From the NCBI RefSeq assembly GCF_000760295.1, contig NZ_JNBA01000024.1, forward strand, positions 1-64,000: a DNA stretch of 64,000 nt, in the 5' to 3' direction. Within the stretch, counting starts at the first letter, position 1. Every line of letters begins with the position of its first letter. Shown here piece after piece: positions 1-64,000 of the stretch. Source of the DNA: Prochlorococcus sp. MIT 0701 (GTDB lineage Bacteria; Cyanobacteriota; Cyanobacteriia; PCC-6307; Cyanobiaceae). Below the pieces are notes generated by a model. The model was not told the origin of the DNA, made no database searches, and saw only the letters and a list, made by a program, of their open reading frames with translations. The translations under genes were made by a program, and so were the position numbers.

Positions 1-58
1 TGGCGGTGGCGGTGGCGGCGGTGGATATGGCGGTGGCGGCGGCGGTGGCGGTGGAGAT
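1..58. repeat. GGT/GGC glycine-codon microrepeat
   Basis: A run of GGC and GGT triplets encodes the polyglycine tail of the partial protein at the left edge. It is interrupted by one TAT (Tyr) codon. Such tracts vary in length between strains through replication slippage. Confidence 0.7.
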
Positions 59-220
59 CGTGGTTCCGGAGCTCGTGGTTGGGAAGATCGCAGCTATGGC
101 GGAGCTTCTCCTGAAACAAGTTCCTATGACGAGGGTCGCACTCGTCGTCGTAGGGGAGGCGCTGCACCTGAGGGTGAAGGTGGTGACAGCTACAGCGGAT
201 ATGGCGGAGCGGAGGGCTGA
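1..220 (+). CDS. C-terminal end of a glycine-rich (probably RNA-binding) protein, partial
   Basis: The frame starting at base 2 is open from the left edge to TGA at 218-220, giving the last 72 residues of a protein whose start lies outside the window. The first 18 or so residues are almost all Gly with one Tyr. They are followed by a mixed Arg/Asp/Tyr/Gly tail with an RTRRRR cluster and a final SGYGG. Tails of this kind follow a single RRM domain in cyanobacterial Rbp proteins, which bind RNA and are often cold-regulated. No RRM is visible here, so the function is inferred from the tail alone. The end is 9 bases from the convergent dusA stop. Confidence 0.6.
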   Translation, partial: GGGGGGGGYGGGGGGGGGDRGSGARGWEDRSYGGASPETSSYDEGRTRRRRGGAAPEGEGGDSYSGYGGAEG

Positions 221-229
221 GTTAAGTCC

Positions 230-1234
230 CTATAGCCCGGCATCTTCAAGTTGCTGGGCTGCTTTTTGCAGCACTCTTAGATCGGCATCGGCTTTTTGAG
301 CCTTGATTCCAAGGTCTCGCCTCCAGGATTTGGCACCCGGTACCCCTTCAACGAGTTGTAAAAGATGTCGGCAAAGATCCCATAGTCGGCCACCTCGGCT
401 TAGGTGGGTTTCGGCATGAGGGAGTAATCCTCCTATGACTTGAGATGCATTGATTGAGCGTGGTTGTTCTCCATAGACCAGCTCATCCATGCTCTGCCAG
501 CGGAGCGGATGGGCATAAGCTGCTCGCCCCACCATTGCCCCATCACAGGTTTGCAGCGCTGTTAGGCAGTCGGCTGGGTGTTCTAGTCCTCCATTGATTT
601 CAATGGTCAGCTGCGGGCGTTGTTGCTTGAGATGGGTGACCCGTTGATGTTGAAGTGGTGGAATCGTGCGGTTTTGCTTGGGGTCAAGCCCTTCTAGCCA
701 GGCTTTTCGTGCATGCACCGTAAAGCGTGTGGCTCCTGCGATGGACACTCGGTCGACAAAGGTCATGAGTAGAGCGTCGCTATCGAAATCATCAATTCCT
801 AGACGGTGTTTCACGGTGACTGGAAGAGGGCTCGCCATCGCCATCGCTTCAACACAACGTGCGACTTGATCAGGTTTAGCCATGAGGCACGCACCGAAGT
901 TGCCTGCTTTTGCTCTTGAGCTGGGACATCCCACGTTGAGGTTGATTTCGTCGTAACCCCAGGCATCGGCCAGGCGCGCAGCTTCTGCAAGCATTTTTGG
1001 ATCATCGCCCCCTACTTGTAGAGACAGGGGATGCTCGATGATGTCGAAATCGAGCAGATGATCAAGACGGTTGCTGTGATGCAGAGCTTGGGCCACCAAC
1101 ATTTCCGTGTAAAGCAAAGCCCTGCGACTGATTTGCCGCATTAGTACCCTGAAGTGTCGATCGGTGCAGTCGAGCATTGGAGCCACGCTGAACCGATAAG
1201 CACCATCAACCAGTGGTGTGAAAGGAGCAATCAT
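230..1234 (-). CDS. dusA: tRNA-dihydrouridine synthase A
   Basis: 334 residues, the usual length for DusA. This FMN enzyme uses NADPH to reduce uridines in the D-loop of tRNA. The N-terminus carries the DusA-type MLDCTDRHFR segment (about 20-29). Two conserved cysteines follow: one in NVGCPS (C103) and one in FGACLM (C116, the expected catalytic acid). INGGLEH near residue 215 fits the phosphate-binding part of the TIM barrel. The start is an ATG at 1234. msrB lies divergently upstream, 69 bases away. The gene ends 9 bases from the glycine-rich protein on the other strand. Confidence 0.93.
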   Translation of the reverse strand: MIAPFTPLVDGAYRFSVAPMLDCTDRHFRVLMRQISRRALLYTEMLVAQALHHSNRLDHLLDFDIIEHPLSLQVGGDDPKMLAEAARLADAWGYDEINLNVGCPSSRAKAGNFGACLMAKPDQVARCVEAMAMASPLPVTVKHRLGIDDFDSDALLMTFVDRVSIAGATRFTVHARKAWLEGLDPKQNRTIPPLQHQRVTHLKQQRPQLTIEINGGLEHPADCLTALQTCDGAMVGRAAYAHPLRWQSMDELVYGEQPRSINASQVIGGLLPHAETHLSRGGRLWDLCRHLLQLVEGVPGAKSWRRDLGIKAQKADADLRVLQKAAQQLEDAGL

Positions 1235-1303
1235 TGATTCATGCTGCCTTCATAGCTGTGTTGCGCTTTCCTAGAAACAAGGTCATTGATTTTGGCTGCG
1301 CTT

Positions 1304-1810
1304 ATGCCCATTACTGCTTTGCTATTGAGTCGTCGTTCTCTGCTGATAGCCACTATTGCAGGAGCCTTTGGTGTTTATAGGAGACCTGCAGCAGCCGTTG
1401 CTGCTACGAGGGCTGAGGATCATGCTTGGTCGCTTAGCAATGAGCAGTGGGCACAACGTCTTTCTCCTGAGGCTTATCGGGTGCTTCGAGAGGAGGGAAC
1501 CGAGCGCGCTTTTACGAGTTCTCTCGACAAGGAGAAGCGTGTGGGCATCTATCACTGTGCAGGTTGCGATCTGCAGTTGTTTTCTTCTGCGGCGAAATAC
1601 GATAGTGGTACTGGCTGGCCAAGTTTCTGGGAGCCCCTTGCTGGGGCTATTCAAACGAAAGTAGATTTCAAATTGATTATTCCTCGCAGCGAATATCACT
1701 GCCGGCGCTGTGGCGGTCATCAGGGACATGTCTTCAATGATGGTCCCAGGCCAACCGGCAAGCGCTATTGCAATAACGGAGTTGCCCTTACTTTCCGACC
1801 CGCCAGTTGA
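1304..1810 (+). CDS. msrB: Peptide-methionine (R)-S-oxide reductase with an N-terminal export-like segment
   Basis: 168 residues from the ATG at 1304; an in-frame TTG at 1286 would add six. MsrB reduces methionine-R-sulfoxide in proteins. The zinc-site pairs CAGC and CRRC are present, as are the substrate loop GTGWPSF and the catalytic RYCNN near the C-terminus. Before the domain, about 50 residues contain SRRSLLIATIAGAFG, a twin-arginine followed by a hydrophobic stretch. This suggests export to the periplasm or thylakoid lumen, possibly by Tat. The last 29 bases overlap the next gene in another frame. Confidence 0.9.
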   Translation: MPITALLLSRRSLLIATIAGAFGVYRRPAAAVAATRAEDHAWSLSNEQWAQRLSPEAYRVLREEGTERAFTSSLDKEKRVGIYHCAGCDLQLFSSAAKYDSGTGWPSFWEPLAGAIQTKVDFKLIIPRSEYHCRRCGGHQGHVFNDGPRPTGKRYCNNGVALTFRPAS

Positions 1811-3059
1811 TTTGATCGTTGTTGGTGGTGGTGCCTCAGGTTTTTTTGGGGCAATCACCGCGGCTGAGGAGGGTTTGGCTTTTGTTCATGTGTTGGAGGC
1901 CACCTCTGAGCCATTGACGAAGGTGAAGATCAGTGGTGGCGGCCGTTGCAACGTGACCCATGCCTGCTGGGAGCCAGGTGATTTGGTGACCCATTACCCC
2001 CGAGGTGGCCGCCCATTGCGGGGCCTCTTTAGCCGTTTTGCTACCGGTGATGCGGTGGCTTGGTTTGCCGATCGGGGCCTGGAGCTTGTGGCAGAGCCGG
2101 ATGGGCGAATGTTCCCTGTGGCTAATTGCTCCTCTGCAGTGGTGGCGTGTCTGAAGCAGGCAGCAGTGGTGGCTGGAGTCAGCTTGCGCAGTCAGAAGCT
2201 TGTAAAAAGTTTGGAGCGTCGGGGTGCTGCAGGGTTTTTAGTTCAATGTCGGGATGGGTCTTGTTTTCAGGCTCAAAGGGTTTTATTGGCTACGGGTGGG
2301 CATCCCAGTGGTCGTCGCTTGGCGGCAGCGATGGGCCATCAGCTTGTGCCGTCTGTTCCTTCTCTGTTCAGTCTTGCTCTGGAGGCACCTGCGTTAATCG
2401 CCTGTTCTGGTTTGGCTCTCGATGGCGTTCATCTCAGCCTTAAGGCTGGAGGTCAAAACTTTCAGCAGACCGGCAGGGTGTTGATTACTCATTGGGGATT
2501 AAGTGGGCCCGCCATTCTGCGGCTTACTGCTTTTGCTGCAAGGGTTTTGCAAGGCGATCACTATCGGGGAAAACTTTTTGTCAATTGGCTTGGCATGAGT
2601 AGTCACGATCTGGTGAAGCAGTCACTGCGTGACCTGCGTCATCACCAAGGTCGACGCACTATGGGATCAGCTCGTCCTGTGCCCAACTTGCCCCGTCGTC
2701 TTTGGTTGTCCTTGTTGACTCAAGTGGGTGCTAATCCGGATTTGCGGTGGGCGGATTGTCCTGCCCGTTTGGAACGTCTTTTGTTTGAAGCTTTGGTTGC
2801 CAGCTGTTATTCAATCGGTGGCAAGGGGCCATTTGGAGAAGAGTTCGTTACGGCTGGGGGAGTGAAGTTGGGCGAGGTGAATCTCGCGACGATGGAGAGT
2901 CGGGTTTGTCCAGGTCTTTATTTTGCTGGGGAACTTCTCGATGTGGATGGGCTGACGGGGGGGTTCAACTTTCAGCATTGTTGGACCAGTGGTTGGCTTG
3001 CTGGTCAGGCCATTGCAAAGGGTTTGCAGCTCTCTACTGGATCTGATCAAACACGGTGA
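1782..3059 (+). CDS. HI0933/YhiN-family FAD-dependent oxidoreductase
   Basis: About 425 residues from a TTG at 1782. An ATG at 1710 also opens the frame but would overlap msrB by 101 bases. The protein begins with a Rossmann FAD motif (VVGGGASGFFGAI) and continues with KISGGGRCNVTH, the signature of the HI0933-like flavoprotein family. It ends with GELLDVDGLTGGFNFQ and CWTSGWLAG, also typical of that family. The physiological substrate of these proteins is not firmly established, so no gene symbol is given. The 3' end overlaps the convergent pilC stop by 26 bases. Confidence 0.88.
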   Translation: MPLLSDPPVDLIVVGGGASGFFGAITAAEEGLAFVHVLEATSEPLTKVKISGGGRCNVTHACWEPGDLVTHYPRGGRPLRGLFSRFATGDAVAWFADRGLELVAEPDGRMFPVANCSSAVVACLKQAAVVAGVSLRSQKLVKSLERRGAAGFLVQCRDGSCFQAQRVLLATGGHPSGRRLAAAMGHQLVPSVPSLFSLALEAPALIACSGLALDGVHLSLKAGGQNFQQTGRVLITHWGLSGPAILRLTAFAARVLQGDHYRGKLFVNWLGMSSHDLVKQSLRDLRHHQGRRTMGSARPVPNLPRRLWLSLLTQVGANPDLRWADCPARLERLLFEALVASCYSIGGKGPFGEEFVTAGGVKLGEVNLATMESRVCPGLYFAGELLDVDGLTGGFNFQHCWTSGWLAGQAIAKGLQLSTGSDQTR

Positions 3060-4314
3060 ACATTGGGAGATACATCGCCAGCAGGATGGAGCCCACGATG
3101 CCACCCACTACAACGATCATCGCGGGTTCAAGCATTGAGGTAAGAGCCTTCACCGAGGTAGAGACCTCATCCTCGTAAAAATCAGCCACCTTGCTGAGCA
3201 TTTGATCCATCTCTCCGGTTTCCTCGCCAATGGCCAGCATGCTTAAGGCCATGTCTGGAAGTACTTTTTGGCGAATCAAGGCAGCACTAAGGAGCACCCC
3301 TTCCTGCACAAGGGTGCGTGATTCAAGAATGGCGTCGGAAATGATTGCATTGCCAGCGGTTTCGCTGGCAATTTCTAGTGACATCAGGATTGGTACGCCT
3401 GCTCTGATTAATGAGCTGAAGATTCTGCAGAATTGAGCGGTGGCAGTTTTGATGATCAGATTGCCGAATAGGGGGATTCTCAGCTTCAGTCGATCGATCT
3501 GACGGCGTCCTTGGTGAGTGGAGTAGTAGCGGTTGAAAATCCAAGCGCACACCAGTAGGACACCTGTTAATAGCAGGGAAAAGGAGGAACGCAATAATTT
3601 GCTTAGGTCGACCATGAACTGGGTGAACATGGGCAGCTCGGCGCCTAAATCTTCAAAGATTTCTGCAAAGGTCGGGATCAAGAAGATTGTCATGCCTAGG
3701 AATACGAGGATGGCTATCACCAGCACGGTGACTGGGTAACCCAGGGCCCCTTTGATTTGGTTCTTGAGTCGGGCATTGTCTTCTAATAGCTTGGCGAGTC
3801 GCTTGAGTGATTCATCCAAAACACCACCAGCCTCTCCGGCTTCCACCATCGCGACACTGAGTTGGTCGAATACCTTTGGCCACTTGCTCATAGCAATGCC
3901 CATGGCACTGCCTTCATTTACATCAAGACTCACCTTCATCAGTGCACGTTTGAACATAGGCAAGCGCTGCTGACTAGCCATTAGGTCGAGACTGCGCACG
4001 ATTGGAACGCCTGCATCCACCAGAGTTGCCAATTTGCTTGCGAAAACTGCTTTGTCTTTTACACCTGGGGACTTTTCAAAAGCGGCACTTAGATTGATGA
4101 AAAATAGTCCAAGGTTTGATGAGCTTGTGTTCTTTTGGCGGTCAATTTTTTTGCTACTTTCTTGTCCTTTATTGTTGAGAGCTGCTTTCAGGTCAGTTGC
4201 TCGTATTCCACGACGACGTAGTAACTTTTTTGCTGTTGTTAGGTCGGCCGCTTTGATGGTCATTGTGCGTGTTTGACCACTTGCGGATTCGTAGGTGGCG
4301 ACGAAGGACGTCAT
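3034..4314 (-). CDS. pilC: Type IV pilus inner-membrane platform protein PilC
   Basis: 426 residues with two GspF/T2SSF repeats. The first (about 85-210) contains VEAGEAGGVLDESL, and the second (about 290-415) contains IGEETGEMDQMLSKVADFYE. Three strongly hydrophobic segments are visible near residues 195-215, 240-260 and 395-420. PilC is the membrane platform that PilB and PilT turn to extend and retract the pilus. It is the third gene of pilB-pilT-pilC, 16 bases after pilT. The N-terminal 45 residues are a basic cytoplasmic lead. Confidence 0.93.
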   Translation of the reverse strand: MTSFVATYESASGQTRTMTIKAADLTTAKKLLRRRGIRATDLKAALNNKGQESSKKIDRQKNTSSSNLGLFFINLSAAFEKSPGVKDKAVFASKLATLVDAGVPIVRSLDLMASQQRLPMFKRALMKVSLDVNEGSAMGIAMSKWPKVFDQLSVAMVEAGEAGGVLDESLKRLAKLLEDNARLKNQIKGALGYPVTVLVIAILVFLGMTIFLIPTFAEIFEDLGAELPMFTQFMVDLSKLLRSSFSLLLTGVLLVCAWIFNRYYSTHQGRRQIDRLKLRIPLFGNLIIKTATAQFCRIFSSLIRAGVPILMSLEIASETAGNAIISDAILESRTLVQEGVLLSAALIRQKVLPDMALSMLAIGEETGEMDQMLSKVADFYEDEVSTSVKALTSMLEPAMIVVVGGIVGSILLAMYLPMFTVFDQIQ

Positions 4315-4330
4315 CGCTTAGGCCTTTCTC

Positions 4331-5407
4331 TTAGCCATCGTTGAGGAGTTGCTCCAGTTCGCTGGGTTTACTGGCTTTGGCGATGGCTTCAGAGCGGCTA
4401 ATTTCACCCTGTTTAGTCAGATTCGCAAGGGCTTTTTCTAGTGTTTGCATCCCTAGTTCTCCTCCGGTTTGAATTTGGGAGTAGAGCTGTGCGGTTTTGC
4501 CTTCTCTGATCAGGTTTGCTGTGGCTGGGGTGTTGATCAAGATTTCTTGAGCCATGACCCGCCCAAAGTGTTCTGGTTGTGGATTTTGGCGCCGGCAGAG
4601 GGTTTGCGAAAAAATGGCTAGCAGGCTTCCTGAGAGTTGAACTCTGATTTGGGTTTGCTGGTTTGGGGGGAAAACATCGACCATGCGATCGACCGTTTGT
4701 GCCGCCGAGTTGGTGTGCAGGGTGCCGAATACGAGGTGACCTGTTTCGGCGGCGCTGATGGCCAGTTGAATGGTTTCCAGGTCGCGCATTTCGCCCACGA
4801 GGATCACATCTGGATCCTCGCGTAGTGCCGCACGCAGGGCATTGCCAAAACTGCGTGTGTCTTCATTGAGCTGTCGCTGGTGCACAAGACTGAGATCGCT
4901 TTTGTATACGAATTCGATTGGATCTTCGATCGTGAGGATGTGTTCGCTTCTGGTGTGATTGATGTGGTCCAGTAGGGACGCAAGCGTTGTTGTTTTGCCT
5001 GATCCGGTTGGTCCTGTTACTAGCACTAATCCCCTTGGTCGTTTGCTGGTTTCTATGACTACAGGTGGCAGGTTGAGAATTTCAATACTCGGGATAGTGC
5101 TGCCCAGAGCACGTAGACAGGCGGCGTAACTTCCCTTCTGTCGATAGACATTCACACGAAAGCGCGCCACACCCTTTAGCCCATAGGCACAGTCAAGCTC
5201 CCAGATTTGTTCAAGAGTCTTTCTCTGACTGTTGTTGAGCATTGAGAAAATCAGCTTGTTGCATGTTTCTTCGGATAGGGGGGTATTGGTCATTGGCCTT
5301 AATTCGCCGCTGAATCGTCCATACGGGGGCTGGCCGGTAGCAATGTGCAGATCACTGCCGCCACCTTGAACCAGCTGTTCCATCAGGTCCTCGATCATTA
5401 GATCCAT
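4331..5407 (-). CDS. pilT: Type IV pilus retraction ATPase PilT
   Basis: 358 residues, normal for PilT, the hexameric ATPase that retracts the pilus for twitching and DNA uptake. Visible motifs are Walker A GPTGSGKTTT, an Asp box (LTIEDPIEF), Walker B (ILVGEMRD) and the His-box HTN. The PilT-specific C-terminal motif appears as TANLIREGKTAQLYS. That motif separates it from PilB-type extension ATPases. It lies 10 bases after pilB and 16 before pilC, so the three are almost certainly co-transcribed. Confidence 0.95.
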   Translation of the reverse strand: MDLMIEDLMEQLVQGGGSDLHIATGQPPYGRFSGELRPMTNTPLSEETCNKLIFSMLNNSQRKTLEQIWELDCAYGLKGVARFRVNVYRQKGSYAACLRALGSTIPSIEILNLPPVVIETSKRPRGLVLVTGPTGSGKTTTLASLLDHINHTRSEHILTIEDPIEFVYKSDLSLVHQRQLNEDTRSFGNALRAALREDPDVILVGEMRDLETIQLAISAAETGHLVFGTLHTNSAAQTVDRMVDVFPPNQQTQIRVQLSGSLLAIFSQTLCRRQNPQPEHFGRVMAQEILINTPATANLIREGKTAQLYSQIQTGGELGMQTLEKALANLTKQGEISRSEAIAKASKPSELEQLLNDG

Positions 5408-5417
5408 GACGGGTCCT

Positions 5418-7235
5418 TCATTGGCGAGCGGTTAGACAGTAGGGACATTCCAGCCAGCCGTCTTGGAGGCCTGCCCCGCAGACGTTGCAGGTGAGAGTGC
5501 TAAGGGCTCTGGCGCGGCGCTCTGACTCCAATCCGGAATCGGTGAGGATCATTCGGCCCACTTCCTCAAGGGTGGTGTGGCCTTCTCGCACAAGGTCAAG
5601 GCTGTAGCCCAACAGAGTTTTCATGCCAGCCTCGAGCGCCAGACGTCTTACCAAATCAGTAGTGGCACCTTTGGCGACGGCTGTAGCGAGCTCTTCGTTC
5701 ATGCGCAGTACTTCATAGACACCCACTCGGCCCTTGTAGCCGCTGCCTTGACAGTTGGGGCATGGCTGTTTTTCTTGACCGTGATGGTGGGCCTTGAAAA
5801 AGGTCACGCCAGTTTCTGTATGGGCCATCAATCCGAATCGCCCCAGTTCTTTTTCAGTTGGGTGATAGGACTTACGACAAGAACGGCACACTCTTCGTAG
5901 AAGTCGTTGAGAGACGATGCCAATCAATGAGGCGCTCACCATGAATGGTTCCACGCCCATCTCGTTGAGGCGGGCGATCGCACTTGATGCGTCATTGCAA
6001 TGCAGCGTGGTTAGCACCAGATGACCAGTCAGTGCAGCTTCGATGGCGGTTTTTGCGGTTTCTAGGTCACGGGTTTCACCGACCAGCAAAACGTCTGGGT
6101 CTTGACGCATGAAGGCTCTCAGTGCAGTACTGAAATCGAAGCCTTTTTCCCTGTTCACTTGACATTGGGTAATCCCAGGCAGGGTGTATTCGATGGGATC
6201 TTCTACGGTGGAAATGTTGATACCAGGCTCGTTGCGTTCTGCCAGTAGGGAGTAAAGGGTTGTTGACTTGCCTGATCCTGTTGGACCTGTCACAAGGATC
6301 ATGCCGAAGGGCTTAGAGCCCAGGTTGCGTACGAGAGAGAGAGCACTGGGGTTGCTGATCAGTTTGTCTAGCCCTAGTTGTGGAGCACTGCTGTCGAGGA
6401 GTCGCAGACAGATTTTTTCTCCGTAACGGCTTGGCAGGCTATTAACCCTGAAATCGACCATACGATTGCGATATGTGCGACGAATGCGACCGTCCTGAGC
6501 CATGCGCCGTTCTGCGATGTCTAGGTCGGCCATGATCTTGAAGCGTGAGGTAACAGCAGGGATCAACCGGCTCGGGAGGGGTTCGATATAGCGCTGCAGT
6601 ACACCGTCTTGACGGAAACGGATCTGTAGTCCGTCTTGTTGCGGCTCAACGTGTACGTCGCTGGCTTCTGTTTGCAGTGCCTCTAGCAGTATGCGGTCCA
6701 CCAGGTTGATGACTGGTGAGCTGTCAGAGTCCATTAAGCTGGACTCCAAATCCTCTATGGAACTAGCAAGTCTGGCTTGTTCTTCAGGATCTTCTTCGAG
6801 CACTCCTTCTGCACTAAATCCTGCCAGCAGGGAGGTTGGTGTTTGTGCAATGGGCTTTGTTGCTTTTGACTTGGATGCAGATTCAACGTGTTGCTCAGAT
6901 CTCCTTGGTTTAAGCAGCTGGCTGATGTCGGATGCCAGCGCGAGACGGAATTCTGTGCTGAAGCCTTGGGACTGCAGCACTGAGATCAGTTGATTTTTGG
7001 TTTGCTCATTGCATTGGTCCGAGATGGCTACAACCAAATGTTGGTTGTGCATGTTGATTGGCAGGGCCTGGAATTGTTGCCACGTTGATATGTCAAGAGT
7101 GGTTTGGTTGGCCATTAGCTCCACTGCGTCGACAAGCTCTTCGTGGCTAAGCACGCTGACTTGTAGGAGCAGTTCCAGTTCCAGTCGTTGCTGGATGCTG
7201 TTGGTGGCTTTGGGGATTGGTCGGCCCTGGGTCAC
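5418..7235 (-). CDS. pilB: Type IV pilus extension ATPase PilB, with an extra C-terminal zinc-ribbon-like tail
   Basis: About 605 residues from a GTG at 7235. An ATG at 7334 would run into grpE on the other strand. The N-terminal GspE/MshEN-type region (to about 180) is followed by the secretion ATPase core with Walker A GPTGSGKSTT, LLVGETRD and HCN. The usual tetracysteine insert (CRSC and CPNC) is present. Unusually, the last 25 residues hold a second pair, CNVC and CPYC, 14 residues apart, that could form another zinc ribbon. PilB powers pilus assembly. It is first of the pilB-pilT-pilC operon and divergent from grpE. Confidence 0.93.
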   Translation of the reverse strand: MTQGRPIPKATNSIQQRLELELLLQVSVLSHEELVDAVELMANQTTLDISTWQQFQALPINMHNQHLVVAISDQCNEQTKNQLISVLQSQGFSTEFRLALASDISQLLKPRRSEQHVESASKSKATKPIAQTPTSLLAGFSAEGVLEEDPEEQARLASSIEDLESSLMDSDSSPVINLVDRILLEALQTEASDVHVEPQQDGLQIRFRQDGVLQRYIEPLPSRLIPAVTSRFKIMADLDIAERRMAQDGRIRRTYRNRMVDFRVNSLPSRYGEKICLRLLDSSAPQLGLDKLISNPSALSLVRNLGSKPFGMILVTGPTGSGKSTTLYSLLAERNEPGINISTVEDPIEYTLPGITQCQVNREKGFDFSTALRAFMRQDPDVLLVGETRDLETAKTAIEAALTGHLVLTTLHCNDASSAIARLNEMGVEPFMVSASLIGIVSQRLLRRVCRSCRKSYHPTEKELGRFGLMAHTETGVTFFKAHHHGQEKQPCPNCQGSGYKGRVGVYEVLRMNEELATAVAKGATTDLVRRLALEAGMKTLLGYSLDLVREGHTTLEEVGRMILTDSGLESERRARALSTLTCNVCGAGLQDGWLECPYCLTARQ

Positions 7236-7332
7236 GAAGAAGAAATGAAATTGGAGGTGCGGGCTTCCGCCGCTTGTGGGAGGTGTGCTACTCCCATCAA
7301 CATGTCTAGACGTGAATTTGCAAACGGTCAGC

Positions 7333-8046
7333 ATGAGTGGCGACGCCCCTACCCCAGCTCACGATCCTGCTGCTGAGGATTTAGAGGCTTCCGTGCCTCT
7401 GGAATCAGTGGCATCGATGAATTCCGACGAGGGTCAGTCTTCAGGTCAATCTGCTCCATTAGCGGATAATGAGGCTCGTTTACAGCAGTTGGAGCAGGAG
7501 CACAGCAGCCTGCGGGAAGAGCACGAAACTCTTCGTAGTCAGTACATGCGGATTGCTGCAGATTTCGATAATTTCCGCAAACGTCAGAGTCGCGATCAGG
7601 ACGATCTCCGATTACAGCTCATTTGTACTACTTTGAGTGAAATTCTGCCGGTGGTGGACAATTTTGAGCGAGCTCGTCAGCAATTAGAGCCTCAGGGAGA
7701 GGAGGCCCAAGCTCTTCATCGCAGTTATCAGGGCCTTTATAAACAGCTTGTTGAGGTGCTCAAGCAATTGGGCGTTGCTTCAATGCGGGTTGTTGGACAG
7801 GCGTTTGATCCCACGCTTCATGAGGCGGTTTCCAGAGAGCCCAGTGAGGAGCATCCAGAAGATGTAGTCACAGAGGAACTTCAGCGTGGATATCACCTCA
7901 ATGGCAGGGTGCTTCGTCATGCTCTTGTGAAGGTGTCTATGGGACCAGGCCCGCAGAGTGGCGCTTCTGCTTCTTCAGCTCAATTAAATGCTGACTCCAC
8001 TGCAACTTTTCAAGGTGAGGCAGACCCTGCTCAACCAGGGGTCTGA
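7333..8046 (+). CDS. grpE: Nucleotide exchange factor GrpE
   Basis: 237 residues from the ATG at 7333 (MSGDAPTP). GrpE releases ADP from DnaK. After an acidic, low-complexity N-terminus of about 50 residues there is a long coiled coil rich in Gln, Glu and Leu, then [14 protein letters not shown], the family hallmark. The C-terminal beta domain includes [13 protein letters not shown] and [14 protein letters not shown]. The tail of about 30 residues is Ser/Ala-rich. dnaJ follows after 44 bases; dnaK itself is not in the window. Confidence 0.95.
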
Positions 8047-8090
8047 TTGCATGCTGTTGCCCTTTAGGGTGAAGGAGTGTTGACGAGCTG

Positions 8091-9227
8091 ATGGCTGATT
8101 ATTACGACCTGCTAGGGGTCAGCAAAGATGCTGATGGCGATACCCTCAAGCGTGCTTATCGCCGGCTGGCACGTCAATATCACCCAGATATTAATAAGGA
8201 TCCTGGTGCAGAGGATCGTTTCAAGGAGATCGGTCGTGCCTATGAGGTGCTTAGCGATCCTCAGACTCGTGGCCGTTATGACCAATTTGGCGAGGCCGGG
8301 CTTGGGGGTGCAGGGGGCATGCCCGATGTGGGAGATATGGGTGGCTTTGCCGATCTCTTTGAGACCTTTTTTAGTGGTTTTGGTGGGGCTGGTGGATCTG
8401 GTGCTGGTCGTTCACGACGACGGGGACCGCAGCAAGGAGATGATCTTCGCTACGACTTGAAGATTGACTTTGAGCAAGCTGTTTTCGGCCAGGAACGAGA
8501 AATCAAAATTCCCCATCTTGAAACTTGCGACACCTGTAGTGGTAGTGGGGCCAAGGTTGGAAGTGGACCGACTACCTGTACAACTTGTGGAGGTGTTGGT
8601 CAGGTTCGGCGAGCTACCAGAACACCTTTCGGTAGCTTCACTCAGGTGGCGGAATGTCCCAGTTGTGAAGGCAATGGACAGGTAATTTCAGATCCTTGTG
8701 GTGCATGTGCTGGACAGGGTGTACGTCAGATTCGCAAGAAATTGCGCATCAATATCCCCGCTGGGGTTGATACCGGAACTCGTCTGAGAGTTGCCGGTGA
8801 GGGAAATGCTGGTTTGCGGGGTGGACCTTCTGGAGACCTTTACGTATTTTTGACGGTGAAATCCCATCCCCAATTGCGACGTGATGGGATTACGGTGCTT
8901 TCAGAAGTCAACGTGAGTTATCTCCAAGCAATCCTTGGAGACATCATTGAGGTTGATACGGTTGATGGCAACACCAGTCTTGAGATTCCTGCTGGAACTC
9001 AGCCCAATGCCGTACTCACCCTTGAGAATAAGGGTATTCCTAAGCTAGGCAACCCAGTAGCAAGAGGTAATCAGCGCATTTCGATCAATGTGAAGTTGCC
9101 CATTCGTCTCTCTGATGAGGAGCGGGGCTTGCTTGAAGATCTGGCTGGTCATCATTCCGCTAAAGGTAGGCAGCACCACCACCACAACAGTGGTTTGTTT
9201 GCTCGTTTATTTGGTCAGAAAGGATGA
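8091..9227 (+). CDS. dnaJ: Type I chaperone DnaJ
   Basis: 378 residues with all parts of a type I J-protein. The J domain has YHPDIN at about 30. It is followed by a Gly/Phe-rich linker (about 72-110), four CxxCxGxG zinc repeats ([32 protein letters not shown]; about 145-220) and the C-terminal substrate domain. It activates DnaK ATPase and binds unfolded chains. The C-terminus has a four-histidine run (RQHHHHNSG), which is uncommon for the family. Its stop overlaps the ATG of the next gene. Confidence 0.96.
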
Positions 9228-9469
9228 CCGCCCAGCTTGTTCCTGATCAGCAGATTGATTTGCGCGGTACTCCCTGCCCGATCAATTTTATTCGTTGTCG
9301 CTTGGCTCTTGAGGGTCTTAAGGCCAACGAACGTCTTCAGGTGGATCTTGATCGTGGGGAACCTGAGGCGATGGTGGTTCCAGGGTTAGTAGAGGCAGGG
9401 CATTGCGTCGAGATTATTGCTCAGGAAATCACTTGGTTGAGGTTGATGGTGACCTGTGGTGGCGGCTGA
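9224..9469 (+). CDS. TusA/SirA-like sulfurtransferase
   Basis: 81 residues, typical of the TusA fold. The motif [12 protein letters not shown] contains the expected nucleophilic cysteine of the CPxP-type site, with Ile-Asn replacing the usual residues after Pro. Such proteins carry persulfide sulfur for tRNA thiolation or cofactor synthesis; which acceptor applies here cannot be read from the sequence. The start ATG overlaps the dnaJ stop (ATGA). The 3' end overlaps rsgA by 14 bases, implying translational coupling. Confidence 0.85.
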
Positions 9470-10421
9470 CGCGCCGCGGCTTGCAGGGATGGTCGTGGCC
9501 TTACAAGCCAATTTTCTCGAGGTAGAACTCGAAACTTTTCATCCGTCTTCATTGGTGAGATGGACACGATCAACTGATGCTGAACCCTTGCGCTTGCTTT
9601 GTACTCGTCGAACGCGTCTTGACCATCGCGGGGCTGCAGTGCATGTGGGGGATCGAGTTTGGGTGGAAGCAATCGATTGGCAGGAGCTTCGAGCTGTGGT
9701 TGGTGATGTGGAACCTAGGCAGAGTTGGATCAACCGCCCGCCAGTCGCCAACGTTACGGCTGTTTTTGTTGCCTTGGCAGTCAAGCAGCCTTGCTTTGAC
9801 GCTGACCAAGCGAGTCGTTTTCTACTGTCCGCTGAGCAGACTGATGTTGATGTTCATCTCATCCTCACCAAACGCGACCTGATCACTTCGGATCAGCTAG
9901 AGCAGCAGCTAGTGCGGCTGAGGAGCTGGGGGTATCGGCCTATGGCGGTCTCTGTGCAGACCGGAGAGGGGTTGGGTGCCCTAAAAAACAAACTCAGCAG
10001 TACACGACTTGCTGTCTTTTGTGGTCCTTCAGGTGTGGGGAAGACCAGTTTGCTCAATCAGCTCTTACCCGAGCTATCCCTGCGCGTAGGTGCTGTTTCT
10101 GGACGGTTGCAACGTGGCAGGCATACCACTCGTCATGTTGAACTCTTTCGACTGTGCGAAGGATCTCTTGTTGCAGATACACCAGGGTTTAATCGACCTG
10201 AACTTCCTGCTGATCCGCGCAAGCTTGCGGTGTTGTTTCCTGAATTTGATGGACAGATGGAAGATTATCCCTGCAGATTTAGGGATTGTTTCCATCGCGA
10301 TGAGCCCGGTTGTGGGGTCGACAAAAGCTGGGAACGATATCCAATCTATAAGCGTTTTTTGGAGGAGATGGAGTGCCTCAGTCGCTCATCCCGGGGAGGT
10401 TCAGGTTCAGGCCTCCTGTGA
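9456..10421 (+). CDS. rsgA: Ribosome small-subunit maturation GTPase RsgA
   Basis: 321 residues from a GTG at 9456. RsgA (YjeQ/EngC) is a circularly permuted GTPase that checks 30S maturation. In order there is an OB-like N-terminal domain, the G4 motif TKRDL, then G1 [10 protein letters not shown] and G3 DTPGF. G4 preceding G1 is the permutation. The C-terminal zinc site is [14 protein letters not shown]. It closes the grpE-dnaJ-tusA-like-rsgA run. Its last 44 bases overlap the convergent ebfC-like gene. Confidence 0.94.
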
Positions 10422-10719
10422 GTTCTTCCATTTGCTCTTTCATGGTTGTGGTGGAGTGCTCGTAGGCGGATTGAAGAGCGGCCAAGATCGCGGTTTCGCT
10501 TGCATCTTGTCCTTCGGCAAGCAGTGAGGGTTCAAGACGCACACGCAGTGGTTGCTGGTTGCCAGATAGCCAGATACTTGCTCTGCCGTCTGGGCTGCTG
10601 CCCTCAATTTCCATGGCATCTAGCTCTTCCTGCAGTTTTTGGGCGTTTTGTTGGATTTGTTGGGCCTTGCGGAAGGCTTCGGTGAGTTGGCCGAAATTGG
10701 GAAGTCCGAACCCTGCCAT
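10378..10719 (-). CDS. YbaB/EbfC-family nucleoid-associated protein
   Basis: 113 residues, the usual size. The N-terminus is followed by a helix rich in Gln ([18 protein letters not shown]), then the beta sheet segment and a C-terminal helix ending in [10 protein letters not shown]. Family members are DNA-binding dimers that decorate the nucleoid. Position beside murB and murC is conserved in marine picocyanobacteria, as far as I recall. It is 24 bases downstream of murB and likely shares its transcript. It overlaps the rsgA 3' end on the other strand. Confidence 0.9.
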
Positions 10720-10743
10720 TGCGTTGCTGGAGGAATGGGCAGA

Positions 10744-11667
10744 TTAAGCGGTCGCTTCGAAACCAAGTCGTTTCACTTCAGGATGAAGCATCACTCCATG
10801 GGCCGTCTGCACCCGTTGCTGGATGAGGGTGATCATTTGATTGATGTCGGCAGCAGTGGCTCCACCAATATTGACGATGAAGTTGGCGTGAATGGGGGAG
10901 ACTTCAGCTCCACCAATGCGGTGACCTTTTAGACCCAGCGCTTCGATTAGACGACCAGCTTTGAGTGGTTCTGGGTTGCGAAAGACACTTCCGCAACTAG
11001 GCAATTGATAAGGCTGGGTCGTCGTGCGATGAGTGAGGTTTTTATGTGTGATTTGATTGAGCTCCTTGTGATCATGGCCGGGGTCTAGGCGGAATCTGGC
11101 TGAGAGCACGACGAGTGTTTTTTCCTGCAAGAGACTTTGTCGGTAGGCGTAGTCAAGCTCTTGGCGGCTCAGTTCAAAAGGGCCCTCGCCATTGAGGTCG
11201 ATGACTTGCACAGATTCCAGCCAGTCGGCTGTGCAGCCGCCCTGGGCTCCAGCATTCATGACTGCTGCACCACCAACTGTTCCAGGAATCCCAACGGCCC
11301 ATTCCAGGCCATGCAGGCCAGCCTTTGCGGCGCGTTTGGAAAGGTTGGGGATTGGTTCACCGGCCAAGGCTTCGACAATGCCAGTCTTTGGATCTAGGTC
11401 GCTTCCTTGGAGCTTGCGCATGCAAAGGCTCAGGCCTGGCAAGCCAGCGTCGTTGATCAGTAGGTTTGATCCTGCTCCGATGACTCGACAGGGCATCTTC
11501 TGTTCATAGGCCCAAGCAATCAGTGTCTGTAGTTCCTCCACGCTGCTGGGTGATGCAAACCATTCCGCAGGTCCTCCGACGCGCCAGCTCGTGAAGTTGG
11601 CAAGAGAAACCAGTGGTTGGGGCTTGATCCCCTTCACTAGGGTCAGGCTGCCAGGGAGGGTGGGCAT
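10744..11667 (-). CDS. murB: UDP-N-acetylenolpyruvoylglucosamine reductase
   Basis: 307 residues. MurB uses FAD and NADPH to reduce UDP-GlcNAc enolpyruvate to UDP-MurNAc. Visible are [12 protein letters not shown] (FAD domain start), [32 protein letters not shown], and SCGSVFRNP with the catalytic Ser region. [16 protein letters not shown] is near the C-terminus. This is the short (type II) form. The start overlaps the murC end by 25 bases, so the two are coupled. Confidence 0.95.
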
Positions 11668-13109
11668 CTCTTTGCGTTGTCAAGACGTGTCAGTTGTCTC
11701 CATAGATTGTTGATATTGCCTGCACCCATGGCGAGGACCAGGTCACCTTTGAGGCTGTGTTTTTGCACCAATAGGGTTAGTTGATCAAGGTTTTCAGCTA
11801 CGGCGACTGGCAGGCTGGGGTGTTGGCTTCTGATCGCTTTAGCCAGGTTCTCACTAGTGGCTCCCTGAATAGGGTTCTCTCCGGCGCTGTAAACGGGTGC
11901 TAGCAGCACAGCATCAGCTTCACCGAGTGCCCTTGCGAAGTCGTAGAGAAATTCGCTTGTACGGCTGAATCGATGAGGCTGGAATACGGCAAAAATGCGT
12001 TTGGGTGGGTTTGGTAGTTGGCTGCGACCGCTATTTACAATCAGTCGGGCCATTGCGAGTGTGGCGCTGACTTCGCTTGGATGGTGGGCGTAATCATCAA
12101 CGATTTGGCGACCCTCCCAGGTGCCTCGGAAGTCGAAACGGCGTCCAGGAGGCTGCAGGTCAGCAAGACCTTGTTGAACGTCCTCAAAAGACAGGCCTTC
12201 GAGTCTGCAGGCCGCTATGGCCGCCATAGCGTTGCTGAGGTTGTGAAGTCCGGGCATCGGCAGTGTGATTTGCCCCATCCGTTGGCCCTGCTCGTAGATG
12301 TCCGCAATCGTTTGATCGCCATTGAGGCAAATTGGTAAAGCTGCAAAATCAACACCAGCTGAGGTTTTGACCGACCACCAAGCTGTGGCATCGAAATGCT
12401 CCTTGAGAATTGGGCAGTCGAAGTTGGCGAGTAGTCGTCGGCAACCTCGGCCGAATCGCTTCATGGTGTTGATCAGTTCATCAAGATTGGCGTAGTGGTC
12501 GGTGTGATCTAACTCCAAGTTGGTGATCACGCCGAGCGTTGCCTGAAACTTGACGAGAGAGCCATCAGATTCATCAGCTTCTGCTACTAGCAGTCGTCCT
12601 TTGCCCGCATGGCCGTTGCTGTCGTAGTAAGGCACGACACCACCAATCACAGCTGTTGGGTCTTGATCGGTTGTGGCCAGCAGTGTGGTGAGCAGGGTGC
12701 TGGTTGTGGTTTTGCCATGGCTCCCGGCTACTGCGATGGAGGGTTGTGCCTGAATCAAGGCAGCAAGGAGGTCTGAGCGATGCAAGATTTTCAATTGAGA
12801 CAGCTTGGCTGCCTTGAGCTCAGGATTGCTCTTGGGAATGGCTGTGCTGATCACCACCAAAGGAAGGAGATCGACGTTGCAACAAATGGCATCGATGTTT
12901 GCTGCGCTCTGATCGCGGAAGACCCTTACTCCTTGAGCTCGCAGGCGCTCAACGGTAGTGTTTTCCCGTGTATCTGAGCCGGACACGATATGACCTCGAT
13001 TCACCAGGATTAGAGCTAGGGCAGACATGCCGATGCCGCCAACACCTATGAAGTGGATGGGTTGCTGGCGGTTGAGCGTGCTGGTCAATGGCCAAAACCA
13101 TAGGCTCAA
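11643..13109 (-). CDS. murC: UDP-N-acetylmuramate--L-alanine ligase
   Basis: 488 residues. MurC adds L-Ala to UDP-MurNAc using ATP. The N-terminal Rossmann motif is [14 protein letters not shown]. The Mur-ligase P-loop is [11 protein letters not shown] near residue 130. EADESDGS and [10 protein letters not shown] follow, then [10 protein letters not shown] and QPHRFSRT in the C-terminal domain. First gene of murC-murB-ebfC-like. gap2 lies divergently upstream, leaving about 170 bases for both promoters. Confidence 0.96.
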
Positions 13110-13237
13110 AAGATAAGTCAGTCTTGGGCTGAAAGCCCGTGATTCTTATGTTTTGGAGAGGTCCAGCCGGGGTTGACCTTGTGCCAGGTATGGGCCGCCT
13201 CCTCATCCGGAACAGCGGAAAGGGCAACCTATTTCTG

Positions 13238-13243
13238 TATGAT
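13238..13243 (+). promoter_or_regulatory. Possible -10 box for gap2
   Basis: TATGAT lies about 38 bases before the gap2 ATG. It differs from the TATAAT consensus at one position. No good -35 element is visible 16-18 bases upstream, so this is a weak prediction. Confidence 0.3.
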
Positions 13244-13280
13244 CGGCGGCCACTTCCCTTGCGGTTTCCCCGTTTTTGTT

Positions 13281-14303
13281 ATGACTCTGCGCGTTGCGAT
13301 CAATGGATTCGGCCGAATCGGTCGCAACTTCATGCGTTGTTGGCTAAGCCGTGGTGAGAATACTGGGATTGAAGTGGTTGGCGTCAATGTCACTTCCGAC
13401 CCTAAGACCAATGCTCATTTGCTTAAGTACGATTCAATTCTTGGACAGATCAAGGATGCTGAGATCGGTTATACCGATGACACTTTTGTTATCAATGGCA
13501 AAACAATTAAGTGTTTTTCAGATCGCAACCCCTTGAATCTTCCTTGGAAGGAGTGGGGTATCGATCTTGTGATCGAGTCCACCGGGGTTTTCAATACTGA
13601 TGTCGGGGCTAGTAAACACATCGAGGCTGGTGCGAAGAAAGTGATCCTCACAGCTCCAGGTAAAGGAGATGGTGTTGGCACATATGTCGTGGGCGTGAAT
13701 GCTGATCAGTACCGTCACGGTGATTTCAATGTTCTCAGTAATGCCAGCTGCACAACCAATTGCCTGGCACCAATTGTGAAGGTGCTTGATCAGACCTTTG
13801 GGATCAATAAGGGCCTGATGACCACTATTCACAGCTACACCGGTGATCAGCGGATCCTCGATAACAGCCATCGTGATCTTCGTCGTGCTCGTGCGGCAGC
13901 CATGAATATTGTTCCGACCTCAACTGGCGCTGCCAAGGCAGTGGCTTTGGTTTATCCACAGATGAAGGGCAAGCTCACGGGTATTGCCATGCGTGTTCCA
14001 ACCCCAAACGTTTCAGCGGTAGATCTGGTGTTTGAGTCCGGTCGTTCCACGACTGCTGAAGAAGTGAATGCTGCACTTAAGTCGGCTTCTCAGGGTGGCA
14101 TGAAGGGAATCATTAAATATGGTGATCTTCCTTTGGTTTCTAGTGACTACGCCGGTACGAATGAATCCACCATCGTTGATAAGGATCTCACGATGACTAT
14201 TGGCGACAATTTGGTAAAAGTGGTTGCTTGGTATGACAACGAGTGGGGTTATAGCCAGAGGGTTGTCGATCTCGCTGAGATTGTGGCCAAGAATTGGAAG
14301 TGA
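13281..14303 (+). CDS. gap2: NAD(P)-dependent glyceraldehyde-3-phosphate dehydrogenase, Calvin-cycle type
   Basis: 340 residues from the ATG at 13281 ([14 protein letters not shown]). An upstream in-frame ATG at 13173 would add 36 residues with no family match. The active-site Cys is C157 in SNASCTTNC. The segment [15 protein letters not shown] after the cofactor domain is the form seen in cyanobacterial and plastid Gap2/GapA, which work in CO2 fixation with [15 protein letters not shown] near the C-terminus is also standard. A strong terminator follows. It is expected to be highly expressed. Confidence 0.96.
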
Positions 14304-14352
14304 TCTTTCAGGGGATTACTTTTTTCTGAGCTTCTAGCTTCTTTTTGAGTTA

Positions 14353-14380
14353 CAAACCCCTCCTATTAGCGAGGGGTTTG
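14353..14380 (+). terminator. Intrinsic terminator after gap2
   Basis: A perfect 10-base-pair stem (CAAACCCCTC paired with GAGGGGTTTG) with an 8-base loop is followed by TTGTCTTTCTTTATT. It sits 49 bases after the gap2 stop and just before the convergent thiL stop. The stem may also help stop transcripts arriving from thiL. Confidence 0.88.
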
Positions 14381-14390
14381 TTGTCTTTCT

Positions 14391-15380
14391 TTATTGGAAA
14401 TGTTTGAAGCTTGAGAAGTTGCTCACTTCTCCTTTGCCATGCGCCCATTCCACTCGAGGTGGGCCTTTTTCCATGACCCCAATGACTTGGCTTGATGGAA
14501 GAACCTGCAGCCAAGCGGTGGCCCATTTGGGTGGCAGGCTGAGAATAAGTTCAAAGTCTTCTCCGCCGTTTAGGCACCAGCTATCCCAGTGTTGGCCTAG
14601 TGGCCAGTCAGGGTCTTTGGGTAGGTCTGTTGGATCAAGAATCGCCCGGCAACCGCTGCTTCTGCAAAGGCCTTGAACCGCTGCCAGAAGTCCGTCACTA
14701 CTGTCGGTGCCCCCAGCTCGCCATGGAAGCTCCTCAGGCTTACAGGTTTGAAGAGCGTGGAGCGCCTTCAGACATGGTTGAGGGTGTTGATGAGCTTCTA
14801 TCGCTTTTTGTTTGAGTTTGTCTGGCAGCAGGGTTGCTTCTATTAGTGGATCTGAGCGTAGTAGGGCCAGGCCAAGGCGGCTGAGGCCATGGGGACCACT
14901 GACGACAAGAGAATCTCCAGGTTGGGCTTGGGAGCGGTGCAACCGCACTGGCCCGAGAGTGCCCAGGGCGGTGATTGCGAGTAGTCGTTGATCCCCTCGG
15001 GAACAGTCGCCGCCTAGCAAGGTCCCCCCAAACTGTTTTAATGCGGCTTCTATGCCTAAATAAACCCCCTCTACCCAGTTCCAGGGGGTATCTGGAGGGA
15101 CTACAAGTCCCACCGTGATACCCAGAATTTGATCAACGCCACTGGCTGCTAGGTCAGAAAGGTTGGCGGTTACGCAACGCCAACCCACATCTTTTGGAGT
15201 CGTGGTGTCTTCGCTGAAGTGAATGCCTTCCACCATGACGTCGGTGTTAATGAGGAGTTCTCCTTCATTGGTGTGGACTTGCGCTGTGTCGTCGTCAAGT
15301 TGGCCAGCAGGAGCAAAGCGGGCTAGGCGATGCAGTAGTTCGTTTTCACCAAGTTGGCCCAGGGTTTCGCCCATACACAA
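14391..15380 (-). CDS. thiL: Thiamine-monophosphate kinase
   Basis: 329 residues (or 327 from the ATG at 15374). ThiL phosphorylates thiamine monophosphate to thiamine diphosphate. The N-terminal DDTAQV and NTDVMVEGIHF segments bind substrate and metal. VTANLSDLAASG, LLGGDCSRGD, SLVVSGPHG and the later GTDSSDGLLA and NGGEDFELI all fit the ThiL/PurM fold. It starts a few bases after the cyclophilin gene on the same strand and is probably co-transcribed with it. Confidence 0.94.
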   Translation of the reverse strand: MCMGETLGQLGENELLHRLARFAPAGQLDDDTAQVHTNEGELLINTDVMVEGIHFSEDTTTPKDVGWRCVTANLSDLAASGVDQILGITVGLVVPPDTPWNWVEGVYLGIEAALKQFGGTLLGGDCSRGDQRLLAITALGTLGPVRLHRSQAQPGDSLVVSGPHGLSRLGLALLRSDPLIEATLLPDKLKQKAIEAHQHPQPCLKALHALQTCKPEELPWRAGGTDSSDGLLAAVQGLCRSSGCRAILDPTDLPKDPDWPLGQHWDSWCLNGGEDFELILSLPPKWATAWLQVLPSSQVIGVMEKGPPRVEWAHGKGEVSNFSSFKHFQ

Positions 15381-15384
15381 GTCC

Positions 15385-16467
15385 TCAGGCGTGGGGCTTC
15401 AGCCGATCGGCTCCATCGACAACTTTGATGGATAAGATTTGATCACCAACTTCGAGTTTTTTAAGTAAATCGCTACCTTCAACGACATAGCCAAAGGCTG
15501 CATTGCGGCCATCCACCAAGTTGAGACCCGCTGGAGTTAATTCTGCATCATAGAGAAATAGAAAGAACTGGGAGGAACCGTCGTCTATAGCCTGGTCGGA
15601 ATGAGCCCATCCGAGTGTGCCAAGGGCGGCGAATGGGAGGACTGGTGTGGCTTTGTAAAGACCGATATCTTCAAAGGTTTGGTTGTAAAAAGGAGTTGCT
15701 TCTTCTGGAATACGGATTTCCAGAGGCACTTGCCGTTCTTTCTTGGTTGTTGGGTCGATGTATCCGCTTTCAGGTCCTGTGGGGTCACCGCTTTGTAGTA
15801 CGTAATTGTCTTCAGCGCGTGTGAATGGCAATCCGTCATAAAAGCCTTTGAGAGCTAGGTCTACGAAGGCGCCTGCTGTTAGTGGGGCGTTGTAGCCATC
15901 AATGACAGCATTGATGTTCCCTTTTGTGGTTTTGATTGACACAGTTGCTCGTCCAAGAAGCCGCGGTAGTGAGTTGAATTCCTCAGGGATGGTGTAAGGA
16001 AAATCATTCACCAATAGCGCTTCTAGATCACCGATCTGCTTGAGACTCTTGCGACGTAGGTCTATGAAGCCATCTATGTTTTGGTTACTTGCTTCATCCC
16101 CTAGGGCCTGGACCGTTTCTCCTAAGGATTCCAAAAGGGCCTCACCCTCTTCTCGAGATGCTTCTGGGATGGCTTCGAGGATGCTCTTTTTGCGGGTGAT
16201 TACTAGGTACTGGCTAGAAGCAGCAGCTTCGTTTAGGGCGACCCAGCGATTGCCCTTTGAAGATCCAACGACTTTGCTAGTGGCCTCAAGGGTGTCTTGC
16301 ATTTTGCGGAGATCTTTTTGTTCGATTGGTAGGGCATTTCGCAGGATTGCGGCACCATCCGTCACTGCACTTCCAGTTGGCAGAGCAGCCAGAACAGGAT
16401 CACCCCAATTCAGTAAAAGCACTGCGAGCACTGTGATTAGGCTGGTCAGTAGAGGTGTATTTGGCAT
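15385..16467 (-). CDS. Lumenal/periplasmic cyclophilin-type peptidyl-prolyl isomerase
   Basis: 360 residues from the ATG at 16467. A longer open frame to 16638 overlaps efp and looks unused. The N-terminus has a signal peptide (hydrophobic [11 protein letters not shown], then VLAAL near residue 28). A mainly helical region (about 40-165) follows, then a cyclophilin domain with [21 protein letters not shown] and [10 protein letters not shown]. This two-part plan resembles plant CYP38/TLP40 and cyanobacterial homologues, lumenal proteins tied to photosystem II assembly. The cyclophilin active site is divergent, so isomerase activity may be weak. Divergent from efp. Confidence 0.86.
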
Positions 16468-16532
16468 GTGGAACTCTTCTTGTGCTTGGACTTTGGCACA
16501 GCCGTATGATCCCTCTGATCCGTTCAGCGGGA

Positions 16533-17093
16533 ATGATTTCAAGTAACGACTTCCGCACTGGCACCTCGATTGAATTAGACGGTTCTGTTTGGCGTGTAGT
16601 CGAGTTTTTGCATGTGAAGCCGGGTAAGGGCTCAGCATTTGTGCGTACCAAGTTGAAGGCGGTGCAGAGCGGCAGCGTGGTGGAAAAAACCTTTAGGGCT
16701 GGGGAGATGCTTCCCCAGGCCTTGCTTGAGAAGTCGACCCTTCAACACACTTATATGGAGTCCGGAGACTATGTCTTTATGGACATGTCTAGTTATGAGG
16801 AAACCAGGCTTACAGCGCAGCAGATCGGTGACAGTCGTAAATACCTCAAGGAAGGGATGGAGGTGAATGTGGTCTCATGGAACGGAAATCCTCTTGAGGT
16901 GGAGCTCCCCAATTCTGTGGTGCTTGAAATCACTGAAACTGATCCTGGTGTCAAGGGTGATACCGCTACCGGTGGTACTAAGCCTGCCATCCTTGAGACT
17001 GGTGCTCAGGTAATGGTTCCTTTGTTTCTTTCTGTGGGCGAGAAAATTAAAGTCGACACACGTAACGACAGCTACCTAGGTCGCGAGAACTAA
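16533..17093 (+). CDS. efp: Translation elongation factor P
   Basis: 186 residues from the ATG at 16533 ([10 protein letters not shown]), the usual length. EF-P relieves ribosome stalling at polyproline. Domain I has the loop VKPGKGSAF with Lys at the tip, the residue modified in many bacteria. Domain III ends with [16 protein letters not shown], the family signature. A longer frame from 16455 is not needed. The stop shares one base with the accB start (TAATG). The efp-accB pair is common in cyanobacteria. Confidence 0.97.
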
Positions 17094-17587
17094 TGGCCAT
17101 GCAGCTCGATCATGATCAACTGCACCAGTTGCTGGCAGCCTTGGCGGAAAGCGACATTCAGGAATTTCGCCTTGAGGGCGATGATTTTCGTCTTGAGGTC
17201 AGGCGGAACATCCCTGCAGCAGCAGTGGTTGCCCCGGTGATGCCGTTGTCTTCTACTGTTGAGATGCCTTCACCGGCTCCAGAACCTAGAGTTGAGATGG
17301 TCGGACCTGGTACTCCGCCTCCAGCGGTACCAGGTTCCAGAACTGATTTCCTGGAGGTAACTGCACCGATGGTCGGCACGTTTTATCGGGCTCCTGGCCC
17401 TGGGGAATCTTCGTTTGTAGAAGTCGGCAGTCGCATAGGTGTCGGTCAGATCGTGTGTATTTTGGAGGCCATGAAGTTGATGAATGAGTTGGAATCTGAA
17501 GTCAGTGGCGAGGTGGTTGAAATCCTTGTAGATAACGGCACACCAGTGGAGTTCGGTCAGGTTTTGATGCGTGTTAAGCCTGGCTGA
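17093..17587 (+). CDS. accB: Biotin carboxyl carrier protein of acetyl-CoA carboxylase
   Basis: 164 residues. The C-terminal biotinyl domain has the biotin-accepting lysine K128 in EAMKLMNE and starts at APMVGTFYRAPGPGE. The middle (about 40-85) is a Pro/Val/Ala-rich hinge. BCCP carries carboxybiotin between the biotin carboxylase and carboxyltransferase parts for fatty acid synthesis. It overlaps efp by one base. Its stop directly abuts the pdxA stop on the other strand with no spacer. Confidence 0.96.
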   Translation: MAMQLDHDQLHQLLAALAESDIQEFRLEGDDFRLEVRRNIPAAAVVAPVMPLSSTVEMPSPAPEPRVEMVGPGTPPPAVPGSRTDFLEVTAPMVGTFYRAPGPGESSFVEVGSRIGVGQIVCILEAMKLMNELESEVSGEVVEILVDNGTPVEFGQVLMRVKPG

Positions 17588-18619
17588 TCAGCGTGATTCC
17601 GTCAGTTCCCAGGCTGCTTTGAGGGCGGCCAACATGCTGTCGGGTCTGGCACATCCCTTTCCGGCAATGTCAAAGGCGGTGCCGTGATCAGGTGAGGTGC
17701 GTAGAAATGGAAGCCCAAGGGTGGTGTTTACGGCAGAGTCGAAAGCCAGCAGCTTCATTGGAATTAGACCCTGATCGTGGTACAAGGCCAGGATGCCGTC
17801 TGGGGTGTTGGCGCATGGGATGCCATGCCAAGCCTTTGCAGCTGAAAGCCAACATGTGTCGGGAGGTAAAGGACCGTCCAGTTGAATCTCAGGATGCTCG
17901 GTTTTCCATTTGTTCAGCATTGGGATCAACCATTTCAGCTCTTCATGGCCCAGTTGGCCTTGCTCACCGGCGTGGGGATTGAGGCCAGCGACTGCAATGG
18001 ATGGATCGGTTTTGAATCTTTGGCAGAAGGTCTTGAGTACGTTGAGCTTCGCTCTAACCAACTCAGGGGTCAGCACTTTTGGGACTGCTGCTAGCGGGAT
18101 ATGGGTTGTTGCTAGCAGAGTGTTGAGTCGCCATCCGTTTTGAGGTGAGATCGCGGTGAAGAGCATGGAGGCTTGATCAGCTCCCACCAGTTCTTTAAGT
18201 CGTTCGGTTTGACCGGGATAGTGATGGCCTGCTGCATGCCAGGCATGCTTGGCAATGGGAGCGGTAACAAGGGCGCGGGCTTGACCCTTCAAGAGGAGTT
18301 CTGTTGCCTTTGTCAACCATCGAAAGCTTGCGGCTCCACTCTGTGCTGTGGGGTATCCAGGCTGAAGTGTGCTCTTCAGGGGTAGATCTTGGATATCGAG
18401 GTTCTTTGGATTGGCTAGGGGAGCGATTCCTTGAGCTTGTAATTGGGCATAGGTGAGTTCCAGGCTTTTTCGACAGCCAACAAGCTGTGGATGCAGCTTT
18501 GATGGCAAGCTTGATGAAGCGAGGGCCTTTAGGGTTACCTCCATCCCGATGCCAGCGGGATCGCCCATGGCGATAACGATAAGTTGATTAGCGTCAAAGC
18601 CTTCAGAAGGCATAGCCAT
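17588..18619 (-). CDS. pdxA: 4-hydroxythreonine-4-phosphate dehydrogenase
   Basis: About 343 residues from the ATG at 18619; 18613 also possible, and a longer frame opens at 18664. PdxA oxidises 4-phosphohydroxy-L-threonine in pyridoxal phosphate synthesis. Visible are AMGDPAGIGMEV at the start, LVTAPIAKHAWHAAGHHYPGQTE with metal-binding His, GLNPHAGEQG, LYHDQGLIPMK and RTSPDHGTAFDIAGKG. All are characteristic. Its 5' end overlaps or abuts a small plus-strand membrane protein gene, so the exact start is uncertain. Confidence 0.94.
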   Translation of the reverse strand: MAMPSEGFDANQLIVIAMGDPAGIGMEVTLKALASSSLPSKLHPQLVGCRKSLELTYAQLQAQGIAPLANPKNLDIQDLPLKSTLQPGYPTAQSGAASFRWLTKATELLLKGQARALVTAPIAKHAWHAAGHHYPGQTERLKELVGADQASMLFTAISPQNGWRLNTLLATTHIPLAAVPKVLTPELVRAKLNVLKTFCQRFKTDPSIAVAGLNPHAGEQGQLGHEELKWLIPMLNKWKTEHPEIQLDGPLPPDTCWLSAAKAWHGIPCANTPDGILALYHDQGLIPMKLLAFDSAVNTTLGLPFLRTSPDHGTAFDIAGKGCARPDSMLAALKAAWELTESR

Positions 18620-18857
18620 GATGCGCTGGTTGCTGCTTGGTTTGCTGTTGTTTGGTCTTGGCACCGGTTTGCGAAATGGCTGGTTGGTGGTGCATTGGAG
18701 TCAGTTTTTGCGCGATACCGGGTTGACATTTATCGATCCAGAGAAGCCCTTGAATTGGAACGAGTTCATTCTTGGTGGTCCTGATCGGGAACGTTCAACA
18801 ACTAAGGAAAATTCGTCTGTGAGACCTGGAAACCTTCTGCCAGATAACAGTCTCTAA
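18618..18857 (+). CDS. Small single-pass membrane protein, unknown function
   Basis: 79 residues, or 78 from the second ATG at 18621. An N-terminal hydrophobic helix (WLLLGLLLFGLGTG) precedes a soluble part with FIDPEKPLNWNEFILGG, then a polar tail. I do not recognise a family. The composition looks natural and the frame is the only open one in this gap, so I consider it real. It starts inside or next to the pdxA 5' end on the other strand. Its last 56 bases overlap the convergent SDR gene. Confidence 0.55.
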   Translation: MMRWLLLGLLLFGLGTGLRNGWLVVHWSQFLRDTGLTFIDPEKPLNWNEFILGGPDRERSTTKENSSVRPGNLLPDNSL

Positions 18858-19722
18858 GGCCGGAGTGATAGTTGGGATGCATCAGGGAATAGCCAAGGTC
18901 GCGGCATAGGAGCTGATTGCTTACCCTGCGATTCTCTTGCCAGAAGGAGAGTGCCATAGGATTCATTTGTGCAGCGGCAACTGCAAATGGCTCAATTTCG
19001 GGCAGGGACTGTCCCAGTAGTTGGGCTGCGAATCCGAGGACGTCTGTATACGCTGTTGGCATGTCATCGGTGACGTTGATCACGATGGGTCGCTGTCCAT
19101 CAGCAGCGCATTGGATGAGGTGCAGGATGGCTCCTGCGATGTCATCGACATGAATTCTTGAAAACACCTGGTTGGGCTTGTGGATCATTCTGCTTTGACC
19201 TGTGTTGACGCTTTGAAGCACTGAGCGGCCTGGTCCGTAGATGCCTGGCAGCCGCAGAATCTGTAGGGGTAATCCCGAAGCTTGCCAGGCATCTTCACAG
19301 GCCAATCTTCTTTTGCTGCGTGCTTGCTGAGGCTGAGGATGATCGATTTCTGTGACCCATCGTCCTTGGCGATCTCCGTAAACCCCTGTGGTGGAGAGAT
19401 AGCCAACCCATTGCAATGGCAATGTTTTGAGCTGGTCGCCCAAGCATGTCAGTACTGGATCTTTCCCATCGGCTGCTGGCGGTATGCAGCTGAGTAAATG
19501 GGTGACTCCTTCTAGAACTTTCCTGGCTGGCAACAGCTTGGTGGCACTATCAAATGCTATGTCTGCGCCTGGGCTGTTGATGTCTCGGCGGCTGCAGATG
19601 GCAGTGCTGCCAAGTGCTCTCGCCAGAGCCACTACATGCTGGCCACTGAATCCTCCACCGAGAACCAGCAGTTTTGAGCCGGCAGGGAGGGGCGGACTCT
19701 GCTTGACAAGTTCTGTAAGCAT
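18802..19722 (-). CDS. NAD(P)-dependent SDR / epimerase-like protein
   Basis: 306 residues. The N-terminal Rossmann motif LVLGGGFSGQHVV marks an extended short-chain dehydrogenase. YLSTTGVYGDRQG contains the catalytic Ser-Thr and Tyr region. LRLPGIYGPGRS and a later FSRIHVDDIAGAI resemble YeeZ-type epimerase/dehydratases. The substrate is unknown. The plus-strand gene upstream is divergent, so the two likely share a short regulatory region. Confidence 0.85.
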   Translation of the reverse strand: MLTELVKQSPPLPAGSKLLVLGGGFSGQHVVALARALGSTAICSRRDINSPGADIAFDSATKLLPARKVLEGVTHLLSCIPPAADGKDPVLTCLGDQLKTLPLQWVGYLSTTGVYGDRQGRWVTEIDHPQPQQARSKRRLACEDAWQASGLPLQILRLPGIYGPGRSVLQSVNTGQSRMIHKPNQVFSRIHVDDIAGAILHLIQCAADGQRPIVINVTDDMPTAYTDVLGFAAQLLGQSLPEIEPFAVAAAQMNPMALSFWQENRRVSNQLLCRDLGYSLMHPNYHSGLRDCYLAEGFQVSQTNFP

Positions 19723-19731
19723 GAGTACAAA
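19703..19731 (+). promoter_or_regulatory. Possible sigma-70 type promoter of the small gene at 19755
   Basis: TTGACA at 19703-19708 is a perfect -35 match. TACAAA at 19726-19731 is a 4-of-6 match to the -10 box at 17-base spacing. It lies inside the 5' end of the divergent SDR gene, so the match could be chance. Confidence 0.35.
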
Positions 19732-19754
19732 TGTATTATATTTCAGGTTTGGTC

Positions 19755-19976
19755 ATGGCTGGCTCCTATTTACGCGCTTCCGCGACTTCAGTGTCCATGC
19801 TGCCGCGTCGGGCATGTCCAGGGATCGTTCAAGGTCAGCAGAGAGGTTGGGCTTTTCATTTTGTCTTGCCTGCGGCTTTGTTGACAGGTGCGATGCTTCT
19901 CGCTGCGGAGCAACCTGAGCAGCAGGCTTCGATTTGTCAAAGACATCACCCTGTGGTGGCCTGTCAGGTCTGGTGA
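19755..19976 (+). CDS. Small protein with internal hydrophobic segment, unknown function
   Basis: 73 residues from the ATG at 19755; an upstream ATG at 19731 lies too close to the predicted promoter. The protein has a basic start, then HFVLPAALLTGAMLLA, a likely signal or membrane segment. A short Gln/Cys-containing tail follows, ending HHPVVACQVW. The ending recalls small exported proteins in marine picocyanobacteria, but I cannot name a family. Two cysteines after the hydrophobic stretch could form a disulfide if it is exported. It ends 7 bases from the HNH gene on the other strand. Confidence 0.55.
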   Translation: MAGSYLRASATSVSMLPRRACPGIVQGQQRGWAFHFVLPAALLTGAMLLAAEQPEQQASICQRHHPVVACQVW

Positions 19977-19983
19977 GATTGGT

Positions 19984-20385
19984 TTAGGCCACCTGGAACA
20001 TCCAGTCTTCATCTTGGCTGATAACAGGAGCTTCTCTATGGTTGGGTTCGGCCCATTGCAGCAACCTTAAAGCCAGTCGGAGATCGCCATCCATCCAGGC
20101 GCGGATGGCCATTGCGCGTCGCGGATCATAGAAACGTTGGCGCCTATACCAATCGAAGGCATGGGCATCCGATTTGTGACCATTACAGGAGAGACATGCC
20201 GGAACGCAGTTTTTAGTAATACTTAAGCCACCGCGACTGCGAGGCAAAATATGGTCAATTGATTCAGAAGTTTTGCCGCAATAGATACAACTTTGAGCAG
20301 TATAGTTGTGAAGGGATTTTCTCCATCTTCGGACACGTAATTTGGGGCAGAGATCTTCGAGGAAAACCGCGTCCCTATTGTGCAT
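19984..20385 (-). CDS. HNH endonuclease
   Basis: 133 residues. The core reads CIYCGK, then SIDHILPRSRGG (the first HNH His and metal site), then NCVPACLSCNGHKSD (the Asn and second zinc pair). The C-terminal 40 residues are Arg/Trp-rich. HNH proteins of this size are DNA nickases or nucleases, but many cyanobacterial copies have no known role. It is divergent from the HARP-like SNF2 helicase, 154 bases apart, which suggests a shared DNA-repair or genome-protection role (inference). Confidence 0.88.
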   Translation of the reverse strand: MHNRDAVFLEDLCPKLRVRRWRKSLHNYTAQSCIYCGKTSESIDHILPRSRGGLSITKNCVPACLSCNGHKSDAHAFDWYRRQRFYDPRRAMAIRAWMDGDLRLALRLLQWAEPNHREAPVISQDEDWMFQVA

Positions 20386-20539
20386 CCGAGTTCCTCGGTT
20401 TTGTGCAGTCTGCCGCGAATGCTCTTTGAGTCAATGTGTCTAAATATCTACTTTGGCTTGCTTTGCGCTGCTTTTTACAGTGGTTGCTTTCGCTCTTGCT
20501 AGTGAGGCAATGGGGCGTAAATTAGGTGTTCATTGATCA

Positions 20540-22168
20540 GTGAAGCTCACGCCTAAATCGTCTTCCAGCTGTTATTTGGGTCTGACTGCGGCTGGTTTGG
20601 TCAAGGTGGTGTTCCCTTTCGATGCCGTGACTCAGGCTCAGCTTCGCAAAGTGAAGCCGCGTGGAATTTGGCGTGGTACTCGCCAGGGCTGGGAATTTCC
20701 TTTGGTGGCGGCTCAACATTTGCAGAGGCAGTTTGGCTCACGTTTTTTGGTGCATGACGACTTGGCTCAGTGGCTGAGTTGGTTCGAACAGCCTTTGCCA
20801 CCGATGCCGCCTCATCGGGATCTAGTGGGCTATGCAGATCTTGAGGTTGTTTTGTCAGATGGTCGTAAACCTCTTCCTCATCAGCGCTCTGCAGTCCGTT
20901 GGTTATTGGCGCGGCGCGGTGCAGTCTTGGCTGATGAAATGGGTCTTGGTAAGACTCTTACCTCTCTTTTGGCGGCTCGCGCCATGGTGAGATGTGCTGA
21001 TGTACGGGTCATGGTGGTGGCGCCGGTGGGTCTTCATGACCACTGGCGCATGGAAGCTGCAAGTCTTGATTTGCCTGTGTGCATTCATAGCTGGGCTCGT
21101 CTGCCTAGGGAATTGCCGGCGGCGGGAACGCTTCTGTTGGTGGACGAAGCGCATTTCGGCCAGTCCATCAAGTCAAGACGAACTCAGGCTCTTTTAAGGC
21201 TTGCGCGGCATCCGCGTTTAAGGGCTATCTGGTTGCTCACCGGGACGCCGATGAAAAATGGTCGTCCTGACCAGCTTTATCCACTGCTGGCTGCCATTGA
21301 TCATCCTTTGGCTCGTGATCAACGTAAGTTTGAAGAGCGTTTTTGTCAGGGTCATTGGCGAGATCAAGGCGGTCAGCGACGCTGGCATTCACGTGGTGCG
21401 AGTGATCTTGATGCTCTAGGGAAGCTCACAGGGCCATTGGTGCTGCATCGACGCAAGCAGACGTTGCTTGGCTTGCCCCCAAAACGTCGTCAAGAGCATC
21501 GGGTTGTCCTTGCAGAGCCAGAGTCGCGTGGTTTTGACCATCGTCTAGCTCTTGTTACAGACGACTATCGCCATCGTGTTCAGCAGGGTTTGGTGCGTTC
21601 AGATGCGGAATCGCTAGCGGTGCTTACGGCTTTGCGCCAGATCGCAGCGGAGTTCAAGTTGCCAGCAGTGGAGACTGTTGTGGCAGCACTTCTTGCCGAG
21701 GGGCAAGCCGTTGTCCTTTTCAGCAGTTTTGTTGGCCCTTTGTTGCTTTTGCAGCAACGCTTAGGGGGTGAGTTGTTAACTGGTCGTCAGCGTCCAGGGC
21801 AGCGGCAGGAAGCTGTGAATCGTTTTCAATCAGGGATGAGTTCCCTTTTGTTGGCAACCTATGCAGTAGGCGGGCTTGGTTACACCTTGCATCGCGCCAG
21901 GCATGTGGTTTTGCTTGAACGTCACTGGACACCTGGTGATGTGGATCAGGCTGAGGATCGTTGCCATCGATTGGGGATGGATGGTGGACTAACGAGTCAC
22001 TGGTTCCAACTGGGTTTTGCAGATCAGTTGGTGGATGCTCTGATAGCAAGTAAGGCCGAGCGGATTGAGGTATTGCTTGGTTCTCGTCGTGTTGGACTCA
22101 AGCGTCAGCCTTTGCCAGTCATGTTGAGATGTTGCATGCAGGAGTCTTTACGCACGGTTAGTTCGTGA
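20540..22168 (+). CDS. SNF2-family helicase/translocase with HARP-like N-terminus
   Basis: 542 residues from a GTG at 20540. The two RecA lobes are complete: motif I DEMGLGKT (about 132-139), motif II VDEAHFG, motif III LLTGTPMKN and motif VI DQAEDRCHRLG. Before them, residues 20-66 (VVFPFDAV ... GWEFPL) match the spacing of the HARP domain that lets SMARCAL1 reanneal single strands. This points to an annealing translocase acting at stalled forks rather than a chromatin remodeler. Its end overlaps the convergent lipoprotein-like gene by 64 bases. Confidence 0.87.
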   Translation: MKLTPKSSSSCYLGLTAAGLVKVVFPFDAVTQAQLRKVKPRGIWRGTRQGWEFPLVAAQHLQRQFGSRFLVHDDLAQWLSWFEQPLPPMPPHRDLVGYADLEVVLSDGRKPLPHQRSAVRWLLARRGAVLADEMGLGKTLTSLLAARAMVRCADVRVMVVAPVGLHDHWRMEAASLDLPVCIHSWARLPRELPAAGTLLLVDEAHFGQSIKSRRTQALLRLARHPRLRAIWLLTGTPMKNGRPDQLYPLLAAIDHPLARDQRKFEERFCQGHWRDQGGQRRWHSRGASDLDALGKLTGPLVLHRRKQTLLGLPPKRRQEHRVVLAEPESRGFDHRLALVTDDYRHRVQQGLVRSDAESLAVLTALRQIAAEFKLPAVETVVAALLAEGQAVVLFSSFVGPLLLLQQRLGGELLTGRQRPGQRQEAVNRFQSGMSSLLLATYAVGGLGYTLHRARHVVLLERHWTPGDVDQAEDRCHRLGMDGGLTSHWFQLGFADQLVDALIASKAERIEVLLGSRRVGLKRQPLPVMLRCCMQESLRTVSS

Positions 22169-22518
22169 CGCACCATCGGATCAGCTGATGCTCCTTGTTG
22201 ATTCAGAAGCTGTAAGCCTTTGGAGACATCTTGACAAGCCAAATTGGTTTGGCCAAGCAAGGTGTAGATCAGGGAACGGTCGTTGAGTGGTTCAGGGTCG
22301 TTTTGATGTTGGCTCACTACGCTATTGCAGCGCAGTAGGGCTTGGTCGAGTCCTTTGAGGTCAAGATTTTCCAAGCAAGCTTGGGACGAGATATTCGAGT
22401 CAGCAGATGGATTGGTTGGCGCTGAGCGACTGTTGCAGCTAAGACCGGAAAGCAGCAACCCGCTCAAAAATAGTTTGGCAAGGAAGCGAGAGAATTTAAT
22501 AGCTGTATTGCTGCTCAT
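22105..22518 (-). CDS. Small secreted or lipid-anchored TPR-like protein, unknown function
   Basis: 137 residues from the ATG at 22518. A hydrophobic N-terminus (AKLFLSGLLLSGLSC) ends in Cys near residue 28. This resembles a lipobox, though Gly at -3 is not canonical. The rest includes one helical-hairpin unit (LLRCNSVVSQHQNDP ... DRSLIYTLLGQTNLACQDV) that fits a TPR pair. Such proteins often sit at the periplasmic face. The start overlaps the upstream gene by 23 bases, so the two are coupled. The end overlaps the convergent helicase gene. Confidence 0.62.
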   Translation of the reverse strand: MSSNTAIKFSRFLAKLFLSGLLLSGLSCNSRSAPTNPSADSNISSQACLENLDLKGLDQALLRCNSVVSQHQNDPEPLNDRSLIYTLLGQTNLACQDVSKGLQLLNQQGASADPMVRHELTVRKDSCMQHLNMTGKG

Positions 22519-22942
22519 GATCTGTGCTTGAAGGAGTGGTGTTGTTGGTATTGCCAGAGCTATAGGAGTCGATGACAGTCTCATCACCACTTTCTTGATC
22601 AGCTACTGACAAAGAGTTTTTGCTATTTCCGAAGAGATCGCCAAGGTATTGACCGCAGTTTGGGTAACTGCTGGGTTCGTTGACCACTGCTTCAGTAATT
22701 AATACGGCAGCATGATTTGGTGAGGTCTTGAAAAGGCTATTGCCCTGGCGTTTGATCAGGGCATAAGAGGCAGTCCAGCTCACCTCATGGTTATTGCCAT
22801 TGCTACGCATGAAGCAGTAGATCTGTGCTCCTTTGCTTGCGGCATCAGTTGTTGCTGACTGGGCAGCTGTGGCAGAAAGACTGATTCCCACAAGGCCTAG
22901 CAGTGTGAGTGAAAGGGCAACTCGATTTCGATTTCGATTCAT
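22496..22942 (-). CDS. Secreted small protein, possibly DUF6554 family
   Basis: 148 residues from the ATG at 22942 (MNRNRNR); an ATG at 22951 adds three. A signal peptide is clear (SLTLLGLVGISLSATAAQSA). The mature part has GAQIYCFMRSNGN, EVSWTASYALIKRQ, LFKTSPNHAAV and a conserved-looking YPNCGQYLGDLF. From memory this resembles the cyanobacterial DUF6554 family, whose function is unknown. The last 40 residues are Ser/Asn/Asp-rich and look disordered. Co-transcribed with the next TPR-like gene. Confidence 0.68.
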   Translation of the reverse strand: MNRNRNRVALSLTLLGLVGISLSATAAQSATTDAASKGAQIYCFMRSNGNNHEVSWTASYALIKRQGNSLFKTSPNHAAVLITEAVVNEPSSYPNCGQYLGDLFGNSKNSLSVADQESGDETVIDSYSSGNTNNTTPSSTDHEQQYSY

Positions 22943-23004
22943 CGCTTGCAAGTCAACACAGTATTGATCAACTTATCGATTCAAACAGTCCTGTCCAGGT
23001 TTAA

Positions 23005-23520
23005 TCAGGAATCAATGAGTCCTAATGGGGCCAATAGCTTCACCAGAAGGGGTAGTACTAAAAGTACGGTGATTAATCTCACAGCATGCAGGGTGGCGAC
23101 TGCAGCACCGACGCCGAATTCCGCACCCACAAGACTCATGCCACTGATGCCTCCTGGGGCAGCGCCGAGGAGTGAAACCACAGGGTCAATGCCTAGTAAT
23201 CGACTGCTCCAAAGACCTATCACGATCCCAGTAAGTACAAGGGTCAGAGTGATCAGTAGGGCTGGCCGCCAGAGGCTTTGCAGCTCCACTAGGGAGCTTT
23301 TGGTTAGGCCAGTACCGATCACCGTGCCGATGCCGATTTCAATGGCGGTGCGTGTTCCTGTGGGCCATTCAGCAACATCAAGGCGACCGCTCATGCTCAC
23401 GAGCCCTGCACCTAAAAGAGCACCTGCAAGGGGTGCAGCTGGAATGCCAGTGCGCAATGTCAGCAGACCCAATGCTGTTCCTGCCATTAGATAAATCAGT
23501 AACGTTGGCAGAGCAGGCAT
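23005..23520 (-). CDS. AbrB-family (PF05145-type) membrane protein, single repeat
   Basis: 171 residues, almost all hydrophobic, with about five membrane segments. The pattern GIPAAPLAGALLGAGL and AAPGGISGMSLVGAEFG is typical of the AbrB duplication family, often mislabelled ammonia monooxygenase or transcription regulator. Usual members have about 350 residues with two such repeats. This one has only one, so it may act as a dimer. Transport substrate unknown. It starts next to the plus-strand small coiled-coil gene. Confidence 0.75.
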   Translation of the reverse strand: MPALPTLLIYLMAGTALGLLTLRTGIPAAPLAGALLGAGLVSMSGRLDVAEWPTGTRTAIEIGIGTVIGTGLTKSSLVELQSLWRPALLITLTLVLTGIVIGLWSSRLLGIDPVVSLLGAAPGGISGMSLVGAEFGVGAAVATLHAVRLITVLLVLPLLVKLLAPLGLIDS

Positions 23521-23641
23521 GGGATCGATTGGAAACAGTACAGATACTTTGAGCGCAAATGATTCTCCTCACCATCTGCCTAATGACTTGAGGCTTGATT
23601 CCTCATGTGTTGTCATCGGGACAAAGTATTTGTTTGTGGCT

Positions 23642-23938
23642 ATGTCCTCGTCAGTTTCTTTTCGAATTACTCGTACTGCAGAAGACCTGGTTCAGACCAT
23701 CACTGCTTTATCGCAGAGGCTCGTTAAGTTGGAGCAGCGTCAGGAGGCTTTGGAGTTTCAGTTGAGACAGCAGAGCGAATCTCAGAGGATTCCCGCAGAG
23801 GAAATGGAGATGCTCGATGGGGTTGAGCAGCTCTTAAAAGAGTGCCAGGAACTTCTTGATAGTTCTGATCAAGCTGAGGATCAAGCCCGAGAAGATCCTC
23901 AGCCTTGGTCAGGGGAACCAGACACTCTTGCGGCATGA
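23642..23938 (+). CDS. Small coiled-coil protein, unknown function
   Basis: 98 residues from the ATG at 23642. Residues 10-45 form a likely coiled coil (DLVQTITALSQRL, KLEQRQEALEFQLRQQ), followed by an acidic tail rich in Glu, Asp and Gln. No catalytic motif is visible. An upstream ATG at 23519 would add 41 residues that overlap the opposite gene and look non-coding. The gene leads a run of three short plus-strand genes up to the tRNA. Confidence 0.6.
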   Translation: MSSSVSFRITRTAEDLVQTITALSQRLVKLEQRQEALEFQLRQQSESQRIPAEEMEMLDGVEQLLKECQELLDSSDQAEDQAREDPQPWSGEPDTLAA

Positions 23939-23974
23939 GGGTGGCGTCGGGGCACAATAAAAAGAAAGGCATCC

Positions 23975-24205
23975 ATGGCTTTAACCATTTCTGCCTCTGG
24001 CAAAGCTGGTGTTACCAGCTCAGTATTTTCACCGTTAGCGAGACCTTCTATCAGACTTCAGGCCTTCCATGAGGGTGGTCATCAGCTCGAGAAGCTTGAA
24101 TTTGCATTGGCTGTTGCTGAAACACGTGGTGACCAGACTCGTGCGTCAGACTTAAGAGCTCAGATCGAAACTATGGGAGGCAACATTGAGGAGCCAGGAA
24201 CCTGA
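23975..24205 (+). CDS. Small conserved-looking protein, unknown function
   Basis: 76 residues. A Ser/Thr/Ala-rich start (about 1-20) leads to SPLARPSIRLQAFHEGG. A helix follows (LEKLEFALAVAETRGDQTRASDLRAQI), and the end is GGNIEEPGT. The second half has the periodicity of a short helical hairpin. I do not recognise the family. Codon use and ATG context look like neighbouring real genes. It starts 36 bases after the coiled-coil gene. Confidence 0.55.
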   Translation: MALTISASGKAGVTSSVFSPLARPSIRLQAFHEGGHQLEKLEFALAVAETRGDQTRASDLRAQIETMGGNIEEPGT

Positions 24206-24339
24206 TTTAGCCCCCTTATATTTCCTATACATATCAATTGGCTGATTAAGGCAACAACATTTGCTGTTTTGATGTTCGATATTGCTTGTACTAGACAATT
24301 CGCGTTAGACTTGCAATCAAGGGGTTCAGCTGAGCAGTC

Positions 24340-24564
24340 TTGACGTCTACTTTTTTGAGAACAACAGCGGGCACGAATTCCGCTTCTATTCAACGCGAGG
24401 TTTACTTGAAGGCCGCGAGTGGTTTTTTTGACCGAGCTTCTGCTCAGGCTGAAGCGGGAGATTTTCAGGCTGCTGGGAGTTTGATTCTTAAGGCATTAGA
24501 TCAGGAGCGTCGTGCTGGAGTGGTTGGCCCACAAGTTCTTCAATTAATCAAGCCTAGATCCTGA
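24340..24564 (+). CDS. Small helical protein, unknown function
   Basis: 74 residues from a TTG at 24340. The first 17 residues are Ser/Thr-rich. The rest forms a helical hairpin (REVYLKAASGFFDRASAQAEAGDFQAAGSLILKALDQERRAG) like a single TPR unit. It resembles the previous gene in plan: a polar lead, then a helix pair ending near a Gly-Pro segment. The start codon is not certain, and no function can be given. Confidence 0.5.
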   Translation: MTSTFLRTTAGTNSASIQREVYLKAASGFFDRASAQAEAGDFQAAGSLILKALDQERRAGVVGPQVLQLIKPRS

Positions 24565-24671
24565 ATTGGTATTGGATAATGTTTTGAATCCTATTTTCAA
24601 TTAGGTAGGCTTTTTGGTTTGTTAAATATGAATGAGTAATCTATCAACTATGATTAATCCTTTGATAAGCA

Positions 24672-24743
24672 AGCGGGTGACCGGATTCGAACCGGCGACG
24701 TTCAGCTTGGGAAGCTGACATTCTACCACTGAATTACACCCGC
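24672..24743 (-). tRNA. tRNA-Gly (CCC)
   Basis: 72 bases that fold as a full cloverleaf on the minus strand. The acceptor stem is GCGGGTG/CACCCGC. The D arm contains ATTCAGTGGTAGAAT. The anticodon stem is TCAGC/GCTGA with loop TTCCCAA, giving CCC at positions 34-36. The T arm is GCCGG-TTCGAAT-CCGGT. No CCA is encoded. It reads GGG glycine codons. It stands alone between a small plus-strand gene and the minus-strand aminotransferase. Confidence 0.93.
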
Positions 24744-24792
24744 ATTTTATCAGTCTAGATCAGCTTCAGTTCGTTTTTTCTGGCGAGCACTG

Positions 24793-25941
24793 TTATCTCA
24801 GAATTGCTGCTGCCGCAGCCAGGCCATCTCCCATGTTCCCTTTATGCAAGCCAAGAGATTGCAAGGTGGATTCGATGGCAGCTATGGCAGTGAGGATATC
24901 TCGATCACATACGAATCCAAGATGGCCGATACGGAAGACCTTTCCTTTGAGATGATCCTGTCCACCTGCTAGCAGGATGTCGAATTTCTCTTTGACAGTT
25001 TTGCGCAGTTGCTCTGCATCAACTCCCTCAGGTGCGACTGCGGTGATTGCTGGGCTGCCGTGTCCTTCAGCTGCAAACAGGGGCAGGTAGATGGCCTTCA
25101 TGCCGGCCTGAGCGGCTGCGCGATGGCGGGCATGACGGTCAAAGATGGCTTCTAGTCCTTCTGACTGCATCATTCCCAGCGCAGATTCCAGTGCGAAGTA
25201 GAGATTCACAGCAGGGGTGAATGGATTGCTGTCTTGAGCGGCAGTTTTTCGGTAAGGCCCCAGATCGAGATAAAACTTCGGTAGATCCGATTGTTGATGC
25301 GCTTGCCAGGCTCGTTCACTCATGGCCACGAAGCTGAGACCTGGAGGCATCATGTATCCCTTTTGGGAACCGGAGGCAACCACATCTAGACCCCAAGAAT
25401 CCATCGGGACATTGCAGGCTCCAAGGCTTGTCACGCAATCAGCGATGGTTAGTGCTTTGCCGTGAGTGCGGACATATTTGCTGATGGTTTCCAGGTCGTT
25501 AATTACCCCGGTTGAGGTTTCCGAGTGGGTGAGAATTACGGCTTTGATTGTTTTGCCATTGTCTGCTTCCAGTGCTCTTTGGAAGGCTTTTGGGTCTAAC
25601 GGTTGTCCCCAGTCTGCTTTTATAACTTCTACGTCTAGGCCGTAGGCCTTGGCCAACTTGACCCAGCGCTGTCCAAACTTGCCGTTGTCGCCGCAGAGGA
25701 CCTTGTCGCCGTAGCTGAGGGTATTGATGATTCCTGCTTCCATCGCAGCGGTGCCGCTGCCAGTGATGACTAGAACATCTGATTTGGTCTGATGCAGCCA
25801 GCGCAGCTGCTCGGTGGTATGTCTAACGACGGCTTGAAACTCTCCACTGCGATGGCCGATGGGGTGGCGACCCATGGCTTTGAGTACTGTTTCGGGAACC
25901 GGTGTAGGACCCGGGATCATCAGGGTGAGTTTGTCCTGCAC
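24793..25941 (-). CDS. Class V aminotransferase (alanine/serine--glyoxylate type)
   Basis: 382 residues. The N-terminus IPGPTPVPETVLKAMGRHPIGHRS is typical of serine-pyruvate / alanine-glyoxylate aminotransferases. The PLP lysine is in SGSQKGYMMPPG near residue 195. In cyanobacteria such enzymes turn photorespiratory glyoxylate into glycine, or act on serine; the exact amino donor cannot be told here. The start codon is the ATG at 25941. cbiD lies divergently upstream, 51 bases away. Confidence 0.9.
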   Translation of the reverse strand: MQDKLTLMIPGPTPVPETVLKAMGRHPIGHRSGEFQAVVRHTTEQLRWLHQTKSDVLVITGSGTAAMEAGIINTLSYGDKVLCGDNGKFGQRWVKLAKAYGLDVEVIKADWGQPLDPKAFQRALEADNGKTIKAVILTHSETSTGVINDLETISKYVRTHGKALTIADCVTSLGACNVPMDSWGLDVVASGSQKGYMMPPGLSFVAMSERAWQAHQQSDLPKFYLDLGPYRKTAAQDSNPFTPAVNLYFALESALGMMQSEGLEAIFDRHARHRAAAQAGMKAIYLPLFAAEGHGSPAITAVAPEGVDAEQLRKTVKEKFDILLAGGQDHLKGKVFRIGHLGFVCDRDILTAIAAIESTLQSLGLHKGNMGDGLAAAAAILR

Positions 25942-25992
25942 GGCCTAAGGCTTAGTAATGAACCAACCTAGAAAATACCTAAGCAAGGGTCT

Positions 25993-27186
25993 TTGATCGA
26001 TCACGCCGATGCTGATTCAAGGGGGTTGACGCTCCCGGTTTGGGTCGCGGCTGCGGCCCGAGCTGCTACCGAAGCTTTGCTTGGAAGGCCTTTCAGTGCT
26101 TCTCAGTTGCTTGAATTGCCTGATCGCGACGAACCTTTTGCTGTGTCAGTCACCTCTGCAGCGGTTTTGGCTGGAGGTGAACAGGCTTTGGCAATCAGCC
26201 ATTGCGATCCAGGTCCAGGTCTTGATCTCACAAGAGGTTTGGAGATTTGGGTGTTTGTTCAGTGGCAGGAGTTGGTTGTTGGTGTTGATGATGAGTTGAA
26301 TGTTCATTCAGAGGCCTGGCTGAATCTCGTGGCAGGCAAGGGTGTTGGCACGCTGGGGTCCGGTGGAGAGGCGTGTGTGTCTCGATTTGCACGCGAGCTT
26401 TTGAGTCGTAATTTGTACCCCCTGGTGCCTTCGGGTCGAGGGCTGCAGTTGGAAGTTGTGTTGCCTAGGGGTAGAGATTTGGCAGCACGTACCAGCAATG
26501 CAGCTTTTGGGGTTGTGGATGGTTTGGCCTTGATTGGTACCCAGGCGGATGTGCAGGTCAGCGCCTCTCCTGATCAGTTGCAGCAGACCATTGAGCAACT
26601 ACGTCGGCAATGTGCCGCTTCAGATTTTTGTGGAGCAATGACTTTGGTGATTGGTGAGAATGGTCTTGATCTAGCTCGACAGTTGGGGTTGGCTGCTCAG
26701 CCGCTCCTCAAGATTGGCAATTGGTTGGGGCCTGTCATCGTGGCCGCGGCAGAGGCTGGGGTGGAGCAATTGTTGTTGTTGGGATATCACGGCAAGTTGG
26801 TGAAGTTGGCAGGGGGGATTTTTCATACTCATCACCATCTGGCAGATGGTCGTCTGGAGGTGCTTGCGGCCATGGCTGTGCGTGAAGGATTGCCGTTGGA
26901 TCTGATCAGGCAACTTGGCCAGGCTGATTCCATGGAGGCAGCATTGAAGATGCTGGAAGATCAAGATCCAGAGCTGGTACGCAAGCTTTGGTATCGGCTG
27001 GCGGCAACAGTGGAGCATCGCAGTGCTGCCTACCTTGCCCGTTATGGATCATGGTCGATAGCTATTGGGGCAGCTCTTTTCGATCGTCAGCGACGGTTGC
27101 GCTGGGCTGGTCCACAAGGGTCTCAACAGTTGGCTGTCTTGGGAGTGACCCCTGAGGATTCACCGATAAGCCTTTCTCTACCCTGA
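25993..27186 (+). CDS. cbiD: Cobalt-precorrin-5B (C1)-methyltransferase
   Basis: 397 residues from a TTG at 25993. CbiD methylates C1 in the anaerobic cobalamin route. Recognisable are LPVWVAAAARAATEALLG at the start, a Gly-rich GKGVGTLGSGGE and the late GYHGKLVKLAGGIFHTHHHLADGR with His cluster. It fits with cbiC (cobH) later in the window: marine picocyanobacteria make pseudocobalamin. About 40 bases separate it from guaA on the same strand. Confidence 0.9.
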   Translation: MIDHADADSRGLTLPVWVAAAARAATEALLGRPFSASQLLELPDRDEPFAVSVTSAAVLAGGEQALAISHCDPGPGLDLTRGLEIWVFVQWQELVVGVDDELNVHSEAWLNLVAGKGVGTLGSGGEACVSRFARELLSRNLYPLVPSGRGLQLEVVLPRGRDLAARTSNAAFGVVDGLALIGTQADVQVSASPDQLQQTIEQLRRQCAASDFCGAMTLVIGENGLDLARQLGLAAQPLLKIGNWLGPVIVAAAEAGVEQLLLLGYHGKLVKLAGGIFHTHHHLADGRLEVLAAMAVREGLPLDLIRQLGQADSMEAALKMLEDQDPELVRKLWYRLAATVEHRSAAYLARYGSWSIAIGAALFDRQRRLRWAGPQGSQQLAVLGVTPEDSPISLSLP

Positions 27187-27226
27187 ACGTTCTGTTGGTT
27201 GACTCCAGAGGAGCTTTTTCGCTGAT

Positions 27227-28813
27227 ATGTCCAATTCCCAGTCTGAAGGTCAGCGCCAGCCGGCAATCGTCATTCTCGATTTTGGCTCTCAGTATTCAGA
27301 GCTGATTGCCCGTCGGGTGCGAGAAACAGAGGTCTACTCATTGGTGATGAGCTATAGCACCTCAGCGGATGAGCTTCGCCAGCTTGCCCCGAAGGGCATC
27401 ATTTTGAGTGGCGGACCTAGCTCTGTGTATACCGAGAGAGCGCCGCTTTGTGATCCGAACATTTGGGATTTGGGTATTCCTGTGCTTGGTGTCTGTTACG
27501 GCATGCAGCTCATGGTGCAGCAGCTGGGTGGTCGGGTGGAGCCTGCTATTGGAAAGGCTGAATACGGTAAGGCTCCCTTGCAGGTCGAGGACCCTAGGGA
27601 CCTTCTCACCAATGTTGAAAGTGGCTCCACGATGTGGATGAGCCATGGGGATGTGGTGCGGGATTTGCCTGAGGGGTTTGTGCGGCTTGCTCATACAGCC
27701 AATACTCCTGATGCGGCGGTTGCCGATCACAATCGTCAGTTTTATGGCGTTCAGTTTCACCCTGAGGTGGTGCATTCAAGCCATGGAATTGCGCTGATTA
27801 GAAATTTCGTTTACCACATTTGTGGTTGTGAGCCGAATTGGACGACCACTGCATTTATTGAAGAAGCGATTGCTCAGGTGCAGGCTCAGGTGGGTCAGAA
27901 AAGGGTCTTGCTTGCTTTGTCCGGAGGAGTTGATTCCTCAACCTTGGCTTTTCTATTAAAAAAGGCCATTGGAGATCAGCTCACGTGCATGTTTATTGAT
28001 CAGGGTTTTATGCGTAAAGGTGAGCCTGAGTTTTTGATGGACTTCTTTGATCGTAAGTTTAATATTAATGTTGAATATATCAATGCAAGACAACGGTTTA
28101 TTTCTAAGTTGAATGGCATTGTTGATCCGGAAGAGAAACGTAAAATTATTGGTACCGAATTCATTCGAGTGTTTGAAGAAGAGAGTGCTCGACTTGGTCC
28201 ATTCGATTACCTTGCCCAGGGTACTCTGTATCCAGATGTGATTGAGAGTGCTGGAACTAACGTTGATCGAAAGACCGGTGAACGGGTGGCGGTGAAGATC
28301 AAGAGTCACCACAATGTGGGCGGTCTTCCTAAAGATCTGCAGTTCAAATTAGTGGAGCCGCTTAGACGATTGTTTAAGGATGAAGTGCGCAAGGTAGGCC
28401 GTGCTTTGGGGCTGCCTGAGGAGATTGTTCGCCGTCATCCTTTCCCTGGTCCAGGTCTGGCGATTCGTATCCTTGGTGAAGTGACCGACGAGAAGTTGAA
28501 TTGTTTGCGTGATGCCGATTTGATTGTTCGCGAAGAAATTCGTGATGCAGGTCTCTATCACGACATATGGCAGGCATTTGCTGTGTTACTGCCCGTTCGC
28601 TCTGTCGGGGTGATGGGGGATCAGCGCACTTACGCTTGGCCGATTGTTTTGCGATGTGTCTCCAGTGAGGATGGCATGACAGCGGATTGGTCACGCATGC
28701 CAGATGAACTTTTGGAGCGCATCTCCAATCGAATTGTCAATGAAGTTAGAGGTGTAAATAGGGTTGTGCTTGATATCACCAGCAAGCCTCCTGGAACGAT
28801 TGAGTGGGAATAG
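27227..28813 (+). CDS. guaA: GMP synthase (glutamine-hydrolysing)
   Basis: 528 residues. GuaA converts XMP to GMP. The glutaminase half (1-200) holds GVCYGMQ with the catalytic Cys and a later [11 protein letters not shown] with the His-Glu pair. The ATP-pyrophosphatase half holds [17 protein letters not shown] (P-loop). The C-terminal dimer domain ends [13 protein letters not shown], the family signature. Codon use shifts to AT-rich in the middle third (about 27950-28230), but the frame is intact. Confidence 0.97.
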
Positions 28814-29292
28814 CTCAGGCATTAAACTTCTTTTCTTTACTCTAAATTGTGGCTTCACGTTTTATTGGTAGCGACGCAAAATTATATATTTTGGTGTCAG
28901 TTTTAAGAGCCCTGCGATTTTATTTGGATTGAGAATATTATGAGGCTTGATTTTGCGTAAGCCCACACTTTTCTTGTCAATTGTCGTTCCAATCAGTTTA
29001 CTTCAAGCGGCCAATGATCAACTTTGGCTTTGACTTTCGCTTATTTGGTAACCATTGACGATGTGTTGATGGAGAAGACGACCTCTCGACGATCTTTATC
29101 GCGTCGAACCTTGTTCATCAACGCTCTCTGCTCTGACTTGGCTTCATGAGCTCAAATCATCTTAGAGAATCCTCTGCATTACTCAATATTTTTGATTCAC
29201 ACCCTTGAAGTGAAAGTCGATTCTGTTGAGGTGATGAGGGACTGGTGAAGCTCAGAATGACTCGATAGCCTGGGCCACTGGCCTAGAGACTT
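28814..29292. other. Gene-free spacer after guaA
   Basis: 479 bases with no convincing gene on either strand. Only frames under 30 codons occur, for example a 26-codon plus-strand one starting at the ATG of TGATGGAGAAG near 29068. The first 200 bases are AT-rich (ATTATATATTTT). I see no tRNA, strong terminator or known small-RNA motif. It may hold the promoter of the next gene or decayed sequence. Confidence 0.5.
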
Positions 29293-29904
29293 TTGACCGT
29301 CGCCCAACAGCAGGACATACAGCTAGACCGCCGTTTGCAACAGGACAGCATTCAGTTTGCGGGTAAGACCGTTTATATCAACCCTTTCCTGTACTGGAGA
29401 CGGTTTGACAGCAACACCGATCGTTGGTTAAGGGAGCCCGGTCAGTTGGGTGAAGACCAGATCAGCCTCAATCGTGGTCGCTTTTACCCTGAGCTTGATT
29501 GGGCCTTGTTGGATGAGAGCCAAAGGGATATCAAGGATGCTGCTGTTGAGATGTTCCTCAAAAGTTTGGAGCTGATCGGCACTTTTCACCCTGAACTTAC
29601 AGCTGGGCAGTTGCTTGAGGTCGAGCGCAAGATGGCGGTCACAAAGAAGCAGTCTTTTGAGCGCTGGGTCGAGAAGTCGTTTCGCAGGCGTTTCAAACAA
29701 GAGTCTCGTGAGCGTAAGCGCTTTGCTCGTGAGCGTTTTTGGCGGTCTTGGAGGGAATGGTTCAGTTTGGAGACAACGCATCATGCTGTGGGACCAATGG
29801 TGGCGATATTGGTTTTGGCAGGTTTTGGGGGCTGGTCGATGGGAATGTCTCAAACGTCTTGCCCAACACTTTTGATCCCTTCCGAGCAAACTGTTGTTAG
29901 GTAG
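29293..29904 (+). CDS. Conserved-looking protein with C-terminal membrane helix, unknown function
   Basis: 203 residues from a TTG at 29293. Residues 20-60 have TVYINPFLYWRRF and WLREPGQ. The middle is strongly basic (FERWVEKSFRRRFKQESRERKRFARERFWRSW). A C-terminal hydrophobic segment (MVAILVLAGFGGWSMG) likely anchors it with a short tail. No family is recognised. It is followed after 15 bases by another unknown gene, then the class B PBP, so it may belong to an envelope transcript. Confidence 0.65.
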   Translation: MTVAQQQDIQLDRRLQQDSIQFAGKTVYINPFLYWRRFDSNTDRWLREPGQLGEDQISLNRGRFYPELDWALLDESQRDIKDAAVEMFLKSLELIGTFHPELTAGQLLEVERKMAVTKKQSFERWVEKSFRRRFKQESRERKRFARERFWRSWREWFSLETTHHAVGPMVAILVLAGFGGWSMGMSQTSCPTLLIPSEQTVVR

Positions 29905-29919
29905 ACCTTTGAGGCTTGC

Positions 29920-30321
29920 ATGGCCGACGATTCGTTCGACAGCCTTCGCCTTTCCCTGATGCAGGATGCTCTTCCTGTGGGTTTGGCGATGGTTGATCGG
30001 GTCCGTCGTGGTGGGGCGAGAAAAATGGTGGAAGCTTTTACGGGCTCAAGTGATCCTCTCCAGGAGCTTCGTGTTGAAGGAGAAGCTGCTGCTCGATCCG
30101 TACGTGATCGATTAGATCAGGTCAGCCCAGGTCTGGGGAATCCTGTGATGGCAGTGAATGTGGCTGTTGATGATGTCGTTGTTAATTCCCCAGACCCTCA
30201 GGATCAGCAGATTTTGCTGGAGGTGCTCGCCAGGATTGAGGGACGGCTTGATGCTCTTCAGCTTCACCTGCAGAAAGATGTTGGCGAAAAATCGCCAACA
30301 TCAGTCGTGGAACAAAGCTGA
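29920..30321 (+). CDS. Small acidic protein, unknown function
   Basis: 133 residues. Residues 1-60 include LRLSLMQDALPVGLAMVDRVRRGG and look helical. The C-terminal third is a likely coiled coil (QQILLEVLARIEGRLDALQLHLQK). No membrane segment or catalytic motif is seen. It sits 15 bases after the previous gene and 5 bases before the PBP start, which suggests co-expression with cell wall synthesis (inference). Confidence 0.62.
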   Translation: MADDSFDSLRLSLMQDALPVGLAMVDRVRRGGARKMVEAFTGSSDPLQELRVEGEAAARSVRDRLDQVSPGLGNPVMAVNVAVDDVVVNSPDPQDQQILLEVLARIEGRLDALQLHLQKDVGEKSPTSVVEQS

Positions 30322-30326
30322 CGTTG

Positions 30327-32129
30327 ATGAGTGGATCGCGGCCTTTGGGACGTGCCAGTCAGCGGCACAGTGGTTTAGGCCAGCAGCCCAAGGTCTTGCT
30401 TGCTCTGGTGCTTTTGTTTTGTGGCGCCATGGTGGCGCGGTTGACCTGGTTACAGCTGTTGGAAGGGGCTCGATACCGAGAGTTGGCAGATGAAAATCGG
30501 ATTCGCTTGGTACCCCGCTCACCGATTCGTGGTCGGCTGCTCGATCGTCAAGGCCGTGTACTTGCCTCAAGCAAGCTCAGCTACAACCTTTATTTGCAGC
30601 CTCGATTGGTTAGTGATGTTGATTGGCCTGGGCTGCGTGACAGTCTTTCTCAGTTGCTCAATCTTCCTAAGCAGGATTTCGATCAACGCAGGCGACAGGG
30701 GGTTGGCACGGATGGCTATCGCATCACTTTGGCAACTGATTTGAAACCTGAGCAGGTGCTGCGTTTTCGAGAGCAGGCTCGCCGTTTTGAAGCGGCTCAG
30801 GTCGATGTGGATGTATTACGTCACTACCCGCACGGCACTTTGGCCGCCCATGTCTTGGGTTATACCCAGCCAATTACTGAAAAGGAGTTTAAGACTCTCG
30901 CTGATCAGGGTTATGAGATTAGAGATCGCATTGGCCGAATTGGAGTGGAGGCGGCCTATGAGCCTCATTTACGAGGGAAGTGGGGTGGACAGATGCTTGA
31001 GGTCAACGCTATGGGAGAGGTGCAGCGCAGTCTTGGTGACAAGCCTTCACAGGCGGGTAAAGATCTCCTCCTCACACTTGATCTTGATTTGCAGTTGGCT
31101 GCTGAAAAGGCTCTTGAAGATAAGCCTGGCGGTGCAGTTGTAGCACTCGATCCTCGTAACGGTGCTATTCGCGCCATGGCTAGTCGCCCTGCTTTTGACC
31201 CCAACTTTTTCTCAAAACTCTTCACGACGCAGAAGGAGTACGACAAGCTTTTTGCTTCGTCGAGCAAGCCATTGCTCAGTCGGGCCATGAATGCCTATGA
31301 CCCTGGGAGTACTTGGAAACCTGTTACAAGTATGGCGGGCATGGAGAGCGGCAAGTTTCTGCCTGATGTGCGTTTGAAGACGGCGGCTTGCATCACTTAT
31401 GGGGGGCATTGCTTCCCTGACCACAACGGTGCCGGATTTGGCACGATTGGTTATGAGGATGCGCTGCGCTTTTCAAGCAATACCTTCTTTTATCAGGTGG
31501 GAGTGGGTGTGGGTTCTAAGGCGCTTTATGAGGCCGCCATCAAGCTTGGTTTCGATGCCCGCACTGGTATTGAGATTGGTTATGAGGAGAGCAAGGGTTT
31601 GGTGGGCCATCAGGCCTGGGCGGCTAAAGGTCGGGGTTGGGCTGAACCTGGAACGACTCCTTGGATTCCCGAGGACATGGCCAGCGCCTCGATTGGTCAA
31701 TCTGTAGTTCAGATCACTCCTTTGCAACTTGCTCGCGCTTATGCCGTATTCGCCAATGGGGGTTTTTTGGTCACCCCTCATCTGGCAGATGGTGCGATCG
31801 ACTGGACTTCATCACTGCGACGCATCAAGGTCGATATCAAGCCATCCACATTGGCGACGATTCGGCGTGGTTTGCGCAAGGTTGTGCAGGATGGAACTGG
31901 TTCAGGTATCAATTTGCCAAACTTTCCACAAGTGGCTGGCAAGACGGGCACTGCCGAGGACAGTACCGGTGGCTCTGATCACGCATGGTTTGCATGTTTT
32001 GCGCCATATCAGTCAGCAGAAATCGTCGTTGTTGCTTTTGCCCAGAACACTCCTGGTGGAGGTTCGGTTCATGCGTTGCCAATGGCACGGCAGGTGCTTC
32101 AGGCTTGGAATCGCACACGCTCCAGTTGA
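30327..32129 (+). CDS. Class B penicillin-binding protein (PBP2/FtsI-like transpeptidase)
   Basis: 600 residues from the ATG at 30327 (TTG at 30324 possible). One N-terminal membrane helix (VLLALVLLFCGAMVARL, about 23-39) leads to the PBP dimer domain with RGRLLDRQG. The transpeptidase has STWK (Ser328-Lys331), SSN (383-385) and KTG (539-541), all in place. It crosslinks peptidoglycan, either for elongation (MrdA type) or division (FtsI type). The length and RSPIRGRLLDR context favour PBP2-like, but this is not certain. Confidence 0.92.
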   Translation: MSGSRPLGRASQRHSGLGQQPKVLLALVLLFCGAMVARLTWLQLLEGARYRELADENRIRLVPRSPIRGRLLDRQGRVLASSKLSYNLYLQPRLVSDVDWPGLRDSLSQLLNLPKQDFDQRRRQGVGTDGYRITLATDLKPEQVLRFREQARRFEAAQVDVDVLRHYPHGTLAAHVLGYTQPITEKEFKTLADQGYEIRDRIGRIGVEAAYEPHLRGKWGGQMLEVNAMGEVQRSLGDKPSQAGKDLLLTLDLDLQLAAEKALEDKPGGAVVALDPRNGAIRAMASRPAFDPNFFSKLFTTQKEYDKLFASSSKPLLSRAMNAYDPGSTWKPVTSMAGMESGKFLPDVRLKTAACITYGGHCFPDHNGAGFGTIGYEDALRFSSNTFFYQVGVGVGSKALYEAAIKLGFDARTGIEIGYEESKGLVGHQAWAAKGRGWAEPGTTPWIPEDMASASIGQSVVQITPLQLARAYAVFANGGFLVTPHLADGAIDWTSSLRRIKVDIKPSTLATIRRGLRKVVQDGTGSGINLPNFPQVAGKTGTAEDSTGGSDHAWFACFAPYQSAEIVVVAFAQNTPGGGSVHALPMARQVLQAWNRTRSS

Positions 32130-32165
32130 ACGCACTGAATCGTCAGAGCACACTGATGTTTGGTC

Positions 32166-33311
32166 TCAGGCAGCCAGGTTGAGGGGTTGGCCGAGGATTG
32201 TTCTGTAGTAGTTCCGCAGTTGTTGCGTGGCACTGGCCCATCCCCAGCGTTCGGCTTCTTGACGGGCTGCTTTGCGTAGACCTTGACGCTCTAGATCGTT
32301 GCCGAGCAGTTGTCGGGTTGCATTGATCAGGCTGGTGGACCCTCCATCCACTCCATCCGGCTCGTAGAGACAGCCGTTGACGCCGTCGGTAATGATGTCT
32401 GGAATTCCGCCACGATTGGCTCCCACTACAGGACAACCTGCTGCCATTGCTTCCAGTAAAACCAGCCCAAGGGTTTCGGTACTGGAGGGGAATAGAAAGG
32501 CATCCCCGCTTGCATATGCACTGGCTAGTTCCTCCCCTTCGAGATAGCCCACAAATGTTGTAGCAGTGCCTTCAAATGCTTTTTCCAGTTGCTGGCGGTG
32601 AGGTCCATCGCCTACTAGGGCCAATCGTGCCTCGGGTATGCGATCGAGAACAGGTTTGATGCGTTCGATTTGCTTTTCGGCGGAGAGTCGCCCTACGTAG
32701 AGCAGCAGGGCACCTTGATCGTCGTTTGTGTTCAAAAGGCGTAAGCGCATGGTTTCGTTGCGCAGTTCCGGTCGAAAGAGTTCGGTATCCACGCCGCGTT
32801 GCCACAGGGCGGTGTTTTGGATCCCTTTCTCGCTCAATTCAGCCACCATTGCTGTTGAGGTGCAGAGATTGAGTACTGCTTGATTGTGGGCTGCCTTGAG
32901 AAGTTCCCAGAGCAAGGGCTCCAGCATGCCCATGCCGTAATGCTCTAGGTATTTCGGGAGGTGGGTGTGGTAGCTAGCTATGAGAGGGATTCCGCTGGTT
33001 TTGGCTAGCCAAATTCCCCCAAGGCCTAGTACAGCTGGATTGACAACGTGTACGAGATCAGGCTCGAAGGTTTCTAGGGCTTCGGCAACGGCTGGTCTGG
33101 GCAGGGCAAGCTTCAGTTCCGGATAGAGCGGCAGTGGCATGGCTGGCACGCCTATCAATTCGGCTCCCATGTATTCGCTAGGACAGCCTTCCGGGCAGAA
33201 CACCATCACCTCATCACCGGCTTTAACCAGGTGCTCCACCGTTTTGGTGAGTCGTGTCACGATTCCATCCACTTTTGGGAGGAAGGTCTCTGTGAAAAAG
33301 GCGATCTTCAC
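32166..33311 (-). CDS. sqdX: Sulfoquinovosyltransferase (sulfolipid synthase)
   Basis: 381 residues of the GT4 fold. SqdX moves sulfoquinovose from UDP to diacylglycerol to make SQDG of thylakoid membranes. It begins with FFTETFLPKVDGIVTRL and has HVVNPAVLGLGG and SYHTHLPKYLEHYG. The donor site is LLYVGRLSAEKQIERI and SSTETLGLVLLEAMAAGCPVV. Adjacent sqdB, 29 bases upstream on the same strand, makes the donor, so the two form a complete sulfolipid operon. Confidence 0.95.
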   Translation of the reverse strand: MKIAFFTETFLPKVDGIVTRLTKTVEHLVKAGDEVMVFCPEGCPSEYMGAELIGVPAMPLPLYPELKLALPRPAVAEALETFEPDLVHVVNPAVLGLGGIWLAKTSGIPLIASYHTHLPKYLEHYGMGMLEPLLWELLKAAHNQAVLNLCTSTAMVAELSEKGIQNTALWQRGVDTELFRPELRNETMRLRLLNTNDDQGALLLYVGRLSAEKQIERIKPVLDRIPEARLALVGDGPHRQQLEKAFEGTATTFVGYLEGEELASAYASGDAFLFPSSTETLGLVLLEAMAAGCPVVGANRGGIPDIITDGVNGCLYEPDGVDGGSTSLINATRQLLGNDLERQGLRKAARQEAERWGWASATQQLRNYYRTILGQPLNLAA

Positions 33312-33340
33312 TGGTTCACCGGGTGGGGTGGGCAGGCTGT

Positions 33341-34537
33341 TTAGGAGGGGTGCTTGATGGCCTCAGCCTGGGTCGAAGTCCAGGCCGATACACATGGGAT
33401 ACGACTGCGGTCGCAGCGGTCTGCCCAGCGTTTTGCCACATCGACTACTTCAGCAAGTAGGCCATCGTCGAGGGTGGTTGGTTTGAGTCCAAGTTCGATG
33501 AAGCAGCGGTTATCCACGATCAGATCATTCTCCACGGCTTCGTTGCGTGGGTTTGGAAGATGGTTTAGTTCGGCGCCGGTTAGGGCAGCTACCTTCTTGG
33601 CAAGTTCACCTACTTGGTGGCTCTCGGTCATTTGGTTGAAAATCTTGACCCGTTCGCCTTTGGCCGGTGGGTTTTCAAGAGCCAGTTGCACGCACTTCAC
33701 AGAATCGCAGATGTGGATGAACGCACGGGTTTGACCTCCTGTTCCATGGACAGTGAGCGGATAACCGATTGCTGCCTGCATCAGGAAGCGGTTGAGAACT
33801 GTGCCGTAGTCACCGTCGTAATCAAAGCGGTTGGTTAGGCGTGGATCCCTAGCAGTTGCTTCAGTGTTGGTACCCCAAACGATGCCTTGGTGCAGGTCGG
33901 TGATCCTGATTTGGTCATTTTTGTTGTAGTAGAGGAAAAGCAGTTGATCGAGCGTCTTGGTCATGTGATAGACGCTTCCAGGGCTGGCTGGGTGAAGAAT
34001 TTCTTCTTCGAAACGGCTGCCATCGGGCTGGGGCACTTCCACTTTGAGGTATCCCTCGGGAATGGTGGCTCCGCGGTGCGAGCCATAGCCGTACACCCCC
34101 ATCGTTCCCAGGTGCACGATGTGGATGTCGAGGCCGCTTTCAACGATGGCGGCGAGCAGATTGTGAGTGCCGTTGACGTTGTTATCGACGGTATAGCGCT
34201 TGGTGGAGCTGCTCTTCATCGAGTAGGGAGCAGCACGCTGCTCGGCAAAGTGAACCACCGCATCGGGTCGTTCAGTTTTGAGCATTGTCACCAATCGGTC
34301 GTACTGATGGGCGATGTCTAGGTGCTCAAAACGAATTGGCTTGCCTCCGATTTCCTGCCAGGCCCTGAGGCGGTCACCAATGCTGGTGATTGGTGTCAGT
34401 GACTCGACTTCAAGGTCGATATCGATCTTGCGGCGGCTGAGATTGTCGACGATCAACACGTCGTGACCCCCATCCGCGAGGTTCACTGCACAGGGCCAGC
34501 CGCAGAAGCCGTCGCCGCCGAGAACGAAAACTTTCAA
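33341..34537 (-). CDS. sqdB: UDP-sulfoquinovose synthase
   Basis: 398 residues. SqdB converts UDP-glucose and sulfite to UDP-sulfoquinovose. Rossmann motif GGDGFCGWPCAVNLADGG opens the protein. Later come HFAEQRAAPYSMKS, YVDNNVNGTHNLL-like sequence, LGTMGVYGYG with catalytic Thr-Tyr, and GTGGQTRAFIHI. It is the first gene of sqdB-sqdX. The end of the protein is slightly longer than usual, with an Arg/Ser-rich 30-residue tail. Confidence 0.96.
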   Translation of the reverse strand: MKVFVLGGDGFCGWPCAVNLADGGHDVLIVDNLSRRKIDIDLEVESLTPITSIGDRLRAWQEIGGKPIRFEHLDIAHQYDRLVTMLKTERPDAVVHFAEQRAAPYSMKSSSTKRYTVDNNVNGTHNLLAAIVESGLDIHIVHLGTMGVYGYGSHRGATIPEGYLKVEVPQPDGSRFEEEILHPASPGSVYHMTKTLDQLLFLYYNKNDQIRITDLHQGIVWGTNTEATARDPRLTNRFDYDGDYGTVLNRFLMQAAIGYPLTVHGTGGQTRAFIHICDSVKCVQLALENPPAKGERVKIFNQMTESHQVGELAKKVAALTGAELNHLPNPRNEAVENDLIVDNRCFIELGLKPTTLDDGLLAEVVDVAKRWADRCDRSRIPCVSAWTSTQAEAIKHPS

Positions 34538-34596
34538 CTCAAACTCCTGCAGGAACGAGCAATTCGCTCAGTCAGGGCAAGCTACTACAGGGTTTT

Positions 34597-34764
34597 TCAG
34601 CTGATGGCAATCCTGACGATGATTAGGCATGTCACAAGCAGGGCTCCACCGATGAGCAGCAGGCGAGTGTTGGCGTTGCTGCTGCCTTTTTCCTCTACCA
34701 CTTCCATGCGGGGTTCTCTTGCAAAGGCGTTGAGTCGACCACCCTCTTCTTCGGTGACTTGCAT
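34597..34764 (-). CDS. Ssl1498-like light-harvesting-type mini-protein
   Basis: 55 residues, read directly from the minus strand between sqdB and thiG. The N-terminus MQVTEEEGGRLNAFAREPRMEV has the EEGGRLNxFAxEP pattern known from cyanobacterial Ssl1498-family proteins. A single C-terminal membrane helix (LLLIGGALLVTCLIIVRIA) follows. Family members sit in the thylakoid; their role is not well established. The start ATG at 34764 is the only one in frame. An overlapping basic frame in the same place is a shadow. Confidence 0.75.
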   Translation of the reverse strand: MQVTEEEGGRLNAFAREPRMEVVEEKGSSNANTRLLLIGGALLVTCLIIVRIAIS

Positions 34765-34831
34765 GTCTCACTTACAACTCGGCGGACCTTATGGACAGGA
34801 TTGCTTGCAGGAGCTGTTCCGTTACGTTCCT

Positions 34832-35662
34832 TCATAATTGTTTAGTCTTGGGTTCCGCAATAATCCCTGTTGTCGGTGAGCTTGGCGAGGCTGCGGCGCG
34901 TTCTGGTAGGCGACCTGATCTGTAAGCCTGCCTGCCTGCCTGAATCGCCCAACGCATTGCTTCGGCCATGGTGATTGGATCTCCGGCTAAGGCAATTGCG
35001 CTGTTAATCAGCACTGCGTCGGCACCCATTTCCAGGGCCTGTGCAGCTTCACTGGGGACACCGATGCCAGCATCCACAACGACTGGCACTCGGGAGTTTT
35101 CAATGATTAGGGAGATGTTCGCGGCATTCCTCAGGCCTTGACCTGATCCAATCGGTGAGCCCAGTGGCATGACCGTCGCACAGCCCACCTCTTCAAGGCG
35201 CTTAGCCAAGAGGGGATCGGCATTGATGTATGGCAAGACCTCGAAGCCTTCTTTCACCAATTGTTCAGCGGCCTCAAGGGTGCCGAAAGGGTCAGGTAGG
35301 AGGTGGCGGCTGTCGGGGATGACTTCGAGCTTGACGAAGTTGTTGTCCTCCTGGCCTGCCAGTTTGGCGAGTTCGCGGCCGAGTCGGGCTACACGAATGG
35401 CTTCCTCTGCAGTTGCACAGCCAGCGGTATTGGGCAGCATCCATATTTTTGACCAGTCGATGGCTTTCATCAGGCCGGCGTGGCCTGATGCCATTGCCTG
35501 TACACGGCGGACTGCCACTGTCACCATTTCGCATCCTGAAGAGCGCAGACTCTGTTGCATCACCTTTAGGCTTGGGTACTTCCCTGTGCCTGCAAACAGT
35601 CGGCTGTGGAAGTTGCGTTTGCCGATTGTGAGCAGGTCAGGTGAGGAGGGCGTCAGAACCAT
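34832..35662 (-). CDS. thiG: Thiazole synthase
   Basis: 276 residues from the ATG at 35662. An open frame to 35809 adds 49 residues without family match and would overlap the divergent gene. ThiG forms the thiazole ring of thiamine. Visible are [37 protein letters not shown] and [17 protein letters not shown] with the Schiff-base Lys. [16 protein letters not shown] and [27 protein letters not shown] follow. With thiL, it shows an active thiamine pathway. Confidence 0.95.
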
Positions 35663-35768
35663 TGGCGCTGTTGAGGTTGTTGGAACGTCATCGCGGAGTG
35701 TCCCGGCGGAGCCGATTGGCTTTAGCTTGTGCCCATCATCATGTTTTTCCATGCCCATCCTGCTCGCT

Positions 35769-36290
35769 ATGGATCTCTCGATTGACAGTGAGGTTCCCTT
35801 CGAGCTCACTATGCCCTTGGATTCCTCTCAATTGGCTGTGCCGCTGGTCGTGGAGGGTTCTGTTCAAAGATTTGATCCGGTAGCGCGCGCCGCTGATCTT
35901 GCTGAGACAATGCCTCGCCAGTGGTGTGGCACTTACAAGTCTTTTGGAGATGGCTCCAATGTTGATGTGAACTTGAATCTGGCCAAGCTCACACCGATTG
36001 GTCAGATCATTGATCTGCGCGGAGAGATGCGTCTTGGCAGCGTTACAACTCCTGTGCAGGGCAACTTGAATGCCAAGTCAGATCAGCTGGAGTTGCTCCC
36101 CCTTTCAGATCAGTTGATTCCTGGAGTGGAGCCAGGTGGTTTTTTTCTTGGCCTTCAGGAGTTCATAATGGTGGGTTGGCAGGCACCTCGTTTTACCAAT
36201 CCGGGCGGCATGCTCGACTTGAACAGTTCCTGTTCAGTACAGGCATCAGAACCTTTATCAGAACCCTTGCCCATCCGCGGGCTCTGGTGA
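35769..36290 (+). CDS. Conserved-looking protein, unknown function
   Basis: 173 residues from the ATG at 35769; 35751 adds six. The large frame opening at 35169 lies over thiG and is not used upstream of here. It reads [40 protein letters not shown] and [28 protein letters not shown], ending with [11 protein letters not shown]. The pattern suggests a beta-rich soluble domain. I recall similar proteins in marine picocyanobacteria but no function. Its last 33 bases overlap ycf37 on the other strand. Confidence 0.7.
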
Positions 36291-36821
36291 GTTTGTTGGT
36301 TGTGTTTTTCCCAGTCGTTTTAGGTTTTTGCGTGCTGTCTTGTTCTTGGGATCCAGGCTCAGCACCTTTTGATACAGCTCGTAGGCCTCAGCATCTTGCT
36401 CAAGGCGCTCTTTGGCAAAGGCAAGGTTGTTTAGTGCAACGGGGTAGTCAGCCTTGGCTTTTAGGGCTGACTGGTAGTGACTAACTGCTGATGAATAATC
36501 TGTTTGAGCCGCGAGTGCAAACCCAAGGGCATTTTCGATCAGAGCTTTGGCTTCATCTGGTTCACCAGTCAGTTGCTTCAAGGCCTTGCGAAGGGATGCT
36601 ATGGCCTGGGGATAGAGCCGTTTACGCAGCTGTACAGATGCCAGTTCATAGAGTTTGGAGGCCTCTTTTGAAGAGCCCGCTCCACTTTTTTCAAGTCGGA
36701 TCAGTGCCCGTTCGTTGCGTTGCGTATTGAACACTTGACTGCCCACGATGACAGCCACGATTGCGAGCAAACCGATTAGGCCAATTAGGTAGGTTTGCGT
36801 TTCTGGCAGGAAGGCGCTCAT
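36258..36821 (-). CDS. ycf37: Ycf37-like TPR protein (photosystem I assembly)
   Basis: 187 residues. One N-terminal membrane helix (YLIGLIGLLAIVAVIVGSQVF) is followed by about three TPR units: SKLYELASVQLRKRLYPQAIAS, ALIENALGFALAAQTDYSSAV and ALNNLAFAKERLEQDAEAYELYQKVLSLDP. This plan and size match Ycf37, which stabilises photosystem I in cyanobacteria and algae. The start ATG overlaps the stop of a 55-codon gene (ATGA), so translation is probably coupled. Confidence 0.82.
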   Translation of the reverse strand: MSAFLPETQTYLIGLIGLLAIVAVIVGSQVFNTQRNERALIRLEKSGAGSSKEASKLYELASVQLRKRLYPQAIASLRKALKQLTGEPDEAKALIENALGFALAAQTDYSSAVSHYQSALKAKADYPVALNNLAFAKERLEQDAEAYELYQKVLSLDPKNKTARKNLKRLGKTQPTNSPEPADGQGF

Positions 36822-36985
36822 GGTTTAGGGGCAGTTCTTAGTGCTGAGTTGGCATTTGCAGTCAAATCGAGGCAGTAGTCGCATTGACTTTGAACTTTTA
36901 ACATCTGCTTTTCTCGTTGAAAAACCATTTTTCCAATGGCACAAAGAGTTTGCTCTGGAGGTTCATCGATATTGAGTTCAGGCAC
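36818..36985 (-). CDS. Small protein with CxxC motif directly upstream of ycf37
   Basis: 55 residues from a GTG at 36985 to a TGA that overlaps the ycf37 ATG (ATGA). The frame stays open after an upstream stop at eight codons. It reads PELNIDEPPEQTLCAIGKM, FQREKQMLKVQ and CDYCLDLTANANSA, with a CxxC pair (residues 35-38) and a third Cys at 15. Composition and the tight overlap indicate a real gene. The CxxC could bind metal or act in redox. I do not recognise a named family. Confidence 0.6.
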   Translation of the reverse strand: MPELNIDEPPEQTLCAIGKMVFQREKQMLKVQSQCDYCLDLTANANSALRTAPKP

Positions 36986-37827
36986 TTGCGGGAAATTTGC
37001 GCTTCGTTAGAGATCAGCACTGAGGGGTTAGAGGCTTCCAACCATCTTTTCAAAGTAGCTTCCACCATTTGATGGTTTGATATCTTCTCAGACGAGAACG
37101 AGTCTTTGGTGGGCTAGCAGATCAGGTATAGGACGTTCTGCGTGAATCAGCACGTCAGATTCATTGTTCTAGAGCATGAGAGAGACGTAGCGGAGGGTCT
37201 TAGTCCTGCTTGTTTGTCTTGGACCCATCGATGCAAATCCCTTGGCTTCAGAACATCAGCTGACTTCACGTTCTTGTTGCAGTACCCATGACCGGCATTC
37301 ATGGTTGTTCTCTGCTTTTTTGGGATCAAGTGCTGCTGAACAGAACTGCTGAGCAGCGTGATGAAAGGCTTAGTGGCTGCATGTCTGAAGTGCGGTTAGG
37401 CCATTCAGATTTTGCCTGAGCTTGTTGGTTGAAGCTCTCCGTTGTTGAAATCAGTCAATGTTTCGGTTCATCGGCTGCGAAAGCAAGGCGGAGAAAGCCG
37501 ATCAGCGAAGACCGCATTCTCTTTAGTACAGGCGTTCTGGCCTCAGTGGCTTGGAGTCGTCAGCGCAAAGGCAACCCTTGGAGTAAGGCTTAGGGCTGGC
37601 TCAGCTATCAAGAGCCGAAACTTATTTTGATGTCTTGATGATTTTTTTAGGTTTGTTGGATTGGATGCTCCTCAAAAGCAATAGACGGTAGAGAAAAACA
37701 AGCCCTATCAAGAGTTCAAGATGCTCTGGTCATCGAACAGAGATGAAAGTTTTTTGTCTAGGCATCAAGAAAGATCTTCAGATTGGAGTTTCTGTTGACT
37801 ATGTGTGTTGATAAGTCAGAAAGTGAA
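36986..37827. other. Long spacer between ycf37 transcript and rplT
   Basis: About 842 bases with no gene I can support. Two open frames of about 60 codons (37147-37329 minus and 37442-37630 plus) have no sensible composition or start context. I looked for tRNA, tmRNA, RNase P and SRP RNA features and found none. AT-rich tracts at 37621-37660 and 37741-37800 may hold promoters. Downstream of rplT, no clear terminator is visible. Confidence 0.45.
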
Positions 37828-38175
37828 TCAGCTCTTGGCTGAGGTAACCACGCTAGTGAAACTTTTTGGATCCATCACGGCCAGTTGGGCCAACATTTTC
37901 CGATTGATGCGTACGTCGGCTTTTTTTAGGCCACCAATCAGGCGGCTGTAGCTGACTCCGTTGATCCGAGCGGCTGCATTAATGCGAGCAATCCAGAGAC
38001 GACGGAAATCACGTTTGCGCCGCCGCCGATCGCGATAGGCATTGCAAAGAGCCTTCATGACCCGCTGATTGGCTGTGCGGAAGAGGCTTCCATTGCTGCC
38101 TTGAAAGCCGCGGGCTAGTCGTAGGATTTTGTTGCGGCGTTTGCGGGCAACGTTGCCTCTTTTGACGCGGGCCAT
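37828..38175 (-). CDS. rplT: 50S ribosomal protein L20
   Basis: 115 residues, normal length. Starts [18 protein letters not shown] and contains [27 protein letters not shown] and [15 protein letters not shown], all L20 hallmarks. L20 is an early assembly protein that binds 23S rRNA. It follows rpmI by 72 bases on the same strand. infC, the usual first gene of this cluster, is not present here. Confidence 0.98.
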
Positions 38176-38247
38176 GGTTTAAGAAATCAAGAAGGGAATG
38201 AAAATCAGCTCAGCTTGTATAAGACCTGTTAGTTGAGCTTGTGATCT

Positions 38248-38445
38248 TTAGGCGTAAGGGAGCATCAGGCGCACATTCTCCGCATCACGTTCATCTACAA
38301 CGGCTTTGGTGGCGAGATGGCGCTTTAATTTTGGGCTTTTGTGGTCTAACAAGTGATTGCGGAATGCACGACGGCGCATGAATTTGCCAGTGACGGTTGC
38401 CTTGAACCGCTTGGCAGCAGCTTTGCGGGTCTTGAGTTTAGGCAT
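38248..38445 (-). CDS. rpmI: 50S ribosomal protein L35
   Basis: 65 residues from the ATG at 38445 ([15 protein letters not shown]), the universal L35 start. An open frame to 38484 is not used. The middle has [20 protein letters not shown]. It lies upstream of rplT as in most bacteria. The SpoIID-like gene is divergent, 91 bases away. Confidence 0.97.
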
Positions 38446-38536
38446 CTCTGACGGTCTGCGCACAAGCGACAACCTTACGATCAAGACCTGCCAGAAGCCA
38501 AATTCCGCATGATGGGTGTTTGCCTAGGGGGCAGCA

Positions 38537-40120
38537 TTGGCCAAGACTTTTCATTGTTCGCTGATTCGCTCAAAGCAAGTCATTAGTGGCGCCCTGGTCT
38601 TGCTTGGTGTGTGCACGGTGGGCTGTGACGCCCAAGAGGTGATTCCACCAGTTGGTTCTGTTGGTATGTCTACTCATCAGGCGGTACAAGCTCCGCCGGT
38701 TCCTATTTCAGGTAGGTCTTTGTTGTGGGTGGCTTTGCAGCCTTATTTGGGCCAGGGCACGACGTCTAGTAGCTCAGCTCCATCATTACGTTTGGTCAGT
38801 GCTGGGCATCAGCCCTTATTGCTTAAAGATGCTCGCGGTGATGTGCAGCGGGCTCCAGTCATCACAATCACCTGGCGGTTGGTAGCTCTCGAAGAGCCCC
38901 TGCAGTTGTCACGTCAGGTGGCTGGTCCATTCGCCAGCTTCGAGTCGGCGGAGCAGGTTGCATCGCAGTGGCGAGAGCTGGGTGTTGCGGCCGTGGTGGC
39001 TCATCCAAGCGAATGGGAAGTGTGGGCGCCGCAAGGGGTAAAACCTCTCCCAGGAGTGGACATTCGTCTTTGGCAGGGCATCGTCTCTACAGCTGTGCAG
39101 CCTGTAATTCAGGGGGACAGTGGTGATCGCAGCTTGGTGGGTCCGGTTCAGATTGATGCTCCGGATGGCCTCAGTTGGAAGGGTGGGGTGTATTTGGGGC
39201 CGTTTCAACTGCAGGTTGATGCCTATGGAAGTTGGACTTTGGTGGAACATGTTCCTCTGGAGAGGTATCTGGAAGGAGTGGTGCCCCATGAGATTGGAGC
39301 GGGCGCTCCATCCGCAGCATTAGCTGCTCAGACGGTGTTGGCTAGGACCTGGGCGCTTGCCAATAGCCATCGGTTTGCCCTTGATGGATACCATCTGTGC
39401 AGTGATACTCAGTGCCAGGTTTACAGCGATCCAAGGCAGGCCAGTTTTGGAGTACGCCAGGCGATTGTGAGCACTGCTGGCAAGGTGTTGAGCTGGAAGG
39501 AGCAACCTATCAATGCTGTGTATCACGCCAGCAATGGTGGTGTGATGGCCGCTGGTTCTGAAGCTTGGGCCATGGAGTCTGTTCCATACCTAAGGGCTCA
39601 GTTGGATGGATCCGTTGGATGGGTAGATCGGTTCCTTTTGCCACTCACAGAGAGAGTTGTCGTGAAGTCATTGCTGGATGATGCCGATGGTGCTTATGGC
39701 AAGGGTCATCCCCGTTTTCGTTGGACCCGTACTTTGACTGCTGCACAGTTGCAACAAGCTTTGCGTTTGGTGGCGCCCAGCTTGTCAATGCCCCAGCGAT
39801 TGACTGTTCTTGAACGGGGTCCAAGTGGTCGGGTCTTGTCTTTGGAGATAGGTGATGAAGGCAATCAGCCCCCTGTGGTGCTTCGATTAGACGGTATTCG
39901 GCGTCATTTGCGTCAGTTACCAAGCACTCTCTTCGTGGTTGAGGAAGTTGGTGTCGGAGTTTGGCAGCTTTCTGGCGGTGGTTTTGGCCATGGGGCTGGG
40001 CTTTCACAAGCCGGAGCAGTTGATCTGGCCCGTCGGGGCTGGACAACTGAACAGATTCTTAGTCATTACTACCCAGGAACGACCTATGGACCTTTGCCTG
40101 AGATGAAGGATGCCCCTTAG
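38537..40120 (+). CDS. SpoIID/LytB-domain lipoprotein
   Basis: 527 residues from a TTG at 38537. An N-terminal hydrophobic stretch (ISGALVLLGVCTVGC) ends in Cys near residue 31 and may be a lipobox, though Thr at -3 is atypical. The SpoIID part starts around residue 220 with LVEHVPLERYLEGVVPHEIG and QTVLARTWAL. It ends with GGGFGHGAGLSQAGAVDLARRG and ILSHYYPGT. SpoIID proteins are lytic transglycosylases acting on denuded glycan. In non-sporing bacteria they likely help turn over peptidoglycan. Confidence 0.88.
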   Translation: MAKTFHCSLIRSKQVISGALVLLGVCTVGCDAQEVIPPVGSVGMSTHQAVQAPPVPISGRSLLWVALQPYLGQGTTSSSSAPSLRLVSAGHQPLLLKDARGDVQRAPVITITWRLVALEEPLQLSRQVAGPFASFESAEQVASQWRELGVAAVVAHPSEWEVWAPQGVKPLPGVDIRLWQGIVSTAVQPVIQGDSGDRSLVGPVQIDAPDGLSWKGGVYLGPFQLQVDAYGSWTLVEHVPLERYLEGVVPHEIGAGAPSAALAAQTVLARTWALANSHRFALDGYHLCSDTQCQVYSDPRQASFGVRQAIVSTAGKVLSWKEQPINAVYHASNGGVMAAGSEAWAMESVPYLRAQLDGSVGWVDRFLLPLTERVVVKSLLDDADGAYGKGHPRFRWTRTLTAAQLQQALRLVAPSLSMPQRLTVLERGPSGRVLSLEIGDEGNQPPVVLRLDGIRRHLRQLPSTLFVVEEVGVGVWQLSGGGFGHGAGLSQAGAVDLARRGWTTEQILSHYYPGTTYGPLPEMKDAP

Positions 40121-40144
40121 AGTCCCTGGACTTCGGGTCTATGC

Positions 40145-41476
40145 ATGGCCGCCGCCGCTGTCATTGGGGATCATCGACGCGGCAAGACAGCCCTGTTTTT
40201 GATTGCTTGCGGTTGGGCTGGTGCCGCACCCCACCTTTGGATGGAAGCAGGTAGAAGTCTTTTGCCTGCAATTACGCTGGCTTTTGTCTTGGGAGGGTAT
40301 GGCCTGCGCACGGTTTTGCGCGATCGGCAGCACTCGTCTGCCAATGCCAATGACATAGGACTTGAGCCCTCTGCTGATTATGTCTGGCCCAGCGTTGATG
40401 TTTTGGTTGCTGCCAGGGATGAGGAAGCTGTGGTTGATCGGTTGGCGGAACGTCTTGCCGGTCTGAACTATCCCAAGGGCAAGCTGACTACTTGGATTAT
40501 TGATGATGGTAGTCAGGACCGAACGCCAGCTCTACTGGATGAGTTGCAGCAGCAGTTTCCTGCTCTAAACGTGATTCATCGTCCTTGTGGAGCAGGTGGC
40601 GGAAAGTCGGGAGCGCTTAATGCAGCACTCCAGCAGCTTCAGGGGGAATGGCTCTTGATTCTTGATGCTGATGCCCAGTTGCAGGATGACCTGCTCAAGC
40701 GTCTGGTGTTATTTGCCCAACAGGGTGGGTGGTCTGCTGTGCAGTTGCGTAAGGCGGTGATCAACTCTCAACACAATCTGCTCACCAGGGTTCAGGCGAT
40801 GGAGATGGCTATGGATGCCTTGATTCAACAAGGACGCTTAGCAGGGCGAGGCGTGGTAGAGCTGCGTGGAAATGGCCAGTTGATTCAACGCTCCACGCTG
40901 GAGGCTTGTGGGGGATTCAATGAAAATACGGTCACAGATGATCTTGATCTGAGTTTCCGTTTGCTTACGGCTGGAGCTTTGGTCGGTATTGTCTGGAACC
41001 CTCCAGTGCAGGAGGAGGCTGTTGAGAGCTTGTCAGCTCTTTGGAGACAACGGCAACGTTGGGCCGAGGGTGGATTGCAGCGATTTTTTGACTACTGGCC
41101 AGTCTTGATGTCCAGCAAGTTAACTCTGGCTCAGCGTCGTGATTTGGCTTGTTTTTTCCTCCTTCAATACGCCCTTCCAGTGGTGTCTTGCGCTGATCTG
41201 TTCACCACACTGTTCACACGCACTATCCCAACCTATTGGCCCCTTTCGATCGTGGCCTTCAGCATTTCAGGTATGGCTTACTGGCGCGGTTGTAGGAGCA
41301 TCAGTGATGGGCCTGCTTTGCCATCGCCAACCCCGTGGAATCTTGTGGTGGCGATTACTTATTTGTCTCACTGGTTTGTGGTAATCCCTTGGGTCACAGT
41401 ACGGATGGCACTGTTCCCGAAGAGTTTGGTGTGGGCCAAGACCAGTCATCATGGCCAACAGCCTGTTCAGGCTTGA
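40145..41476 (+). CDS. GT2 family processive-type glycosyltransferase, membrane bound
   Basis: 443 residues. An N-terminal hydrophobic pair (about 15-60) precedes the GT-A domain: VLVAARDEEAVV, WIIDDGSQDRT, LDADAQLQDD, then TDDLDLSFRL and the acceptor motif RQRQRWAEGG (QxxRW). At least three membrane helices follow after residue 330. The motifs fit polysaccharide synthases such as cellulose- or chitin-type enzymes; the product is not known. It begins 24 bases after the SpoIID-like gene, so both may act on the envelope. Confidence 0.87.
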   Translation: MAAAAVIGDHRRGKTALFLIACGWAGAAPHLWMEAGRSLLPAITLAFVLGGYGLRTVLRDRQHSSANANDIGLEPSADYVWPSVDVLVAARDEEAVVDRLAERLAGLNYPKGKLTTWIIDDGSQDRTPALLDELQQQFPALNVIHRPCGAGGGKSGALNAALQQLQGEWLLILDADAQLQDDLLKRLVLFAQQGGWSAVQLRKAVINSQHNLLTRVQAMEMAMDALIQQGRLAGRGVVELRGNGQLIQRSTLEACGGFNENTVTDDLDLSFRLLTAGALVGIVWNPPVQEEAVESLSALWRQRQRWAEGGLQRFFDYWPVLMSSKLTLAQRRDLACFFLLQYALPVVSCADLFTTLFTRTIPTYWPLSIVAFSISGMAYWRGCRSISDGPALPSPTPWNLVVAITYLSHWFVVIPWVTVRMALFPKSLVWAKTSHHGQQPVQA

Positions 41477-41480
41477 ATGT

Positions 41481-43301
41481 TTAAAGGTCCACGTCCAGCA
41501 CTTTGCCGTTGAAGAAGTCAGCTAGGCGCTTTGCTTTGCTGTCGATGGGTTCTAAAGAGGAAGTGGGCTGACTCGTAGGAGGATCCTCCTCTAGAGGCTT
41601 TTGCGCGTCTGTGATGGCGGCGCTGGTTGCAGGATCTGGGGGATAAGCGCCTGCAGATCTGGATTGAGCTTGTTGTGGTGGTGATGGTTCTGCAGTGGCA
41701 GAGGATGTGTTTGTTGTTGGTGCCGCAGCTGTTTTTTGTGGGATGGGAGTTTGTGTGGCACTTCCGCTTTGGCTTTCGAGAACAAGCTGTCTGGAATTTC
41801 CCAGGGCTTTTGCTATTGCTTGTTCCAGGAGGGTTGAACGGCTTTGCACCATTCCCATCCAGTTGCCGGCGACTTGAACCACGGCGCGATGGTCATCAAG
41901 GCGCACTAGCTGGGCTTGCTGAGAGAGCAACATGCGTGTGGAAGGTAACTCCAAACTGCCAAGTATTTGTTGCCATAACTCCTGCAGATTGCTGTTAGGG
42001 GTGCTCTGGGCTGGAGCTGGGGGTGGATCGGGTTCTGCGTTTGGGGTGATTGCTGAGACTGGATCGTGGGTCGTCGTTGATCCAGAAGGGGGTTGTTGGA
42101 CTTGTGTTGTCGGGGTCAATGCGTTGGCAGTGATCGCCTGCGCAGCTGGTGTTGTTGGTTGAGCTGTTTTTGCTATTGGCACTGCGGCTACAGCTTCACC
42201 GGAAGGCGGTTCGGCAAGTAGACCCAGGAGCAGGACTTCAAGCCAGAGACGGGGTTGAACGCTGTGACGCAGCTGACTTTCGCTTCCTTTGAGTTGGACC
42301 TGCCATTGCAAAAGCTGATGACGACCTATTTGGTTGGCTAGGGGCGGCAATTGCTTGCGGAATTGCGGAGAAACACTTGTGAGTTCAGGGCGATCGGGTG
42401 CGGCAGTCATGAGTACCAAATCTCGCAACACCGCTGCCAGCCCTTGCAGAAGTGCACCTGGATCACGGCCTCGATTCAGCAGGTTTCGGCAGGTTTCCAA
42501 TAAGCTAAGTGGATCGGCATGGGCCAAGGCTGCTGCTAGTTTCAGCAGCTCTTGCTCAGGCACGGCTCCCATCAATTCCCATACAGCTTCTGCTTTGATG
42601 GGCCCTGGAAGCAGGCTGAGCTGATCAAGCAGGCTTTCCGCATCTCGAAGCCCTCCCTGGGCTCGCTGGGCTACCACATGCAGGGCTTCTGGCTCAATCG
42701 GAATGGTTTCGCGAGTGGCGATCATCTCCAGGTGTTTTTCCAGGGCTTCCAGTGGAATCCGCCTGAAATCAAAACGCTGACAACGGCTGAGGATGGTCGG
42801 CAGCACTCGCTGTGGATCAGTTGTTGCTAGTACGAACACCACCCGTGGAGGTGGTTCTTCAAGGGTCTTCAGTAGGGCATTGAATGCGGCGGTTGAGAGC
42901 ATGTGGCATTCGTCCACCACATACACCTTCCAGCGGGCTTGTACCGGGGCAAAGCGGGAGCGTTCGATCAGTTCGCGAATGTTGTCTACGCCGGTGTTGG
43001 AGGCGGCGTCGATTTCGATCACGTCTAGTGCTGTGCCGGCGGCAATGCTTTTGCAGAGCTCACAGTTTCCGCATGGCTCGGGTGTTGGCTGGTCGCAGTT
43101 CAAGCAGTTGAGTGATCGGGCCAGGATGCGAGCACTGGAGGTTTTACCAGTGCCTCGTGGACCGCTGAATAGATAGGCCGGTGCGATCCGGCTGGTGCGC
43201 AAGGCATGACTGAGGGTCGCGGCGATCGCGTCCTGTCCCACTAGGGCATCGAAGCGCTGTGGTCGATATTTGTGATGCAGCGGCTGGTAGGCCTGGCTCA
43301 T
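41481..43301 (-). CDS. dnaX: DNA polymerase III subunits gamma/tau
   Basis: 606 residues. It starts YQPLHHKYRPQRFDALVGQ. Walker A is GPRGTGKTSSARI; the zinc site is CLNC, CGNCELC; Walker B gives VDECHMLS; sensor region LEEPPPRVVFVLATT. DnaX drives the clamp loader. After about residue 365 the protein becomes Pro/Thr/Ser/Gln-rich, a typical tau linker, with a small domain near 440-500. No intein and no slippery heptamer was noticed. holA at 60 kb encodes its partner. Confidence 0.96.
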   Translation of the reverse strand: MSQAYQPLHHKYRPQRFDALVGQDAIAATLSHALRTSRIAPAYLFSGPRGTGKTSSARILARSLNCLNCDQPTPEPCGNCELCKSIAAGTALDVIEIDAASNTGVDNIRELIERSRFAPVQARWKVYVVDECHMLSTAAFNALLKTLEEPPPRVVFVLATTDPQRVLPTILSRCQRFDFRRIPLEALEKHLEMIATRETIPIEPEALHVVAQRAQGGLRDAESLLDQLSLLPGPIKAEAVWELMGAVPEQELLKLAAALAHADPLSLLETCRNLLNRGRDPGALLQGLAAVLRDLVLMTAAPDRPELTSVSPQFRKQLPPLANQIGRHQLLQWQVQLKGSESQLRHSVQPRLWLEVLLLGLLAEPPSGEAVAAVPIAKTAQPTTPAAQAITANALTPTTQVQQPPSGSTTTHDPVSAITPNAEPDPPPAPAQSTPNSNLQELWQQILGSLELPSTRMLLSQQAQLVRLDDHRAVVQVAGNWMGMVQSRSTLLEQAIAKALGNSRQLVLESQSGSATQTPIPQKTAAAPTTNTSSATAEPSPPQQAQSRSAGAYPPDPATSAAITDAQKPLEEDPPTSQPTSSLEPIDSKAKRLADFFNGKVLDVDL

Positions 43302-43324
43302 GCGCTGCTGGCGGGATGCTGAGG

Positions 43325-44005
43325 TTACTCAGGCTTGGCTTTTGGTTCGTCGAGCAATGCAGTGATGCGGGCTTCTAGATCTTCTATTGCTGCTAGTTCA
43401 TCGGCAAGGGTCTGACCTTTTAACAGCAAAGAACGGCTGCGGGAGTTGTGGTGATCGATCAAGTTGTTGTCTGGTTCGCCATGAAGCCATCCCTCTGCTT
43501 GCTCCAGTGTTGCTTCAAGTTTGTTGAGTAAGTTCACGCGCAGCCTTTTCAGTTGAGCTACTGCTTGCCTTGCACGTTCCCGTGAGGTTTCATCCACCAA
43601 GCCTCGCCGAAGGAGTAGTGATAACCCTGTTAGTAGGGCAGCAGGGATGATTTGACCTAGTGCCAGCGCTCCTAGGCTGCTGGTTTGCATCCAGTCTTCG
43701 ACCTGGGTGCTTCGATGTCGCCCGGTTTTGCACCAGTTGGCAAAGTGCTCACAATTATTGAAAAGTAGGTTGTAGCGCTGCTCTCCAATGCGACTCATGG
43801 CTCGTCTCAGGGTCACTCCTGAGGGAGAGGCCTGGGTGTGATTCACCACGTTCACAGTTGCACCGCGAGAAAAGTCTTCAAGGGAGCTGCGCAGGATTGA
43901 CCGACCTTCTAGATAGTGGGCCACGCTGCCATCTCCAAGATCAATTCCGTGATGCAAAAAAAGTCCGTGTTGGCGGGGCACCCTTAGGTGGTCAGCCGTC
44001 GCCAC
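43325..44005 (-). CDS. LRAT-like (NlpC/P60 superfamily) protein
   Basis: 226 residues from a GTG at 44005; an ATG at 44083 would overlap clpX. LFLHHGIDLGDGSVAHY gives the expected His pair and NLLFNNCEHFANWC the NCEHF catalytic Cys of the LRAT family. These are thiol acyltransferases or hydrolases in animals and many bacteria. A hydrophobic segment (LGALALGQIIPAALLTGLSLLL) and a helical C-terminal region with EATLEQAEGWL follow. It sits 4 bases after clpX and 23 before dnaX. Substrate unknown. Confidence 0.82.
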   Translation of the reverse strand: MATADHLRVPRQHGLFLHHGIDLGDGSVAHYLEGRSILRSSLEDFSRGATVNVVNHTQASPSGVTLRRAMSRIGEQRYNLLFNNCEHFANWCKTGRHRSTQVEDWMQTSSLGALALGQIIPAALLTGLSLLLRRGLVDETSRERARQAVAQLKRLRVNLLNKLEATLEQAEGWLHGEPDNNLIDHHNSRSRSLLLKGQTLADELAAIEDLEARITALLDEPKAKPE

Positions 44006-44009
44006 TGGA

Positions 44010-45368
44010 TCAGGCTGATTCCTTATGCGATCGCTCGTCGTTGGCTGGTAGAGGCAGCACTTTGCCGCCGGTATGTTCATCAACCATCGTGCGGGTCACG
44101 GTGAATTTTTTTACGCTCTTCTTGGAGGGAAGGTCGTACATCAAATCCAGCATTAACTCTTCGATGATGCCTCGTAGTGCTCGGGCCCCGGTCTTGCGTC
44201 GATGTGCTTCCTGGGCGATAGCTTCTACGGCGTCTGATTCAAATTCAAGCTGGACGTTGTCCATGCTCAGCAGGGTGCTGAATTGCTTGACCAGTGCATC
44301 ACGAGGCTCCGTGAGAATCGATTCGAGTGCTTGTGAATCAAGTGGTTCAAGCACTGCATTCACGGGAATGCGGCCAATGAATTCAGGGATCAAGCCATAA
44401 CGCACGAGGTCGTCGGCTTCAAGGTGGTGAAGCACCTGTGAGGCCTGTAGATCACGATTGGCCCGGCTGCGCCCTCGACCATCGCTGGGCATAAAACCGA
44501 TTGCATTACGGCCTAGTCGGCGTTGCACCACATCTTCGAGGCCAATGAAGGCACCACCGCAGATGAAGAGGATCTGGCTGGTGTCGATTTGGATGCAGTC
44601 TTGATAAGGGTGTTTACGCCCTCCTTGCGGCGGCACGTTGGCAACTGTGCCTTCGAGCATCTTTAGCAGGGCTTGCTGTACTCCTTCACCGGATACGTCG
44701 CGGGTAATGGAGGAGTTTTCACTTTTTCGGGCGATCTTATCGATTTCATCGATGTAAATGATGCCGCGCTGGGCATGCTCCACGTCCATGTCGGCCTTTT
44801 GCAATAGCCGCAGCAGAATGTTTTCGACATCCTCGCCCACGTAGCCGGCTTCGGTCAGTGTGGTTGCATCAGCAACAGCGAAGGGCACGTCCAGGAGTTC
44901 GGCCAGGGTCTGGGCTAATAGGGTTTTGCCACAGCCTGTTGGACCGATGAGCAGGATGTTTGACTTGTGGAGCCTGGTTGCAGAGAGATCGGTTTCGCCT
45001 TGGCCGTCACCTTGCCAAGCCAGGCGTTTGTAGTGGTTATAGACGGCGACTGAAAGTACTTTTTTGGCAGCTTCTTGCCCCACCACTTGCTTATCTAGGA
45101 AGCTTTTGATCTCCTGAGGTTTGGGTATGGTGGCGAGTGTGGGTGCTGGCTTTCCACTTTTATGGGAAGCAGTTGCAGACTTGCGATTGGACTCGCTGCT
45201 GTGACGTGGGTTGCCTTGGCTATCGAGAAGCTCTTCATCCAGGATCTCGGTACAGAGATCGATGCATTCGTCGCAGATGTAGACACCTGGCCCGGCAATC
45301 AATTTGCGTACTTGGTCCTGAGACTTGCCGCAGAAAGAGCACTTTAGATGGGCGTCGAATTTGGCCAT
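44010..45368 (-). CDS. clpX: ATP-dependent Clp protease ATPase subunit ClpX
   Basis: 452 residues. The N-terminal zinc-binding domain is CSFCGKS and CDECIDLC. The AAA+ module has [10 protein letters not shown] (Walker A), IIYIDEIDK (Walker B), the IGF-loop region and [10 protein letters not shown] (pore-2 area). ClpX unfolds ssrA-tagged and other substrates for ClpP. It follows clpP by 88 bases and tig by more; tig-clpP-clpX is the usual order. Confidence 0.97.
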
Positions 45369-45456
45369 CGGGTTGTGATCACTTCAAACGGGCAGACAGG
45401 ATCTGACGAATGTTGGCCAGCCTGAACGCTCAGGATCGTGTCAGATCAGGGTTGCG

Positions 45457-46131
45457 TCACCCTTCCGTAACGATTCCTCCGCCTGTGAGGCTATCCACAA
45501 CCCGATCGATCAGTCCGTATTCAACCGCTTTTGATGGGGAAAGGAAGTGGTCGCGATCAGTGTCTTCAGCGATTTTGTTGAGGGGTTGGCCAGTGTGCTC
45601 GGCTAGAAGGCCGTTGAGGGTTTCTTTTAAGAAGAGAATCTCCTTGGCCTGGATTTCGATGTCTACTGCCTGGCCCTGAGCACCACCCAGTGGCTGATGA
45701 ATCATGATCCGTGCATTGGGTAGTGCCAGTCGCTTGCCTTTGGTACCTCCGCAGAGAAGGAAAGCCCCCATGCTGGCAGCAAGGCCATAACAGATGGTCA
45801 CGACGTCTGGAGCGACCTGTTGCATGGTGTCATAGATAGCCAAACCAGCGGTCACTGAACCACCTGGGGAGTTGATATAGATCTGGATGTCTTTTTCGGG
45901 ATCTTCGGCTTCAAGGAAGAGCATTTGAGCGACGAGGGCATCTGCCACTTGATCGTCGACACCAGTGCCAAGAAAGATGATTCGCTCACGTAGCAAGCGC
46001 GAGTAAATGTCGAATGCGCGTTCGCCTCGGCCAGACTGTTCCACCACTGTGGGCAGGATCCCTGGTGATGAGACAGGACGAATGCCTTGCCAGTGATTGT
46101 GGATGGGGTGGTAGCAGCAGGAATCGATCAC
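45457..46131 (-). CDS. clpP: ATP-dependent Clp protease proteolytic subunit ClpP
   Basis: 224 residues from the ATG at 46131. The catalytic triad is Ser120 (GLAASMGAF), His145 (MIHQPLGG) and Asp194 (TDRDHFLS). The start is somewhat long, with an N-terminal HNHWQG segment before [21 protein letters not shown]. Cyanobacteria have several ClpP/ClpR paralogues; this copy is the one paired with clpX. The region 45369-45456 to clpX shows no internal terminator. Confidence 0.97.
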
Positions 46132-46177
46132 TCGCTTGGGCTTTAGGGGAGCACTTCTATCAATCTATTGGTGCCAT

Positions 46178-47617
46178 TCAGGACTTGGTTTTGTCCGAGG
46201 CAGGTTTTTCAGTCTTGGCTTTGTTGGTCTTGGTTTTTGTGGATTTAGTTTTGCTGCCTTTGGATTTTGCAGCGGGCTTACTGATTTTTGCCTCGCTTTC
46301 AAGCACCTTTTCGGTCATGGTGCTGTTGTCTTCGAGCCAGTCCAGCAATTTGTCTTTGAGCAAGTCGTCGCTAACGGCTTGACGCAACCTTGCCGGGTCA
46401 ATATCGCGTTCGCCAGAAAGATCGCGGCTTACTTCCTTGACCTTGGCGTTGATTTCACTTTCTTCTATTTTGAGATCTTCGCTTTCAGCTAGTGCAGTGA
46501 GGGCAAGACTGCGACGTAGGCGCTCTTCGGCCTCTGGGCGTGATGATTCCATCAAGGAACGCACAAGCTCTGGGGTGAACATGGATTTCACGTCCATCCC
46601 CTGTTGGGCGAATTGACTGGCAGTTTGTTCAACAAGGTTGCGTATCTCTTGCTGCACAAGGGTGTTTGGTAGATCTACTTCCAGCTGCTCAGTTAATGCT
46701 TCCAGCAGTGCGTCGTGCCGATTGCTGCGATCACGACGCTTTGCATCTTCCTTAAGACGTTGTTCTAGATCGTTGCGAAGTTCCTCCAGAGTTGCTTTGT
46801 CACTGGATTGCTGGGCGAAGGCATCGTCAAGATCAGGTAACTCGCGGGTTTTGAGCTCTTTGAGGTTGATCACAAAGCTGGCTTTACGGCCGCGAGCATC
46901 CTCTTTCGAGTAATCGTCTGGGAAGTGGCAATCAACAGTTTTCTCATCGCCCAAGCTCATACCGATAATCCCTTCCACGAAGCCGGGGATCATCTGTCCA
47001 TCTTCAAGATCGACATCCATGGACTCACTACTTCCGCCTTCGATTGCGCTGCCGTCGTCGTCGTAGGTGCCGCTGAAACTAACCACAGCGATATCGCCGA
47101 TTGCTGCTGGGCGACTTTCGACGGGTACAAGGGTTGCTAGTTGTTTGCGGGATTGTTCGATCAGTTCATCGACCTTGCTGGGATCGAAAGTCACCACTTC
47201 TGCTTCGGCTTGGAGCCCTTTGGTGGCCTTAAGTTTTGGGGTTGGGGTGACGTCTGTCTCAAGGGTGAGGCTCAGTGCCTCGCCGGGTTGAAAGCTTTCC
47301 AGAAGAGCGTCAAAACCGCCACTGAGTTCGGGTTCGCAAAGTGGCTCGATTGATTCTTGTTCGAGGACTTCACGCCAGACAGCATCGACGAGCGATTCTA
47401 AGGCTGTTGCACGGATCCTTACCAGGCCGATCTGTTGCAGCAGAACGGCACGCGGCACCTTCCCCTTGCGGAAGCCTGGAAGATTGATGGTGCGGCTTAA
47501 GCGGGTTACAGCGGCCTCATAGTTGGCCTGGCAGCGCTCTGCTGGTACCGCTACTTCTACAGCAAGCCGGCTATTGGGTTTCTGCGTGGTTTTGACCTGT
47601 AGTGCTGTGGCACTCAT
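46178..47617 (-). CDS. tig: Trigger factor
   Basis: 479 residues. The N-terminal ribosome-binding loop is present ([15 protein letters not shown]). The middle FKBP-like domain has [16 protein letters not shown] and [13 protein letters not shown] helical C-terminal chaperone domain covers about 255-420. The last 50 residues are Lys/Thr/Ser-rich ([16 protein letters not shown]), a basic tail longer than in most homologues. Trigger factor binds nascent chains at the exit tunnel. It begins the tig-clpP-clpX run. asd lies divergently upstream. Confidence 0.96.
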
Positions 47618-47790
47618 GGACGGACTACTGCGAGCAGATGACCACCCTAAGAAAGCGCCAGTTCATCTCTCAACACGTATTGTGGTCTCAACGTCTTGCC
47701 TGATTGAGGCTGTAGGGCTTTATCCCAGTTGGGTTCAATTTTTTATTGAGATCGAACCCCTGAACTCAGTCAATAACCTGATCTCACCGC

Positions 47791-48822
47791 TTGCTTCCCA
47801 TATCGTTTCTTCCCGATCGTCCCCTCACAGTTGCTGTGCTTGGCGCCAGTGGTGCAGTGGGTCAGGAGCTACTGCAGCTGCTGCAGGAACGCTCGTTTCC
47901 CATTAGTGAGTTGCGCTTATTGGCATCTGCGCGTTCTGCGGGCCATGTTCAACCTTGGAATGGCTCCAGCCTCGTCGTTCAGGAGGTGAGCGAAGCTGCT
48001 TTTGAGGGGGTTGATTTGGTGCTGGCCTCAGCTGGTGGATCCGTATCGCGTCAGTGGCGGCAGGTGATCAACTCAGCCGGTGCGCTGATGATTGACAACT
48101 CCAGTGCCTTCAGGATGGATACCGATGTGCCACTCGTGGTGCCTGAGGTTAATCCTGAGGCGGTTGCAGAGCATCAGGGGGTGATTGCAAATCCGAATTG
48201 CACCACGATTTTGTTAACTCTGGTGCTGGCACCTTTGGCCGCAAGACGTGCTTTGCGTCGCGTTGTTGTCAGCACTTATCAGTCGGCGAGTGGTGCAGGT
48301 GCACGCGCTATGGAGGAGCTCAAGCAGCTCAGTCAGGTTGTTTTAGCGGGCGACACGCCTTGTAGTGAAGTGCTTCCTCATTCCCTTGCCTTCAACTTGT
48401 TCCTGCACAACTCTCCATTGATGGCCAATAGCTATTGCGAGGAGGAAATGAAGATGGTCAATGAAACGCGCAAAATTATGGGCCTTCCTGATTTGCGCTT
48501 TACCGCAACTTGTGTTCGGGTGCCTGTACTTAGAGCCCATTCGGAGGCTGTGAATATTGAGTTTGAGGAGCCTTTTCCAGTGGAAGAAGCTCGCCAATTG
48601 TTGAAGGCGGCAGCGGGGCTCGAGTTAATCGAAGATTTTGAGCAGAATCGCTTTCCCATGCCTACCGATGTCACTGATCGCGATCCGGTTGCGGTGGGTC
48701 GCATTCGGCAGGACATCAGTGATCCCAATGCTCTCGAGCTTTGGCTATGCGGGGATCAGATCCGTAAAGGTGCCGCTCTGAATGCGATCCAAATTGCAGA
48801 ATTGTTGTTGTCGTCATCATGA
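47791..48822 (+). CDS. asd: Aspartate-semialdehyde dehydrogenase
   Basis: 343 residues from a TTG at 47791. N-terminal NADP motif [17 protein letters not shown]; catalytic Cys137 in ANPNCTTI; Gln-containing [13 protein letters not shown] near 163; acceptor residues [10 protein letters not shown] with catalytic His. Asd makes aspartate semialdehyde for Lys, Thr and Met. The stop overlaps the dapA ATG (ATGA) for coupled translation. lysC of the same pathway lies 10 kb away. Confidence 0.96.
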
Positions 48823-49727
48823 GCTCTGCTGCTGAGTTGTCTCCCACTCCTTTTGGCCGTTTGCTGACGGCGATGGTCACACCTTTTGACGTTGATGGAT
48901 GCGTTGATCTGGCTTTGGCTGGTCGTCTTGCTCGCTATCTCGTGGATGAGGGATCTGATGGGCTGGTTGTCTGCGGCACGACTGGGGAATCGCCAACTCT
49001 TAGCTGGCAGGAGCAGCATCAATTGCTTGGGGTGGTCCGTCAGGCAGTGGGGCCAGGCGTGAAGGTTCTTGCCGGTACTGGTAGCAATAGCACCGCTGAG
49101 GCGATAGAGGCCACTACTCAGGCAGCTGCGATGGGTGCTGATGGGGCATTGGTGGTTGTTCCTTATTACAACAAGCCTCCGCAGGAAGGTCTTGAAGCCC
49201 ATTTCAGGGCTATTGCCCAGGCTGCCCCTGAGTTGCCGCTGATGCTCTACAACATTCCAGGGCGGACTGGCTGTTCGCTTGCTCCAGCAACAGTTGCAAG
49301 GTTGATGGAATGTCCGAATGTGGTGAGTTTCAAAGCCGCCAGTGGCACCACTGATGAGGTGACGCAGTTGAGGTTGCAGTGTGGTTCAAAACTGGCTGTT
49401 TACAGCGGCGACGATGGCTTGCTTTTGCCCATGTTGTCGGTGGGGGCTGTCGGGGTAGTGAGTGTCGCAAGTCACCTTGTAGGTCGTCGGCTGAAGGCGA
49501 TGATTGAGGCCTATCTCAATGGTCAGGGTGCTCTTGCCCTCAGTTATCACGAGCAGTTGCAACCTTTGTTCAAGGCTCTATTTGTCACCACCAATCCGAT
49601 TCCTGTGAAAGCAGCCCTCGAGCTCAGCGGTTGGCCCGTCGGATCCCCCCGCCTCCCTTTGCCTCCTCTTGATCCCGTTATGCGAGATGCTCTTTCAAAT
49701 ACCTTGACTGCCTTGTGTCAGACCTGA
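48819..49727 (+). CDS. dapA: 4-hydroxy-tetrahydrodipicolinate synthase
   Basis: 302 residues. DapA condenses aspartate semialdehyde with pyruvate. The Schiff-base lysine is K172 (VSFKAASG), Tyr143 sits in LYNIPGRTG, and GTTGESPTL binds substrate. [12 protein letters not shown] and YYNKPPQEG are conserved. It overlaps asd by four bases. About 100 bases separate it from rnj. Confidence 0.97.
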
Positions 49728-49827
49728 CGCCACGGCTGTTTCTCAGATTGATTGCTTGACGCCTTAGCTTTTCGCCATGAGCGCTTGCTTCATTTCAGTC
49801 CCCAAATAGTTTTCGTACGCTTTTGTT

Positions 49828-51831
49828 ATGACGTCTAGTTCCTCCAGTTCCACAGCCACCTCTTCTAGAGCCGGTAAAGCTAAAGAGCCCTGCTTACGTG
49901 TGATTCCCCTTGGTGGGCTTCATGAGATTGGCAAGAACACCTGCGTGTTCGAGTACGGCGACGACATCATGTTGGTGGATGCTGGCCTGGCATTTCCCAG
50001 TGATGGCATGCATGGCGTCAATGTGGTGATGCCAGATACCAGTTATCTACGCGAGAACCAACAGCGCATCCGCGGCATGATCGTGACCCATGGTCATGAA
50101 GATCATATTGGTGGGATTCCTCATCACCTCAAGCACTTCAATATTCCAGTGATCTATGGCCCGCGTCTGGCCATGTCAATGCTCCAGGGAAAGATGGAAG
50201 AGGCTGGTGTTACAGATCGCACCACGATCCAGACCGTGAGTCCACGGGATGTTGTCAAGGTTGGACAACACTTTTCGGTGGAATTCATCCGCAATACCCA
50301 CTCGATGGCAGATAGCTTTTCGCTTGCCATCACGACTCCTGTCGGCTCGGTGATCTTCACCGGAGACTTCAAGTTTGACCATACTCCTGTTGATGGCGAA
50401 AATTTTGATATGGCTCGCCTTGCACATCACGGCGAGCAAGGTGTTTTGTGTTTGTTCAGTGATTCAACCAATGCTGAGGTGCCTGGTTTCTGCCCACCTG
50501 AACGTTCGGTATTTCCTGCTTTAGATCGTCATATTGCTCAAGCTGAAGGTCGAGTGATTATTACGACTTTTGCGAGCTCCATTCACCGCGTCTCAATGAT
50601 TTTGGAGCTGGCCTTAAAGAATGGCCGCAAAGTTGGTTTGCTTGGGCGATCGATGCTCAATGTGATCGCTAAGGCGCGTGAACTCGGCTATATGCGTGCT
50701 CCAGATGATCTTTTCGTACCGATCAAACAGATTCGTGACATGCCTGATCGCGAGACTCTGTTGTTGATGACAGGAAGTCAGGGCGAGCCGTTGGCTGCTT
50801 TAAGTCGCATCTCACGCGGTGAGCATCAACATGTGCAGGTCAAGAACTCTGACACGATTATCTTTTCGGCGAGTCCGATTCCGGGTAACACGATCTCAGT
50901 TGTGAATACCATCGACCGCTTGATGATGCTGGGAGCCAAGGTGGTCTATGGCAAGGGAGAGGGTATCCATGTGTCTGGGCATGGCTTCCAGGAGGATCAC
51001 AAGTTGATGTTGGCTTTAACAAAGCCAAAGTTTTTTGTGCCTGTCCATGGTGAGCATCGCATGCTTATTTGCCACAGCAAGACTGCTCAGTCGATGGGCG
51101 TAGCCAGCGACAACATTTTGATTCTTGATAATGGTGATGTGGTTCAACTTTCACCTGATTCGATTAGTAAAGGAGACTCAGTAAAGGCAGGAATTGAACT
51201 TCTCGATGCTTCTCGCAATGGCATTGTTGATGCTCGTGTTTTGAAAGAGCGCCAGCAACTTGCTGAAGATGGTGTTGTCACTGTGCTGGCTGCAATCAGT
51301 ACCGATGGAGTGATGGTTGCACCGCCAAGAGTGAACTTACGAGGTGTCGTGACAGCTGCTGATCCCCGCAAGATGTCGCTCTGGACTGAACGGGAAATAA
51401 GCTGGGTGTTGGAAAACCGCTGGAAGCAGTTTTCTCGTCAAACGGATGGCAAAGCTCCTGAAGTGGATTGGATGGGTTTGCAGCGAGAAGTGGAAGTGGG
51501 CTTGGGTCGTCGTATGCGTCGTGAGTTGCAAGTTGAGCCATTGCTTCTGTGCCTAGTTCAGCCGGCACCAGGAGGAACACCTGCTTATAAGGGAATGGCT
51601 GATGCTGAACCTGAGGATCGATCGGTGACCCGCATTCGTGGTGATCGTGATCTGGCTAGTAACGGACGCCGAACTCCAGCTGCGGCTCCTGTAAAGGTTG
51701 CGGCAGCTGTGTCAGCATCGTCGACTACGACGACGGTTTCTGATACAGCCAATGTGAAGACTCAAGCTGAACCTGAGTCGGCAGAGGAGCCTTCCGGTCG
51801 CACACGCCGCCGTCGCTCAGCGGCGGCTTAA
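49828..51831 (+). CDS. rnj: Ribonuclease J
   Basis: 667 residues. The metallo-beta-lactamase core has THGHEDHIGG, VDAGLAFP and FTGDFKFDH. The beta-CASP part has FASSIHRV, SGSQGEP-like MTGSQGEPLAAL and HVSGHGFQEDHKLML. RNase J is a 5'-3' exo- and endonuclease in RNA processing. The C-terminal 100 residues are Ala/Ser/Thr/Arg-rich and disordered, ending [10 protein letters not shown], a basic RNA-binding-like tail. The end overlaps the convergent gene by 15 bases. Confidence 0.96.
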   Translation: MTSSSSSSTATSSRAGKAKEPCLRVIPLGGLHEIGKNTCVFEYGDDIMLVDAGLAFPSDGMHGVNVVMPDTSYLRENQQRIRGMIVTHGHEDHIGGIPHHLKHFNIPVIYGPRLAMSMLQGKMEEAGVTDRTTIQTVSPRDVVKVGQHFSVEFIRNTHSMADSFSLAITTPVGSVIFTGDFKFDHTPVDGENFDMARLAHHGEQGVLCLFSDSTNAEVPGFCPPERSVFPALDRHIAQAEGRVIITTFASSIHRVSMILELALKNGRKVGLLGRSMLNVIAKARELGYMRAPDDLFVPIKQIRDMPDRETLLLMTGSQGEPLAALSRISRGEHQHVQVKNSDTIIFSASPIPGNTISVVNTIDRLMMLGAKVVYGKGEGIHVSGHGFQEDHKLMLALTKPKFFVPVHGEHRMLICHSKTAQSMGVASDNILILDNGDVVQLSPDSISKGDSVKAGIELLDASRNGIVDARVLKERQQLAEDGVVTVLAAISTDGVMVAPPRVNLRGVVTAADPRKMSLWTEREISWVLENRWKQFSRQTDGKAPEVDWMGLQREVEVGLGRRMRRELQVEPLLLCLVQPAPGGTPAYKGMADAEPEDRSVTRIRGDRDLASNGRRTPAAAPVKVAAAVSASSTTTTVSDTANVKTQAEPESAEEPSGRTRRRRSAAA

Positions 51832-52932
51832 GACCATCCAGAAGTTTTCGAGGCGAGCTTTCAGCGTTGTTGATGTTCGCTTCTTTGACTTCGATGGACT
51901 GGTCTCATGCTTTGTAAGGCTAGGGGCAGGGGGCATGATCACGCGCAACAATGAATCATTTAGGAGGTCATTGGTTGATGCTTGTGAGATGGCCTCTGGG
52001 GGGACTCTTGCTTCCTTGACAGTGTCTTGATTTGGTTTTGTGATTGGGTTTGGGGCTGATTTTGCTTTTGGCCTGATTTCTATTTCGGTTTCTGTATTGA
52101 GATCTGATTTTATTTCTAGGGCTTTCGTTGTTGTCGACGGCGCTTTTTTCGCATGAACATTTTGTTGAAGATCAGCCTGTTGTGAATGGTTCTTCTGCTT
52201 AGATATCTGTTCAGGCTTCATCTTATCTGTCATCAGTGTTGAGTCTAGTTTGGCTGTAGATTTAGAATGATCTGCTTTTGTGGCTGCAGTTTGTGCGGCT
52301 GGAAATAGAAAGGGATCACGAATCAGATCATCCAAGGGCTTTGAAAGGTTATTGCTCAATTTCCTTATCTCTTGTGGAGTTGCCTGCTGATCAGATTGAG
52401 GTTGTTTGGCTTCTCTCACCTCGCCCATCTTTGGCGTGTCTGCAGACAGGAAGGGATCGCGAATCAGGCCTGGCAGAGGTTCCGTCACCTCAGCTCTTGG
52501 AGCCAGCTGCTTTTGTTCTGAGGGTTGTTTAAGCGCAGTTCTTTGAGGAGGCTCTTCTTGCTTGGCAGGCTCCCGTTGCAATTCGCCTTGGCATCGTTCC
52601 AGGCCTTGTTCGGCGAGTTCCTTCAAAGTCTCTTGTGGTTGGCTATCTAGAACAAGGCTGTAATGGTGTTTGGCTTGCTGGATATCGTTCATTCCGTAGA
52701 GCTGAATGTGGCCCATCAGTAGAGCCACAAAGGCCTGCCAGGCCAGCATTGCTTCCTGTTCAGGCCATCTACGCTGCAGCTCTAGTTGGCGAAGCAGGCT
52801 TTCGCAGATTGATTGAGCTGCCTCGAAATTTCCTGTTCCATAGGCCTTCTCGGCAGCGAGGTATTGCTGTTGGAAGTCGCCGTCCACAGGAGTCAGTCGT
52901 GATGTTCTAGTTGTACCGATTTTTTCTGCCAT
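51817..52932 (-). CDS. TPR-like protein with repeated LIRDPFL motif, unknown function
   Basis: 371 residues. Residues 18-110 form TPR-like helices ([24 protein letters not shown]). The rest is a long polar, probably disordered region rich in Lys, Gln, Thr and Ser. It carries [10 protein letters not shown] (153-162) and [10 protein letters not shown] (200-209), with a weaker [13 protein letters not shown] at 321-333. The end is basic. Repeated short motifs in a linker suggest docking of a partner. It overlaps tilS by 40 bases and rnj by 15. No family recognised. Confidence 0.72.
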
Positions 52933-53924
52933 TGGACTGTCCAGCCCTGCGCGAGCTGTAGAGATCCAGGTGGTTTTCCGGGGCCAATGCTGTGGCTGAT
53001 CTGTTCAAGTTGGACTGCTGGCAGGCTTGGTGCTCCTGATTGCTTCAGCCAACAGGCCAAAAGAGTTGTTCTTGCTGTGATCGGTAGTTGGGCTAGGTCC
53101 TGTCGGCAGAGGCCGTTTTGAGTGCTCAGACTGTTTAAGGCCAGGATGGCGATGGCTTGCTGGTCAGTGTGGTGATGGTTGAGCCTTTCGGCGAGAGCGG
53201 CCATGCGCAGGCTGCAGCCCGGATGGAGAGATTCCAGTACTGGTAGCACTTCTTGGCGGACTCGGTTGCGGCTGAAGTCTGGATTGGAATTGGCAGGATC
53301 AAGCCAGATAGGTAAGGACAGATCGCTGCAGATCTGGGCGGTGTCCTCACGCGAGAATCCCAACAAAGGGCGTATGAGCTGCACGTTTTTGTGAGGATTG
53401 TCTTTGCTGATGGGCCTGCATTGGCGCATGCTGCTCAGTCCCGCGAGGTCCGTACCACGGGCAAGGTTGAGCAGCAAGGTTTCAGCTCGATCCGAACTGG
53501 TGTGGCCTGTGAGCACATACCGGCATGGATGGTTTGGGTTGTTGGATGACAAACGTTCTGTGTGAAGCGTCAGTTGTTCATATCGCCAATGTCGCGCTGT
53601 GGCTTCGTTGTTGGTTTGTCCAGGTTTGGCTTGATCAGACCAGAAGCTCAAGTTGTGTGCTTCACACCAATCCTTGAGTTCAGTTGCGATCGTTGCTGAT
53701 TTGTTGTGCCATCCATGATCGCCATGCCAAACCTCTAAAGACCAGCCATGTTTTCGTTGGAGATCGATCAATAGGCCGAGCAGGGCCATCGAATCTTGAC
53801 CACCGGAGACAGAGATCAAGAGTGAGACTTCTGCTGGCAGTAGATCTGGATTCGCTAGCAGTTTGTGATGGAGACGCGCGTGCCAGGGGCTCCAGGGCAG
53901 CTGCGCTGAGCTGGATGAGGCCAT
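52893..53924 (-). CDS. tilS: tRNA(Ile)-lysidine synthase
   Basis: 343 residues from the ATG at 53924. A longer frame to 54032 would overlap the divergent DUF561 gene. The P-loop [16 protein letters not shown] is the N-type ATP-pyrophosphatase site. [19 protein letters not shown] and [10 protein letters not shown] are TilS motifs. TilS puts lysidine on C34 of the CAU tRNA so it reads AUA. The 3' end overlaps the TPR-like gene, so they are co-transcribed. Confidence 0.94.
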
Positions 53925-54007
53925 GGCGCAGTGGTCATTCAGCTGAGGCCAGTCTGCCGTGCAGGAGCCCGGCAAATGGGAGTATGGATCTACAGATAGT
54001 TGATTAA

Positions 54008-54784
54008 ATGACACGCCTCGCTCAGTTGCCAACAGCCTTGCGTCAGCGTCTCGAGCAGCGCTCGGCCCTCAAGGTGATCGCTGGTTTGATGAATTTCGAG
54101 GCCCTCTCGGTGGCGCAGGTGGCGCGGGCTGCTGGCCACGGTGGCGCTGATCTGATTGATGTGGCTTGTGATCCTGAGCTGGTGCAACTGGCGATCCGGG
54201 AATCCGCTGGAGTTCCGGTTTGTGTGTCAGCGGTGGAGCCTGAGCTGTTCCCCGCCGCTGTTGCAGCTGGTGCTGCCATGGTGGAAATCGGAAATTTCGA
54301 TGCTTTTTATCCTCAGGGCCGGATCTTTGGTGCCGCCGAAGTATTTGAACTGACTCGTTTAACCAGGGCGTTGTTGCCTGAGGTGGTGTTGAGCGTGACC
54401 GTGCCCCATATGTTGCAGATGGATCAGCAGGAGCAACTGGCAGTGGATCTAGTGGCTGCCGGTGCCGATCTGATTCAGACGGAGGGCGGCACTAGCGCTA
54501 AGCCATTTAGTGCTGGAAGCCTTGGCTTGATTGAGAAAGCTGCTCCCACTTTGGCCGCTGTTCACAGCATTTCTACAGCACTCAAGGCTGCTGATTTGGC
54601 AGTGCCTGTGCTTGGTGCTTCTGGTTTATCGGCAGTGACGGTGCCCATGGCAATTGCTGCTGGTGCCGCTGGTGTAGGTGTTGGATCGGCGGTGAACCGT
54701 CTCAATGATGAGCTGGCGATGATTGCTGTTGTGCGGGGCTTGCGTGAAGCTCTCAGCACGCCCAAATCGACAGTGATTCACTAA
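54008..54784 (+). CDS. DUF561 / Ycf23-like TIM-barrel protein
   Basis: 258 residues. Opens with [21 protein letters not shown] and continues with [29 protein letters not shown] and [34 protein letters not shown] and [30 protein letters not shown] are at the end. The spacing is that of a (beta/alpha)8 phosphate-binding enzyme. Ycf23/DUF561 occurs in cyanobacteria and plastids; no function is established. Divergent from tilS by 83 bases. Confidence 0.88.
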
Positions 54785-54828
54785 CGTGAATCACTGTCTA
54801 GTCAGCTGCTTTGCGTAGGTTGTTTTAA

Positions 54829-55248
54829 ATGCTGGGATCGCTCGGCTGGTTGCTGCAATGGCCCATTCGGGCCCTTATTTTGTTGTTGGTTGCTGCGTTG
54901 CCCCTTGGCATTGAGATGGCCAATTTCAGCACAGCTTTTTGGTCGGCCGTGATGATTGGCCTCTTGGGCACGTTGTTGATCGTGCCTCTCAAGTTGCTGT
55001 TGGGTCCATTCTGGGCACTCACGTCCTTGGGGGGGCTGATCTGGCCAGTGTCGTTTTTGTTCAACTGGTTGATCACGATCCTTTTATTTGCTCTGGCAGC
55101 TTGGCTGATTAATGGTTTTCATCTCAAGAACGGTTTGCTTAGTGCCATCTGCGGCGCTGTCTTTTACAGCATTGTGAGCACGATCGTGTTGCGATCTCTC
55201 GGCATCGCTGATGTTGAGTTCACTAGAGCTGCTTTGCTTTCAGCCTGA
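54829..55248 (+). CDS. Small four-helix membrane protein, phage_holin_4_2 (PF04020-type) family
   Basis: 139 residues with four membrane segments (LILLLVAALPLGIEM, VMIGLLGTLLIVPLKLLL, LFNWLITILLFALAAWLI, AICGAVFYSIVSTIV). The FNWLITILLFALAAWLINGF segment is characteristic of PF04020. Despite the name, this family is common in bacterial chromosomes with no phage link. Role unknown. It follows the DUF561 gene by 44 bases. Confidence 0.85.
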   Translation: MLGSLGWLLQWPIRALILLLVAALPLGIEMANFSTAFWSAVMIGLLGTLLIVPLKLLLGPFWALTSLGGLIWPVSFLFNWLITILLFALAAWLINGFHLKNGLLSAICGAVFYSIVSTIVLRSLGIADVEFTRAALLSA

Positions 55249-55352
55249 GAGTTCCAGGCATTGCTTAGTAGCTCATCAGGCTTGGAGGAAGTCTGGAATA
55301 GCTCGTTCATGGCATCTCCTCATAAGCTAAGCGGCTGCCCGTTACGGCCCTA

Positions 55353-57392
55353 ATGCCGAAGTATCACCTCAAGGCGCCCTATAGCCCGAAGGGGGATCAG
55401 CCCACTGCGATTGCTCGCTTGGTTGAGGGGGTCAATCAGGGCCAGCGTTATCAGACGCTTTTAGGAGCGACAGGTACGGGTAAGACATTCACGATTGCCA
55501 ATTTGATTGCTCAGACTGGCCGTCCGGCTCTTGTCTTGGCTCATAACAAGACGCTTGCTGCCCAACTTTGCAATGAGTTCAGGGAGTTCTTTCCTGATAA
55601 TTCTGTTGAATATTTTATTTCTTACTATGATTACTATCAGCCCGAGGCTTACGTGCCTGTTAGTGATACCTACATAGCTAAAACAGCTTCGATCAATGAA
55701 GAAATTGATATGCTACGTCATTCAGCGACGCGTTCGTTATTTGAGCGTAATGATGTCATTGTAGTGGCCTCAATCAGCTGCATTTATGGTCTAGGTATTC
55801 CTAGCGAATATCTAAAGGCTGCTGTCAAGTTTAAAGTTGGTGAAACACTCAATCTCCGCAGTGCATTGCGGGAGTTGGTTGATAACCAATATAGCCGAAA
55901 TGACTTTGATATTACGCGTGGTCGTTTTCGCGTTAGAGGGGATGTTTTGGAGATTGGCCCTGCTTATGAAGATCGGCTAGTGCGAATTGAGCTTTTTGGT
56001 GATGAGGTAGAGGCAATCCGTTATCTGGATCCAACAACAGGTGAGATTTTGCAAAGCTTGGAAGCTATTAATATTTATCCAGCCAAGCATTTTGTGACTC
56101 CTAAAGAGCGATTGAATGTTGCAGTTCAAGCGATTCGTGATGAGCTGCGTGGGCGTTTGCAGGTGCTCAATGAACAAGGCAAGCTTTTGGAAGCGCAGCG
56201 TTTGGAGCAACGCACTGCCTACGACTTGGAGATGTTGCGGGAGGTTGGTTATTGCAATGGTGTTGAAAACTATGCTCGCCATCTGGCTGGCCGTCTCGCG
56301 GGAACGCCTCCTGAATGCTTGATTGATTACTTCCCTGATAATTGGTTATTGGTGGTTGATGAAAGTCATGTGACATGTTCTCAGCTGAAGGCGATGTACA
56401 ACGGCGATCAGGCTCGTAAGAAAGTTTTGATTGAGCATGGTTTTCGATTGCCTAGTGCTGCTGATAATCGTCCTCTCAAGAGTGAGGAGTTCTGGATGAA
56501 GGCGAGGCAAACCGTATTTGTTAGTGCGACGCCAGGTGATTGGGAACTCCAGCAGAGTGATGGCCAGTTGGCTGAACAGGTGATTCGGCCCACAGGGGTT
56601 CTTGATCCTTTGGTGGAAGTGCGACCAACGCATGGTCAGGTCGACGACTTGTTGGCGGAAATCCGTATCAGAGTAAAGAAGCAGGAGAGAGTTTTAATCA
56701 CCACCCTGACCAAACGTATGGCGGAAGATCTTACCGATTATCTGGCGGAGAATGATGTGCGCGTTCGTTATCTACACTCGGAAATCCACTCAATCGAACG
56801 GATTGAGATTATTCAAGATTTGCGATTAGGCGAATATGATGTTCTTGTGGGTGTCAATCTTCTCCGAGAAGGTTTGGATCTTCCGGAGGTGTCGTTAGTG
56901 GTCATTCTTGACGCTGATAAGGAAGGTTTCTTGCGAGCAGAGCGGTCGCTGATTCAGACCATTGGTCGTGCGGCTAGGCATGTGGATGGGATGGCACTTC
57001 TTTATGCAGACAACTTGACAGATTCGATGGCAAGAGCGATTAGTGAAACTGAGCGAAGACGCGAGATTCAAAAGGCTTACAACGAGCTGAATGGCATCGT
57101 GCCAACGCCAGCGGGTAAGAGAGCGAGCAATTCGATCCTCTCGTTTCTCGAGTTATCAAGGCGCTTGCAGACGGATGGTAAAGATGCTGACTTGGTTCAG
57201 ATTGCTGGGCGGGCTGTTGATTCGCTCGATTCAGATCACGATTTTGGCTTAGCCCTGGATGCTCTACCTGAGTTGATTGATCAGCTTGAAACGAAGATGA
57301 AGGCAGCTGCTAAGCAACTCGATTTTGAGGAAGCAGCCCAGCTGCGTGATCGCATCAAGAAACTCAGACAGAAGTTGATTCGCAATACTTGA
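55353..57392 (+). CDS. uvrB: Excinuclease ABC subunit B
   Basis: 679 residues. UvrB verifies damage in nucleotide excision repair. Visible are [14 protein letters not shown] (Walker A), [13 protein letters not shown] (beta-hairpin for damage clamp), [20 protein letters not shown] and QTIGRAARH (motif VI). A C-terminal UVR domain ([21 protein letters not shown]) binds UvrC. The codon use of the middle third is AT-richer than the flanks, but the frame is intact. Confidence 0.97.
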
Positions 57393-57742
57393 TCATGTGC
57401 GATTGTTCATGCGATCCCCTTATGTAGAAAGTACCTTTTGTTTGCATTCCATCTGATAGTTGTAGTTGTCGGAAGTTTGATCCTTGTTCATTAGCCTGAA
57501 TGGCGCGGTTTTTTTAACCAAGACAACGACTTGAGGAGTCTTTAGCGAGTTTTTCTGTAGCCGAAATAAGCTCGAAACAACTTTGAGCTGGGCGGCCTAT
57601 TGAGCTCGTGGACGAGTTCATTGAGGCAGGGCCGCGAATTGGTGTAAGGGTGCTTAGCGGTGCACCTGATGAGCTCGCAAGAATGCCAGCCATAGGGCTT
57701 TAAATGGCTCATTGGGCACTTATTAGATTGCGGTGAAGGCCG
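57393..57742. other. Spacer between uvrB and small gene
   Basis: 350 bases with no gene I can defend. Short open frames exist on both strands (about 32 codons plus, about 52 codons minus near 57550-57710), but neither has supportive composition. No clear terminator after uvrB is visible; a weak GGTT-TTTTT-AACC sits near 57510. Confidence 0.4.
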
Positions 57743-57952
57743 ATGTCTCTAGAGGTGCTCTGTCTCTTGATTAGTAATGAGTTCATCCATTTGCTTCAGC
57801 ATCTGTATGGTGATCTAAAGGGTGTTGAGCCATTGGGATGGCTCGTCTCTGCTGAGGCTGTTAGCCGTTTTGGTTCATTGCAGGAAGCTGAGGCCTATAC
57901 CATTCAGAACAAGACTGGAAGGATGTCGCACGTTTATTTGAAGCTGAATTAA
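57743..57952 (+). CDS. Small protein, unknown function
   Basis: 69 residues from the ATG at 57743, preceded by AAGG at a good RBS distance. The first half is hydrophobic and helical (LEVLCLLISNEFIHLLQHLYG). The second half has SAEAVSRFGSLQEAEAYTIQNKTGRMSHVYLKLN, which looks like a natural soluble end. No family is recognised. It could be a small stress protein or chance frame; the spacer on its left weakens the case. Confidence 0.45.
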   Translation: MSLEVLCLLISNEFIHLLQHLYGDLKGVEPLGWLVSAEAVSRFGSLQEAEAYTIQNKTGRMSHVYLKLN

Positions 57953-58009
57953 TCCATTAAAACCGGATGTCTTTCTGCTGAATGATTGCCTAGCTGACCT
58001 TCTCAGCCA

Positions 58010-59797
58010 TTACAAGTTGCTTTGTACTGGATAACCAGCCTCTTCACCCAGCCCAAAGCCTTTATGCACTGATTGCAGCGCCTTGACCCCATCGGGTTCA
58101 GCCACCACGCAACTTGTGCGGATTTCACTGGTGGCGATCATGGCGATATTGATCTTTGCATCTGCGAGAGCTCGGAACATCCGCCCTGCTGTACCTGCGG
58201 TGGCGGGCATGCCTGCACCCACTGCGCTCACCCTGGCGATTGCAGGACCGTCTTCCAGATTGGCTCCTGGCCATTGCGCAAGTAGGGGGGCAAGAGTCTT
58301 ATTGGCTTGCTCTCGCTCATCGCGCTTGAGGGTGAAGCTGATATCCCGGCTTCCATCCTCATGTTGTCGCTCCGATTGCACGATCGCATCGAGGCTGATT
58401 CCTGCCTCTGCCATCGCTGAACAAAGAGCTGCTGCTGTCCCAGGCCGATTCGGCACCCCTCGCACACTTAGCTGGGCCTGACCTTGATCGAGTGCTACGC
58501 CTCGAACTTCTGGTTCACCTTTGCCGTTGACCAAAGGATTGATGCGTACTTGGCTGTCGCTGAGTTCAAAGGCTGTGCTGACTGCCCGCAGGGCTTTGCT
58601 TCCCAGCGTTGCATCGATTACGCAGCTGACTTTCACCTCACTGGTGGCGATCAGCCGTAGGTTGATTCCTGCCCGTGAGATCGTGTCGAAAAGGCTTGCG
58701 GCGATACCGGGGCGTCCCATGATTCCTGCTCCGCTGATGCTTAGTTTGCTCATTCCGGCTTCAGCTGAGAGTTGGCCACCGACGGTTTTAAGCAGCCCTT
58801 CGCAAAGTGAGTGGGCTTTAGCTAAGTCGGCTTCGGCCACTGTGAAGGCAATGTCATTGCTGTTGCCTTCATGGGTTGATTGGATGATTAGGTCCACATT
58901 CACGCCATCGCTAGAGAGGTTCTCAAAAAGTGTGGCTGCCACACCCGGTTGATCGGGCATGTGAGAGAGGGCGATCACCGCTTGACCTTCGGCAAGTTCA
59001 ACGCCATCCACAGGCCGACCAAGCTCTAGACCTTCTCGACCGAGGGGGCGCTTTGATTTGCTGGTGAGCTTGGTTCCGGCTTCGTTGCTCCAGCTAGAAC
59101 GCACGACCAGGGAGACTCCAAAGTTGCGGGCGATCTCGACCGCACGGGGGTGCAATACGGAGGCGCCCAGACTGGCCAGCTCAAGCATCTCGTCGCAACT
59201 CACTTCTTGCATCAGTTGGGCATCGCTTACCTGACGTGGATCACTTGTGAGTACTCCTGGTACATCGGTGTAGATCTCGCAGGCATCTGCTCCTAGGGCG
59301 GCTGCTATGGCAACTGCAGATGTATCTGAACCACCGCGGCCGAGGGTGGTGATCTCTGCGGTGCCAACGCTGCTTAGGCTTGTGCCCTGGAAGCCTGCCA
59401 CGACTACCACCTTGCCAGTGCTCAACAAGGATTGCAGTCGCTCAGTGCGGACGTCTAGGATCCGAGCGCGGCCATAGGCAGACTCTGTCACGATGCCCAC
59501 TTGGGCTCCAGTCATCGAAATGGCTGGTATACCCAGTTCATGCAGTGCCATTGAAAGCAAGGAGATCGAAACCTGTTCTCCTGTGGCTAGCAGCATGTCC
59601 ATTTCCCGTTGAGGGGGATTGCTGCTGATCACTTTCGCTAGGGCTGTGAGTTCATCAGTGGTTTGGCCCATAGCGGATACCACAATCACCAGGTCGTGGC
59701 CGAGATCTTTGCTGGTCGCAATCCGCTCAGCGACGGCTTGGATGCGCTCGACGTTTCCGACGGATGACCCGCCGAATTTTTGCACCAGCAATGCCAT
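58010..59797 (-). CDS. lysC: Aspartate kinase with four ACT domains
   Basis: 595 residues from the ATG at 59797 (MALLVQKFGGSSVG); 59812 adds five. The kinase domain (1-250) has KFGGSSVG, GRGGSDTSAVAIAAALGA and TDVPGVLTSDPR. About 340 residues of ACT domains follow, in two halves with repeated LSISGAGIMGRPGIA- and VSAVGAGMPATAGTA-type segments. This double-length regulatory part is usual in cyanobacteria. It senses Lys and/or Thr and controls the aspartate pathway that asd and dapA serve. Confidence 0.95.
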   Translation of the reverse strand: MALLVQKFGGSSVGNVERIQAVAERIATSKDLGHDLVIVVSAMGQTTDELTALAKVISSNPPQREMDMLLATGEQVSISLLSMALHELGIPAISMTGAQVGIVTESAYGRARILDVRTERLQSLLSTGKVVVVAGFQGTSLSSVGTAEITTLGRGGSDTSAVAIAAALGADACEIYTDVPGVLTSDPRQVSDAQLMQEVSCDEMLELASLGASVLHPRAVEIARNFGVSLVVRSSWSNEAGTKLTSKSKRPLGREGLELGRPVDGVELAEGQAVIALSHMPDQPGVAATLFENLSSDGVNVDLIIQSTHEGNSNDIAFTVAEADLAKAHSLCEGLLKTVGGQLSAEAGMSKLSISGAGIMGRPGIAASLFDTISRAGINLRLIATSEVKVSCVIDATLGSKALRAVSTAFELSDSQVRINPLVNGKGEPEVRGVALDQGQAQLSVRGVPNRPGTAAALCSAMAEAGISLDAIVQSERQHEDGSRDISFTLKRDEREQANKTLAPLLAQWPGANLEDGPAIARVSAVGAGMPATAGTAGRMFRALADAKINIAMIATSEIRTSCVVAEPDGVKALQSVHKGFGLGEEAGYPVQSNL

Positions 59798-59845
59798 CCA
59801 TGCCTTTGACACACGTTCTGATTATTTCAGCGTGTCGTCACTGGA

Positions 59846-60856
59846 TTAGGGAGTGCTGAGTAACCCGTCGCGGAAGGCATCAGTAGGGATTGCACCTCGC
59901 TTGAGGGCGGCTTCTACTTCAAGCAAGCGACTGAGCAGGGTGAGGAATCGCTGCGGTGGCCGCCCCTGTAGTTGTTTGCGCATTACGTAGATCCGCTTGG
60001 GATTGCCAATGCCTGCTGCTTTGGCAATCACGTTCACATCTCGTTCCCCTTGCTGCTCCAGCAAACTCACCCAAAGCCAACCTCTGATTTGGCCTGTCAA
60101 GGTGGCCACGATGCGAAGTGCTGGCTCACCGGCCTCCAGTAGTGCATCCAGACGGGCGATCGCTTCTCCGGCATGGCCTGCCAAGAGGGAATCGCCAACC
60201 TGTAGTGCATTGGTGGCCATTCCCTCAATCAGCGCGGCTACGTTTTCGGCTTTAATCAAAGTTGGTGATTGATGAGCAGTTGCGCGTTCTTGGCGAATGT
60301 CGGCATGGAGAGCCAGTTTTTGCAACTCTGCGTTGAGTCGCGTACTGTCATTGCCGATGGCTTCCACCAGCGCTGTAGTGGCTTCAGGCTCCAGCTGCAG
60401 ACCTAAGTCGCGGGCGGTGCGTTCCACCAGCTCCTGCTGACCGGCACCATCCCAGATCGCCGGCAGGAGAAAGCTTTTTTCGCTGGCTTGCTTCAACTTC
60501 ACAAGCTTTTGTAAGGCCTTCGTTGTTCGCAGCCGGCCGTCTGGTTTGTTGGGGTTGCATAGCACCAGGTGGCTGGTTTCTGGAATCAGATCCAGTACGT
60601 CTTCGAAACGATTGGCCAGTTCGCTCGGGCAAGCGTTGCAGAACGGACTGCGCTGTAAAAGCACCAGTCGTCCGCCACTTCCGAAGGGTGGTGTGCGTGC
60701 TTCTGTCAAGGCTTGGCTGGCTTGCCCAGCATCAGCTCCATCGAGGCGGCTGAGGTTGATGCTGCTCCATGCTTGATCGACAACATCGCCGATCAGAGTC
60801 TCGATGGCGTGGTCTCGGGCGGCGGCATCATCGCCCCAGAAGAGATGGATCGGCAT
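59846..60856 (-). CDS. holA: DNA polymerase III delta subunit
   Basis: 336 residues. MPIHLFWGDDAAARDHAIETL, RLVLLQRSPFCNAC and LVEAIGNDSTRLNAELQKLAL match the AAA-like delta fold. VATLTGQIRGWLWVSLL and RQLQGRPPQRFLTLLSRLLEVEAALKRG form the C-terminal collar. HolA opens the sliding clamp with the DnaX complex. It is 48 bases upstream of lysC. cbiC lies divergently upstream. Confidence 0.92.
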   Translation of the reverse strand: MPIHLFWGDDAAARDHAIETLIGDVVDQAWSSINLSRLDGADAGQASQALTEARTPPFGSGGRLVLLQRSPFCNACPSELANRFEDVLDLIPETSHLVLCNPNKPDGRLRTTKALQKLVKLKQASEKSFLLPAIWDGAGQQELVERTARDLGLQLEPEATTALVEAIGNDSTRLNAELQKLALHADIRQERATAHQSPTLIKAENVAALIEGMATNALQVGDSLLAGHAGEAIARLDALLEAGEPALRIVATLTGQIRGWLWVSLLEQQGERDVNVIAKAAGIGNPKRIYVMRKQLQGRPPQRFLTLLSRLLEVEAALKRGAIPTDAFRDGLLSTP

Positions 60857-60921
60857 TGCAGCGGCAGACCGAAGATCGTTATCTGATGATGCTTGATGTC
60901 TATCGGGCTTAAGGCAGAAAC

Positions 60922-61557
60922 GTGAAGTCGCTTGATCATCCGATCTTCACGGAAAGCATTCGCCGCATTCGGGAGCAGTTGGGTGTAACGGGTTTGGATC
61001 CCTTGCAGCAGCAGGTGTTGGAGCGTTTGATTCACAGCAGTGGGGATTTTGGCCTAACTCCTTTGCTGCGCTTTACTCCAGAGGCTTGTGAGCTTGGGCT
61101 GGCTGCTTTGCAGGCCGGAGCGCCAATTATCACCGATACGGCCATGGCGGCTGTAGCAGTGCGTCCGATGGCGTTGCGAACGTTGAAGCCATCTGTAAGA
61201 AGTGTGCTCGAGTGGGCGCCGGATGATGCACCAAACGGTTCCACGCGAACAGCCGAAGGCTTGCGATGCGCATGGCAAGAATTGGCGGCTAAAGATGTGG
61301 ATCAACAAGCGCCGATTGTGCTGATTGGTAGTGCACCAACGGCTTTGGAAGCTTTGTTGGATCTGGTGTCTACAGGTGCACCCCCTCCTAGCCTGATTAT
61401 CGGCATGCCTGTTGGGTTTGTAGGTGTATCTGACAGCAAGCGGCGGTTAGCTGTTAGCGGACTGGCTCATATTCGCTTAATGGGTAGTCGGGGTGGGGCT
61501 GGTCTGGTTGCCGCGACGGTCAATGCTCTTTTACGTCGTGCTTGGTTGTATCAATGA
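60922..61557 (+). CDS. cbiC: Precorrin-8X methylmutase
   Basis: 211 residues from a GTG at 60922. CbiC/CobH moves the C11 methyl to C12. Visible are HPIFTESIRRIREQLG, LIHSSGDFGLTP (with the catalytic-region His), APIITDTAMAAVAV and IVLIGSAPTALEALLDL. GMPVGFVGVSDSKRRL and GSRGGAGLVAATVNALL close the protein. With cbiD, this shows cobalamin-type corrin synthesis. A terminator for the convergent S8 gene begins right after the stop. Confidence 0.95.
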   Translation: MKSLDHPIFTESIRRIREQLGVTGLDPLQQQVLERLIHSSGDFGLTPLLRFTPEACELGLAALQAGAPIITDTAMAAVAVRPMALRTLKPSVRSVLEWAPDDAPNGSTRTAEGLRCAWQELAAKDVDQQAPIVLIGSAPTALEALLDLVSTGAPPPSLIIGMPVGFVGVSDSKRRLAVSGLAHIRLMGSRGGAGLVAATVNALLRRAWLYQ

Positions 61558-61569
61558 GATTGAAGTCCT

Positions 61570-61598
61570 AAAAAAAGCCCTGGACATATGCCCAGGGC
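61570..61598 (-). terminator. Intrinsic terminator of the S8 protease transcript
   Basis: On the minus strand, GCCCTGG and CCAGGGC pair as a 7-base stem with an 8-base loop, followed by a run of T (seven A at 61570-61576 on the plus strand). It lies 35 bases past the protease stop and 13 bases past the cbiC stop. Confidence 0.85.
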
Positions 61599-61632
61599 GA
61601 TGAAAGTAGAAACGCTTAGAAAGCGTTGTGAA

Positions 61633-64000
61633 TCAAGCTAGAAAATCCGTATTGCTGTAGAGACTGGCTAATTCATGATCGACTGAGAGGGCATGCGAGC
61701 GACGAACTGCAGATTCAGCATTGATTGTGCCTGCACCGTAGGTGTCGTCACGCCCTGGATCTCCTAGATCCATGGCACTTGTTGTCAGGATTTCTCTAAC
61801 ATCACCCCCACTCAGGTCTGTATTTTCGCTCCAAACAAGAGCAGCAACTCCAGCGGCATTGGGGTTTGCACAAGAGGTTCCGCCGTAGGTTCCAATTACA
61901 CCATTGGCATCAATTGCCTTACTATCTGTTGGTGCTACTAATGTGAGGTTGTCGCCTGCATTGGAATAACCAGCAAGTTGAGTACCTGTCACATTAGTAA
62001 GTGAACCCCCAGTAATTGCATCGATTTCTTCTGTGCCTGTGAACTGCAGAGCACCGATACTTGCAACATTGGCATGGGATGTTTGGAATGGTGCCAACCC
62101 ACCTGCTCCAGCCACGGAGGTTTTGTCGCCATCATTACCTGCAGAAGCAGCAAAGAATGCATAACTTTCAGTTTCATCTAGGCTTGCTGTCATTTCGGCA
62201 GTGGTGAAGTCACTACCCCCGAAACCCGCGCCGTTTTGGAAGACTAAACGTTCGCCACAATTGCGCTTATCTTTTGCATCTTCTATGGAATCTAGTACAC
62301 CGTCAGCCCAAACATTGTAGGCAACAAGTTGACTTCCGGGAGCAATGCCTGCCAGGTTTTGATTGTCATGCTTAGCTGCCATCACACTCATCGCTCGATG
62401 ACCATGAGAGTTGCTTGATTTTGCACTTTCGTTTTGAACATGTGAGATTTCATTATGAGCATCAGTGACACTGCCTGCAACATCATTAAGACCAGTATCT
62501 AGAGATACAAGCTTGACATCTTCAGAACCTTTGTTGAATCTCCAAGCACCGGAAACATCCATAGCATTTAGATTCCATTGTTCTTTTGTACTGTCGCTCA
62601 TTCCTTCTCTAATGCGGTAGCTATCGTCTTCGGTGGTGATCTTCTCAAAACCTTGCAGATAAATCTCATCCCCATTGGTGAGGCTCAAGATGTCGAAAGC
62701 TGTGCCTTGATAAATGGCCTGTTCGCCGATCGTTGTGTAATCAGTAAGACTACTGAAGCTTTCGCCATTGAAGCTCTTGATGTCTGCACTATCAATACCA
62801 TTGAGTATTAGTTCGTCGGTTCCACCACGCGCCTTGTAAATTCTAGCTGAATCATATTCAGAACCTACCCACCCCAAGGTATCCATATCATAATAATTAA
62901 AAGTATTGGCTTCAATATCACCATCAAATGTACTCCAATCAAGCGCATCAATCATTGTTAGTGTTTCATCAAAGTCTTCTATATTTTCCCTCATGCTACC
63001 GAACACAGCATCAATATCTACATCAAAGTCCCAGCTACTGCGTCTATCTAGGAAGCTTTCAGAGGCTTCTATTTTTCCGTTAAGATCGACAAGAAAACGA
63101 TCTTCTGAGAGATCTAGGGTATATGCGCCTAGATCTATATTCTCTCCCGTAGTCGTGTGAATTGCATTGACTTGAGCTTCAACACTGCCAATCTTCATTG
63201 TTGACATTGGGCCCCAACTCCAGCCAAAAATATCTGAGAAATCCAACCTGTTATCATTTAAGAAATCACCATCATAATTGATTCTGATTGCACCATCTTC
63301 AAACACTTCTTTTTTCGTGCCGTCGTGTGATGCATCATAAATTCGGGTATAACCATAATCAAATAGACTTTCTACACTCAAGTCCCATGGCTTGATACTT
63401 ATACTTAAATCGACATCGTATGGTCGTGGGATATGTTTGAAAGATTGTCGATTAAAGCCTTTGCTAAATGGGTTGCGTGAACCACCTTCTTCGCCAGCTT
63501 CATGTTCACCGCTTGTAAGATCTTCTGGAAACTCCTGTTGAGCTTTTCTTGCCATCCAGTTTTGTTTATCCATGGAAAACCTGTTTTCTTCCCTTTCGAA
63601 TTGGCCTTGATGATTGAAATCATCGCGTGATTCATTGCGATCATTTTGATTGCCCCTGAACGAGGAATTTCCACGGTTGCTAGAATCAGGATCTGATGCA
63701 TCGTGATTGTGCTGATTGGCCATGGAATAGAAGCCTCTATGATTGAATGAACCAAACGGCTGTCTTAGGCGTAGGCCAAATGTGTTTTGGGCCGGCTGAT
63801 TCCCTAGAATCGGATCTTCTAGGCTCGTGGCATTATGAACATTGAATGTTTCTTGCCTGTCAAAAGATAGATTGCCCTCGCGATTAGAATTTTCTGTTTT
63901 GTTGTTTGCATTTGATGCTTCCCTCGCTTCGAGCTCAAAGGGCTGTTCTCGTTCAAGCCTCTCGCTACTATTATAGTAATAGTGGCTTGAATGCCCTTCG
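61633..64000 (-). CDS. Large subtilisin-like (S8) protease, 5' end beyond the window
   Basis: 789 codons visible to the right edge. The longest ATG-starting frame (63723) is only internal; 92 further codons upstream are open with no stop. The catalytic domain (about 480-760 of visible sequence) has LDTG, SHGHRAMSVMAA, AASAGNDG and GGTSCANPNAAG, a complete Asp/His/Asn/Ser set. Ahead lie an Asn/Gln/Arg/His-rich stretch and an Asp-rich, beta-predicted part with GGTDELILNGI. The upstream half is AT-richer than its neighbours. Probably exported or surface bound; a signal, if any, is outside. Confidence 0.82.
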   Translation of the reverse strand, partial: EGHSSHYYYNSSERLEREQPFELEAREASNANNKTENSNREGNLSFDRQETFNVHNATSLEDPILGNQPAQNTFGLRLRQPFGSFNHRGFYSMANQHNHDASDPDSSNRGNSSFRGNQNDRNESRDDFNHQGQFEREENRFSMDKQNWMARKAQQEFPEDLTSGEHEAGEEGGSRNPFSKGFNRQSFKHIPRPYDVDLSISIKPWDLSVESLFDYGYTRIYDASHDGTKKEVFEDGAIRINYDGDFLNDNRLDFSDIFGWSWGPMSTMKIGSVEAQVNAIHTTTGENIDLGAYTLDLSEDRFLVDLNGKIEASESFLDRRSSWDFDVDIDAVFGSMRENIEDFDETLTMIDALDWSTFDGDIEANTFNYYDMDTLGWVGSEYDSARIYKARGGTDELILNGIDSADIKSFNGESFSSLTDYTTIGEQAIYQGTAFDILSLTNGDEIYLQGFEKITTEDDSYRIREGMSDSTKEQWNLNAMDVSGAWRFNKGSEDVKLVSLDTGLNDVAGSVTDAHNEISHVQNESAKSSNSHGHRAMSVMAAKHDNQNLAGIAPGSQLVAYNVWADGVLDSIEDAKDKRNCGERLVFQNGAGFGGSDFTTAEMTASLDETESYAFFAASAGNDGDKTSVAGAGGLAPFQTSHANVASIGALQFTGTEEIDAITGGSLTNVTGTQLAGYSNAGDNLTLVAPTDSKAIDANGVIGTYGGTSCANPNAAGVAALVWSENTDLSGGDVREILTTSAMDLGDPGRDDTYGAGTINAESAVRRSHALSVDHELASLYSNTDFLA

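What the first reader, a model, noticed from the sequence alone, without database searches (positions are those of the whole stretch)
19984..22168. HARP-like SNF2 translocase next to an HNH nuclease: the two halves of ZRANB3 as separate genes
The helicase has all SNF2 motifs and, ahead of them, a 45-residue segment (VVFPFDAV ... GWEFPL) spaced like the HARP domain of SMARCAL1. Its divergent neighbour is a compact HNH protein. Eukaryotic ZRANB3, the closest relative of SMARCAL1, joins an SNF2 motor to an HNH nuclease and acts on stalled forks. If the pair is conserved and works together, it would be a bacterial fork-remodelling unit, or a defence pair. The HARP call and the cooperation are inference.
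Basis: partly seen in the sequence, partly recalled or inferred. Interest (0 to 1): 0.6.

Follow-up and report, generated by a model that had tools for sequence, protein, structure and literature searches.

The report
Bacterial HARP-like SNF2 fork-remodelling motor
Ocean picocyanobacteria carry a small DNA motor with what looks like the same kind of fork-gripping domain as the human repair enzyme SMARCAL1, but the nuclease gene beside it has its own promoter and survives in many relatives without the motor, so the two do not look like one split enzyme.

Summary
In detail: an HNH protein (19984-20385, minus) lies divergent to a complete SNF2 translocase (20540-22168, plus). The HARP guess is supported, but indirectly. 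Pfam HARP misses the window protein. Its N-terminal profile matches HARP-bearing bacterial and phage SNF2 proteins far above shuffles, and these match the SMARCAL1 HARP crystal chain. AlphaFold gives a confident domain with HARP-like topology; its best structural matches are XPB N-terminal domains. The motor alone also groups with HARP-bearing SNF2 proteins. The likely job is SMARCAL1/UvsW-like remodelling of stalled forks, alongside RecG (inferred).

The 'split ZRANB3' idea is not supported. Within Cyanobiaceae the pair is adjacent in all 109 placeable genomes. But the HNH gene is more conserved, persists without the motor in about 24 near-complete reduced genomes, is duplicated in some, and has its own conserved promoter that remains after the motor is lost. 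No HNH gene or fusion was found beside HARP-SNF2 genes outside the family. Cooperation is not excluded: every near-complete motor-bearing genome examined also has the HNH gene, and one lineage lacks both.

The parts
20540..22168 (+). SNF2-family dsDNA translocase, 542 aa, with N-terminal HARP-like domain
20573..20734 (+). HARP-like domain (residues 12-65; beta-beta-alpha-beta-beta-alpha, short fifth strand after it)
   Evidence: profile chain; AlphaFold of the domain alone pLDDT 90.8; VIA-align best match XPB N-terminal domain, Z 6.4
20930..20956 (+). SNF2 motif I (Walker A) ADEMGLGKT
   Evidence: sequence; invariant columns in A2
21143..21154 (+). SNF2 motif II DEAH
   Evidence: sequence; conserved in A2
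21947..21976 (+). SNF2 motif VI QAEDRCHRLG
   Evidence: sequence; conserved in A2
19984..20385 (-). stand-alone HNH nuclease-fold protein, 133 aa; zinc Cys pairs and DH/N/CN residues conserved in 63 relatives
20429..20434 (-). -35 box (TTGACT) of the HNH gene's own promoter, conserved in relatives with and without the helicase
   Evidence: pattern read by eye
20407..20412 (-). -10-like hexamer (CAGACT; CATTAT or CAAAAT in relatives) of the HNH promoter
   Evidence: pattern read by eye
20386..20398 (.). 13-bp palindrome CCGAGttcCTCGG directly before the HNH start codon; operator or leader hairpin

Best explanation
The plus-strand gene encodes a minimal bacterial SMARCAL1-like enzyme: a single HARP-like domain that recognises branched or distorted DNA, fused to an SNF2 double-strand translocase. 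It most likely binds stalled or damaged replication forks and uses ATP to re-anneal and regress them, as SMARCAL1 and T4 UvsW do, as an accessory to RecG. The HNH protein next to it is a separate, more strongly conserved gene with its own promoter and a function that does not require the motor. Shown: the domains, the homology chain, the conservation pattern. Inferred: fork binding, regression, and the division of labour with RecG.
For: HARP chain: Cyanobiaceae N-terminal profile vs bacterial/archaeal/phage intermediates, P 3.4e-7, score 37.1 against a maximum of 16.3 in 200 column shuffles. Intermediates vs the SMARCAL1 HARP chain 4o66, P 4.5e-6, score 28.3 against a maximum of 17.0. The combined profile A4 has 4o66 as its best hit in the whole PDB, in register, but only at E 0.18; L107's N-terminus hits only 4o66 (E 1.3). 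Pfam HARP hits several intermediates below its cut-off at exactly this place. The N-terminal model has pLDDT 90.8 with a bb-a-bb-a layout, agreeing with the published HARP description (five-stranded sheet, two helices; PMC4666394). Best structural matches are XPB N-terminal domains (Z 6.4, 2.5 A over 62 of 75 residues). The motor without the N-terminus groups with HARP-bearing SNF2 proteins, apart from other bacterial SNF2. RecG is present in 13 of 14 genomes checked. HNH autonomy.
Against: The window protein itself has no Pfam HARP hit even at E 10, and the Cyanobiaceae-only profile does not find 4o66 in the PDB. 4o66 was not among the listed structure matches, and Z 6.4 is within the range of common arrangements. 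The helicase sits on a long branch, so its function may have shifted. No biochemistry exists; loss of the gene in reduced genomes shows it is dispensable there.
Confidence: 0.66

Rival explanations
1. The two proteins form a functional pair, a ZRANB3 in two pieces: the motor remodels the fork and the HNH protein nicks it.
For: Divergent adjacency in 109 of 109 placeable Cyanobiaceae genomes; no near-complete genome was found with the helicase but not the HNH; lineage G029 lacks both from an otherwise syntenic locus and is nested in the neighbour-gene tree.
Against: About 24 genomes at least 95% complete keep the HNH without the helicase; the HNH is duplicated in helicase-less genomes; its promoter is its own; gene order here is conserved in general, so adjacency is weak evidence; no HNH near HARP-SNF2 genes outside the family.
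Confidence: 0.15
2. A two-gene anti-phage defence system.
For: SNF2 and HNH proteins occur in known systems; PADLOC models of ZorD, DpdE, DrmD and PDC-M01B match the generic domains.
Against: The PADLOC matches are partial matches to the shared motor or nuclease core. The locus lies among housekeeping genes (efp, accB, pdxA, an aminotransferase, cbiD) and is widespread rather than patchy in the family; no mobile genes were seen beside it.
Confidence: 0.05
3. The motor is an SNF2 protein of another kind (for example a RapA/HepA-like recycler of RNA polymerase), and the N-terminal domain is an unrelated small fold.
For: The Pfam HARP cut-off is not met; the structural match is modest.
Against: Profile chain with shuffle controls and motor tree; only a weak RapA model match, 19 bits against a cut-off of 576.
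Confidence: 0.14

Closest known systems
SMARCAL1 (HARP), metazoan annealing helicase
   Same: SNF2 motor directly preceded by a HARP-type domain; the HARP chain 4o66 is the nearest solved relative of the extended N-terminal profile
   Different: One HARP-like domain instead of the two found in vertebrates; no room for an N-terminal RPA-binding region; bacterial; too divergent for the Pfam HARP model
ZRANB3 (AH2)
   Same: An SNF2 motor and an HNH protein are both present, as neighbours
   Different: Separate, divergently transcribed genes; no zinc finger found; HNH kept where the motor is lost
T4 UvsW
   Same: HARP-type N-terminal domain on a fork-regressing SF2 motor (PMC4666394)
   Different: UvsW was not compared here by sequence; from general knowledge its motor is SF2 but not of the SNF2 family
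phrog_62 phage DNA helicases, including HARP-bearing IMG/VR proteins L188, L309, L311, L316
   Same: Same motor family (window protein E 2e-60) and a recognisable HARP-like segment
   Different: Phage genes, about 26% identical for L188, with no HNH neighbour found
XPB N-terminal (damage-recognition) domain, 2fwr
   Same: Best structural match of the N-terminal domain
   Different: Only 8% identity over the aligned part; a different motor family

Membership tests
HARP-SNF2 (SMARCAL1-like) translocases | Complete SNF2 motor motifs | tested here: met
   Pfam SNF2-rel_dom and Helicase_C; invariant columns
HARP-SNF2 (SMARCAL1-like) translocases | HARP-type domain immediately N-terminal to the motor | tested here: met
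   Indirect: profile chain with shuffles and predicted topology; no direct coordinate comparison with 4o66 was possible
Pfam HARP (PF07443) | Match above the curated cut-off | tested here: not met
   No hit for the window protein; below cut-off in relatives. Therefore called HARP-like, not a Pfam HARP member
SMARCAL1 orthologue | N-terminal RPA-binding motif and two HARP domains (vertebrate form) | tested here: not met
   Only about 11 residues precede the single HARP-like domain
ZRANB3 | HNH domain fused C-terminally to the motor | tested here: not met
   The helicase ends about 30 residues after the motor; the HNH is a separate divergent gene
ZRANB3 | NZF zinc finger | tested here: not met
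   No such Pfam hit in the helicase
ZRANB3 | Sliding-clamp interaction motifs | not tested
   Beta-clamp motifs were not searched
HNH nucleases | HNH core residues (DH, N, CN) and zinc Cys pairs | tested here: met
   HNH and HNH_5 above cut-off; residues conserved in 63 relatives
Fork-regression enzymes | Fork-stimulated ATPase and fork regression | not testable with these tools
   Needs purified protein
Known anti-phage systems | Match to a system-specific component over its cut-off | tested here: not met
   NCBIfam matches are far below their cut-offs, PADLOC matches are partial core matches

The most novel reading that the evidence does not exclude
A widespread bacterial fork-remodelling unit: a HARP-like SNF2 translocase that depends on the neighbouring HNH protein to process regressed forks, functionally a ZRANB3 in two genes, with the HNH protein also having a motor-independent role.
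Probability: 0.13. Interest if true: 0.75.

Novelty: new variant of a known kind. Interest (0 to 1): 0.45.

Why it matters
A 2022 review states that there is no known homologue of SMARCAL1 in prokaryotes (PMC9368896). A compact HARP-like SNF2 enzyme that is widespread in Synechococcus-type cyanobacteria, with HARP-bearing relatives in phages and other bacteria, would give a simple bacterial model for how HARP domains steer a motor on forks. It also raises a testable question: why reduced Prochlorococcus-type genomes shed the motor while keeping RecG and the HNH gene.

Tried and rejected
Direct Pfam HARP search of the window protein and own genome: nothing. Cyanobiaceae-only N-terminal profile against the PDB: only chance matches. 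Foldseek of the N-terminal model: no E below 0.001; 4o66 not among the 50 rows shown, which does not exclude it. Fold search of the full model: only SNF2 motors in the rows shown, uninformative for the N-terminus. HNH in viral contigs by exact patterns: none; cyanophage HNH proteins are at most about 41% identical over part of the protein, so the HNH is not a recent phage gift. Many phage SNF2 hits showed no HARP-like segment by eye in the part inspected and were not used as HARP evidence. Several alignment calls failed on coordinates. The defence-system reading was considered and rejected (housekeeping neighbourhood).

Full report
WHAT IS THERE. The window comes from a Cyanobiaceae-type genome of 2.59 Mb; gene content and relatives suggest a Prochlorococcus MIT9313-type organism (own knowledge; contig lengths of relatives such as 1,688,963 and 1,751,080 bp recall strains MIT9211 and SS120). 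The helicase at 20540-22168 is a complete SNF2 protein and the divergent neighbour at 19984-20385 is a complete HNH protein. Adjacent genes are an epimerase-like protein, pdxA, accB and efp on one side and a small TPR-like protein, an AbrB-like membrane protein, an aminotransferase and cbiD on the other (names by reading the translations, apart from the epimerase).

IS THE N-TERMINUS A HARP DOMAIN. Direct Pfam search says no. Relatives say yes. The closest non-Cyanobiaceae relatives, from other families of the same phylum (L075, L076), are hit by Pfam HARP below its cut-off at exactly the same place, in a whole-genome search and in protein scans (E 0.003-0.013). So are a Solirubrobacteraceae protein (E 0.0019) and a viral one (E 0.0012). 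The Cyanobiaceae N-terminal profile aligns to these intermediates with P 3.4e-7, and the intermediates to the SMARCAL1 HARP chain 4o66 with P 4.5e-6. Column-shuffled controls, 200 each, never came near: 37.1 against a maximum of 16.3, and 28.3 against 17.0. A profile that includes the intermediates ranks 4o66 first in the PDB, in register, though only at E 0.18. An N-terminal HMM made from these sequences then picks out HARP-like segments in many phage SNF2 proteins, for example FPYDPKLVEKVKTIPGRRWDKERKAWAIP.

STRUCTURE. AlphaFold gives the full protein at pLDDT 85 and residues 9-83 alone at pLDDT 90.8: two strands, helix, two strands, helix, a short fifth strand and a further helix. A published description of HARP is a five-stranded sheet packed on two helices, and the same paper says T4 UvsW carries one (PMC4666394). 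The best structural matches are XPB N-terminal domains, Z 6.4, 2.5 A over 62 residues; from memory, the HARP structure paper (Mason et al. 2014) related HARP to the XPB damage-recognition domain and to UvsW. Z 6.4 alone would not be decisive, and 4o66 itself was not in the rows shown. A tree of the motor alone, without the N-terminus, groups the Cyanobiaceae proteins with the HARP-bearing bacterial and phage SNF2 proteins and apart from the ordinary bacterial SNF2 proteins, with a long branch to the Cyanobiaceae. I conclude HARP-like, probably homologous, about 0.8.

DO THE TWO GENES WORK TOGETHER. Helicase orthologues occur in most of the larger-genome genera of 201 Cyanobiaceae genomes. Where both positions were listed, the HNH is adjacent and divergent in 109 of 109. 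But gene order around the pair is conserved anyway. The HNH has the wider distribution and is more conserved (about 70-92% identity). By my count, about 24 genomes at least 95% complete keep the HNH and lack the helicase; in the six examined, the neighbouring genes are largely in place and the helicase, with the TPR gene, is gone. Some of these also carry one or two extra HNH paralogues elsewhere. One lineage, G029, lacks both genes between the epimerase and TPR genes and is nested among lineages that have both, so there the pair was probably lost together; genera g9 and g49 also lack both in the genomes seen.

REGULATION. The 154-bp gap contains a conserved block that belongs to the HNH gene: ACATTGAC(T/G), a spacer of 16 bases, a -10-like hexamer, then a palindrome CCGAG-N3-CTCGG immediately before the start codon. 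The -35 and -10 parts persist in genomes that lost the helicase. No comparably conserved element was seen on the helicase side. So the HNH looks like an independently expressed gene.

BEYOND THE FAMILY. In 244 genomes across the phylum, the helicase is found (E below 1e-30) only in Cyanobiaceae and three distant genomes, and the HNH (E below 1e-12) only in Cyanobiaceae plus one partial match. No HNH gene was found by profile or motif in the flanks of the HARP-SNF2 loci of those three genomes, of 80 bacterial SNF2 loci apart from loci of Cyanobiaceae origin (L108, L109), or of 30 phage HARP-SNF2 loci. The bacterial set holds few HARP-bearing proteins, and the HNH profile used is Cyanobiaceae-derived with a motif pattern as back-up, so a divergent HNH could be missed.

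MECHANISM AND NOVELTY. Most likely the helicase is a minimal fork remodeller: HARP-like domain for branched DNA, SNF2 motor for double-strand translocation, giving re-annealing and fork regression. RecG is present in 13 of 14 genomes checked, including helicase-less ones, so the enzyme would be an accessory. None of this has been tested at the bench. The HNH protein is an intact small nuclease-fold protein of unknown substrate. The novelty lies in the bacterial HARP-like SNF2 enzyme, since a 2022 review knows no prokaryotic SMARCAL1 homologue (PMC9368896); nine library searches found no paper describing one, which does not prove absence, as most subscription papers are not held.

Noticed in passing
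20386-20398 and relatives: A 13-bp palindrome (CCGAG-N3-CTCGG) sits between the HNH promoter and its start codon in most relatives, with matching changes on both sides in some; it overlaps an SD-like GAGG. It is degraded in the most reduced genomes. Possible operator or leader hairpin.
   Followed up: partly
L100-L104: Reduced genomes of genus g18 carry one or two extra HNH paralogues (58-69% identical) at other loci, most with a different shared upstream sequence (AAACTGTTATTATC).
   Followed up: partly
L292 (G029): This lineage lacks HNH, helicase and a full RecG match (only a partial match in a longer protein), at about 95% completeness; may be true losses or assembly gaps.
   Followed up: no
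L188, L303-L325: Phage SNF2 proteins (phrog_62 for L188) with HARP-like segments appear common; Pfam HARP scored the one tested (L188) below its cut-off.
   Followed up: partly
L108: A contig titled Bifidobacterium breve carries the Cyanobiaceae HNH-helicase pair: probably a mis-binned cyanobacterial contig.
   Followed up: no
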